In this document: one piece after another, positions 1 through 26,916 of the stretch
Layout: each line of letters starts with the position of its first letter
Position numbering within the stretch: the first letter of the stretch is position 1
Source of the DNA: a virus
Length of the DNA: 26,916 nucleotides
Strand: one strand, 5' to 3'
Virus record (IMG/VR): IMGVR_UViG_3300031857_001136
Location: 1-26,916 of that record
Notes under the pieces: model-generated
Database searches by the model: none
Told to the model about the DNA's origin: nothing
The model's input: the letters and a program-made list of their open reading frames with translations, nothing else
Position numbers and translations under genes: made by a program

Positions 1-90
1 ATTAACGACCTAATTATGCTAATTAAATGGGCTAAAGAAGGTTGGGAAGTTCATCCAATCATTGACAATGAATTTAAGGGTTGGATATGA
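1..90 (+). CDS. Partial small protein, C-terminal end only
   Basis: The first 30 codons of the window form an open frame ending in TGA at 88-90. The visible 29 residues include KWAKEGWEVHP and FKGWI. The N-terminus lies outside the window, so family and length cannot be judged. Its stop overlaps the ATG at 87 (ATGA), the coupling used throughout this genome, which supports it being a real coding tail. Confidence 0.5.
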   Translation: MNDLIMLIKWAKEGWEVHPIIDNEFKGWI

Positions 91-182
91 TTAATTGGTG
101 GCCTGTATCAGATGAAGAATGGGAGCAATTAAATTTTCCCGAAAGATTTGAACAACCTAAAAAAATGTCATATACTATATGA
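87..182 (+). CDS. Tiny Trp-rich hypothetical protein (31 aa)
   Basis: ATG at 87 overlaps the preceding stop as ATGA; TGA at 180-182. The peptide begins MINWWPVSDEEWEQLNFPE and is rich in Trp, Glu and Pro. No family recognised. The ATGA coupling and the fit between two other genes are the only support, so a chance ORF is possible. Confidence 0.4.
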   Translation: MINWWPVSDEEWEQLNFPERFEQPKKMSYTI

Positions 183-206
183 ACATTAACACACAAAGGA
201 AATATA

Positions 207-479
207 ATGTCAGACTTTACACCAAAACTACCCGAAGTTAAATTCAATAAAAATGGCTACGAAATTCGTACCGATATTTTATCAATGGCTAAAGACCTAG
301 TAGGTCAAGAGTATCATGCTAAATATATGGGATGGGAAGTCAGTGCCGAGCGTGATAAAAAAACTGGACAAATTGTTAACAAAGTGAACATGCCGGAGTT
401 TCCAGGTCTAGACAAAATCCTAGAAACTGCTGAAAAAATGTACGGTTTTGTTAATCAAAGTACTAATACTAAAAAGTAA
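207..479 (+). CDS. Conserved T4-like phage hypothetical protein (90 aa)
   Basis: ATG is preceded by an AAAGGAAA ribosome site. The protein is small, soluble and mixed-charge, with the recognisable run NGYEIRTDILSMAKDLVGQE followed by MGWEVSAERD and MPEFPGLDKILETAEKMYGF. Proteins of this pattern are familiar from T4-like phages of aquatic bacteria, but I know of no assigned function. A strong intrinsic terminator follows within 25 bases, so the gene ends a transcription unit begun upstream of the window or at an unseen promoter. Confidence 0.8.
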   Translation: MSDFTPKLPEVKFNKNGYEIRTDILSMAKDLVGQEYHAKYMGWEVSAERDKKTGQIVNKVNMPEFPGLDKILETAEKMYGFVNQSTNTKK

Positions 480-494
480 TACTTTTAGTTCTCA

Positions 495-524
495 AAAAAT
501 GCCCCGTTTTTGGGGCTTTTTTTT
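495..524 (+). terminator. Rho-independent terminator
   Basis: GCCCC (501-505), loop GTTTTT, GGGGC (512-516), then eight T (517-524); an A-run precedes the stem, so it could also act on the opposite strand. It separates the gene ending at 479 from the promoter at 534. Confidence 0.85.
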
Positions 525-533
525 ACCCAAAAT

Positions 534-562
534 TTGACAATAAATGGATCTTCTGCTACAAT
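534..562 (+). promoter_or_regulatory. Early-type sigma70 promoter, copy 1
   Basis: TTGACA (534-539), 17-base spacer starting ATAAATGG, TACAAT (557-562), then AGAATCTTAGACAGTTA shared with the other copies. It drives the gene at 595 with a short leader carrying AAAGGAAA. Confidence 0.9.
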
Positions 563-594
563 AGAATCTTAGACAGTTAGATAAAGGAAACGAA

Positions 595-930
595 ATGACT
601 ACATTCATCAAAGGCAATTTCTACGGTACTGAGTACGTTGATTACACAAACCCAGTTGACGGTACTACAAAGTTTGTAGCCCGTTTCAAATATGTTCGTG
701 GTACTAAAGCAAGTTTCCTTACATTCCTTACAAAGAACTTTACAGTTGAGGAATACTTTGGTCGCTTAGAAAAGGGTGAAGCACCCCTTGAAATCGTTGG
801 ATCCAAGGGTTTTATTCAACCCCATATCAAAAAGATGTTGAAAGCACAGGGTTACCCAGTTTCCAAAGCAGGATTTGAGCAATTAGTCCAAGATAATGTT
901 GCAAAAACGCAACAAAGATTGGCCGCTTAA
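595..930 (+). CDS. Hypothetical early-type phage protein (111 aa)
   Basis: First gene behind promoter copy 1; SD AAAGGAAA sits 6 bases before the ATG. The N-terminal half is beta-rich (KGNFYGTEYVDY, TTKFVARFKYVRG), the C-terminal half helical (FIQPHIKKMLKAQGYPVSKA). There is no signal peptide, membrane segment or Cys cluster, and no family was recognised. The TAA stop is followed within 2 bases by the -35 box of the next promoter copy, so gene and promoter behave as one cassette. Such genes in T4-like phages are often host-takeover functions; for this one that is inference only. Confidence 0.82.
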   Translation: MTTFIKGNFYGTEYVDYTNPVDGTTKFVARFKYVRGTKASFLTFLTKNFTVEEYFGRLEKGEAPLEIVGSKGFIQPHIKKMLKAQGYPVSKAGFEQLVQDNVAKTQQRLAA

Positions 931-932
931 AT

Positions 933-961
933 TTGACAATAAATGGATTTGGGTATATAAT
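933..961 (+). promoter_or_regulatory. Early-type sigma70 promoter, copy 2
   Basis: TTGACA (933-938), 17-base spacer starting ATAAATGG, TATAAT (956-961). The downstream sequence is nearly identical to copy 1 up to the ATG of the gene at 994. Confidence 0.92.
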
Positions 962-993
962 AGAATCTTAGACAGTTAGATAAAGGAAACAAA

Positions 994-1206
994 ATGTCAT
1001 ACGGAATGTTTAGCGAAGAAGGCAACAAACAAATTGCCGATATCATTGAATTCCACAAAAATTACAAAAGCGACTGGGCCACAGTCTACCAAAATTTGCG
1101 TGACCTGGCTGATAGTGACTACGAGAAATTTGGCGAAGCAATGGATACTGAAGTCCGTGAAATTGTCTACACAAAATTGGGTTTTAAGTCAGATTTCTAT
1201 ATTTGA
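994..1206 (+). CDS. Hypothetical early-type phage protein (70 aa)
   Basis: Starts MSYGMFSEEGNKQ behind promoter copy 2 with SD AAAGGAAA. Predicted mostly helical, acidic and soluble; no known motif. The TGA stop (1204-1206) lies inside the TTGACA -35 box of promoter copy 3. A longer frame-shifted ORF in the same stretch lacks its own promoter and SD, so this frame is preferred. Confidence 0.8.
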   Translation: MSYGMFSEEGNKQIADIIEFHKNYKSDWATVYQNLRDLADSDYEKFGEAMDTEVREIVYTKLGFKSDFYI

Positions 1207-1231
1207 CAATAAATGGTTTCGGGTGTATAAT
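1203..1231 (+). promoter_or_regulatory. Early-type sigma70 promoter, copy 3
   Basis: TTGACA (1203-1208), 17-base spacer starting ATAAATGG, TATAAT (1226-1231). The -35 box contains the stop codon of the preceding gene. Confidence 0.92.
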
Positions 1232-1265
1232 AGAATCTTAAACAGTTAAACAACAGGAGTTAGAA

Positions 1266-1532
1266 ATGAAAGCATTGCAAAAATTCATTGACCAGAAGAA
1301 TCACTGGAATAGTATTTTCAAAGGTGAGCAGTACGAAATCACCACTCATGCTGGTCGTCAGCGTGTTGCGGACATGATTGATTCGGCTCTTAGCCCAGAG
1401 AATCTTACATGTGATGGTGAATTGCCCCGTGCAGAAGTTAACCGTCGCTGGAAAGAGTTGATGACTGCCGCTAAACAATTGAAACAGTTGGACCCGTCTG
1501 TTAAGTTTTACGAATACGAATCTGAAATTTAA
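1266..1532 (+). CDS. Hypothetical early-type phage protein (88 aa)
   Basis: Behind promoter copy 3 with SD CAGGAG. Helical, mixed-charge protein: MKALQKFIDQKNHWNSIF at the N-terminus, then a Lys/Arg-rich helix (VNRRWKELMTAAKQLKQL). No family recognised. It is followed 10 bases later by the gene at 1543, which has its own SD but no promoter, so the two are probably cotranscribed. Confidence 0.8.
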   Translation: MKALQKFIDQKNHWNSIFKGEQYEITTHAGRQRVADMIDSALSPENLTCDGELPRAEVNRRWKELMTAAKQLKQLDPSVKFYEYESEI

Positions 1533-1542
1533 GGAGAAGACA

Positions 1543-2286
1543 ATGCCTGGATTTGCTAATGTAACAAACATGACTAGCCGTCAAATTCAACGCATGGGTC
1601 ATGCAGATGATAACGGTAGTGATTACTATCGTATCAAAACTAAAACACAAAAAGTTTCGGTAAATCATAATGCCGATGATGTATGGAGTGCGGCATGTGC
1701 GGCACAACGTATCAACGGTAGTTATATCAAGTTAAGTAGAATTTCAGAAACACCGGATGTTACTAAGTTATCCAATCGTATGATTGTTGAACAACTGTTA
1801 GCTGATCCATTCATCATGACCGATGAGGATCGTGAGCAAGGTAAAAAGGTTCGTGCATTCTATCAGGCATTGACTTTCAAAATCTTGCAAGGTAAACAAC
1901 TAAATGAGTTTGATAACAATGCAATGTTGATTGCCAATCGTGATATTATTACTAGCACCTATGATATTGCAGTTATTGCTAGTTTGCCATCATGCTATGA
2001 GCGTGGTGTTGAACGTCAATCAGTAGACCAGCGTGTCAATTTTGCACGTGGCGGATATATTAGTACTGTTGGTAACAAGATATCACTTACTGTTGAAGTA
2101 TTGAAATCAATCTATTCACAAAAGTGGATGACACATTACATTACCGGTATTACTAGTGATGACCAAGTAGTGTTCTTTGCTTATAAAAGTGAATTGCCAG
2201 CTGGTAAGATGTTTGAAATTTATGGCACTGTTAAAAGTCATAGAGATAACACTACTCAACTTAATCGTGTGAAGGTTAATGTATGA
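1543..2286 (+). CDS. Conserved phage protein with possible C-terminal OB-like domain (247 aa)
   Basis: SD AAGGAGA precedes the ATG. The N-terminal and central parts are polar with helical segments (residues about 75-140). The last 65 residues read as a compact beta domain: LKSIYSQKWMTHYITGIT, DDQVVFFAYKSELPAG, then YGTVKSHR and LNRVKV. This pattern of W, VVFF, G-VK-H and a terminal RVKV strand recurs at the C-termini of other phage proteins I have seen and looks OB-like, but that is inference from pattern. No catalytic motif is visible. The stop overlaps the next start (ATGA). Confidence 0.8.
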   Translation: MPGFANVTNMTSRQIQRMGHADDNGSDYYRIKTKTQKVSVNHNADDVWSAACAAQRINGSYIKLSRISETPDVTKLSNRMIVEQLLADPFIMTDEDREQGKKVRAFYQALTFKILQGKQLNEFDNNAMLIANRDIITSTYDIAVIASLPSCYERGVERQSVDQRVNFARGGYISTVGNKISLTVEVLKSIYSQKWMTHYITGITSDDQVVFFAYKSELPAGKMFEIYGTVKSHRDNTTQLNRVKVNV

Positions 2287-2498
2287 ATATTCTATTTAAA
2301 GAATTTGCTGAACAGGCTACAACTTACATTGAACCAACAACAAACAGTGGAGAAGGTTGGCTCTTTGATAAAGAAAAGTTTGCCAAGTTGATTGTTCAGG
2401 AATGCAATCGTTATGCATGTAGTGCATGGGAACATGGTCCGTTATTAGGTAGAGATTTGCTTATACATTTTGGAATGGTGGAGTTGAATGATGAATAA
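2283..2498 (+). CDS. Small protein of the FA-x-LIV-x-EC paralogue family (71 aa)
   Basis: Start overlaps the preceding stop as ATGA. The core DKEKFAKLIVQECNRYA followed by LIHFGM resembles the genes at 2488 and 5315, which share a central FAxLIVxEC-type helix and, for 5315, a C-terminal HFG. Small proteins of this pattern are multicopy in T4-like aquatic phages; function unknown. Confidence 0.75.
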   Translation: MNILFKEFAEQATTYIEPTTNSGEGWLFDKEKFAKLIVQECNRYACSAWEHGPLLGRDLLIHFGMVELNDE

Positions 2499-2721
2499 TG
2501 ATATTGAAAAACTTTTTAAACAAGCCAGTGGATATATTGAAGTTGATGAGAATGGTAATCGCTTCACGTACACTTATGACTTTGACCCTGATCAATTTGT
2601 TAGTTTGATTATAGAAAATTGTATTCAAACACTAGTCAATCATGGCTATACAGATGCGGCAACTCTGTTAAAAACAGAGAATGCTGAGGATTGGAAAAAA
2701 TACGAATTTCCAAATATTTAA
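2488..2721 (+). CDS. Small protein of the FA-x-LIV-x-EC paralogue family, divergent (77 aa)
   Basis: Overlaps the previous gene by 11 bases; two tandem ATGs (2488, 2491) could start it. The segment DPDQFVSLIIENCIQTLVNH aligns with FAKLIVQEC of the upstream neighbour, so the pair probably arose by duplication. The N-terminus KLFKQASGYIEVDENGN also echoes the neighbour (EFAEQATTYIEPTTNSG). Function unknown. Confidence 0.75.
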   Translation: MMNNDIEKLFKQASGYIEVDENGNRFTYTYDFDPDQFVSLIIENCIQTLVNHGYTDAATLLKTENAEDWKKYEFPNI

Positions 2722-2736
2722 TTAACGGAGAGTAAA

Positions 2737-3165
2737 ATGGGACTTGATATGTATGCTTATGTTGCCAGCAAGAAAGGTCAACAAAATGAGTATTATGACA
2801 CTGCAGAGTTTGATCAAACAGTTAATGAATTTGTAAGTACAACTGTTACTAAGCCATACGAGATTGCTTATTGGCGTAAGCATCCTAACTTGCATGGTTG
2901 GATGGAACAGCTTTGGCGAAGCAAGGGTATGCCAGGTACAGGTAATAAAGATGCTACATTTAATGGCATTGAGTTAGAACTAACTTGGGATGATTTGGAT
3001 AAACTTGAACAAGCTATTCGTCATGGTCAACTTCCGAATACAACGGGTTTCTTCTTTGGCAATCCTGCAGACAATCATTACTATGAACAAGACCTTGAGT
3101 TTGTGAACAACGCTAAGGCAGAAGTGTTCTTAGGATTAAAAGTATTTTATAACAGTAGCTGGTAA
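2737..3165 (+). CDS. Conserved phage protein, MGLDMY family (142 aa)
   Basis: SD ACGGAGAG precedes the ATG. Hallmarks of a widespread phage family are visible: N-terminal MGLDMYAYV, central IAYWRKHPNLHGWMEQLW, an LTWDDLDKLEQAI segment, LPNTTGFFFGN, and C-terminal VFYNSSW. The several invariant Trp, His and Arg residues suggest a ligand-binding fold, but no function is established to my knowledge. The stop overlaps the start of a short ORF (TAATG). Confidence 0.85.
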   Translation: MGLDMYAYVASKKGQQNEYYDTAEFDQTVNEFVSTTVTKPYEIAYWRKHPNLHGWMEQLWRSKGMPGTGNKDATFNGIELELTWDDLDKLEQAIRHGQLPNTTGFFFGNPADNHYYEQDLEFVNNAKAEVFLGLKVFYNSSW

Positions 3166-3278
3166 TGTATATTACAAACAAATATCAGTCAGTGAGGTTA
3201 CCATATAGCCCTGAGATGTTAGAGTGGCTATTGGTAACTTACCCTCATTCTAAATACTACATTGTAGAAGGAAAATAA
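3165..3278 (+). CDS. Small hypothetical protein (37 aa)
   Basis: ATG at 3165-3167 overlaps the previous TAA as TAATG; TAA at 3276-3278 is one base from the next ATG. The peptide starts MYITNKYQSVRLPYS and contains EMLEWLLVTYP. It fills an otherwise unexplained gap with the same stop/start architecture as its neighbours. An inverted repeat (3197-3238) lies within it. Confidence 0.55.
   Translation: MYITNKYQSVRLPYSPEMLEWLLVTYPHSKYYIVEGK
3197..3238 (+). repeat. Imperfect inverted repeat with GGTTACC/GGTAAC arms
   Basis: Left arm GTTACCATATAGCC (3197-3210) and right arm GGCTATTGGTAAC (3226-3238) pair with one bulged base around a 15-base loop. It lies in the short ORF upstream of the gene at 3280. 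The GGTTACC dyad recurs as a perfect palindrome at 20356. Confidence 0.6.
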
Positions 3279-3279
3279 A

Positions 3280-3804
3280 ATGGCAATACTATATCGTATT
3301 AAACCAGTAGATAAAAAATCAGTAGAAGCATTCTATGATGTTTATAAAAAAATGCCTGATGGCACTATCCGTGGTTGGAGTGTAACCGAACTATATCGTT
3401 GGGGTCAAGGGTTTGTAGAAGATGAATCCGAGTTACCATATAGCGATGATCGGTATCATTCTGTCGATCCTACAATTGGTTGGGGTTGTGAACTCGAGGA
3501 CCTTTGTGCAGTAGACTTTGAGTTTGATGAATCCTTCACCGATGAAGAAAAAGAAGAAATTGAAGAACTTTGGGCAAATGGCGACCCGAATGATGAATAT
3601 GAACGTAGTGGTGCGGCATGGCTATATGACTATAGTGATTGGGAAGTAGAAGAAGATACTATTACTATTTTGGGTCCGTTTGTTGTTGACAAAATTGATG
3701 AGGACGTGTATAATGAGAGCATAGAAACACTAGAACTTAAACCCCGTCCACCTTTTGTCGCAACAACAGCGTGGCCCTTTTCAACAGCACAGAAAGAAGA
3801 TTAA
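3280..3804 (+). CDS. Acidic conserved phage protein with C-terminal WPF motif (174 aa)
   Basis: SD AAGGAAAA precedes the ATG. Conserved-looking blocks are MAILYRIKP, GTIRGWSVTELYRWGQGF (about 28-45), WGCELEDLCAVDFEFD (68-83) and ERSGAAWLYDY (108-118). The rest is strongly acidic. I recognise the pattern from T4-like phage genomes but know no function. The tail ends in AWPF (164-167), the same short motif that is repeated in the acidic zinc-ribbon protein at 7617. TAA is followed directly by the ligase ATG. Confidence 0.82.
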   Translation: MAILYRIKPVDKKSVEAFYDVYKKMPDGTIRGWSVTELYRWGQGFVEDESELPYSDDRYHSVDPTIGWGCELEDLCAVDFEFDESFTDEEKEEIEELWANGDPNDEYERSGAAWLYDYSDWEVEEDTITILGPFVVDKIDEDVYNESIETLELKPRPPFVATTAWPFSTAQKED

Positions 3805-5139
3805 ATGTCCGCTTCATGGATTAACAAACTGAATGAATCAGATAGTCGCCTGCACAAGGAAGATGTTATTAAACAAGCATTAGAGGCAAGTGTCCTCGGT
3901 AGCACAAATGCTCAGATTTTTTTGGGTCTGACTAAGGCTTGTTACAATCCCTACGTTACATTTGGTGTACGTAAAGTCCCTGATACTGTAGGCATTATTG
4001 ATGCTGAAAATCCTTGGAGTGATTTTAATACATTGCTTACACTATTGTCACACCGTGATTTGTCAGGCAATGCCGCACTTGATGCTATCAATGAAATGAG
4101 TGAACGATTTGATAGTAGTGAATGGAATACATTTTGTGCCCCTATCATTCGTAGGGATTTACGTGCCGGAGTGTCTGAAAAGACGATCAACAAAATCTGT
4201 AAGAAAACAGAATATGAAATTCCTGTATTTGGTTGCCAATTAGCAACTAATAGTGAGGGCCGACCTGAGATGAAGGGCACTAAACGTTTAGAGCCTAAGT
4301 TAGATGGTGTACGTGTATTGATGTTTGTGATACCCGGAGCAAGTGAGGGTGTCACTACTGTTTGTTATAGCCGTAATGGTAAAGTGTTTGATAACTTTAC
4401 ACACATTGAAGAACAAATTAGTAGTAACTGGATTAAAATTGCTAGAGGTCATCAGAACGCATTGATTAACGGATTTGTATTAGATGGCGAAGTGATCGGT
4501 AATACATTCCAAGAACTAATGCGACAAGCACGCCGTAAGACTGATGTACAAGCAGATGATAGTGTGTTTAATATCTTTGATATTATTCCTTTAAGTGATT
4601 TCCGTGAAGGACATTGGAATGCTCAACTACGTAAACGTATTGCTATACTTGAACACATTCGCCACGTAGTTGACACTATGCCTAACGTTGAACTACTACC
4701 ACACATTATGGTTGACTTAGATACAGCCGCAGGTAAGGATCAACTTGAACGTTATGCTAAAGACAATGTGAACGCAGGGTTTGAAGGCATTATGATTAAA
4801 GAATTAGAAGCTCCATATATCTGCAAGCGTAGTACTGACTGGATGAAGTGGAAGCCAACGTTAACTGTAGACTTGGAGGTCGTAGGTGTTGAAGAAGGTA
4901 CTGGTAGAAACTTAGGAAGACTTGGAGCATTAGTTTGTCATGGAGTTGACGACGGGAAAGAAATTACAGTCAATGTAGGTAGTGGCTTTAGTGATGGTGA
5001 TAGAGATGACTATTGGACTAATCGTAATCTGGTCATTGGTCGAACTGCTGAAGTCTTATGTGATGTAATTACACAGAACCAAGATGGTACTTACAGTTTG
5101 CGTTTCCCTCGCTTTGTTCGTTTTAGGGATGACAAATGA
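3805..5139 (+). CDS. lig: ATP-dependent DNA ligase
   Basis: Seals nicks in phage DNA during replication and repair by an enzyme-AMP intermediate. All nucleotidyltransferase motifs are readable: motif I EPKLDGVR (163-170) with adenylated Lys165, motif III CYSRNGK (187-193), motif IIIa VLDGEV (225-230), motif IV EGIMIKE (327-333) and motif V DWMKWKP (345-351). An OB-fold domain (about 352-440) follows, and the N-terminal 150 residues form the helical DNA-binding region. Length 444 aa is comparable with T4 gp30 (487 aa). It starts directly after the preceding stop (TAAATG) and overlaps the next gene by ATGA, so it is translated from a polycistronic message. Confidence 0.96.
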   Translation: MSASWINKLNESDSRLHKEDVIKQALEASVLGSTNAQIFLGLTKACYNPYVTFGVRKVPDTVGIIDAENPWSDFNTLLTLLSHRDLSGNAALDAINEMSERFDSSEWNTFCAPIIRRDLRAGVSEKTINKICKKTEYEIPVFGCQLATNSEGRPEMKGTKRLEPKLDGVRVLMFVIPGASEGVTTVCYSRNGKVFDNFTHIEEQISSNWIKIARGHQNALINGFVLDGEVIGNTFQELMRQARRKTDVQADDSVFNIFDIIPLSDFREGHWNAQLRKRIAILEHIRHVVDTMPNVELLPHIMVDLDTAAGKDQLERYAKDNVNAGFEGIMIKELEAPYICKRSTDWMKWKPTLTVDLEVVGVEEGTGRNLGRLGALVCHGVDDGKEITVNVGSGFSDGDRDDYWTNRNLVIGRTAEVLCDVITQNQDGTYSLRFPRFVRFRDDK

Positions 5140-5318
5140 ATGAACTAGAAACTGCATTAAAAGACCATAACTGGGGTCATGAAGGATACACTACAAGACC
5201 TAAAGTAGACCAGTTAATGAAAAGTCACAGTGATCCTGCTGAGGCTAAACAACTTTGGGAGCAATATTGCCCTTGGAGTAATACTAATGGTGGCTATGTC
5301 AAATGGACGAAGAAATGA
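5136..5318 (+). CDS. Small hypothetical protein (60 aa)
   Basis: ATGA overlap with the ligase stop. Sequence starts MNELETALKDHNWGHEGYT, ending in NGGYVKWTKK; helical and basic at the C-terminus. No family recognised. Coupling to the ligase gene is positional only. Confidence 0.72.
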   Translation: MNELETALKDHNWGHEGYTTRPKVDQLMKSHSDPAEAKQLWEQYCPWSNTNGGYVKWTKK

Positions 5319-5566
5319 ATGATTTAAAATTTACAACTGCAAGCGATTATATGAATATCGGTACTAAATTTGATGATCTAATGTATCATGCAGGACTAAC
5401 CGCACAGGGTTGCTGGGATGAAATGGATGAATATGACCGTAATGCTATACAAAAGTTCGCCGAGTTGATTGTTCGGGAATGTGTTGAAATTAACAAGCAA
5501 GAACTGTCATTTAATGCATTTGAACGATTGATGAATAAATACCAAGATCATTTCGGAGTTGAATAA
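5315..5566 (+). CDS. Small protein of the FA-x-LIV-x-EC paralogue family (83 aa)
   Basis: The ATG at 5315 overlaps the previous stop as ATGA, so I prefer it to the in-frame ATG at 5303. The C-terminal half reads KFAELIVRECVEINKQ then YQDHFGVE, the clearest version of the motif also seen at 2283 and 2488. Predicted helical; function unknown. The stop overlaps the next start as TAATG. Confidence 0.78.
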   Translation: MNDLKFTTASDYMNIGTKFDDLMYHAGLTAQGCWDEMDEYDRNAIQKFAELIVRECVEINKQELSFNAFERLMNKYQDHFGVE

Positions 5567-5805
5567 TGGCAAGTCTATCAGAATATTTTAAGATACATCG
5601 ATATCAATCAAAATACAATATCGGTGATCGTGTTACAGGCAAATGGAACAAGATTCCTTTTGTGGGTACAGTGGGCAATGATACTGAAATCAATCAGATT
5701 GAAGGCCCTCGTATTAGTGTGCATTTAGATTTACCAATCAAGTATCAGAACAAATTTCATACAATTATATTTGTTAAGCATAAGGATGTTAAATATTTCA
5801 AATGA
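5566..5805 (+). CDS. Small beta-rich conserved phage protein (79 aa)
   Basis: TAATG overlap with the preceding gene and ATGA-type overlap with the next. Core YNIGDRVTGKWNKIPFVGTV, then GPRISVHLDLP and HTIIFVKHKDVKYF: a short all-beta pattern reminiscent of SH3/KOW-like barrels, with GDRV-G and a terminal V-H-D. Similar proteins occur in T4-like phages; role unknown. Confidence 0.78.
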   Translation: MASLSEYFKIHRYQSKYNIGDRVTGKWNKIPFVGTVGNDTEINQIEGPRISVHLDLPIKYQNKFHTIIFVKHKDVKYFK

Positions 5806-6647
5806 TACGACATGATTGGACACAACCATTACCAAAATCTGAGATTTTAGATTTGTCCAATAATGTATGCTATGATAAGTTTTTAGACAGAAACGTTGAA
5901 CATAGCGTATCTACCTATCCGGATGATGCAGAAGCATATAGATTGTTATCTCAATACTATAGTATTTCTCCTTATAACATAGCTATAGGTTATGGGTCAT
6001 CTGATATAATACTACGTATCTTAAAATTATATCAAGGTAACTCTTTAAAGATTGTTAGCCCAACTTGGCAACTGGCTCAACTATATGCACATCATATAGG
6101 GTATGAGATTAAAGATGATGCAGATATTTTATACATAGCAAACCCTAACGGCTTGACCGGTAAAGCCTTATCTAAAAATGAAATCTTGTCCCTATTACCC
6201 ACTTACAAGTTAGTCATAGTAGATGAAGCCTATTGTGATTTTAGTGATTGCTCTGTACTGGATACTTCTATTACTGCTGACAATTTAATTGTAGTGAAAA
6301 CACTAAGCAAAACGATAGCATCTCCTGGATTAAGATTTGGATACTGCTTTTCTAATTCAGATATAATTAATAGAATACAAAACGTAAGACCAGGCTATGT
6401 AACTACAAATGCTACTATACCTGCTCTTAACAAACTGTTACCTCAAATAGGTATGCATATTAGTCGTATGTTAGAAACTAGAAACTACATTGAGGATAAG
6501 TATGATGTAGTACCTTCTGAAGGAAATTATGTATTGTTTAAAACTAGATATAGTTTACCTGTTAAGATGAAGGAAGTTAACGAGTTGTTTAGAATGTCGT
6601 TAACTGATATTGATACATTCAAGAAATTCGAAAATGAACTCAGATGA
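5802..6647 (+). CDS. HisC-like PLP-dependent aminotransferase
   Basis: Fold-type I aminotransferase of the histidinol-phosphate type. The motifs run in order: YPDDAEAYRLLSQYY (39-53), the PLP-phosphate loop GYGSSDIILRIL (63-74), NPNGLTGK (114-121, for the usual NPNNPTG), DEAYCDF (141-147), the Schiff-base lysine in TLSKTIASPGLRFGY (Lys170), and a C-terminal strand LFRMSLTD with the carboxylate-binding Arg264. At 281 aa it is shorter than bacterial HisC (about 350), but both ends look intact. It overlaps the radical SAM gene, so the two probably act together. Amino acceptor unknown. Compared with the ligase it uses more AGA and ATA codons, suggesting later acquisition. Confidence 0.88.
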   Translation: MIRHDWTQPLPKSEILDLSNNVCYDKFLDRNVEHSVSTYPDDAEAYRLLSQYYSISPYNIAIGYGSSDIILRILKLYQGNSLKIVSPTWQLAQLYAHHIGYEIKDDADILYIANPNGLTGKALSKNEILSLLPTYKLVIVDEAYCDFSDCSVLDTSITADNLIVVKTLSKTIASPGLRFGYCFSNSDIINRIQNVRPGYVTTNATIPALNKLLPQIGMHISRMLETRNYIEDKYDVVPSEGNYVLFKTRYSLPVKMKEVNELFRMSLTDIDTFKKFENELR

Positions 6648-7437
6648 GTTAAGACGCCTGCAAGAACAGGGTGCGGTTGATTTATATTCTGCATTACGTA
6701 GTGTAGAAATCAATCCTACGGAACTATGTAACAGAGCCTGTTCCTTCTGTCCTCGAGTTGATCCTAATATCTACAAGAATCAGAAAAAACATATTGATCC
6801 CGATCTATGTACACTATTAGGTGAGCAGTTATCAACATTTGGGTTTGATGGCAGGATAGGCTTTGTGGGTTTTGGTGAACCATTGTTACATCCTAATATA
6901 GCAGAATGTGTGCGTAATATCAAACAATCATGCCCAACAGCTAAATGGATAGAGATTAATACAAACGGTGATTTGTTAACTAGAGACATTGCTATTGATC
7001 TTGCTAATGCAGGATGTACTACTATAACAGTTAGTATGTATGACACAGATGCTACTACTTATTTTATTGAAATGTTAGATGGTGTAAAGATAGAGCTAGT
7101 GTTAAAACATCAATATGATATTGCTAACATAAAAATAATTAATAGGATAGATATCATACAACAGACCAAGGTACTAAACATATCTCGTCCTTGTTACATC
7201 CCGTTTTATAAAATATTTGTTGATTGGAATGGAGATTACTTACTATGCCAACAAGATTGGGGCAAAACTACCAATGTGTATAACATAAAGAATACCCCGG
7301 TCATTGACTATTGGTTATCCAAATTGACTGAGTATAGAACGAATCTATCAATGGGTAATAGGATACAAAATCCATGTGACAAATGTGACATTGACGGGAC
7401 TGTATATGGGAAATCTAGTTTTGATTTGTTCGTATAA
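6634..7437 (+). CDS. Radical SAM protein with SPASM-like C-terminal Cys cluster (267 aa)
   Basis: The N-terminal radical SAM core carries ELCNRACSFCPR, giving Cys32-x3-Cys36-x2-Cys39 for the [4Fe-4S]-SAM cluster, followed by the SAM-contacting GFGEPLLHP (about 79-87) and EINTNGDLLT. The C-terminal part adds Cys187, Cys205 (LLCQQDW) and Cys248-x2-Cys251 (PCDKC) in the spacing of SPASM/twitch auxiliary clusters, which often occur on peptide- or small-molecule-modifying enzymes. The start is the ATG at 6634, 14 bases inside the upstream gene; an upstream in-frame TTG at 6610 is less likely. Translationally coupled to the aminotransferase; substrate unknown. Confidence 0.87.
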   Translation: MNSDELRRLQEQGAVDLYSALRSVEINPTELCNRACSFCPRVDPNIYKNQKKHIDPDLCTLLGEQLSTFGFDGRIGFVGFGEPLLHPNIAECVRNIKQSCPTAKWIEINTNGDLLTRDIAIDLANAGCTTITVSMYDTDATTYFIEMLDGVKIELVLKHQYDIANIKIINRIDIIQQTKVLNISRPCYIPFYKIFVDWNGDYLLCQQDWGKTTNVYNIKNTPVIDYWLSKLTEYRTNLSMGNRIQNPCDKCDIDGTVYGKSSFDLFV

Positions 7438-7453
7438 TGTGTGTCCAAACTAG

Positions 7454-7482
7454 TAGATGTTATACCACAGTTGAGTTATAAT
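7454..7482 (+). promoter_or_regulatory. Degenerate early-type promoter
   Basis: TATAAT (7477-7482) followed by AGATTCTAGAGG, close to the AGAATCTAGACAG downstream of the promoter at 17217. The -35 position (TAGATG, 7454-7459, 17-base spacer) is poor. It would drive the mini membrane protein at 7502 and the large acidic gene. Confidence 0.55.
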
Positions 7483-7501
7483 AGATTCTAGAGGAATAAA
7501 A

Positions 7502-7633
7502 ATGACTTTAAACGAAGGCATATATTTTATCGCCGGTATATATTTGGGTGGATGGTTAGTTCGTCCACTAGTAGATATAGTTAAGAAAATTTACCAGAAC
7601 GCTAAGGAGGCACAAAATGGTAACAATAGTTAA
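7502..7633 (+). CDS. Mini membrane protein (43 aa)
   Basis: ATG preceded by AGAGGAA; TAA at 7631-7633, overlapping the next gene by 17 bases. The peptide starts MTLNEGIYFIAGIYLGGWLV, one clear transmembrane stretch, followed by a basic tail (VKKIYQNAKEAQ). It has its own promoter-like site and SD. The SD of the next gene (AAGGAGG) lies inside its reading frame. Function unknown. Confidence 0.6.
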   Translation: MTLNEGIYFIAGIYLGGWLVRPLVDIVKKIYQNAKEAQNGNNS

Positions 7634-9116
7634 ACACGAATGGCATCAACATGATCGTCAATATGCTATTGAAATTGATGAAGCACTATTAAGTGAAATC
7701 TATCCTGACAAGGAAGAAGATGAGATTAAAGTAATACTAGATGGTATTAGTGATGGTACATATGATTATGAAGATGTTATTAATGATGCCTACGAGAATG
7801 ATGTAGAGATTGAATGGGAGTTTCAATATGATGATTGTTGGACTGACCGTAAAGGTGGATACGATGTTACCTACGAACTAGGTGATGAGTCTAGTTGGGT
7901 AATTGAGCCTGAACCGGCGCCACACACTCACAAATGCACTAAGTGTAAGTGGACTGGTTACAGTTATGATGCTGACTGGGAATGGCCAGAAGATGATGAG
8001 ACAGGAAAACTAGAAGCTAAGAAAGTATGCCCATACTGTGAGAGCGATACCTCTTTAACAGAAGCCGGTGTTGCAGACGAAGTAGCACGTAAAGAACGTG
8101 AAGCACGTTGGTCTAAGGAAGCGGCAGAGGAAGAAATTCCTTGTTTTAGTTGCGGTGCTATGCACAAAGAAAGTGAACTACCTGAAATCAAAGAGAGTGG
8201 TTACTATTGTCCTGATTGCAATGAAAGTTGGATTATGATGGAAGATCGGCCGACAGATGAAGAACCAGTTGATGAAGCTGATTTAGAAGCTGACTTGGAA
8301 GAGTTAAAACGAGAATTTGAACAACTAACAGTAGATAATCCTCCTGCTAAATGGCCATTTGAAAATTCTACATTGGAAGAAGATGAAAAAGATAGTAATC
8401 CTCCTGCACACTGGCCCACACCAAATAGTGATTTTGTAGAGACTGCTAAGTGGCCCTTTGAAAACGACACAGAAGATAACGACTCATTAAAAGAAAGTTA
8501 TCCTGAAGATAGTTACACTATTCGTATCTGGGGTCGCACACGTGAGATTGGCGTACACAAGATTAAGAAACAACAATATGATTATTGGAGTGATGAGGAT
8601 CACGAAGATGATTTAAGTGATGCTCTTAATGAGAGCTACGATTACGATGAAAATAATACTCCTAAAGCGGCACGATTTGATAGTCCTTACTATGAGTATC
8701 AGGACAAGATTTCATTCTGGGGCTTTGACCAAGATGATACTCACATGACTATTGAGAATAGTGAGGGTGAGATAATCTACGAAGGTGATTTGGAATCATT
8801 TGTTAGTGAAGCAAATGATGAAGATAGTTATTATGATGCTGTAGAAGAACAAGAAGAACTATATCCACATTACTTAGGTAAAGGTTATTGGTTGTATTGG
8901 ACTCAAGGTGGTAAAGGCAGTTGTATTCAAACAACTATTGAGGGTGTGTTTGAGCCTAAGAAACTTAAAGTGTTGAACTGGGATGTTGAAGGTACTAGTG
9001 TTGTTACACGGTTAGTTTATAATGGTGTAGAACTTAATGACGAGGGTATGGATAGTGAACATGATAACTGGCGTGGCCAGTGGAGTACATTTAGTGTACA
9101 CCACAACACAAAATAA
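7617..9116 (+). CDS. Very acidic phage protein with two zinc ribbons and WPF repeats (499 aa)
   Basis: A near-perfect SD (AAGGAGG) precedes the ATG, suggesting strong translation. Two CxxC...CxxC zinc ribbons are visible: Cys107/110 with Cys138/141, and Cys176/179 with Cys198/201. A Glu/Asp-rich helix (about 210-238) leads into three short repeats containing AKWPF, AHWPT and AKWPF (about 242-285). The C-terminal third is beta-rich with many Tyr and Trp (KISFWGFDQDD, GKGYWLYWTQGG) and extremely acidic. No enzyme motif is seen. Zinc ribbons plus an acidic surface could mean a nucleic-acid mimic or transcription-factor-like protein; that is speculation. Confidence 0.82.
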   Translation: MVTIVKHEWHQHDRQYAIEIDEALLSEIYPDKEEDEIKVILDGISDGTYDYEDVINDAYENDVEIEWEFQYDDCWTDRKGGYDVTYELGDESSWVIEPEPAPHTHKCTKCKWTGYSYDADWEWPEDDETGKLEAKKVCPYCESDTSLTEAGVADEVARKEREARWSKEAAEEEIPCFSCGAMHKESELPEIKESGYYCPDCNESWIMMEDRPTDEEPVDEADLEADLEELKREFEQLTVDNPPAKWPFENSTLEEDEKDSNPPAHWPTPNSDFVETAKWPFENDTEDNDSLKESYPEDSYTIRIWGRTREIGVHKIKKQQYDYWSDEDHEDDLSDALNESYDYDENNTPKAARFDSPYYEYQDKISFWGFDQDDTHMTIENSEGEIIYEGDLESFVSEANDEDSYYDAVEEQEELYPHYLGKGYWLYWTQGGKGSCIQTTIEGVFEPKKLKVLNWDVEGTSVVTRLVYNGVELNDEGMDSEHDNWRGQWSTFSVHHNTK

Positions 9117-9118
9117 TT

Positions 9119-9343
9119 ATGACACATGATTTAGTAGGTAAGAAGTATACGTTTGATGATGGTAATGTCATTGAAGTAATTCAAGTCAAAGAACGTAATA
9201 TCAATGAAGACGGTGCTGTGTTATATGTTACATATTACATATATCAAGGTAGAAGCCTTCCTAGAAAACTAGTAATGCATATGCCCGAGTTTGTTAACAC
9301 ATACGGGCACTTGTTTGGTTATCCCAATGAATACAATCAGTAG
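9119..9343 (+). CDS. Small conserved T4-like phage protein (74 aa)
   Basis: Starts two bases after the previous stop. KKYTFDDGNVIEVIQVKERN and LPRKLVMHMPEFVNTYGHLF give a small beta-plus-helix protein that I associate with T4-like aquatic phages; no known function. Confidence 0.75.
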   Translation: MTHDLVGKKYTFDDGNVIEVIQVKERNINEDGAVLYVTYYIYQGRSLPRKLVMHMPEFVNTYGHLFGYPNEYNQ

Positions 9344-9354
9344 ACATATTTTAG

Positions 9355-9362
9355 ATAAATAC
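9355..9362 (+). promoter_or_regulatory. T4-late-promoter-like ATAAATAC
   Basis: ATAAATACTA matches the core of the T4 late promoter consensus (TATAAATACTATT, from memory). It is only 4 bases from the ATG at 9367, so use as a promoter would give an almost leaderless message. Confidence 0.3.
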
Positions 9363-9366
9363 TAGG

Positions 9367-10857
9367 ATGTATAAAAAATATTTGTCCCTATCTTCCCTAA
9401 CACTGTTAGTAGCACTAGCATTAAGTACAGTAGCAGCCTACTATAGTATTATTGGTTTAACTGCTATCTTTGCTGGTGCGGTTATTCCTGTTATTATAAT
9501 GGGAGGTATACTAGAAATAGGCAAGATTACTACTACGGTATGGTTACGAAAATATTGGAATCGTTGTGGCTTCCTACTTAAACTCTATCTTGTACCTGCT
9601 GTTATTGCATTAGCATTACTTACTAGCATGGGTATATTTGGCTTCCTAAGTAAAGCACATATGGATCAAGGAATTACAACAGGGGATATACAAGCCAAAA
9701 TTGCAATCTACGATGAGAAGATTAAAGTATCACAGGACACTATAGATGTTAATCGCAAAGCACTTAAACAACTTGATGAGGCAGTGGACCAAGTTATGGG
9801 CCGCTCGACTTCAGAAGCGGGTGCAGATAAAGCCGTTGCTATACGCAAAACTCAAGCAAAGGAAAGGACTAGACTCCTTACGGAAATTGCGTCCGAACAG
9901 AAAACAATTACTAGAATACGAGAAGAACGAGCGCCCATTGCGGCTGAAGTACGCAAGGTCGAAGCGGAAGTTGGCCCTATCAAATACATTGCCGCATTGA
10001 TTTACGGAGACAATGCCGACAATAATATGTTAGAGTCGGCCGTACGTTGGGTTATTATTTTACTTGTAATTGTATTTGACCCACTTGCTATCGCTTTAGT
10101 ATTAGCTGCCAATGCAAGTAGAGAATGGGATAAAGAGGAGGGTGACAGCCCTCTAGGGACCGAAACACCAACGACTCCCACTGTCACTGAACCAGCATAT
10201 GAGCCTGATGATGGGCCTTTAACAGAAGAACAAATTGAAGAAATACAAAATTCTGCGGAACCACCTATAGGAGAGGTAGTAACTAAAGACGAATTGTTTC
10301 CTGAAGAATCTGTCTTAGACAAACATCCTTACCTAGCCAAACCGTTTGTTCATTTTGAAAATCTAGAACCTATTGTAGGAAAAAAAGAACCTGAACCAAA
10401 GAAATTTGACATAGATAATATAACAGTTGATTCTACTGAGATAATTGTTGCTACTATAAAAGAACCTGATATTGTGACAACTGAATATTCAGTTACAGGA
10501 GATTACATCGAAGTTGAAGGTAAACAGATGCACAAAAGGATAGCAGGAGACTTATATCCCGACATGTTAAAAATTGTAGTAGATGGTGAGAATTCAATTA
10601 GTGTTAATTTTGGTACTGCATTCCCTAAATATGCAAAGCGAGGTGACCTGTTTACCCGTGTAGATTCATTACCAAATCGTGTATACAAATTTGACGGATC
10701 ACGTTGGTTAGAAGTTAACAAAGAAAATAGCATATCATATCTGACACAAACTAAGTATGTTGAATATCTTATCAACAAAATTGCAACAGGTGAATATGAT
10801 CCTGAGTTATTAACTGACGCAGAAAATCAAGCCATCACAGAATTCATAAAAAAATAA
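9367..10857 (+). CDS. Multi-pass membrane protein with long coiled coil (496 aa)
   Basis: Transmembrane segments are visible at about 8-27, 29-50 and 72-94, then a charged coiled coil (about 105-205) with a heptad-like run of E, K, R and I, then a further membrane segment at about 224-248 (WVIILLVIVFDPLAIALVL). The remaining C-terminal half is soluble: an acidic Pro/Thr linker (260-330), then a mixed beta region ending FIKK. The coiled coil lies between membrane segments three and four, so it is probably exposed on one side of the membrane as a spacer or oligomerisation rod. There is no SD (AGG abuts the ATG). Role unknown; an inner-membrane remodelling or superinfection protein are options. 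Confidence 0.82.
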   Translation: MYKKYLSLSSLTLLVALALSTVAAYYSIIGLTAIFAGAVIPVIIMGGILEIGKITTTVWLRKYWNRCGFLLKLYLVPAVIALALLTSMGIFGFLSKAHMDQGITTGDIQAKIAIYDEKIKVSQDTIDVNRKALKQLDEAVDQVMGRSTSEAGADKAVAIRKTQAKERTRLLTEIASEQKTITRIREERAPIAAEVRKVEAEVGPIKYIAALIYGDNADNNMLESAVRWVIILLVIVFDPLAIALVLAANASREWDKEEGDSPLGTETPTTPTVTEPAYEPDDGPLTEEQIEEIQNSAEPPIGEVVTKDELFPEESVLDKHPYLAKPFVHFENLEPIVGKKEPEPKKFDIDNITVDSTEIIVATIKEPDIVTTEYSVTGDYIEVEGKQMHKRIAGDLYPDMLKIVVDGENSISVNFGTAFPKYAKRGDLFTRVDSLPNRVYKFDGSRWLEVNKENSISYLTQTKYVEYLINKIATGEYDPELLTDAENQAITEFIKK

Positions 10858-10900
10858 CACATGATATACTTTGATAAGTATTTCATATCTACCTTAAATA

Positions 10901-12100
10901 ATGACAGAAGAAACCAAATTAAAACATTGTAGCTTTTGCGGCAACAGTAAAGAAGCAGTTAAAAAATTAGTTGTAGGTGAGAATGTAGCTATATGTAGTG
11001 ATTGTGTAGAGCTATGTCAAGACCTTATTGCTGATGAAGTAGGCGACACCAAAGAAGAATTACAACCCGAATATGATGCTGAAACTATTAAAAAGTTTTT
11101 AGATGAGCATGTTATTGGGCAAGATTCAGCTAAGATGGTTATGAGTGTTGCTATTGCAAATCACTATAAACGTATTACTAATCCTCCAAAGAACTTAGAG
11201 ATTCAAAAGGGAAATGTTCTTATAGTAGGACCTACGGGTTCAGGTAAAACATTATTAGCTAAAACAGCTGCCAAGTATCTAAACGTCCCTTTCATAGTAG
11301 CTGACGCAACTAGCTTAACAGAAGCAGGTTATGTCGGTGATGATGTAGAATCAATGATTAGTATGCTATTGAATGCCGCCGGTGGTGACAAAGACTTAGC
11401 AGAACGTGGAATCGTATTTGTTGATGAAATTGACAAGATTGCACGTAAGGGTGAAAGTACTAGTATTACCCGTGACGTATCCGGAGAGGGAGTTCAACAA
11501 GCATTACTAAAGTTAGTTGAAGGTACTGTATGTCGTATTCCTAATAGTGGTGGAAGAAAACATCCTGGATCTGATATGTCTGAGATTAATACTAAAAATA
11601 TCTTATTCATTGCAGGTGGTGCGTTTGTTGGATTAAAAGAACTTATCACCAATCGTGTTAATGGTACAAGCATTGGATTTAATGCTAGTGTTAAAGACAC
11701 TAGAATTGAAGGTGACATGCGTGATGTTCGCCCGGATGATTTAACTAAATTTGGTATGATTCCTGAATTTATTGGACGTTTTACTACTACTGTCAGCATT
11801 GACAATCTTAATAAAGAACAATTAATAAGGGTCTTAACTGACGTTAAGAACAATTACATTAGCCAATATAAATATCTATTTGAGTTAGATAATATTACAC
11901 TAGAATTTACTGACAATGCGTTGGATCAAATTGCAGAAAACACTATCTCTCTTAAAACAGGGGCACGTGGACTTCATACTGAGATTGAAAGAGTATTGAT
12001 GCCACATATGTTTAAAGTAAGAACGTATGCTAAAAACGGGATTAAAACACTAAATATAGATAGAGTTGATGTAATTACACCAAAACCATTGTATGAGTAA
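10901..12100 (+). CDS. clpX: ClpX, ATPase subunit of the ClpXP protease
   Basis: AAA+ unfoldase that recognises tagged substrates and feeds them to ClpP. The N-terminal zinc-binding domain has Cys10/Cys13 and Cys32/Cys35. Walker A GPTGSGKT (110-117), pore-1 loop GYVG (143-146), Walker B IVFVDEID (171-178), RKH loop GRKHP (218-222), arginine-finger region PEFIGRF (288-294) and sensor-2 GARGL (354-358) are all intact. The IGF loop that docks on ClpP is present at 258-260. Length 399 aa against 424 in E. coli. No SD precedes the ATG; TTAAATA abuts it. It overlaps rpsU by 8 bases. Every catalytic element is present, so it should be active with the phage or host ClpP. Confidence 0.97.
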   Translation: MTEETKLKHCSFCGNSKEAVKKLVVGENVAICSDCVELCQDLIADEVGDTKEELQPEYDAETIKKFLDEHVIGQDSAKMVMSVAIANHYKRITNPPKNLEIQKGNVLIVGPTGSGKTLLAKTAAKYLNVPFIVADATSLTEAGYVGDDVESMISMLLNAAGGDKDLAERGIVFVDEIDKIARKGESTSITRDVSGEGVQQALLKLVEGTVCRIPNSGGRKHPGSDMSEINTKNILFIAGGAFVGLKELITNRVNGTSIGFNASVKDTRIEGDMRDVRPDDLTKFGMIPEFIGRFTTTVSIDNLNKEQLIRVLTDVKNNYISQYKYLFELDNITLEFTDNALDQIAENTISLKTGARGLHTEIERVLMPHMFKVRTYAKNGIKTLNIDRVDVITPKPLYE

Positions 12101-12314
12101 AAAAGGCAGACGAATTTTTGTTACAGACGGAAATGTAGATAAAGCTCTACGCAAGTTTAAGAAAAAGATAACCGAATTAGGTTTACTTCAAGAAGTCCGT
12201 GACCGCCAAGAATTTGTCAAACCTACTGTCAAACGTAAAATAGCAAAAAGCCAAGCTGTTCGCAGGTGGAAAAAGCACTTGCGTGACCAATCATTACCAC
12301 CAAAACAGTTTTAA
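12093..12314 (+). CDS. rpsU: Ribosomal protein bS21 homologue
   Basis: A 73-aa, strongly basic protein. NVDKALRKFKKKITELGLL, EVRDRQEFVKPTVKRKIAK and QAVRRWKKHL align along the length of bacterial bS21 (E. coli equivalents: VALRRFKRSCEKAG, EVRRREFYEKPTTERKRAK, AVKRHAKKL). bS21 sits near the anti-Shine-Dalgarno region of the 30S subunit and affects initiation; phage copies are known in aquatic phages and may favour phage mRNAs. The start overlaps the clpX end by 8 bases, so translation is coupled. The N-terminal MSKKGRRIFVTDG is longer and more basic than in E. coli. Confidence 0.9.
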   Translation: MSKKGRRIFVTDGNVDKALRKFKKKITELGLLQEVRDRQEFVKPTVKRKIAKSQAVRRWKKHLRDQSLPPKQF

Positions 12315-12315
12315 C

Positions 12316-12323
12316 CTAAATAC
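12316..12323 (+). promoter_or_regulatory. T4-late-like CTAAATAC
   Basis: CTAAATACTAT just after the rpsU stop resembles the T4 late -10 consensus. It lies about 95 bases upstream of hsp20. Low confidence, because the motif is short and AT-rich. Confidence 0.3.
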
Positions 12324-12343
12324 TATATTTTTTTACGTATTTG

Positions 12344-12352
12344 TGTTATAAT
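12344..12352 (+). promoter_or_regulatory. Extended -10 promoter for hsp20
   Basis: TGTTATAAT is an extended -10 element (TGn plus TATAAT) with no good -35. ATAAATAC (12351-12358) overlaps it, so it could instead be read as a late-type site. Either reading starts the message at about 12359-12363, directly before a stem-loop. Confidence 0.5.
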
Positions 12353-12362
12353 AAATACATAT

Positions 12363-12388
12363 TGTAGATGCCGATGGTCGGGTCTACA
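12363..12388 (+). promoter_or_regulatory. 5'-leader stem-loop upstream of hsp20
   Basis: TGTAGA (12363-12368) pairs with TCTACA (12383-12388), with an inner CCG/CGG helix. It begins within a few bases of the predicted transcript start, 30 bases before the SD. Confidence 0.5.
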
Positions 12389-12418
12389 CATAGTCATCTT
12401 GCTTAATAGGAGAAAAAC

Positions 12419-12856
12419 ATGACAAAAACTTTAACCCTTCGTTCCCTCGACATTCCGTCAATTCACAAATTTGGTATCGGTTTCGATAATATGTTTGATG
12501 AACTAATGCGAATTAACAATCAACAATCACTTAACTATCCCCCATACAACATTATAAAAACATCAGAAGATACCTTTTATATTGAAGTAGCAGTGGCTGG
12601 TTTCGGTGAAGGTGAAGTTGAAATTAACATTGACAATCAAGTGTTAGTTATCAAAGGTAAAAAAGAAGCAGAAATTATTGCTGAATATTTACATCAAGGG
12701 ATCAGTAACAGGGACTTCATGCGTGAATTTACTTTAGCAGAACATGTTGAAGTAGTTAATGCTGTCAATATGAATGGTATTCTTACTATCTATTTGGAGC
12801 GCAAACTCCCTGAAGAAAAGAAACCCAAGTCTATTGCAATTTCTTACACTAAATAA
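12419..12856 (+). CDS. hsp20: Hsp20 / IbpA-type small heat-shock protein
   Basis: ATP-independent chaperone that holds unfolding proteins. The alpha-crystallin domain spans about residues 40-130: YNIIKTSEDTFYIEVAVAGF, VEINIDNQVLVIKGKK, EYLHQGISNRDFMREFTLAE, then NGILTIYLER. The C-terminal tail carries KSIAI, an I-x-I-type oligomerisation motif. Length 145 aa is typical of IbpA (137 aa). SD TAGGAGA lies 7 bases before the ATG. Hsp20 genes are common in T4-like cyanophages, so this is family-typical, but here it sits between the bS21 and ClpS genes. Confidence 0.95.
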   Translation: MTKTLTLRSLDIPSIHKFGIGFDNMFDELMRINNQQSLNYPPYNIIKTSEDTFYIEVAVAGFGEGEVEINIDNQVLVIKGKKEAEIIAEYLHQGISNRDFMREFTLAEHVEVVNAVNMNGILTIYLERKLPEEKKPKSIAISYTK

Positions 12857-12862
12857 TATAAT
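12834..12862 (+). promoter_or_regulatory. Sigma70-type promoter for clpS
   Basis: TTGCAA (12834-12839), 17-base spacer, TATAAT (12857-12862). It spans the end of hsp20. A 6-bp inverted repeat ACACTA/TAGTGT (12846-12867) overlaps the -10 region. Confidence 0.6.
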
Positions 12863-12880
12863 AGTGTTTCGTTAAATAAA

Positions 12881-12904
12881 AGTGTGCGAGGAAACTTGCA
12901 CACT
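12881..12904 (+). promoter_or_regulatory. 10-bp stem-loop with GAAA tetraloop in the clpS leader
   Basis: AGTGTGCGAG (12881-12890), loop GAAA (12891-12894), CTTGCACACT (12895-12904); nine Watson-Crick pairs and one G-T. The loop is a GNRA type. No T-run follows, so it is not a terminator. It ends 17 bases before the clpS ATG. Confidence 0.8.
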
Positions 12905-12921
12905 ACTTCAAGGTATAAATC

Positions 12922-13227
12922 ATGGCACAGACCGAATCAAAAATTAAAATTAAACCTAATCTTAAATTACCAGAACCATCTATGTTCAAGGTAATTTATA
13001 TGAATGATGAACATACTAGTATGGATTTCGTAGTGCGTAGTTTAGTAGATCATTTCGGTCACAATACTGATACTGCCGCACATATTACTACAGGTATACA
13101 TGAGCAGGGCAGTGCTGTCGTAGCAGTTCTACCGTATGAAATTGCAGAACAAAAGGGTATTGAGGTAACACTTGATGCACGTAACGAGGGATTTCCGTTA
13201 CAAGTAAAGATTGAGCCAGAAGTTTAA
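12922..13227 (+). CDS. clpS: ClpS, N-degron adaptor
   Basis: Adaptor that delivers N-end-rule substrates, in bacteria to ClpA(P). The conserved core begins FKVIYMNDEHTSMDFVV (22-38) and contains the N-degron pocket residues Asn28, Asp29 and Met34; His60 in GIHEQG is the matching pocket histidine (E. coli Asn34, Asp35, Met40, His66). PYEIAEQKG (71-79) and the C-terminal FPLQVKIEP strand complete the fold. Length 101 aa against 106 in E. coli. The 21-residue N-terminal extension, which acts on the ATPase in E. coli, is Lys/Pro-rich here. No ClpA gene is in the window. SD is weak (AAGG, 8 bases before the ATG). Confidence 0.93.
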   Translation: MAQTESKIKIKPNLKLPEPSMFKVIYMNDEHTSMDFVVRSLVDHFGHNTDTAAHITTGIHEQGSAVVAVLPYEIAEQKGIEVTLDARNEGFPLQVKIEPEV

Positions 13228-13233
13228 ACTTCT
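13218..13233. repeat. Perfect 16-bp palindrome at a tail-to-tail gene junction
   Basis: AGAAGTTTAAACTTCT contains the stop codons of clpS (+, 13225-13227) and the minus-strand gene (13224-13226), overlapping at TTTAAA. No T-tract; it may form a hairpin in both transcripts. Confidence 0.7.
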
Positions 13234-13919
13234 ATTTCTATTCGTTTTGGCCAATATGGATTTTTGTTAAAACAAGCGTTATTAACATAGTTGATACCGT
13301 TAATATTGGTATCAACCATTTTGTTTGAGTTACCATATATCCAAGTAACTATCTTGTTTTCTGTATCATTAATTAGAGCAGAGTTCAATCCAACGTAATC
13401 AGGTAAATTAGGTTCTTCCCCGTAGAATAAGTCAGCACAGGGAACACAACTAGACACAATTACAATCTTTTTTACATCCACGTGTAATTGCAATTTTTCT
13501 ATAGTTGTGTGTAGATAGTCTTGATCACCGTGTGAGTGATACCCAAGACGTATTTCATCGTCGGGATCTATCGGGGTATAGTTGCCATACCAACCGTTAA
13601 CTGCAACTAATGCTATACCATCTACGATAACAACATTGTTATGAAGATATACAACATTTTTTATTTTACTGGCTATCTTAGCTATTTGGTCTATCCTAGA
13701 TGCTTGTAACATTAATGACCCTATCTCCATAGAACCGTCAATGAAGAATACTCCATGATACTGGGCACTTAAATGTTCTAAAGTTTCTTCTAAAACTTTA
13801 AAATCATCGGTTATATTGCCTGCTACAATACAAAATAAACTAGTTGGTTTTCCTTCCCAATCTAGTTTATATTTGTAAGATAGTTCTAGGTCGCTAATTA
13901 TATCGAAACCTACCACCAT
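13224..13919 (-). CDS. Pseudo-metallophosphoesterase (calcineurin-like fold, metal ligands lost)
   Basis: The 231-aa protein follows the order of the intact metallophosphoesterase at 18780, but each metal-site motif is altered. SDLHLE becomes SDLELS (8-13), SGD becomes AGN (33-35), GNHE becomes GSME (62-65), HHAPS becomes SCVPC (157-161) and HGHMH becomes YGNSN (195-199). Structural segments are kept: NVVYLHNNVVIVDGIALVAV then NGWYGN, KIVIVSS, VTWIYGN. Thus the fold is probably retained while two-metal catalysis is lost, suggesting a binding or regulatory role. Expressed from the minus strand downstream of the Lys/Pro/Ala protein; no SD is visible and AATAAAC precedes the ATG. Identification rests on alignment by eye. 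Confidence 0.75.
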   Translation of the reverse strand: MVVGFDIISDLELSYKYKLDWEGKPTSLFCIVAGNITDDFKVLEETLEHLSAQYHGVFFIDGSMEIGSLMLQASRIDQIAKIASKIKNVVYLHNNVVIVDGIALVAVNGWYGNYTPIDPDDEIRLGYHSHGDQDYLHTTIEKLQLHVDVKKIVIVSSCVPCADLFYGEEPNLPDYVGLNSALINDTENKIVTWIYGNSNKMVDTNINGINYVNNACFNKNPYWPKRIEIEV

Positions 13920-13927
13920 GCAGTTTA

Positions 13928-14248
13928 TTACTGGGTAGCTTTTGGTGCTTTGGGTTTTGCTGGGGCTTTTTTAGCAACAGCTGGGGCTTTTGGCTTTGCT
14001 GGGGCTTTTGGCTTTGCTGGGGCTTTTGGCTTTTTAGATATCGGTGCTTGCTCAACTACCCCTGCAGGTACTACAGCTTCTGGAACAACTACAACGGTTT
14101 CAACAGCTGGTGCAGAATTGACAACCAAAGGAATTGGTGTAGTAGCTGCCGGCTCCGGTACTTTGTACGGGGCTGACACGTTTGCCTCAGTTGTTTCTAC
14201 AGGTTTGGCTTCGGGAACACCAAATAATTTTTTCAAAAAGTTTAACAT
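13928..14248 (-). CDS. Basic Lys/Pro/Ala-tailed protein (106 aa)
   Basis: I chose the ATG at 14248 because AAGGAGAAAATTATG gives an excellent SD; an in-frame ATG at 14266 lies before the SD. The N-terminus MLNFLKKLFGVPEAKP is a short amphipathic basic helix. The middle is Pro/Val/Thr-rich and uncharged, and the last 35 residues are repeats of PKAPAK, like histone-H1-type or bacterial nucleoid-protein tails. Electrostatic DNA or membrane binding is likely; the exact role is unknown. The repeats are encoded by perfect 18-bp tandem units. TAAATA just upstream of the SD could be part of a late promoter. Confidence 0.8.
   Translation of the reverse strand: MLNFLKKLFGVPEAKPVETTEANVSAPYKVPEPAATTPIPLVVNSAPAVETVVVVPEAVVPAGVVEQAPISKKPKAPAKPKAPAKPKAPAVAKKAPAKPKAPKATQ
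13980..14033. repeat. Three perfect 18-bp tandem repeats
   Basis: Unit GCTGGGGCTTTTGGCTTT at 13980-13997, 13998-14015 and 14016-14033. On the minus strand each encodes KPKAPA-type hexapeptides of the basic tail. Copy number could change by slippage. Confidence 0.95.
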
Positions 14249-14307
14249 AATTTTCTCCTTATACATCTATTTACTCTAGGAAAACCATAAAGATAAAATT
14301 TATAATC

Positions 14308-14315
14308 ATAAATAC
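14308..14315 (+). promoter_or_regulatory. T4-late-promoter-like ATAAATAC
   Basis: ATAAATAC ends 7 bases before the ATG at 14323, which has no SD. As at 9355, use as a late promoter would give a nearly leaderless message. Confidence 0.3.
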
Positions 14316-14322
14316 AAGTACT

Positions 14323-14814
14323 ATGTTTCACGGATCACCTACTCTAAAAGAACTAATGGCTTTGCCATTACCCACTATGCGTGAGCAAAAACGTCTAATG
14401 TTTAGGCCCTCACAATGGCAAGTTTCACACGTTTATACACTGATAAACGATAATGTTTTTCATAATATGTTAAAAAAACCGGAACTCATACTAAAATCAA
14501 GATGTAGAAAATATTGGGGAATGTGTATAGGATCACATGACAAGCTAAAAAACGGTAGTTATTGTAAGATTGAACTTATGGACAAGTGGATTAGTCCACA
14601 ATGGATGATAGCTACATTGGCACATGAAATGGTTCATCAATATCAATGGGATATAGCAGGGCCTGAACGTGAGGCAGAGGGATTAAATGCTATTATGAGT
14701 CATGGTCCAAGTTTCTTTCAGTTTCGTGATTTATTAAAAGAACACAATATCCCATTAAAAACGGCGCATTCTCAGCGCCGTTGGTATAAGCATCAAAGCT
14801 TGTTCAAATGCTAA
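14323..14814 (+). CDS. SprT-like zinc metalloprotease
   Basis: The zinc motif HEMVH (101-105) lies in LAHEMVHQYQWD, and a third ligand His127 is in MSHGPSFFQF, as in the SprT/Spartan family (HExxH plus a downstream HGxxF). An upstream beta region (CRKYWGMCIG, CKIELMDKWI) matches the family core. There is no signal peptide, so it acts in the cytoplasm. SprT-like proteases of other organisms digest DNA-protein crosslinks; here a role in replication or clearing host proteins is inferred. 163 aa, close to E. coli SprT (165 aa). The stop is directly adjacent to the stop of the convergent gene (TAATTA). In-frame ATGs at codons 12, 19 and 26 are alternative starts. Confidence 0.87.
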   Translation: MFHGSPTLKELMALPLPTMREQKRLMFRPSQWQVSHVYTLINDNVFHNMLKKPELILKSRCRKYWGMCIGSHDKLKNGSYCKIELMDKWISPQWMIATLAHEMVHQYQWDIAGPEREAEGLNAIMSHGPSFFQFRDLLKEHNIPLKTAHSQRRWYKHQSLFKC

Positions 14815-15894
14815 TTACTTTTTGATATTAGGATTGTCTACTACATTCCCGTTAACATCAACAAGAATAACATCTTTAGTACCCTTCTTACCGATAGCAC
14901 GATTCAATACAGATGCCATTGGTCTGATACCTCGAATACCCAAAGCCTTACTTAAACGACCTTTGTTATTACGTAATAACCAAACCATCATGTGACTTGT
15001 AGGGATATCTTCTTTACGAGTAATAACAGCATGACATTCAATACTAATGTTGTTCTCCACCTGATGATAATGTTTAGGCTCAAAGTCTTGGATAACAATG
15101 CCACCATGAGGATTAATGTCACTACCAAAAATAGCACTCATTGCTTCTTCTTCAGTAGGTTCAATAACAATCTCTTTACTTAGGAAATAACTTTTACCGT
15201 CAGGTTGTAATATAAGTTTAACTACTTTATCTTTTACTAATTTATCAATTATTTCACGTGCTTTGGCCCCAAACAATGAATCAGCAGATTCCCATGTTTC
15301 AGCACTTAGTTCTTTGATAGATACAGGTAATCTGCTCTTAGAGCTAGCTAATACAATATCTGCTTTCTTACGTTCAGCAACGTCAGAACCAGTTGGATAT
15401 ACTTGGTCAACGTTCTTAATTGTCATTGTTTTTCCACGTGGGTCTTTAAAAGTAACATTGATTAGTCCATACTTCTCAACCATACTTGCTAAGTATGAAG
15501 CAATTTCAGCTTCATTGCCTACACCAGCACTCTTTTCACCCTGTTGACCTGCATCTTTAATAATAACTTGTACAGGGCTACCGTCACCAAAAACGACACC
15601 ACCTAAGCTACTCTTGGCCGCTGCCGAATACTCTGGACCTGCATCTGGTAAATACTTTTTCAATATAGCCAAAACATCTTGTAGCAACGATGACCTAAAC
15701 TCACCCTTTTTAGCACCGTCTGGTATCTGTGTAACTACGCCGATTACATTACCATTAGGTTTTAAGTCTTCATACCCTGCTTGACGTAATACTTGTTCAA
15801 CCTGTGCCTTTGTAACGGGCGATGGTTCTTGCGAGTTCACTACTGTCGGGGCTTTTGCTTCAACCAAAGTGTTTGCAAATTCAATGTATCTCAT
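14815..15894 (-). CDS. Probable head-internal protein with PD-(D/E)XK-like core (359 aa)
   Basis: The N-terminus MRYIEFANTLVEAKAP resembles the capsid-targeting peptide of T4 internal proteins, and LVE-A (10-13) fits the T4 prohead protease rule of cleavage after (L/I)-x-E, removing 12 residues. The core contains GNEAEIASYL (126-135), then KKADIVLAS (176-184) and VSIKEL (191-196). Asp179 and Lys194, with a preceding acidic helix, match the spacing of PD-(D/E)XK nucleases with Ser in place of the second acid. The C-terminal 100 residues are basic (NNKGRLSKALGIRGIR). I infer a protein packaged in the head and ejected with DNA, perhaps a nuclease; neither cleavage nor activity is proved. Promoter elements lie upstream on the minus strand. 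Confidence 0.7.
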   Translation of the reverse strand: MRYIEFANTLVEAKAPTVVNSQEPSPVTKAQVEQVLRQAGYEDLKPNGNVIGVVTQIPDGAKKGEFRSSLLQDVLAILKKYLPDAGPEYSAAAKSSLGGVVFGDGSPVQVIIKDAGQQGEKSAGVGNEAEIASYLASMVEKYGLINVTFKDPRGKTMTIKNVDQVYPTGSDVAERKKADIVLASSKSRLPVSIKELSAETWESADSLFGAKAREIIDKLVKDKVVKLILQPDGKSYFLSKEIVIEPTEEEAMSAIFGSDINPHGGIVIQDFEPKHYHQVENNISIECHAVITRKEDIPTSHMMVWLLRNNKGRLSKALGIRGIRPMASVLNRAIGKKGTKDVILVDVNGNVVDNPNIKK

Positions 15895-15926
15895 ATATAA
15901 TATCTCAAATAGTTGATGAAGTGCTA

Positions 15927-15956
15927 ATTATAGCACCGATTTAGTATTTATCGCAA
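15927..15956 (-). promoter_or_regulatory. Promoter region for the minus-strand head-protein gene
   Basis: On the minus strand: TTGCGA (15956-15951), 18-base spacer, extended -10 TGCTATAAT (-10 at 15932-15927). The same stretch holds ATAAATAC (15951-15944), a T4-late-like motif, so two readings compete. GTGCTA/TAGCAC (15921-15936) forms a dyad over the -10 box. Confidence 0.45.
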
Positions 15957-15976
15957 ATTTTTAATAAAGGAAAGAT

Positions 15977-16573
15977 ATGAGTTTAGTGCCTATCGTTGTT
16001 GAGACTACAAGTAAAGGTGAACGTAGTTACGACATTTATTCACGTTTGATGCGTGACCGTGTAATTTTGCTTGAAGGCGAAGTACATGACCAAATGGCAA
16101 ATTTAATTGTTGCCCAACTATTGTTCTTAGAAAGTGAAGATAGTCATAAAGATATTTCAATGTATATCAATAGTCCAGGTGGTTCAGTTACTGCTGGTAT
16201 GGCAATCTATGATTGTATGCAATTTGTTAGCCCTGATGTACAAACAATTGTTATGGGTCAAGCCTGTTCAATGGGTAGTTTGCTTGGTCAAGCAGGAGCT
16301 AAAGGTAAGCGTTTTATCCTGCCCAATGCACGACATATGATTCACCAGCCCTCAGGTGGCGCACGTGGTCAAGCTACTGATATGGAAATTCAGGTTAAAG
16401 AGATTTTAGCCATGAAAAAGACATTGACACAAATCTATGTAGACCATAATAGTGCAGGAAAATCGTTTGAGGAGCTTGCAAAAGACATGGAACGTGACTA
16501 TTTTATGAGTGCAAGTGAGGCCGTAGCATATGGCCTAGCTGATAAAGTGTTGCAAAAACGCAACATGTCCTAA
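15977..16573 (+). CDS. clpP: ClpP protease subunit
   Basis: Serine peptidase that forms the degradation chamber of ClpXP/ClpAP. Catalytic Ser98 lies in GQACSMGS, His123 in MIHQPSGG and Asp174 in MERDYFMSA. The oxyanion/strand motif [10 protein letters not shown] (65-74) is intact. The protein starts [20 protein letters not shown], aligning with the mature N-terminus of E. coli ClpP (ALVPMVIEQTSRGERS), so it lacks the 14-residue propeptide and needs no self-cleavage. 198 aa. SD AAAGGAAAG precedes the ATG. It stands 3.9 kb from clpX with minus-strand genes between, so the two are not in one operon. Its stop is followed directly by an early-type promoter. Confidence 0.97.
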
Positions 16574-16575
16574 AT

Positions 16576-16604
16576 TTGACAATAAATGGGTTTGGGTCTA
16601 TAAT
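16576..16604 (+). promoter_or_regulatory. Early-type sigma70 promoter, copy 4
   Basis: TTGACA (16576-16581), 17-base spacer starting ATAAATGG, TATAAT (16599-16604), 2 bases after the clpP stop. Confidence 0.92.
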
Positions 16605-16634
16605 AGAGTCTTATTCAGTCAAAAGGAGCTTTCA

Positions 16635-16892
16635 ATGAACTTATCAGCCGCAGTATCACGTGACATGCAACGTACCCGTGAAATCAACATGTACGGTATG
16701 ACCGAACAAGATATCCGTGAGCAGTACATGGAAAGTATTACCGCTAAGTTTTCCGGTCTAGAAATGGTCGTAATGGGCATCCTTTCAGATGCACAGGAAT
16801 TAGGTGCTATGGGTCGCCCCGAAGCTGTCCGTAAACAACTGAATGTTGCCAAGTTTATCTTGGGTGAAATGATGGATGCAAAAGTATCCTAA
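16635..16892 (+). CDS. Hypothetical early-type phage protein (85 aa)
   Basis: Behind promoter copy 4 with a strong SD AAAAGGAGC. Nearly all-helical: MNLSAAVSRDMQRTREIN, then EMVVMGILSDAQELGAMG and VRKQLNVAKFILGEMM. Met-rich amphipathic helices suggest an oligomer or a partner-binding protein. No family recognised. The next promoter's -35 begins 2 bases after the stop. Confidence 0.8.
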   Translation: MNLSAAVSRDMQRTREINMYGMTEQDIREQYMESITAKFSGLEMVVMGILSDAQELGAMGRPEAVRKQLNVAKFILGEMMDAKVS

Positions 16893-16894
16893 AT

Positions 16895-16923
16895 TTGACA
16901 TTAAATGGTTTTGGGTATATAAT
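16895..16923 (+). promoter_or_regulatory. Early-type sigma70 promoter, copy 5
   Basis: TTGACA (16895-16900), spacer starting TTAAATGG, TATAAT (16918-16923), 17-base spacing. Confidence 0.92.
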
Positions 16924-16954
16924 AGAATCTTAAACAGTCAACTAAAGGACACAA

Positions 16955-17215
16955 ATGAAACAAGTTACAGCAATCAAAGTTATCCAAAAAGATGCAGAAT
17001 TTTTGGGTATGAGTTTTATCTCAATGGTTAAGTTTATTGAAACTAACCCATTAGCACAAACCGCTAAGACTTTGGAAGCTTTCAAGGTTCTTAACCCTGG
17101 CTTTGTTTTTCCCAAGAAAACCGTCAAAAACTTGATGACCGGCAAACTTGTTCAAATTGATGCGGATACCCCCAACTGTTGCAACCCCGCTAGCGAGACT
17201 TACTGGTCTATGTAA
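16955..17215 (+). CDS. Hypothetical early-type phage protein (86 aa)
   Basis: Behind promoter copy 5; SD TAAAGGA. Basic N-terminal half (MKQVTAIKVIQKDAEFLG), central NPLAQTAKTLEAFKVLNPGF, ending with CCNPASETYWSM. No Cys pairs other than the adjacent Cys-Cys. No family recognised. Its TAA is followed 1 base later by the next -35 box. Confidence 0.78.
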   Translation: MKQVTAIKVIQKDAEFLGMSFISMVKFIETNPLAQTAKTLEAFKVLNPGFVFPKKTVKNLMTGKLVQIDADTPNCCNPASETYWSM

Positions 17216-17216
17216 T

Positions 17217-17245
17217 TTGACAATAAATGGGCATTGTGCTATAAT
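17217..17245 (+). promoter_or_regulatory. Early-type sigma70 promoter, copy 6
   Basis: TTGACA (17217-17222), 17-base spacer starting ATAAATGG, TATAAT (17240-17245), followed by AGAATCTAGACAG. Confidence 0.92.
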
Positions 17246-17276
17246 AGAATCTAGACAGTAAAGAAAAGGACTACAA

Positions 17277-17549
17277 ATGCGTACAAAAACTATTATTGAC
17301 GGATTCAAAAACTCACAGAAATTCCGTGTAATTTTTAAGGGTGACGGATCCGAAAACGATATCGGTATGTATATGACCATCAAGCAAATGACCGAGCAAT
17401 TTGCTACTGTTACGGCCCGTACAGTTTGCTGGGAAGCATTGCTGAAATTGTCTTACATGCGTTACATGGAAAAGAAACATGGCGGACTTGTGCCCGTAGG
17501 TCTGTGTGCTACTATTCGTGGCAAACAGGTTCAAGTTGATTTAGTTTAA
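17277..17549 (+). CDS. Hypothetical early-type phage protein (90 aa)
   Basis: Behind promoter copy 6; SD AAAAGGA. Basic N-terminus MRTKTIIDGFKNSQKFRV, then a helical middle with WEALLKLSYMRYMEKKHGG and a beta C-terminus (VGLCATIRGKQVQVDLV). No known domain. Followed 8 bases later by the gene at 17558 without a new promoter, so cotranscription is likely. Confidence 0.78.
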   Translation: MRTKTIIDGFKNSQKFRVIFKGDGSENDIGMYMTIKQMTEQFATVTARTVCWEALLKLSYMRYMEKKHGGLVPVGLCATIRGKQVQVDLV

Positions 17550-17557
17550 GGATTTAT

Positions 17558-17761
17558 ATGGCGTATACTGTTTTCAAACACAATAAAGAATTCGGGCCAC
17601 GTAAAGGTCTCGAAGGACCCTTTCACTACCCAAATGGTCAAGTGTTGTATTATGACAACAAACAAGGTGAGTATTACGACCCACTGACCGACTTCTACGT
17701 ACCGGACGAGGACGTGGCCCAGCTTCAAAATATGATTTTTGATGCACTACGAAAAGGTTGA
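17558..17761 (+). CDS. Small hypothetical protein (67 aa)
   Basis: SD TAAGGA precedes the ATG. Aromatic-rich: MAYTVFKHNKEFGPRKG, PFHYPNGQVLYYDNKQGEYY, DPLTDFYVPDEDVAQLQN. The repeated YYDN/YYDP pattern suggests a small beta fold. The TGA stop (17759-17761) lies inside the TTGACA box of promoter copy 7. Confidence 0.75.
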   Translation: MAYTVFKHNKEFGPRKGLEGPFHYPNGQVLYYDNKQGEYYDPLTDFYVPDEDVAQLQNMIFDALRKG

Positions 17762-17786
17762 CAATAAATCACTTTGGGTATATAAT
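17758..17786 (+). promoter_or_regulatory. Early-type sigma70 promoter, copy 7
   Basis: TTGACA (17758-17763), 17-base spacer starting ATAAATCA, TATAAT (17781-17786). The -35 box contains the stop of the upstream gene. Confidence 0.92.
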
Positions 17787-17820
17787 AGAATCTTAAACAG
17801 TTAAATAAAGGACTTACAAA

Positions 17821-18318
17821 ATGGCTACTCGTTCTACAATCGCATTAGAATTCGCTGATGGTACTATCGGTCAGGTATATTGTCACTGGGATGGTTACTT
17901 GGCTCACAACGGTAAAATGTTGATGGAGTACTATTCTAATCCCTTTATCTTGCGTGACTTGATTGACCTCGGTGACTTGTCAAGTTTGCGTCCACAAATT
18001 GGTACAAAACATCCCTTCAGTCACTATGATGTGAAAGACATGACATTGGTTGAATATTCTCATTTGTATAAAGACATGACTACATTCTATGGTCGTGATC
18101 GTGGTGAAGTAGGTTGCGAGGCTCGCTATTACAATGATATCAATGATTATTTTAATAAGTGCGAACATCAGGAATATGACTATATCCTGCGCAACATTGA
18201 TGGCAAAGCTGTTTGGTTTGTTTGTGACCACGACGGAGCCTTTGTTACGTTAGAGTCCGCAATTAAAGACGAAGAAGATCGTATTGCACAAGAAGAAACA
18301 GACGAGGTAGCCTATTAA
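17821..18318 (+). CDS. Conserved phage protein, MATRSTIALEF family (165 aa)
   Basis: Last gene behind the repeated promoters; SD AAAGGA. The N-terminus MATRSTIALEFADGTIGQVY and the segment CHWDGYLAHNGKML are a hallmark of a family widespread in large phages and some bacteria, with no established function that I know of. The C-terminal part contains YILRNIDGKAVWFVCDHDGA and ends in an acidic helix. Soluble. The SWIM-domain gene begins 1 base after its stop. Confidence 0.85.
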   Translation: MATRSTIALEFADGTIGQVYCHWDGYLAHNGKMLMEYYSNPFILRDLIDLGDLSSLRPQIGTKHPFSHYDVKDMTLVEYSHLYKDMTTFYGRDRGEVGCEARYYNDINDYFNKCEHQEYDYILRNIDGKAVWFVCDHDGAFVTLESAIKDEEDRIAQEETDEVAY

Positions 18319-18319
18319 T

Positions 18320-18649
18320 ATGGAAGCAGTAGTAGAAACAACAGTATGGAATGATAGCAACAATGCTAATCATACTTACTTGCTCGACGGTAGCAAAATG
18401 GTTGCATACATCAAGGTTGGTTCTACTACTCCTGTCTATTTTAAAAACCCGATCACAATCGACAAGCGTGGTCGTAAGTTTGTAACAGCTAAACCCAATC
18501 CTTTCAAGGCAGTTAAAGAAAAGCGTACAATTATCAAAGTGACCGGCAGTAAAGGTAATATATATTCTATTGACACCGAAGATAAAACATGCACATGCCC
18601 TGGATTTATGTATCGTGGTAATTGTAAACATATTATGGAGTTAGTATGA
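18320..18649 (+). CDS. SWIM-type zinc finger protein (109 aa)
   Basis: The C-terminal SWIM motif CxCxnCxH is clear: Cys91, Cys93, Cys102 and His104 in CTCPGFMYRGNCKHIMEL. A preceding beta-hairpin GSKGNIYSIDTEDKT is standard for SWIM domains, which bind DNA or protein partners. The N-terminal 60 residues are a polar beta region with no known domain. The stop overlaps the next start (ATGA). Similar small SWIM proteins occur in T4-like phages; target unknown. Confidence 0.85.
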   Translation: MEAVVETTVWNDSNNANHTYLLDGSKMVAYIKVGSTTPVYFKNPITIDKRGRKFVTAKPNPFKAVKEKRTIIKVTGSKGNIYSIDTEDKTCTCPGFMYRGNCKHIMELV

Positions 18650-18783
18650 AATACATTATCAATTGGTCACAAAGTTATACATCATGGGTGACACATGCTG
18701 AAAAACTTTTAGAGTTAAGAATTGAACTAAGTGGTCTAAAAGACGCAAAAAAAGTAATTGAGAATATTAAAAAGAATTTATGA
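18646..18783 (+). CDS. Small helical protein (45 aa)
   Basis: ATGA overlaps with both neighbours (start 18646, stop 18781-18783). Starts MKYIINWSQSYTSWVTHAEK, then a Leu/Lys/Glu-rich helix (KLLELRIELSGLKDAKKVIE). The double coupling makes it a likely real gene. Function unknown. Confidence 0.7.
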   Translation: MKYIINWSQSYTSWVTHAEKLLELRIELSGLKDAKKVIENIKKNL

Positions 18784-19628
18784 AGATAGCATTGTGTAGT
18801 GACTTACACTTAGAATTCGAAGATATCAACCTCATCAATATAGAAAATGCTGAGGTTCTTATCCTTTCAGGTGACATTATGTTAGCGGAAGATTTACATA
18901 ATCATCCTCCTACTGTAGTTAGCCCATACGAATCTTATACTGAATTAGGTACAAGACAAAAAGCCGCACAACGATTCCGTAATTTTCTCAGTAGAGTAAG
19001 CAATGAGTTCCCTCATGTTGTTTATGTTGCAGGTAACCATGAATTCTATCACGGCAGATGGAATCAAAGTTTAGAACATCTACGTACTGAATGTGCCAGA
19101 TATCCTAACGTTTACTTTTTGGAACGTGAGATTAAGGTTATCAATGAAGTGTCCTTTATTGGTGCTACACTATGGACTGATTGTAATAAAAGTGACCCAT
19201 TAACATTACATGCATTATCCGACATGATGAATGATTACCGTGTCATTCGTAATGATGATTTAAATTACAGTAAATTACGTCCTGCACATACTGTAAAACG
19301 TCACCAAGAAACACTAGGTTATTTGAAAGCAGTTCTTCCTGATATTAAATACAATAAGATTGTATTTGTTGGGCATCATGCTCCCAGTGCAATGAGTACC
19401 CATGATAGATATAAACACAACGTTCATTCTATAATGAATGGTGGTTATCATAGTGAATTGAGTGAGTTCATTTTAAATCATCCTGAGATTGTATTATGGA
19501 CACACGGTCACATGCATGACCCATTTGATTACATGATTGGAACAACAAGAGTGGTTTGTAATCCACGCGGGTATTTAGGGGCTGACCCGCAAGCAGAAGT
19601 TTTTAAATTAAAATTTATTGATATATGA
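18780..19628 (+). CDS. Calcineurin-like metallophosphoesterase, intact active site (282 aa)
   Basis: All motifs of the two-metal phosphoesterase fold are present in order: DLHLE (Asp8, His10), SGDIM (Asp32), GNHEFY (Asn86, His87), GHHAPS (His199/His200) and HGHMH (His242, His244, His246). Likely a phosphodiesterase or phosphatase on nucleotides or nucleic acid; no specific substrate can be read. Coupled by ATGA to both neighbours. It is the best template for the ligand-less relative at 13224. Confidence 0.92.
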   Translation: MKIALCSDLHLEFEDINLINIENAEVLILSGDIMLAEDLHNHPPTVVSPYESYTELGTRQKAAQRFRNFLSRVSNEFPHVVYVAGNHEFYHGRWNQSLEHLRTECARYPNVYFLEREIKVINEVSFIGATLWTDCNKSDPLTLHALSDMMNDYRVIRNDDLNYSKLRPAHTVKRHQETLGYLKAVLPDIKYNKIVFVGHHAPSAMSTHDRYKHNVHSIMNGGYHSELSEFILNHPEIVLWTHGHMHDPFDYMIGTTRVVCNPRGYLGADPQAEVFKLKFIDI

Positions 19629-20332
19629 ACCATTTATTTGTTATTAGTAGTGCAATTAACACAAAGTTTGGTGTGTTTGATAGTAACCAAAGATTGCTTC
19701 AAACTTACCGAACCTTTAAGTCGGTGTATGACAGAGTGCCAGGTGCTAGATTAGCAGTGATTGAGTCTAGCGGCTACCCTTTAGACAAGGAAATTGTTGA
19801 CGCATTACACGGAGTAGTACATTGCTTAGTCGATATGAGCAAGAGCCCTGAGGTATACAGGATTCATAGCAGTACACCTAATTGGGATATTGTAAAAAAC
19901 GCATGTGAGATTATGTGTTTTAGTGAGGGGTTTAAGCTGATGGATAAAACCGGAGTGCTTGACGGTATTGATAGGATACATAAGTTGTCAGGAAGATACT
20001 TATTGACTGATGATTTTGACCTATCTGTGTATGAGAAGTATCCAGATAAAATTATCATTACAGAAAAACTTCCCACACCATTTGGGGAACGTGTTAATAT
20101 TCCACATCAATATGTATCTAGATTATGGTCATGGCCTGTTCAACACCATGAACGAATTAAACAGTTTTATTTTGATGCTATCATTGAGTTAAAGGATCGT
20201 ATTACCAACGGAAAATATGCTGATATTGAGCACCTTATGTACCTTCTGATTCCTCAGGACCTTATACAAGAGATTCCTGTAATAGGTGTTGAAGGATTGA
20301 TCGGTGGAAATAGACGTTATGTTAGAAATTAA
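19625..20332 (+). CDS. Possible glycosyltransferase-like protein (235 aa)
   Basis: ATGA overlap with the phosphoesterase gene. Begins MNHLFVISSAINTKFGVFDS; contains RLAVIESSGYPLD (42-54), IHKLSGRYLLTDDFDLS (117-133), a further YVSRLWSWP, and C-terminal IEHLMYLL and GVEGLIGGNRR. The K-SGRY-L-DDF pattern with later RL-S-P and IEH resembles uncharacterised sugar-nucleotide transferase-like proteins of phages and surface-polysaccharide loci. No clear DxD motif, so the assignment is tentative. Confidence 0.6.
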   Translation: MNHLFVISSAINTKFGVFDSNQRLLQTYRTFKSVYDRVPGARLAVIESSGYPLDKEIVDALHGVVHCLVDMSKSPEVYRIHSSTPNWDIVKNACEIMCFSEGFKLMDKTGVLDGIDRIHKLSGRYLLTDDFDLSVYEKYPDKIIITEKLPTPFGERVNIPHQYVSRLWSWPVQHHERIKQFYFDAIIELKDRITNGKYADIEHLMYLLIPQDLIQEIPVIGVEGLIGGNRRYVRN

Positions 20333-20355
20333 TGGCTATATTGCTAACAAAAATC

Positions 20356-20371
20356 GGTTACCTAGGTAACC
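20356..20371. promoter_or_regulatory. Perfect 16-bp palindrome, possible operator
   Basis: GGTTACCTAGGTAACC lies 7 bases upstream of the -35 box at 20379. Position and symmetry suit a dimeric regulator; GGTTACC/GGTAAC arms recur at 3197-3238. Confidence 0.5.
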
Positions 20372-20378
20372 ATATATC

Positions 20379-20407
20379 TTGAGATTTATTCGTAGTAGTG
20401 TTATAAT
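20379..20407 (+). promoter_or_regulatory. Sigma70 promoter for the winged-helix-like gene
   Basis: TTGAGA (20379-20384), 17-base spacer, TATAAT (20402-20407), with TGT before the -10 (extended -10). Start predicted near 20414. It lacks the ATAAATGG signature of the repeated early promoters. Confidence 0.75.
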
Positions 20408-20414
20408 TCATGTA

Positions 20415-20430
20415 CGTTGTGAAAACAACG
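20415..20430 (+). promoter_or_regulatory. 5'-terminal stem-loop with GAAA tetraloop
   Basis: CGTTGT, loop GAAA, ACAACG: a perfect 6-bp stem that starts at the predicted first bases of the message. It parallels the GAAA-capped stem before clpS. Confidence 0.6.
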
Positions 20431-20450
20431 AAACATTTAAAAGGAAAAAT

Positions 20451-20693
20451 ATGATGATTACTAAAAGCGAACGCCTAGTACAGGCACTTTCAAAAGGTGA
20501 GCAACTCACCGCAGCCCAAATTAAGTCACGATTTGGTATTGCTAATCCAACTGCTACTGTGAGCGATTTACGCTTGCGTGGTGGATTTGCAGTCTATGCA
20601 AACGAGACTAAAGGTACTGTGAAGTATCGTTTGGGTACTCCTAGTCGTGCAGTGGTTGCTGCCGGCTATCGTGCATTGTCACAAACTGTTTAA
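20451..20693 (+). CDS. Small winged-helix-like protein (80 aa)
   Basis: Start chosen at the ATG at 20451 behind SD AAAAGGAAA; an in-frame TTG at 20379 lies inside the promoter. SERLVQALSKGEQLTAAQIKS followed by RFGIANPTATVSDLRLRGG reads as helix-turn-helix plus recognition helix, and the rest (FAVYANETKGTVKYRLG) as the wing. A C-terminal TPSRAVVAAGYRAL helix follows. The pattern is frequent in T4-like phages. Small wHTH proteins bind DNA; being single-gene and strongly promoted, it could be a regulator or abundant DNA-binding protein. Confidence 0.8.
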   Translation: MMITKSERLVQALSKGEQLTAAQIKSRFGIANPTATVSDLRLRGGFAVYANETKGTVKYRLGTPSRAVVAAGYRALSQTV

Positions 20694-20712
20694 TCAACAG
20701 TAAAAGGTTTAG

Positions 20713-20729
20713 CGGGCACCTGAAGCCCG
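20713..20729 (+). terminator. Weak terminator-like hairpin
   Basis: CGGGC (20713-20717), 7-base loop, GCCCG (20725-20729), then TTCAAAATTTTT. The T-run is delayed, so termination would be partial. Confidence 0.4.
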
Positions 20730-20763
20730 TTCAAAATTTTTAATATCTGTCTAAGGAGTTTCT

Positions 20764-21276
20764 ATGAGTTTGTTTCACAAGATTATGAATAAGTTAGGCA
20801 GATACCGCCTTATCCCAGATCGTAGAACAGGTGCTGACTATATGCACCGTTATTATCTTTTTCTCAAAGACCGTATTTGTTTCCCCTTTAATGTCACATT
20901 ACACAAGATTGTTCGTAGTGATGATCCTATTATGCATGATCATCCCTGGGCTTACATAACTATTATATTGAAAGGTGGTTATTGGGAGCATACACCTGTG
21001 TTTAATAATGATGGCAAAATTCTTACAGAATTTCAAACATGGCGTGGTCCTGGTAGTATCATTAAACGTAGTGCAGGTGAATATCACTGGCTTGAACTTG
21101 ATGAAAATGTAGGTCCTGTAACAACACTATTTTTTATGGGGAAGCAACAACGTGAATGGGGATTTTTAGTACAAACTAAAAAAGGCATACATCGTTGGAT
21201 TAAACATACGGACTATCTAAGTGATTGGAAATCCTATCACGAAAAATATGTAGTAGCTAAGTCAAAGAAAATATAA
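20764..21276 (+). CDS. Cupin-fold protein (170 aa)
   Basis: SD TAAGGAG precedes the ATG. A cupin first motif HDHPWAYITIILKGGYWE (residues about 58-75) and a second motif GSIIKRSAGEYHWLEL give a likely single-metal beta-barrel with two His from HDH and one from YHW. The flanks are basic. Cupins include sugar epimerases, dioxygenases and binding proteins; substrate unknown. Similar cupins occur in T4-like phages. The stop overlaps the next start (TAATG). Confidence 0.8.
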   Translation: MSLFHKIMNKLGRYRLIPDRRTGADYMHRYYLFLKDRICFPFNVTLHKIVRSDDPIMHDHPWAYITIILKGGYWEHTPVFNNDGKILTEFQTWRGPGSIIKRSAGEYHWLELDENVGPVTTLFFMGKQQREWGFLVQTKKGIHRWIKHTDYLSDWKSYHEKYVVAKSKKI

Positions 21277-21506
21277 TGTTCATATCACTAACAAATGCTA
21301 ACGAAGCACACAAAGGCAATAAAATTGCAATAAACATTGACCTAATTGCTACTGTTTATAACACGGCCAATCTTGTTAAAAAACAAGATGGTATTATTGA
21401 AAACGTTACTTACGTATTTTGCCCTCCTCATGGTACATGGGAAGTAGAAGAAACAGTTGAAGAAGTAATTTCAGAATTAAATAACTATCGATGGAATAAA
21501 AAATGA
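21276..21506 (+). CDS. FlbD-like small protein (76 aa)
   Basis: TAATG overlap upstream and ATGA overlap downstream. MFISLTNANEAHKGNKIAIN and a C-terminal EVEETVEEVISELN resemble the short FlbD-like proteins of phages (flagellar-protein name only, no flagellar role implied). Beta-rich with one helix; function unknown. Confidence 0.7.
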   Translation: MFISLTNANEAHKGNKIAINIDLIATVYNTANLVKKQDGIIENVTYVFCPPHGTWEVEETVEEVISELNNYRWNKK

Positions 21507-21784
21507 ATGAAGAAACTAGAGAAGTATTATTGATTCTGCAGGAAGAATGTGCGGAAGTAGCTCAAGCTATTAGTAAATGTTTTCGTTTTGGACCCGATCA
21601 AATGAAACCAGGTAAAGATTTTACAAACATAAATATGCTAGAAGAAGAAATTGGAGATCTATTTGCTATGGTAGAGTTGTTAACTGATTTGAACATTGGT
21701 GTGACAGTTACGGGAGTTCAAACAGCTAAGATGAAAAAGTTTGAAAAACTAAAGCAGTGGTCTAATCTGGAGATTAACAAATGA
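21503..21784 (+). CDS. MazG-like nucleotide pyrophosphohydrolase (93 aa)
   Basis: All-alpha NTP-PPase family. The metal-binding signature is visible in two helices: LQEECAEVAQAISK (about 12-25) and LEEEIGDLFAMVELL (about 46-60), i.e. E-ExxE...ExxD. Such enzymes hydrolyse (d)NTPs or house-clean modified nucleotides; phage copies have been linked to nucleotide pools and the alarmone response. Coupled by ATGA on both sides and near the dCMP deaminase gene, which fits nucleotide metabolism. Confidence 0.87.
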   Translation: MNEETREVLLILQEECAEVAQAISKCFRFGPDQMKPGKDFTNINMLEEEIGDLFAMVELLTDLNIGVTVTGVQTAKMKKFEKLKQWSNLEINK

Positions 21785-22125
21785 TTGAGATTATAGTGTG
21801 TTTGGTTGTAGGATATATTATCGGCAATGTGCATACAATCTGGAAGTTACGTAAGATACTAAAAGATGAAAGAATTGATATTTTACCTACTTCTATTGAA
21901 TTAGAAAAATCAAAAACTCTAGTACGTAAACTGAATATAGAAGAAATAGATAACATGCTATATCTATACGATAAAGAAACGGATGATTTTATTTGTCAAG
22001 CAAATTCTATTGAAGATTTAGCAAAGTCTTGTAATGAATATAAGAACATTACTGTTGCTACGGTAATACACGACACTAAAATTTTTATCTTTACTAACGG
22101 AAAGTATCAAGAGTATAACGGATGA
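21781..22125 (+). CDS. Membrane-anchored small protein (114 aa)
   Basis: N-terminal membrane segment MIEIIVCLVVGYIIGNV (1-17), then a basic stretch (WKLRKILKDER), consistent with a cytoplasmic C-terminus. The soluble part has helical EEIDNMLYLYDKETDDF and a beta-rich tail (TVATVIHDTKIFIFTNG). ATGA-coupled on both sides. Function unknown. Confidence 0.78.
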   Translation: MIEIIVCLVVGYIIGNVHTIWKLRKILKDERIDILPTSIELEKSKTLVRKLNIEEIDNMLYLYDKETDDFICQANSIEDLAKSCNEYKNITVATVIHDTKIFIFTNGKYQEYNG

Positions 22126-22661
22126 AAGTTAATATTAAACCTTTTCCCAAGAAAGGTGGTCGCAGAAAAATCAATGTTCAAATTGAACGACATGATACAT
22201 GGAGCTTAGACCACACTCTTGCAATTATAATCTATCCTGCATTAATTCAGCTTAAAGCTACTAAGCATGGTGTTCCTAGTGGCTTAGTAGATGATGTAGG
22301 TGGGGAAGATTGGAGTCAACAAGAATGTTTTGATTTCTATAAAGAAACACACAATGAATCATGGGAAATCGCTGCCAAACGCTGGGACGAAATACTAGAC
22401 AAAATGATCTGGTCATTTCAGCAATTAGCCGAAGATGATTACTCAAAATTCTATCATCACGGTAAGGGTGAATATGATTGGTTGAAGACTGATAAACTAT
22501 ATCCAAACCCTATTACAGGTAAGGATGAAGCAACTTGGCAAATGGTTGACAAGAATCCCAATGAACATTGGTATGACCATGTTGGTCATCAATTGCATGA
22601 GACACGTATCCAAGAAGGTTTAGAACTATTTGGTAAGTATTACAGAAGTTTGTGGGATTAA
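22122..22661 (+). CDS. Conserved T4-like phage protein (179 aa)
   Basis: RHDTWSLDHTLAIIIYPALI, LKATKHGVP, VDDVGGEDW, then RWDEILDKMIWSFQQLAED. These blocks mark a family frequent in T4-like aquatic phages, all without known function. Largely helical and acidic; C-terminal His/Trp/Tyr-rich segment (EHWYDHVGHQLHETRI). ATGA overlap with the preceding gene; the next start lies 1 base past its stop. Confidence 0.82.
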   Translation: MKVNIKPFPKKGGRRKINVQIERHDTWSLDHTLAIIIYPALIQLKATKHGVPSGLVDDVGGEDWSQQECFDFYKETHNESWEIAAKRWDEILDKMIWSFQQLAEDDYSKFYHHGKGEYDWLKTDKLYPNPITGKDEATWQMVDKNPNEHWYDHVGHQLHETRIQEGLELFGKYYRSLWD

Positions 22662-22662
22662 G

Positions 22663-22902
22663 ATGTTTGATAAAATGGTAGATCAATTAAGAATACAGAC
22701 ATTAGGTAAAGGTAAAAAAGATTTTAAGATTAGTAAACAAGAGTTTGCTGATTTTTGCAAAGAGTTTCTATTTGAACAGATTAAAGGTGAGTACAAATTA
22801 GGTGAAGCTTTTTGTAAAAAATATGACGAACCAAATTATGTACTAAGTATTTTACCCGATCATAGTGCGAAGGCACATATTAAAAAATTCTACGTTAAAT
22901 GA
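22663..22902 (+). CDS. Hypothetical phage protein (79 aa)
   Basis: Start at the ATG 1 base after the preceding stop (MFDKMVDQLRIQTLGKGKKD); an in-frame TTG at 22630 would overlap 32 bases and is less likely. Helical and basic: ISKQEFADFCKEFLFEQIKG, then FCKKYDEPNYVLSILPD. ATGA overlap with the dCMP deaminase gene. No family recognised. Confidence 0.75.
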   Translation: MFDKMVDQLRIQTLGKGKKDFKISKQEFADFCKEFLFEQIKGEYKLGEAFCKKYDEPNYVLSILPDHSAKAHIKKFYVK

Positions 22903-23399
22903 AACAAAAATTTATAGACTATTATATGGATATAGCTGACCTAACTAGTAAGCTAAGTTCAGCTATCAGATTAAATGTAGGTGCTGTAATCGTTAAAGGC
23001 AATAAGATTCTAGGTACAGGTTACAACGGTATGCCAACTGGATGGACTAACGAATGTGAATATAAAGAATACATGCCGGGTGATACTTGGGATGGACAAT
23101 TATATCCATTTGAAGAATATGATAGTTCTGTAGAAAGTAATCGTAGATATCGTTTAGTTACTAAGGATGAGGTATTACATGCAGAAATGAATGCAATTGC
23201 TAAAGTGTCCGCAAGTACAGAATCTAGCGAAGATGCTACATTGTTTGTTACACATGCACCATGCATACATTGTGCAAAAGCTATCTATCAATCTGGTATC
23301 AAAAATGTGTTTTATAGAGAAGCATACAGAGATACTAAAGGACTAGAGTTTCTTGAACAAGGTGGAGTAATTGTTAACAGATACCCAACACAAGATTGA
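22899..23399 (+). CDS. cd: dCMP deaminase
   Basis: Zinc-dependent deaminase converting dCMP to dUMP, supplying dTTP synthesis. The zinc site HAE (94-96, in VLHAEMNAI) supplies His94 and the catalytic Glu96; PCIHC (121-125) supplies Cys122 and Cys125. The upstream NVGAVIVKGNKILGTGYNGM and TGWTNECE are typical of the T4/eukaryotic dCMP deaminase group. 166 aa against 193 in T4 Cd. No thymidylate synthase is in the window. Confidence 0.93.
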   Translation: MKQKFIDYYMDIADLTSKLSSAIRLNVGAVIVKGNKILGTGYNGMPTGWTNECEYKEYMPGDTWDGQLYPFEEYDSSVESNRRYRLVTKDEVLHAEMNAIAKVSASTESSEDATLFVTHAPCIHCAKAIYQSGIKNVFYREAYRDTKGLEFLEQGGVIVNRYPTQD

Positions 23400-23571
23400 T
23401 CTCAATATAGGGTACGGTGGTCTTGGTCCTATAGTGGAATGGGCTAAAGAAAACTGTACAAATAATTGGAACTATGAGATAATAGAATCAGCTGGTAAAG
23501 ATGCCGGTATCTATCGTTTTTACTTTGTAGAAGAAATAGATTACATAAAATTTACATTATGGAAAACATGA
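23371..23571 (+). CDS. Small phage protein with TTG start (66 aa)
   Basis: Overlaps the dCMP deaminase end by 29 bases. No ATG exists in this frame, so TTG at 23371 is the likely start, or a rarer start nearer 23395. NIGYGGLGPIVEWAKENCTN, then WNYEIIESAG and YRFYFVEEIDYIKFTLWK resemble short alpha/beta proteins common in T4-like phages (…W…F-E-D…F-L-W). The stop overlaps the next start as ATGA. Function unknown. Confidence 0.6.
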   Translation: MLTDTQHKIDLNIGYGGLGPIVEWAKENCTNNWNYEIIESAGKDAGIYRFYFVEEIDYIKFTLWKT

Positions 23572-23807
23572 GATACATAACTTTCTTCAGACAAAATAAC
23601 GACTTCACTGATATAATAGCCGACCCCACTATTAAAAAAGCAATAGACGAAAAGATATCATTCCTTAATCATTTGATTTTAGGTATAACTGATGATGATA
23701 AAATATTCAGCTACATTACATTAAAATACGGTGATAACATAGTCACTAACAATATTAAAGACTACAGACCTATACCACATGTAGACTATACACCCATACG
23801 TAGATGA
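23568..23807 (+). CDS. Small hypothetical protein (79 aa)
   Basis: ATG at 23568 overlaps the preceding stop as ATGA; an in-frame ATG at 23559 is the alternative. MRYITFFRQNNDFTDIIAD, then LNHLILGITDDDKIFSYITL and a Pro-rich C-terminus (DYRPIPHVDYTPIRR). No family recognised. ATGA overlap with the next gene. Confidence 0.7.
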   Translation: MRYITFFRQNNDFTDIIADPTIKKAIDEKISFLNHLILGITDDDKIFSYITLKYGDNIVTNNIKDYRPIPHVDYTPIRR

Positions 23808-24175
23808 AAATGGAAACAGTAATTCTTCAACTTCTTATCTTACTTTATATCAAACACTGGTACATTGATTTTGTTAATCAGAACGATGCTGAGATAGCTA
23901 GTAAAGGTATCTATGGTGACAAACTAGGTATATTACATAGTGCCAAGCATGGCATTCTCACAGCACTATGTGTATTTTTTGTCACTGGATATATGTATTT
24001 GATTTACGCAATCATTTTAGGTGTGATTGACTTTGTTGCACATTATCATATTGATTGGGTCAAATCAAATTATGGTAACAATAACATCAAAACTAAAGAG
24101 TTTTGGAATCATTTAGGATTAGACCAACTAGCTCACCAATTGGTTTATCTATTCATTGCTTACATGATAAGTTAA
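23804..24175 (+). CDS. DUF3307-like membrane protein (123 aa)
   Basis: Multi-pass membrane protein. Charged and polar landmarks HWYIDFVNQND (18-28), SKGIYG, a His at SAKHGI, DFVAHYHIDWVK and LDQLAHQLVYL follow the DUF3307 family layout (H-DF-Q…K…H…H-IDW-K…DQ-H). Hydrophobic segments at about 4-17, 49-76 and 108-123. Function of the family unknown. The stop (24173-24175) overlaps the stop of the convergent gene within TTAA. Confidence 0.72.
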   Translation: MKMETVILQLLILLYIKHWYIDFVNQNDAEIASKGIYGDKLGILHSAKHGILTALCVFFVTGYMYLIYAIILGVIDFVAHYHIDWVKSNYGNNNIKTKEFWNHLGLDQLAHQLVYLFIAYMIS

Positions 24176-24483
24176 GTACTTGGTTTTCTAGTATAATCAA
24201 CTAAATTAAAATCTTCGCCAGAACCCACTAAACAAGTGATATCACCTTTAGTAGTGATTATAGACCAAGATTTAGTATTTGGATTAATCCACAAAGACAT
24301 TATACTACGAGCTTGGTCTGCTGTTTTGCCAATCAACAGTGGGCTCTCTCTGTATTTCTCTTTGAGTTTACCTACAATTTCTTTTGTATCTGAACAATAA
24401 AGTTCAGCGGTAATCATCTCTCCGGCGTTACTTTGTAGTGGCACGATAGACGCCATCCCAATCAGTAGGTAAATTGTTTTCAC
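24172..24483 (-). CDS. Small secreted/periplasmic protein (103 aa)
   Basis: Start is GTG at 24483 with SD AGGAG at normal spacing, both inside the end of the cyclase gene (56-base overlap). The N-terminus MKTIYLLIGMASIVPLQSNA is a typical signal peptide, probably cleaved after Ala20. The mature part contains Cys29 and Cys84, which could form a disulphide, and WSIITTKGDITCLVGSGEDF at the C-terminal side. Small exported proteins of this pattern occur in marine T4-like phages; function unknown. Translation is likely linked to the cyclase, which also faces the periplasm. Confidence 0.75.
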   Translation of the reverse strand: MKTIYLLIGMASIVPLQSNAGEMITAELYCSDTKEIVGKLKEKYRESPLLIGKTADQARSIMSLWINPNTKSWSIITTKGDITCLVGSGEDFNLVDYTRKPST

Positions 24484-26479
24484 GTAGTTCTCCTATTCTT
24501 TCTATCATTATATCATAATAGTCATCCATATGCGAATCAAATTCACCCTTTAGTTGGTCTATCATATGCAATGCCTGATCCCATTTCTGTTCACGGTAAT
24601 AATCTATCATCAAATCATGTATCTCACGTGCTGATAGATATTCTGTAATAGTACTAGGATCAGTCTTTAATGGTGTGTAGATATTCAATCCAATTGTCTT
24701 ACCCTTTACAGCAATACAATCTAACTCTAATGTAAAGATTTCATCTTTAACTTGCTCATTAGTATTAGGACCAATGATACATAACACACCATATCCTTTA
24801 GTCTGGCCTTCTAGCCTAGCCGCAGTAGATACACTATCACCTAATACGTCATAACCAAACTTAGTTTTAGCACCAATGTTACCGATCAATGTTTCACCTG
24901 TGTTAACACCGGCACCCATACCAACTGGTGGACGACCACTCGCTGTTAACTCTTTATTGAATTCTTCAATAGCATCAATCATTTGCATTGCAGTTATAAC
25001 CGCTGTTACTGCATGTTTAGGATCGTCTAATGGTGCACCATGTACATGTAAACTTGCATCACCGATGAACTTAATTAATGTACCATCGTTCTTTAATACA
25101 GGAACACTTAATGCAGTCATGTAGTCATTCATAATCTGTGTCAAGCCTTCAACGTCATCTCCGAATGACTCGCCTAAACTAGTGAAGCCACGCAAATCAG
25201 TCATAACAATAGATAATTCTCTACGTTCTCCTCCTAACTTAATTAGTGAAGGATCTTTCTGTAATCTTTCAACTATAGTTGGATTGACATAACTTCCAAA
25301 CTGTTTCTTAATTTGTTGTTTCTGTAAGAATTCACTTACAAACTTGACAGTATAAGCATGAAGATAAACCAAACCAATCCCAGTAACAGGGGCGGTAATA
25401 TCATAGAGCCATAGATTGGATGTGAATAGATACGATGCAATAAAATGACTAGAACCAAGAACAATAATAACTGGAATAAAAGCATATGTCCACCTTGATA
25501 ATAATATAACTAATAAACCTAAAGCTAGTATAGCGATAAGTTCCACACCATCAGCATAATCAGGACGCACAATAACAACATTGTTAAGCATCGTTCCTAT
25601 TATACTAGCTTGAACATCATGTGGCCATACTGATCCTTTACTTGTCGGTACAGGATTGTTTAATCCACTCGCAGTTAAGCCCACTATAACAATAGCACCA
25701 CCAAAGTCTTTTGGTAGATCCATTAAACTTACTGGTTTGCTTTGTTGACTGTAATCAATCCAAATACGTCCTAAATTATCAGTAATAATAGTACCAAACT
25801 TTGGTATACGCATTTTTTCTACACCATTCTCGTTAAGCTTAACTTGGAATGTTGTATCTCCTGCGGCCACTCTTAGTACTTCCATACTTAAACTTGGGTA
25901 GAGTTTACCATCTACACTAGCAATCAATGGGATACGTCTATTGACACCATCTATCTCTGGTAATGTATTAGCTGTACCTACACCATATGCACTGTTTTCT
26001 AATAGAGGAACGTTAGCAATGATTCCTGGATACTGAACTATTCTATCTAACCATTCAGGAGCTAATACTGCTGCACCTGGATTACGTGGAATATTCTTTG
26101 TTTTGTCACTAGGTATATTAGGAAGAATAACAGGATACTGTTTCATAATATATGCTAACTTACCATCTTGACCACTTCTATCACTATCAGGCATTAGTAC
26201 GTTGAATACAACAAGACCTGCATTACGTTTGTATAAGTCTTCTATTATTTTAGCGTATTCGTTGCGTGGTAATGGCCACTGACCATACTTGTCCAATGTT
26301 GCTTCATCTACATTGACTGTGTAGATGTTGTTTTCTGTTGGAGCTTTATTAGTGATAAGAGTATCAAAATATCTTAATCTAACTGATTCTATGAATTGAG
26401 AATCTGCTACACGAACCGAAAGAACTAGTACTAGCGTTAGTAGCGCCGACCAGGGACTGAGAATTATTTTTTTAATCAT
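24428..26479 (-). CDS. CHASE2-sensor transmembrane adenylate/guanylate cyclase (683 aa)
   Basis: N-terminal membrane segment (about 10-22), an extracytoplasmic CHASE2 domain (about 28-305; VNVDEATLDKYGQWPLPR and VIVGLTASGL are family hallmarks), three membrane segments (about 311-329, 333-352, 358-376), a class III cyclase domain (about 420-605) and a helical tail (611-683). Metal-binding Asp428 (TDLRGFTS) and Asp474 (KFIGDAS), base-contacting Lys470 and Asp548, and transition-state Arg555 are present; Lys/Asp suggests ATP. The usual catalytic Asn is Ser551 (GDSVSTAARLE). It should sense a periplasmic signal and make cAMP, perhaps weakly. Such a receptor is unexpected in a phage. Confidence 0.92.
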   Translation of the reverse strand: MIKKIILSPWSALLTLVLVLSVRVADSQFIESVRLRYFDTLITNKAPTENNIYTVNVDEATLDKYGQWPLPRNEYAKIIEDLYKRNAGLVVFNVLMPDSDRSGQDGKLAYIMKQYPVILPNIPSDKTKNIPRNPGAAVLAPEWLDRIVQYPGIIANVPLLENSAYGVGTANTLPEIDGVNRRIPLIASVDGKLYPSLSMEVLRVAAGDTTFQVKLNENGVEKMRIPKFGTIITDNLGRIWIDYSQQSKPVSLMDLPKDFGGAIVIVGLTASGLNNPVPTSKGSVWPHDVQASIIGTMLNNVVIVRPDYADGVELIAILALGLLVILLSRWTYAFIPVIIVLGSSHFIASYLFTSNLWLYDITAPVTGIGLVYLHAYTVKFVSEFLQKQQIKKQFGSYVNPTIVERLQKDPSLIKLGGERRELSIVMTDLRGFTSLGESFGDDVEGLTQIMNDYMTALSVPVLKNDGTLIKFIGDASLHVHGAPLDDPKHAVTAVITAMQMIDAIEEFNKELTASGRPPVGMGAGVNTGETLIGNIGAKTKFGYDVLGDSVSTAARLEGQTKGYGVLCIIGPNTNEQVKDEIFTLELDCIAVKGKTIGLNIYTPLKTDPSTITEYLSAREIHDLMIDYYREQKWDQALHMIDQLKGEFDSHMDDYYDIMIERIGELRENNLPTDWDGVYRATTK

Positions 26480-26507
26480 ATGTTAGAATGTTTTCTAAGT
26501 CTGTCAT
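26472..26507 (-). CDS. Possible 11-codon leader peptide before the cyclase
   Basis: ATG at 26507 behind SD AAAGGAAA, reading MTDLENILTYD, stop at 26474-26472. It overlaps the cyclase ATG (26479) by 8 bases; the cyclase itself has no clear SD, so the leader may supply ribosomes by reinitiation. Confidence 0.4.
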   Translation of the reverse strand: MTDLENILTYD

Positions 26508-26532
26508 TTTGTTTCCTTTATATTAAATGTGT

Positions 26533-26916
26533 TTATGTTGATGAATATCCTGCGGCTGCTAATCCAGTTCTAGCAGTACCTACACCTGCAATATCAGTAC
26601 CCATAACACCGGTGTTTGATATTAGGTTGGTGATTGAAGTGGGCCCACCCCCATAACCAAATATAGCTTTATCACCACCGTAACTTGCGGCTGCGTAAGA
26701 AGCCCTTGCAGACCGGGTTTGTCCGGGACCTGTATAAGATACAAATGTAACATCAGAAGCTACTACACCTGTATTTGATACTAGATTGGTTGCGTACAAT
26801 AATTCTCCTCCTTGTATAACGCCGAATCCAAATATAGCTTTATTACCACCATAACCTGCGGCAGCCAATCCCCATCTAGCTGTTCCAACTCCGGTGGTAT
26901 CAGTTGCAACAACACC
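26533..26916 (-). CDS. Repeat protein, propeller-like, C-terminal part (incomplete at window edge)
   Basis: Open to the window end on the minus strand, 128 residues visible. Two full copies and a partial copy of a repeat of about 57 residues: (N/D)KAIFG(Y/F)G, TNL(V/I)SNTGV, a variable Asp-Thr part, then AR...L/YAAA(G/S)YGG. This resembles blade repeats of beta-propeller proteins and the repeat proteins found in aquatic phage genomes, probably a virion fibre or adhesion protein. Ends YSST. The true start is outside the window. Confidence 0.75.
   Translation of the reverse strand, partial: GVVATDTTGVGTARWGLAAAGYGGNKAIFGFGVIQGGELLYATNLVSNTGVVASDVTFVSYTGPGQTRSARASYAAASYGGDKAIFGYGGGPTSITNLISNTGVMGTDIAGVGTARTGLAAAGYSST
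26533..26916. repeat. Coding repeats of about 170 bp
   Basis: Plus-strand segments CCAAATATAGCTTTA recur near 26660 and 26828, spaced by the 57-codon repeat unit, with further homology over the flanks. The array probably extends beyond the window. Confidence 0.7.

Follow-up and report, generated by a model that had tools for sequence, protein, structure and literature searches.

In retromer, VPS29 is described as a dead phosphoesterase fold that acts as a scaffold (Collins 2005, as cited in PMC7539009), and an inactivated calcineurin-like phosphoesterase domain has been reported for Dpb2 (PMC7308368). Among phage proteins, Gp47 of Bxb1 is a metallophosphoesterase (MPE)-like recombination directionality factor without phosphoesterase activity, as described in PMC12287305. 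Gp48 of mycobacteriophage A10ZJ24 is likewise MPE-like and has a host-directed role for which the conserved MPE motifs matter (PMC12287305). Moreover, Chen et al. 2022 (PMC9723584) described phages encoding the ribosomal protein bS21, with new clades predicted to infect Bacteroidetes; their paper nowhere uses the word 'phosphoesterase'. A phage pseudo-MPE was not found described in the open literature, and the family reported here has no name in any of the family libraries that were searched.

In our study we analyzed a virus record of 26.9 kb (26,916 nucleotides), referred to as the window. Its bS21 gene and the Hsp20 and Clp genes nearby recall the phages of Chen et al. 2022 (PMC9723584), with gene neighbourhoods that are shared in part. 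The features considered below are as follows; 'with room' refers to loci with room for the gene in question.

10901..12100, plus strand: ClpX with zinc finger and AAA domains (PF07724, PF06689); at 43/43 loci with room
12093..12314, plus strand: ribosomal protein bS21 (PF01165, E=1e-15)
12419..12856, plus strand: Hsp20 small heat-shock protein (PF00011); at 89/89 loci with room
12922..13227, plus strand: ClpS (PF02617, E=6e-24), convergent with pMPE
13224..13919, minus strand: pMPE, pseudo-metallophosphoesterase of 231 aa; AlphaFold2 model with MPE fold, 93-member family, 1/8 active-site residues kept
13320..13454, minus strand: SSCVP and YGNSNK in place of motifs IV and V, whose His and GHxH are lost; K200 is new and near-invariant
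13722..13739, minus strand: former motif III, now DGSMEI; GNHE and with it the catalytic His are gone
13815..13892, minus strand: former motifs I and II, SDLE (DxH lost) and AGN (GD lost), with a conserved WEGKPTSL in between
13928..14266, minus strand: KAP protein with amphipathic N-terminal helix (MLNFLKKLFG), APYKV motif and basic Lys/Pro/Ala tail
14323..14814, plus strand: SprT-like metallopeptidase (PF10263, E=1.6e-6)
15977..16573, plus strand: ClpP (PF00574, E=6e-81); at 74/74 loci with room
18780..19628, plus strand: intact metallophosphoesterase of another family (PF00149, E=4e-9; phrog_1649, 2.5e-50)

The initial annotation of this DNA had described pMPE as an MPE that keeps its fold and reading frame but has every metal motif replaced. 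The frame is indeed complete, with 231 aa from the ATG start to the TAA stop on the minus strand, and all five replacements that had been named relative to the enzyme at 18780 are present: SDLH to SDLE, AGD to AGN, GNHE to GSME, HHAPS to SCVPC and HGHMH to YGNSN. The change of DxH to DxE is real in the window copy but is not the norm of the family, which is DxN (79/93). The same motifs align with those of the MPE of Sinorhizobium phage Phosso, where SDLH/AGD/DGNHE/THSAP/YGHTH stands opposite SDLE/AGN/DGSME/SSCVP/YGNSN in pMPE. Nevertheless, the earlier hand alignment alone is thin evidence, because pairwise similarity is weak (BLASTP against the 18780 protein, E=0.027 across 38 aa) and Pfam gave no Metallophos (PF00149) match for the window protein. 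Nor did Metallophos figure in the family lists of the 93 members, and hmmscan against PHROG matched phrog_1649 with the 18780 protein and not with pMPE. Taken together, searches of the sequence alone against Pfam, PHROGs and PDB sequence profiles were of no help in detecting the fold.

Clearer results were obtained with more sensitive comparisons. Searching annotated phage MPEs by tblastn matched pMPE to Phosso at E=1e-5 (pairwise 2e-12) and more weakly to Agrobacterium phage Atu_ph07 (1e-3) and Caulobacter phage Cr30 (5e-3). In hhalign the pMPE profile aligned with intact phage MPEs at 99.5% (E=1e-22) and with the 18780 family at 97.2% (E=3e-11). An AlphaFold2 model made from the family alignment reached a mean pLDDT of 91.0 and a pTM of 0.89. 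The top Foldseek matches of this model in the PDB were MPEs, namely PptH (6unc, 4e-8) and Dbr1; further PDB matches included Rv0805 and Mre11, with VPS29 lower in the Foldseek list, and the matches in BFVD were viral MPEs. VIA-align placed the model on PptH (6unc) with a Z of 20.8 and 3.1 A over 216 residues, and on MPPED2 with a Z of 17.9. A calcineurin-like metallophosphoesterase fold is therefore predicted with high confidence for pMPE; an unrelated fold was not obtained, in agreement with the earlier view.

The loss of the active site is general. IMG/VR searches together with a clpS-based search yielded 95 distinct proteins, 93 of them full length, all on viral contigs and 39-57% identical to the window pMPE. 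We scored eight active-site residues (D,H / D / N,H / H / H,H): each of the 93 members keeps 0-3 of them and is without the metal site, whereas all eight are present in 38 of 39 intact relatives and the 39th (L226) is without one. The bridging Asp is Asn in every member (N35, 93/93), while D10 is retained in 92/93; the catalytic His is missing in 92/93, GHxH has almost always lost both of its His to substitution, and the motif IV His is retained in 20/93. Among the eight ligand columns, six (12, 63, 64, 157, 197, 199) vary over several residue types. As a set the eight have a mean variability percentile of 0.44, and random column sets were equally high in 73% of draws. Other positions are strongly conserved. 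W21, S27 and L28 are invariant, and W21, S27, Y54, Y135, Q144, H146, D185, K189, W193, Y222, K225 and R226 make up a near-invariant set. Fourteen positions are fixed in pMPE and uncommon in intact relatives (G4, F19, K24, N35, G56, F58, V96, Y135, L143, H146, D148, E187, K200 and R226), among which K200 is a near-fixed new basic residue immediately after former motif V.

Nei-Gojobori dN/dS was mostly 0.04-0.13 for pMPE pairs with dS <0.45; across all 909 pairs (dS 0.15-1.5), a range where dS nears saturation, the median was 0.31. These values indicate that the fold is being maintained. pMPE is thus a clade-wide pseudoenzyme under purifying selection and not a single decayed gene. Accordingly, the earlier proposal of selection for a non-catalytic role is supported by dN/dS, by the AlphaFold2 fold and by the 0-3 of eight residues left in the members. 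The survey of homologues that had been suggested found no restored metal site among the family members; the relatives with an intact site branch outside and represent the ancestral state.

The ends of clpS and pMPE overlap by 4 nt in the window, GTTTAAAC, and a convergent, adjacent clpS was found at 94/94 pMPE loci with room. Conversely, pMPE was present at 79 of 80 loci found through clpS, the exception being a contig end. At 13290-13316 on the plus strand, in clpS orientation, a hairpin of ten pairs with a T-rich tail after it falls within the 3' end of pMPE; it is possibly the clpS terminator read antisense to pMPE. On the other side, the KAP gene ends 8 nt ahead of the pMPE start, and the two are likely on one transcript. 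A promoter scan gave sites no more numerous than in shuffles. Across loci, KAP-type proteins are about 100 aa long. They have a transmembrane or amphipathic helix at the N-terminus and a basic Lys/Pro/Ala tail, and an APYKV-like motif is often present. A co-directional upstream gene of this type was detected at 87/91 loci by a K+A+P composition cut-off, and the other four look alike by eye, so the described position of pMPE beside clpS and a Lys/Pro/Ala gene applies far beyond the window. This placement is the strongest functional clue for pMPE. Since pMPE and clpS are convergent and do not form one operon, any functional tie to Clp is drawn from linkage. Besides, six KAP genes (L011, L086, L087, L116, L131 and L137) contain a CGCGRSxxGxCVGLH motif that resembles CDGSH-type iron-sulphur motifs.

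The initial annotation had compared pMPE with the enzyme at 18780 as its relative. A different origin emerged from one intact relative, L199, which scored far above all others against the pMPE profile (129 bits). Its locus contains a convergent clpS, with an exonuclease-like gene in between, followed by hsp20, bS21, a membrane protein that matches window positions 9367-10857, and a DNA ligase. With the L199 MPE as query we found twelve further loci, in all of which the MPE directly adjoins clpS, and the L199 clpS as query added two further intact MPE loci. These clpS-linked relatives comprise nine distinct intact MPE proteins, with L225/L226 as the exception: here every metal ligand is kept, but GNNE replaces GNHE and the catalytic His is gone. 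A stand-alone protein of about 119 aa that resembles part of the CHASE2-cyclase protein of the window (24428-26479) lies beside the clpS-linked MPEs L199, L220 and L226.

An IQ-TREE tree was built without the motif columns; the search was a quick one and leaves 26 of the 72 forks open, and the branches cited here are strong ones. The pMPE clade received an SH-aLRT of 99 and its grouping with L226 as sister 100, followed by the intact clpS-linked MPEs. The 18780-type enzyme lies far off as an outgroup, with Caulobacter phage Cr30 on its branch, which rules out the 18780 enzyme as the parent: it belongs to a separate, distant family. The parent lineage of pMPE is the MPE at the clpS-hsp20 locus of related phages. 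From this topology the metal site was lost once in the present sampling, just above the L225/L226 intermediate. The order in which this happened, the catalytic His first and then the whole two-metal site, is suggested by that one intermediate. The KAP gene arises on about the stretch of the tree where the metal site disappears: it lies directly upstream at the basal pMPE locus L288, and none was seen at the intermediate L226 or at the intact loci L199, L220 and L232, the loci inspected. KAP gain and site loss amount to one coincident event, so this association carries no statistics. The pair is also not absolute, as no KAP gene stands beside the nested pMPE L309.

Our preferred reading, to which we give about an even chance, is that the pMPE fold now serves as a non-catalytic protein-interaction platform that works with KAP for the Clp/Hsp20/bS21 island. 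An active MPE once adjoined clpS in the phage lineage. As the tree with its intermediate suggests, the catalytic His went first, a state still present in L225/L226. The loss of the whole two-metal site, a single event, would have followed, and since then pMPE has been kept folded but non-catalytic. In roughly that part of the tree the gene for a membrane-anchored protein with a basic Lys/Pro/Ala tail appears immediately upstream. pMPE may bind this co-encoded, membrane-tethered KAP, and the pair may serve the ClpX-bS21-Hsp20-ClpS-SprT-ClpP island, for example by holding the Clp machinery or a target protein at the membrane. An ancient enzyme has probably been turned into a non-catalytic part of another machine. 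Contacts with proteins are favoured over a small-molecule pocket by the pattern of conservation: averaged over the former ligand columns it is no higher than in the remaining columns, and many of the invariant residues are found at other places in the sequence. Against the platform, fixed D10 and N35 and near-fixed K200 could equally fit a re-modelled ligand pocket.

Such a pocket is central to a reading in which the emptied site, with D10, N35 and K200, acts as a sponge that binds a host defence nucleotide signal or an RNA end without cleaving it. Ancestral MPEs bind phosphoesters, sequestration of this kind is an established phage anti-defence strategy (Acb4, PMC11722364), and an action on defence nucleotides has been suggested for calcineurin-like phosphodiesterases of jumbo phages (PMC7824862). 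The retention of N35 in all members and of D10 in all but one, with a new basic K200 beside the old metal site, would also fit. However, in a specific pocket one would expect more conservation than is seen here, with six variable ligand columns in a set that does no better than random ones, and both the membrane-anchored partner and the linkage to clpS are left unexplained. We therefore regard nucleotide binding as rather unlikely, and as less likely than the protein-interaction platform. Of the initial annotation, the kept fold, lost site and non-catalytic selection stand, the 18780 enzyme as parent does not, and the nucleotide binding that had been offered as one such role is leaned against by the ligand columns. 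A more specific and stronger form of the scaffold is that pMPE and KAP bring membrane or nucleoid targets to ClpXP(S) of the phage or host. The strict linkage to clpX, clpS, clpP and hsp20 is in line with it, KAP would supply the anchor and a flexible basic tail, and jumbo phages are believed to turn their ClpP and ClpS on proteins of the host (PMC7824862). But the evidence is one of linkage, with clpS and pMPE convergent, and a wider phage group with clpS-hsp20-bS21 has different genes after clpS and no MPE there, which means that the Clp set can do without pMPE. It is unlikely on this evidence that the two proteins form a new phage-specific adaptor steering targets to phage ClpX, ClpS and ClpP. 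ClpX, ClpP and ClpS are encoded in the window (10901-13227, 15977-16573), where no ClpA was seen; the usual partner of ClpS is ClpA or ClpC.

The presence of an intact MPE in all 12 large pMPE contigs examined raises a further reading, namely that pMPE inhibits an active MPE of the 18780 type or of the host, by forming mixed oligomers with it or by blocking its target. Many MPEs are dimeric. Yet the relationship between pMPE and the 18780 family is distant and shared dimer surfaces are unlikely, which makes such a decoy quite improbable. Catalysis that is residual or re-invented, using one metal or none, might draw on the retained D10 and E65 and on the motif IV His in a minority of members (20/93), but no conserved ligand combination is able to hold two metals and the catalytic His is absent from 92/93; we consider it very improbable. 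Motif loss alone would also be seen in a neutral relic, an enzyme on its way out. This is contradicted by the selection data, with 93 intact full-length frames, a close-pair dN/dS mostly around 0.1 and a new set of fixed residues, and its probability is practically negligible.

The carriers of pMPE are a large group of uncultured phages, mostly from freshwater. The window itself shares 99.99% identity over 16.7 kb with another IMG/VR contig, and several family members sit on contigs of 263-525 kb, so that the carriers include huge phages. pMPE together with an intact MPE was found in 12/12 large contigs. The 524,565 bp contig of L047 (G001) has two pMPE and two intact MPE genes in opposite orientation toward its two ends, which may come from the joining of two genomes, from a long inverted repeat or from misassembly. 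No relative of the family was confirmed on bacterial genome contigs, and isolate phages gave no member and weak matches of 20-29% identity, the best of which are MPEs with intact motifs. As clues to the host, ClpP similarity pointed to mixed phyla at 55-66%, from which no host was assigned, and a search for pmoC in the 12 large contigs gave no match, with a control that likewise matched nowhere.

Further observations concern the rest of the window. A phage-encoded protein with CHASE2 and nucleotide-cyclase domains (PF05226, PF00211) lies at 24428-26479 on the minus strand. At 5802-7437 an aminotransferase (PF00155) overlaps a radical-SAM/SPASM protein, a pair unusual for a phage, and at 20764-21276 on the plus strand a PHROG match to the cysteine dioxygenase-like phrog_4786 was obtained (5e-36). 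A 56-bp repeat, 89% identical between its copies at 16895-16950 and 17758-17813, is intergenic and lies just ahead of two starts; it is perhaps a repeated promoter or regulatory element.

Intact, half-way (His gone, metal ligands kept) and emptied states of one phage enzyme thus survive at one locus. As the three states are syntenic, the steps from an enzyme to a non-catalytic protein can be read and tested. Moreover, the ties to clpS, clpX, clpP, hsp20, bS21 and KAP point to an undescribed component of the takeover of host proteostasis by large phages.

Compared with known systems, the nearest relatives on the tree are the intact clpS-linked MPEs and L225/L226, for which no published description was found. 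They share the locus with pMPE (clpS, hsp20 and often bS21) but keep all metal ligands, and KAP was not found at the loci inspected. The phrog_1649 MPE at 18780 belongs to the same superfamily and occurs in the same genomes; in contrast to pMPE it has an intact metal site, a distant branch and another locus. The two-metal DxH/GD/GNH(E/D)/H/GHxH site and the PF00149 match of the enzymes are both absent from pMPE, which has what characterizes a pseudo-MPE, namely an MPE fold in a conserved family that purifying selection maintains although all its members have lost the site. Among phage proteins, Gp48 of A10ZJ24 depends on its MPE motifs while pMPE is without them (PMC12287305). Bxb1 Gp47, as described in PMC12287305, is closer in being an MPE-type phage protein that works without catalysis; it belongs to a mycobacteriophage and has another role, whereas in pMPE the ligand set itself is gone throughout the clade. 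VPS29 and Dpb2 are eukaryotic and not close in sequence, and VPS29 was a lower-ranked structural match. Nevertheless, they too combine an MPE fold with a degraded active site and use it for protein interactions, and by analogy the use of pMPE may be likened to that of VPS29 and of the eukaryotic DNA polymerase B-subunits with their dead phosphoesterase domains.

What the first reader, a model, noticed from the sequence alone, without database searches (positions are those of the whole stretch)
14815..15894. Predicted ejected head protein with T4-style targeting peptide and nuclease-like core
MRYIEFANTLVE-A matches the style of T4 internal proteins (short N-terminus with YxEF, cleavage after L/I-x-E). 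The core Asp179...SIK194 with an upstream acidic helix resembles PD-(D/E)XK. An ejected nuclease or nuclease-like inhibitor would act in the first minutes of infection, for example on host DNA or defence. Its minus-strand promoter region has a late-type motif, fitting packaging.
Basis: partly seen in the sequence, partly recalled or inferred. Interest (0 to 1): 0.72.

Follow-up and report, generated by a model that had tools for sequence, protein, structure and literature searches.

The report
Phage nuclease-like protein tagged for packaging
A virus of bacteria carries a gene for a DNA-cutting-enzyme-like protein whose front end looks like the address label that phage T4 uses to load proteins into its head, so it is probably injected into the host together with the viral DNA, though neither packaging nor cutting has been shown.

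Summary
The reading frame is real (14815-15894, minus strand, 359 aa) and under purifying selection (dN 0.107, dS 1.05). All three observations hold. (1) MRYIEFANTLVE|A matches the T4 capsid-targeting design: two aromatics three apart, then L/I-x-E. A pattern of this form picks exactly ipI, ipII and ipIII out of 65 ORFs in 50 kb of T4. All five related contigs keep it. (2) Residues 118-359 are predicted with confidence as a PD-(D/E)XK-type nuclease fold, nearest HhaI/HinP1I. E128, D179, S192-x-K194, E202 and D205 are invariant in 42 sequences; the usual second acid is Ser, as in permuted restriction enzymes. (3) A conserved GATAAATA lies upstream; NATAAATA is about eightfold enriched before genes of this lineage. 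About half of 42 family members (PHROG_12709, aquatic T4-like phages) carry such tags, as do unrelated neighbours. In the published S-CREM2 virion proteome all three strict tag hits are virion proteins (p=0.013); a second proteome, S-SZBM1, gave nothing beyond base rate (1 of 5). Best reading: a head-packaged, injected nuclease. Packaging, cleavage and catalysis remain untested.

The parts
14815..15894 (-). whole gene, 359 aa (PHROG_12709 family)
   Evidence: PHROG_12709 E=2.9e-35 over residues 120-325
15859..15894 (-). predicted capsid-targeting peptide MRYIEFANTLVE (residues 1-12), cleavage predicted after E12
   Evidence: same layout as T4 ipI/ipII/ipIII; M1 R2 Y3 E5 F6 L10 E12 invariant in 4 distinct homologues; low confidence in the model
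15814..15858 (-). linker, residues 13-27
   Evidence: low confidence in the model up to residue 20; absent in most isolate relatives that lack a tag
15538..15813 (-). N-terminal alpha/beta domain, residues 28-119
   Evidence: model pLDDT mostly about 90; VIA best match to nucleotidyltransferase domains, Z 8.8 over 78 aa, which may be only a common arrangement
15232..15537 (-). PD-(D/E)XK-like core, residues 120-221 (E128, D179, S192, K194, E202, D205)
   Evidence: topology alpha-beta-beta-beta-alpha; invariant residues; VIA matches HhaI, HinP1I, Hjc
14818..15231 (-). C-terminal part, residues 222-359, with F256, G257, D259, R308, R313, R324, R332
   Evidence: these residues invariant in 42 sequences; the VIA alignment with HinP1I runs to model residue 213 of 242, i.e. 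protein residue 330
15945..15952 (-). late-promoter-like GATAAATA, 58 nt before the ATG
   Evidence: present in all five loci; motif enriched before ORFs of the lineage, 19 seen against 2.3 expected
15927..15956 (-). overlapping sigma-70-like TTGCGA-18-TATAAT
   Evidence: 10 of 12 matches, but the number of such sites in the region is at the shuffle mean; largely conserved between loci
15921..15936 (-). palindrome GTGCTA-TAAT-TAGCAC over the -10 box; in L004 GTGAT...ATCAC, so both arms changed together
   Evidence: read by eye

Best explanation
A T4-like phage makes this protein late. Its first 12 residues bind the prohead core as a capsid-targeting sequence, the prohead protease (gp21 type) cuts after Leu-Val-Glu12, and the mature protein, starting AKAPTVVN, stays in the head and enters the host with the DNA. 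The mature protein is a metal-dependent nuclease of PD-(D/E)XK type with a permuted active site (E128, D179, K194, and E202 or D205 in place of the missing D/E before the lysine). It acts in the first minutes on host or structured DNA, before any phage gene is expressed; the same enzyme, without tag, is made inside the cell by relatives such as the KVP40 group as part of the replication/recombination set. Shown here: gene, conservation, peptide layout, late motif, predicted fold, conserved residues. Inferred: packaging, cleavage, catalysis, substrate.
For: Peptide: T4 IPs read MKTYQEFIAE|A, MKTYQEFIAE|A and MKTFKEFTSTTTPVSTITE|A (cut sites as known for T4); in IPIII residues 4 and 7 direct targeting and 8 and 10 processing (PMC9026906 section 2.6, passage). 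The window has Y3/F6 and L10/E12. Homologues read MAITFAQFINEA, MAKTFAQFLNEA, MKSFKQYIYE, and unrelated neighbours (DUF6267, HAD-like, HD, a second nuclease-like, cytidylyltransferase-like) carry the same peptide. Strict pattern: 57 of 705 distinct ORFs against an internal rate of 2.6e-4 per position. S-CREM2: 3 of 3 strict hits are in the 52-protein virion list, p=0.013 (p=0.0022 without structural proteins); relaxed pattern 7 of 10, p=0.002 (Table 3 of PMC10665884). Fold: pLDDT 88.4, pTM 0.80; HhaI Z 6.1 over 146 aa, HinP1I Z 6.0 over 165 aa, then I-Ssp6803I and Hjc; Chlorella-virus 'Endonuclease' E=1.3e-5. Site: invariant E128, D179, S192, K194, E202, D205, laid out like BsaWI E92-D145-K165-D175 (PMC4652773, passage). 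Late motif.
Against: No virion data for this phage; its held contigs lack head genes and a protease, so the cleavage rule cannot be read from its own capsid protein. S-SZBM1: only 1 of 5 strict hits is among 30 detected of 218 proteins, no better than base rate; gp139, detected, has no tag. P1' is A in window and L002/L005, Q in L003, R in L004. 23 of 42 members fail my tag patterns, 6 of them near misses. Foldseek gives no PDB match at E<=0.001, HMMER none; Z about 6 may be only a common arrangement. Canonical D/E-x-K is S-x-K. The lineage pattern also hits a GH19 protein with a Tat-like signal and a deaminase-like protein, so it is not infallible. A packaged active nuclease would have to spare the phage's own DNA.
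Confidence: 0.55

Rival explanations
1. Packaged and injected, but not an enzyme: a dead nuclease fold that binds DNA or a host restriction or defence enzyme, like T4 IPI-III, which are inhibitors.
For: All three T4 internal proteins inhibit GmrSD restriction enzymes (PMC12373910, passages); the motif III acid is missing.
Against: All residues of a permuted nuclease site are kept in a family whose members are mostly 26-38% identical to the window protein, which a decoy would not need; T4 IPs share no homology except the leader, unlike this conserved two-domain family.
Confidence: 0.17
2. A replication/recombination nuclease that works inside the infected cell and is not packaged; the N-terminal peptide has another role or is a remnant.
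For: KVP40-group, D479, Menderavirus, X1 and S-8S55 members lack the tag and lie among primase, helicase, RecA-like, NrdD or UvsW.1-type genes.
Against: Conserved tag in the window's lineage and late-type motif; the same peptide on unrelated proteins and on virion-detected enzymes of S-CREM2.
Confidence: 0.2
3. A head-morphogenesis (scaffold core) protein whose nuclease fold is incidental.
For: T4 IPIII affects head assembly (PMC9026906, passage).
Against: Nuclease-type residues invariant; tag absent in many relatives that presumably still make heads.
Confidence: 0.06

Closest known systems
T4 internal proteins IPI, IPII, IPIII (and Alt)
   Same: N-terminal targeting peptide with two aromatics three apart and L/I-x-E cleavage site; tag joined to unrelated bodies
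   Different: Here the body is a nuclease-fold protein of about 350 aa with conserved catalytic-type residues, not a small inhibitor or an ADP-ribosyltransferase
T4 with artificially packaged EcoRI or staphylococcal nuclease (IPIII/CTS fusions)
   Same: Tag fused to a nuclease (PMC9026906, passage; PMC3012670, passage)
   Different: Here the fusion would be natural and kept by selection
HhaI/HinP1I restriction endonucleases; CCGG family (BsaWI, NgoMIV)
   Same: Predicted fold for HhaI/HinP1I; helix Glu, Asp, Lys and a shifted acid for the CCGG family
   Different: No detectable sequence relation; recognition unknown
S-CREM2 virion enzymes (SAM hydrolase gp6, kinase gp14, cytidylyltransferase gp154, Cas9-like gp12; also gp13, gp136)
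   Same: Same type of N-terminal peptide, found in purified virions
   Different: Other enzymes; S-CREM2 was not among the listed tblastn hits of the nuclease family, whose only Synechococcus record was S-8S55
PHROG_12709 members in KVP40-group and Menderavirus phages
   Same: Same two-domain body
   Different: No tag; gene in the replication/recombination block

Membership tests
T4-type CTS internal (head) proteins | N-terminal peptide of about 10-20 aa with two aromatics three apart (4 and 7 in IPIII) | tested here: met
   Y3 and F6, same spacing, in all 4 distinct proteins of the lineage
T4-type CTS internal (head) proteins | (L/I)-x-E prohead-protease site directly behind it | tested here: met
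   L10-V11-E12|A13; L10 and E12 invariant; P1' varies A/Q/R
T4-type CTS internal (head) proteins | late expression | tested here: met
   conserved, lineage-enriched NATAAATA; sequence evidence only
T4-type CTS internal (head) proteins | present in virion and cleaved by the prohead protease | not testable with these tools
   no proteome for this phage
T4-type CTS internal (head) proteins | phage has a gp21-type protease and gp22-type core | tested here: inconclusive
   tblastn with T4 head genes hits none of the window-lineage loci, but these are fragments; hits only L027/L093
PD-(D/E)XK nuclease superfamily | alpha-beta-beta-beta-alpha core | tested here: met
   predicted, pLDDT 88; best VIA matches are such nucleases
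PD-(D/E)XK nuclease superfamily | helix Glu, motif II Asp and motif III Lys | tested here: met
   E128, D179, K194 invariant in 42
PD-(D/E)XK nuclease superfamily | D/E two residues before the Lys (canonical site) | tested here: not met
   S192 in all 42; so not filed as a canonical member, only as a permuted, fold-level relative
Permuted (CCGG/BsaWI-type) PD...K...D/E site | acidic residue about 10-14 after the Lys | tested here: inconclusive
   E202 (+8) and D205 (+11) invariant; BsaWI has +10; spatial position not checked
PD-(D/E)XK nuclease superfamily | nuclease activity | not testable with these tools
   needs purified protein
PHROG_12709 | profile match | tested here: met
   E=2.9e-35

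The most novel reading that the evidence does not exclude
Aquatic T4-like phages use an exchangeable T4-style head tag to preload a whole enzyme kit: this restriction-nuclease-like protein, a ligase-like DUF6267 protein (KWDGAP motif), an NMNAT/cytidylyltransferase, HAD and HD hydrolases, and in S-CREM2 a SAM hydrolase, a kinase and a Cas9-like nuclease. The kit acts on host and phage nucleic acid and on NAD before the first phage transcript. The tag is gained and lost on the same enzyme, so a protein can be switched between injected and newly made.
Probability: 0.45. Interest if true: 0.82.

Novelty: new variant of a known kind. Interest (0 to 1): 0.62.

Why it matters
If true, a sequence rule of about a dozen residues would predict which proteins aquatic T4-like phages inject, a list now obtained only by proteomics and left unexplained when enzymes turn up in virions (the S-CREM2 and S-SCSM1 authors could not exclude carry-over; passages). 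It also gives a natural case of a nuclease-fold protein packed next to the phage's own DNA, raising the testable question of how that DNA is spared.

Tried and rejected
Sequence searches for function: Pfam, PADLOC and PDB sequences gave nothing usable; L066 matched HSDR_N at E=0.0015, below its cut-off, and OSCP just above its own, both left unused. Genome contigs: 75 pattern matches, no relative. Megablast of 10 kb of the window against phages: no match.

Whole-model Foldseek and VIA put terminal nucleotidyltransferases first; the VIA rows lie on residues 6-120. I did not call that domain an active transferase because no catalytic motif was tested. No CCGG-family enzyme appears among the 50 VIA rows shown; the permuted-site comparison rests on residue layout only. 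The idea that DUF6267 is ligase-like rests on the KWDGAP motif alone (recalled ligase motif K-x-D-G); a PDB sequence search gave nothing.

S-SZBM1 as a replication of the S-CREM2 test failed to add support: strict hits gp14 (from an internal Met), gp57, gp140, gp191, gp192; only gp140 detected (matched by hand to the gene tables). The relaxed pattern was chosen after seeing N-termini and is post hoc; the strict one was fixed. The lineage pattern was widened after that required a residue between F and the cleavage motif, and was made with the T4 IPs in mind, so its sensitivity is by construction. S-CREM2 gp21 was dropped (cut by my region edge), leaving 218 of 219 genes. For alignment A4, 37 non-redundant proteins of the 77 taken from the loci were used, plus 4 lineage proteins and L030; L031, L073, L094, L103 and L108 (open-ended or doubtful starts) were left out. 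The tree is a quick one with long branches; label counts depend on my patterns.

Literature. No listing among these showed a described targeting peptide on cyanophage enzymes, and none held the word DUF6267; open PubMed Central papers only. Of the papers I saw listings, passages and three tables or sections (and the passages cited); none was read whole.

Full report
What is there. The window is a 26.9-kb virus record, a phage fragment. The ORF at 14815-15894 on the minus strand encodes 359 aa exactly as described. A 49-kb IMG/VR contig carries an identical copy, three more carry copies at 81-84% and one at 50% identity (two of the three give the same protein). Comparison of the window with L002 gives dN 0.107 and dS 1.05, so this is a working gene.

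The N-terminus. T4's internal proteins start MKTYQEFIAE-A (II and III) and MKTFKEFTSTTTPVSTITE-A (I). Published mutants of IPIII place targeting at residues 4 and 7 and processing at 8 and 10 (PMC9026906, passage of section 2.6). The window has Y3-x-x-F6 and L10-x-E12-A13, a layout between IPIII and IPI. M1 R2 Y3 E5 F6 L10 E12 are invariant in the four distinct lineage proteins. A pattern of this form finds in 50 kb of T4 exactly the three IPs (3 of 65 ORFs; 0 of 260 internal Met), and in the lineage 7 of 248 ORFs (1 of 778 internal Met): four family proteins, an acetyltransferase-like protein (MKSREFITEK), a GH19 protein with a Tat-like signal (MRAKEFVSED) and a deaminase-like protein (the last named from its sequence only). 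The last two show that the pattern can err.

The family. P0001 belongs to PHROG_12709. tblastn finds 67 phage records, mostly Vibrio and Stenotrophomonas phages. In the five isolates that I read, the protein lacks the tag; four start close to the conserved domain and Xanthomonas X1 has a longer, untagged N-terminus. Their genes lie beside replication and recombination genes, and the next gene in VH7D and D479 has a UvsW.1 domain. A profile scan of IMG/VR confirmed 177 relatives, 80 kept. Of 42 proteins aligned, 19 pass my tag patterns and 6 more look like near misses (MAITYSQFVENA and the like), in at least 6 label changes on a quick tree. Typical tags are MAITFAQFINEA, MKSFKQYIYE and MAKTFAQFLNEA.

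The neighbours. In the same contigs unrelated proteins carry the same peptide: 57 strict hits among 705 distinct ORFs, 9 of them counted as family proteins, against a rate of 2.6e-4 per internal position. Families hit include DUF6267, an HD domain, a HAD-like relative of polynucleotide kinase and cytidylyltransferase-like proteins. DUF6267-like genes, recognised by K-W/Y/F-D-G-A/S-P, follow the nuclease within 3.5 kb in 20 of 30 loci with more than 1.5 kb of room, often overlapping it; 26 of 37 loci hold one, and 12 of these 26 pass the strict tag pattern. The window's own lineage has none in the pieces checked. In S-8S55 a DUF6267 gene follows the nuclease gene and has no room for a tag.

A test with published virions. 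S-CREM2's CsCl-purified virion list (PMC10665884, Table 3) was compared with 218 of its 219 genes. The strict pattern, fixed before, hits gp6, gp14 and gp154: 3 of 3 are in the list of 52 (p=0.013; leaving out structural proteins and endolysins, 3 of 3 hits against 23 of 189 others, p=0.0022). A relaxed, post hoc pattern gives 7 of 10 (p=0.002), adding gp12, gp13, gp136 and the structural gp122, and failing with gp71, gp175, gp199. The authors discuss such enzymes as possibly encapsulated or left over from purification, and a word search of the paper found no 'N-terminal'. In S-SZBM1 (PMC9146016, Table 1) only gp140 of five strict hits is among the 30 detected of 218 proteins, which is no support beyond base rate; in its operon the tagged gp140 is detected and the untagged DUF6267-like gp141 and its neighbour gp142 are not, while the untagged gp139 is.

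The body. The full model has pLDDT 86.6, with residues 1-20 under 50. Residues 118-359 alone give pLDDT 88.4 and pTM 0.80. VIA matches are HhaI (Z 6.1, rmsd 4.2, 146 aa), HinP1I (Z 6.0, rmsd 4.6, 165 aa), I-Ssp6803I and Hjc resolvases (Z 4.9), with further restriction enzymes and RecU below, but also glutamine synthetases at Z under 4. Foldseek has no PDB match at E<=0.001 but matches chlorovirus proteins, one named endonuclease, and a cyanophage S-CAM9 protein. E128 lies in the first helix, D179 opens a strand, S192-x-K194 ends the next, and W201-E202-S203-A204-D205 leads into the next helix; E128, D179, S192, K194 and W201 to D205 are invariant in 42 sequences. CCGG-family restriction enzymes have a permuted PD...K...D/E site (PMC6344858, passages), and BsaWI uses E92, D145, K165, D175 (PMC4652773, passages). 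The same order is met here with E202 or D205 as the moved acid. That HinP1I itself has Q-x-K instead of D/E-x-K is recalled, not from a call.

The promoter. GATAAATAC lies 58 nt before the ATG in window and L003 and 59 in L004, and is present in L002 and L005. NATAAATA occurs 40 times in eight loci of the lineage, 19 in the 15-90 nt before ORF starts against 2.3 expected (2-kb overlaps between loci repeat a few). That NATAAATA is the late promoter of T4-like cyanophages is recalled. A conserved TTGCGA-18-TATAAT with a palindrome over its -10 box overlaps it, so earlier or repressible expression is possible.

Reading. The simplest account is a late-made, head-packaged, injected nuclease-fold protein. 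Packaging is better supported (my estimate 0.75) than catalysis (0.65); the substrate is unknown. T4 heads accept EcoRI and staphylococcal nuclease when these are tagged (passage), and the latter digested the DNA in the head upon addition of calcium (passage), so a packaged nuclease is physically possible but must be silent in the head or blind to phage DNA.

Noticed in passing
10901-16573: The phage carries ClpX, ClpS and ClpP (plus Hsp20) around the gene: a near-complete Clp protease set (Pfam).
   Followed up: partly
13928-14266: Minus-strand neighbour: Lys/Pro/Ala repeat protein (KPKAPAK), histone-H1-like by eye; no Pfam hit. Counterparts in L016 and L019 start with a hydrophobic stretch.
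   Followed up: no
14323-14814: SprT-like metalloprotease gene facing the nuclease gene end to end.
   Followed up: no
24428-26479: CHASE2 plus adenylate/guanylate cyclase protein of 683 aa in a phage.
   Followed up: no
L013 13235-14233: CsgG curli secretion gene, with other curli-like genes nearby by eye, in the contig that matches the window.
   Followed up: no
L068 8852-9640 and L083 5549-6337: A second tagged protein with an IEIKLS motif (nuclease-like by eye), PHROG_26930, overlaps the end of the family gene.
   Followed up: partly
L016 11244-11906: GH19 (chitinase/lysozyme-like) protein whose tag-like MRAKEFVSED precedes a Tat-like signal and which has TATAAATA 33 nt upstream.
   Followed up: partly
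L118 32311-33125 (S-SZBM1 gp191, gp192): Two small tagged proteins (MKSFKSFLSES, MKTFKQYITEA) near terminase and neck genes, not in the published virion list.
   Followed up: no

Follow-up and report, generated by a model that had tools for sequence, protein, structure and literature searches.

A receptor that reads the outside of the cell is a rare possession for a lytic phage, and a complete one encoded close to the end of a viral contig raises the questions of whether the gene belongs to the phage, what the protein senses, and what it sends into the host. The window analyzed here is the whole 26,916-nucleotide stretch of an IMG/VR virus record, with the receptor gene on its minus strand.

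Architecture and ownership of the receptor cyclase

The open reading frame at 24428..26479 (minus strand, as are all features of this gene) is complete with an ATG start and encodes a CHASE2-class III nucleotidyl cyclase receptor of 683 amino acids. From the N to the C terminus it comprises a predicted transmembrane helix (residues 9-25, 26405..26455), a CHASE2 domain (PF05226, residues 15-324, 25508..26437; Pfam E 5.4e-38, 131 bits against a cut-off of 26) predicted to be periplasmic, three modeled transmembrane helices with a linker helix (residues 309-394, 25298..25555) ending in the stretch KQQIKKQFG (387-395), and a class III catalytic domain of the D/S type (residues 415-602, 24674..25237), in which Guanylate_cyc matches residues 421-594 far over its curated cut-off (Pfam E 1.8e-16). 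A variable helical tail follows (residues 603-683, 24431..24673), and its terminal WDGxYRATxK is common to the window protein and its bacterial relatives. The viral family phrog_35576, which has no listed function, matches the protein end to end (PHROGs, E 1.9e-218).

The AlphaFold model, built with 48 phage and bacterial relatives, has a mean pLDDT of 88 and places helix 9-25 ahead of a periplasmic CHASE2 domain, helices 309-327, 334-355, and 362-394 after it, and then the cyclase fold. In this predicted topology membrane helices flank CHASE2, and the cyclase is C-terminal and cytoplasmic. Foldseek matches of the cyclase part to CyaB, CyaC, and Cya2 span TM scores of 0.8-0.87 normalized by target (CyaB, PDB code 3r5g, 0.87; CyaC, PDB code 1wc1, 0.85; Cya2, PDB code 2w01, 0.84). 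An earlier note, made from the letters of the window alone, had read CHASE2, membrane segments, and a class III cyclase into one complete receptor, and Pfam, PHROGs, and the model agree with it.

The gene is a phage gene. A first scan of IMG/VR finds at least 383 relatives of the cyclase, two further scans add Melnitz-like and HTVC008M-like sets, and the gene is annotated in the isolate phages Melnitz (OM43 host) and HTVC008M (Pelagibacter host). Along 20.3 kb a 49-kb sister contig, G001, is 99.93% identical to the window, with no mismatch (100%) in the last 2.5 kb; it runs through the cyclase and 27 kb past it, where it carries curli genes and others that are phage-like. A chimeric contig edge made of bacterial DNA, which the position of the gene 400 nt from the contig end might suggest, is thus ruled out for practical purposes by the continuation in G001, the hundreds of viral relatives, and the isolate genomes. 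The earlier note had claimed a phage-encoded CHASE2 cyclase and proposed a check of viral databases, which yields these many relatives; the cases it had named as refuting the claim (a chimeric edge, no viral homologues, bacterial flanks) all fail on G001 and the viral relatives. Compared with relatives whose proteins are 88-93% identical, dN/dS is ~0.07-0.10 over the whole gene and ~0.03 in the catalytic domain, which indicates strong purifying selection and no passing insertion. A scan for promoters and terminators around the gene gives counts not above those of shuffled sequence.

Directly downstream lies a small ORF (24172..24483, minus strand; GTG start, signal peptide, phrog_25396) that overlaps the cyclase gene by 56 nt. 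Window bases 24145-24396, most of this ORF, are deleted in the otherwise 99.9% identical G001, so the small exported protein is dispensable; near relatives likewise show no copy of it in this position, and it was rejected as a cyclase partner.

Elsewhere in the window, a near-complete protein quality-control set is encoded at 10901-16573, with ClpX (NCBIfam equivalog, 513 bits, over its cut-off), ClpP (NCBIfam subfamily PRK00277, over its cut-off), a ClpS-like protein, and an IbpA-like small heat-shock protein. A search of 50,697 phage records finds ClpX in 66 (E <= 1e-40), in no case with as much as 60% identity. Sequence searches with ClpX and the ORF at 14815-15894, made for the host of the window phage, return distant phages only. 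At 5802-7437 the reading frames of a HisC/CobD-like aminotransferase and a radical SAM protein with a SPASM/twitch-type C terminus overlap, perhaps forming a modified-nucleotide or surface-modification pair.

The curli/FecR gene cluster

The window stops inside a curli/FecR gene cluster, the rest of which is visible in G001; the earlier note lacked this context because the window ends before it. The order on the minus strand of G001 is CsgF, CsgG, a curlin repeat protein, FecR, a weakly curlin-like protein, a 162-amino acid ORF, a 1,986-amino acid RCC1/fn3 protein, a glycine-rich repeat gene, and the cyclase, with Pfam matches on the cyclase strand to CsgF (PF10614), CsgG (PF03783, E 3e-53), Curlin_rpt (PF07012), and FecR (PF04773). 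The neighbors that the earlier note had given the cyclase, an exported small protein and a fiber-like repeat gene, are both present; the first is the dispensable ORF described above, and the second (26533..26868, minus strand) is the end of an RCC1-like/glycine-rich repeat adhesin- or fiber-like gene, cut by the window edge at 26916, a truncated piece of the RCC1/fn3 region between the curli operon and the cyclase. In the lineage of the window phage, the genes inserted between curlin and cyclase encode RCC1-propeller/fn3/glycine-rich repeat proteins of very large size (window 26533-26916; L358:3247-9204).

With these genes co-located in the sister contig, the window phage belongs to the phage T8SS-FecR-adenylate cyclase module of PMC9599517, the paper that in 2022 described adenylate cyclases of phages next to genes for curli (type VIII secretion) and FecR. 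Of the retrieved phage loci, 133 extend 6 kb or more upstream of the cyclase, and csgF, csgG, curlin, and FecR all lie upstream on the cyclase strand in 115 of these; the set is elsewhere in the stretch in 6, FecR is upstream without the full set in 5, and none is seen in the stretch in 7. Exactly one FecR gene is present in 17 of 18 phage records examined.

A pair of conserved ~100-amino acid proteins flanks csgF in most phage loci (e.g. L082:10210-10848; L358:14757-15080 and 16267-16584). The pair sits where PMC9599517 puts a histidine kinase preceding the module, and the two L358 proteins checked have no histidine kinase Pfam match; the Melnitz member looks like a membrane helix with a coiled coil (holin-like?). 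In three phage loci (L031:4056, L046:2571, L052:4350) the main CHASE2 cyclase is preceded, at a distance of a few kb, by a second cyclase-like ORF.

The phage FecR proteins carry a curlin-like ending. The tail motif, hydrophobic-x-hydrophobic-x-Q near the C terminus, was defined after viewing a few tails, and with related sequences that are not independent it is counted in phage loci in 124/168 FecR (for example L082:12804-13913 and L083:9560-10666), 232/324 curlins, 1/150 CsgG, 0/138 CsgF, and 9/2017 other ORFs, and in bacterial loci in 0/38 FecR and 30/1981 other ORFs. The FecR of the window phage has a related ending followed by an extension (MVFIKQNSGIRKR), which the strict pattern leaves uncounted.

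In bacteria the two halves of the cluster are found apart. A bacterial FecR adjoins the CHASE2 cyclase in 28 of 73 loci with room for it (28 of the 38 FecR ORFs seen there are adjacent), and a Campylobacterota cluster has the order CHASE2-FecR-phosphodiesterase-TPR (PMC9239204). No curli genes are present in the 80 bacterial cyclase loci, and neither FecR nor CHASE2 occurs within ~10 kb of 10 bacterial CsgF (curli) loci, on which ground a bacterial curli operon was rejected as the source of the whole module. The phage cluster therefore looks like two bacterial modules joined in the phage, although more genomes could yet reveal a bacterial ancestor, and the curlin-like FecR tail is consistent with a physical join of the two.

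The explanation preferred here, held with moderate confidence, is a phage inner-membrane adenylate cyclase receptor that reads the state of the phage curli/FecR envelope machine and signals to a host receptor by cAMP. A receptor for an ordinary outside signal (a nutrient, redox state, or the host surface), placed in a curli-bearing hypervariable region without reading curli and tuning host metabolism by cAMP, is a more doubtful account. It draws on the separation of the bacterial cyclase and curli loci and on those phages in which the cyclase stands apart from the curli set; the 6 loci with the set elsewhere and the 7 with none likewise count against a curli relay. It accommodates less well a linkage that very divergent phages retain and a curlin-like FecR tail acquired in phages only.

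A variant active site exchanged between sensors

Mapping of the catalytic residues by alignment to CyaB and CyaC gives Asp-428 and Asp-474 (metals), Lys-470 (substrate), Asp-544, Ser-551, and Arg-555, with Ile-469, Ser-476, His-478, and His-480 as further residues of the D/S site. Every sequence compared, 206 from phages and 80 from bacteria, keeps Asp-428, Asp-474, Lys-470, and Arg-555. Asp-544 (codon 24848..24850, minus strand) occupies the substrate-specifying position, which is Thr or Ser in related bacterial enzymes. Class III cyclases have their transition-state Asn where Ser-551 (codon 24827..24829, minus strand) stands in the window protein and in all 101 D/S-type sequences; judged from the alignment, this Ser marks a variant active site within the class III fold family and does not exclude the protein from that fold. 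Lys-470 and Asp-544 are the adenine (ATP)-reading pair of class III cyclases, and the predicted product is cAMP formed from ATP. Loss of the transition-state Asn is expected to lower activity, which counts against the preferred explanation.

The 206 distinct phage cyclases divide into 100 of D/S, 75 of S/N, and 31 of T/N type, and the 80 bacterial relatives into 73 S/N, 6 T/N, and a single D/S. The D/S type is invariant or near-invariant also at Gly-436, Ile-469, Ser-476, His-478, and His-480, the two histidines forming a His-x-His motif. Its lone bacterial carrier is a SAR116 single-cell genome (L101, contig CACHEI010000004.1) with a catalytic domain at 62% identity; a search for a second D/S-like catalytic domain among 385 genomes of the carrier's class gave nothing closer than 47%, and a control genome outside the 385-genome draw gave 48%. 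The neighbors of this bacterial enzyme are a C39-peptidase ABC transporter, an HlyD protein with a cyclic-nucleotide-binding domain, and FecR, so that a CHASE2-FecR cyclase is again tied to a secretion system. The stretch L101:1328-8706, which holds the transporter, the cNMP-binding-HlyD fusion, the cyclase, and FecR, may encode a type I secretion system gated by cyclic nucleotide.

The catalytic domain behaves as a cassette. Compared with the window protein, L010, whose catalytic domain is of the ordinary T/N type, shows identities of 70% (sensor and membrane part), 57% (catalytic domain), and 76% (tail), and L049 is 51%, 89%, and 45% identical in the same order; L219 and L235 have sensors 35% identical and catalytic domains 96% identical, with a boundary near residues 383-408 before which their nucleotide identity is 33-62% and after which it is 79-89%. 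The D/S type originates once on the catalytic tree, where it forms a single fully supported clade. The CHASE2 tree requires 16 changes to account for it (286 sequences) or 10 (43 representatives), and a single D/S clade is rejected there (p-AU 1e-53, 43 representatives). The conflict between the trees, together with the jumps in identity, indicates that the sensor is kept and the output domain is exchanged at the conserved linker, the cassettes joining at the KQQIKKQFG stretch at the end of the linker helix.

It is unlikely that the D/S cyclase has an altered chemistry (slow turnover, another product, or a regulatory pseudo-cyclase) because normal cAMP would harm or alert the host. Asp-544, Ser-551, His-478, His-480, and Ile-469 are invariant across the 101 sequences of the one clade, the type is nearly confined to phages, and selection on the gene is strongly purifying. 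However, both metal aspartates, Lys-470, and Arg-555 are retained, half of the phages have a cyclase with an ordinary site (T/N or S/N) at this place in the operon, which argues that the system needs no altered chemistry, and the single bacterial D/S enzyme adjoins a protein with a cyclic-nucleotide-binding domain. A decoy that floods the cell with cyclic nucleotide and confuses Pycsar- or CBASS-like immunity is very improbable: the catalytic domain is distantly homologous to PycC (best E 8e-11, whole protein, partial match), but ordinary adenylate cyclases give better matches in Pfam and the PDB, a decoy would not be expected to have a membrane sensor, and the fixed linkage is to secretion genes and not to defense genes. 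Membership of Pycsar was rejected, the PADLOC PycC models matching weakly and partially through the generic cyclase fold, and nothing in the analysis supports the idea of a role in cyclic-nucleotide defense, which the earlier note had raised together with host metabolism and lysis timing as processes that an outside signal would alter.

A putative trans-envelope relay and its relation to known systems

The trans-envelope relay of the preferred explanation is proposed by analogy with S. meliloti, in which CHASE2 cyclases raise cAMP, the signal being perceived via the outer-membrane barrel NsrA (PMC13001267), and deletion of CHASE2 gives constitutive cAMP (PMC5498481). The infecting phage would build an outer-membrane CsgG/CsgF channel and curlin-repeat proteins, and periplasmic FecR, via its curlin-like end strand, would couple to the channel or the fiber. 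CHASE2 would then sense the state of the assembly, or an outside ligand coming through the channel, and control a cytoplasmic homodimeric cyclase converting ATP to cAMP, which would act on a host CRP-type protein and alter host transcription in infection. A host receptor is suggested as the target because the cyclic-nucleotide-binding domain PF00027, the one domain family searched, is not found in 31 phage records (mostly partial, with two complete isolate genomes). The metallophosphoesterase at 18780-19628 was rejected as a cAMP phosphodiesterase, since its CpdA score is 21 bits where the cut-off is 225. Two published observations count against parts of the scheme: the S. meliloti FecR gene beside cyaD1 is not required for signal perception (PMC5498481), which speaks against FecR as adaptor, and infection by Melnitz did not make the cells clump (PMC9004378). 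The whole, offered tentatively, would be a phage-evolved Asp/Ser and His-x-His active site without the catalytic Asn, swapped between sensors and working in a relay from CsgG/CsgF through the FecR curlin tail and CHASE2 to a cyclic nucleotide, by which the phage may sense the outside of its host while replicating inside.

If this is true, phages whose hosts are very abundant aquatic bacteria conserve a set of channel, adaptor, and receptor, and the virus runs its own signaling across the host envelope. Both the recombining cassettes and the unusual active site can be tested directly and at little cost, and they give access to the phage curli genes, whose function is unexplained. The phage CHASE2 cyclase as a category is already reported and not unprecedented. 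PMC7029224 describes CsgF/CsgG in pelagimyophages, and PMC9004378 describes them in Melnitz with a proposed role in lysis; these two and PMC9599517 name the gene as adenylate cyclase only or leave it unmentioned, and their relevant passages hold no mention of CHASE2, the active-site type, cassette exchange, or the FecR curlin tail. What is new relative to these papers is the near phage-specific active-site type, the exchange of catalytic cassettes, and the FecR-curlin tail.

The closest known system is the pelagiphage/methylophage curli module (HTVC008M, Melnitz, and HTVC023P-type), with which the window phage shares the gene order csgF-csgG-curlin-FecR-curlin-cyclase; the window cyclase is 42% identical to that of Melnitz and 36.5% to that of HTVC008M. 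The D/S site is common to the window and Melnitz proteins, whereas HTVC008M is of S/N type, and the window phage differs from the module in the large RCC1/fn3 genes inserted before the cyclase. Bacterial CHASE2 cyclases (S. meliloti CyaD1/CyaD2/CyaK and the alphaproteobacterial FecR-CHASE2 pairs) have the domain order, C-terminal tail, and FecR neighbor of the window protein at 30-36% identity; however, 79 of 80 keep the Asn (S/N or T/N), and no curli genes lie alongside. The SAR116 cyclase resembles the window protein in its D/S catalytic domain, the only bacterial one found, and in having CHASE2 and an adjacent FecR, and differs in its bacterial CHASE2 part (~20% to the window) and the lack of curli neighbors. 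PycC of Pycsar is related by distant homology of the catalytic domain, a partial and weak match, and the window protein differs from it in being a membrane receptor. The class IIIb enzymes CyaC, CyaB, and Cya2 share with the window protein the fold, the metal and Arg residues, and the substrate Lys of adenylate cyclases, and the window protein departs from them at two positions, the Thr/Ser that sets specificity being replaced by Asp and the Asn by Ser.
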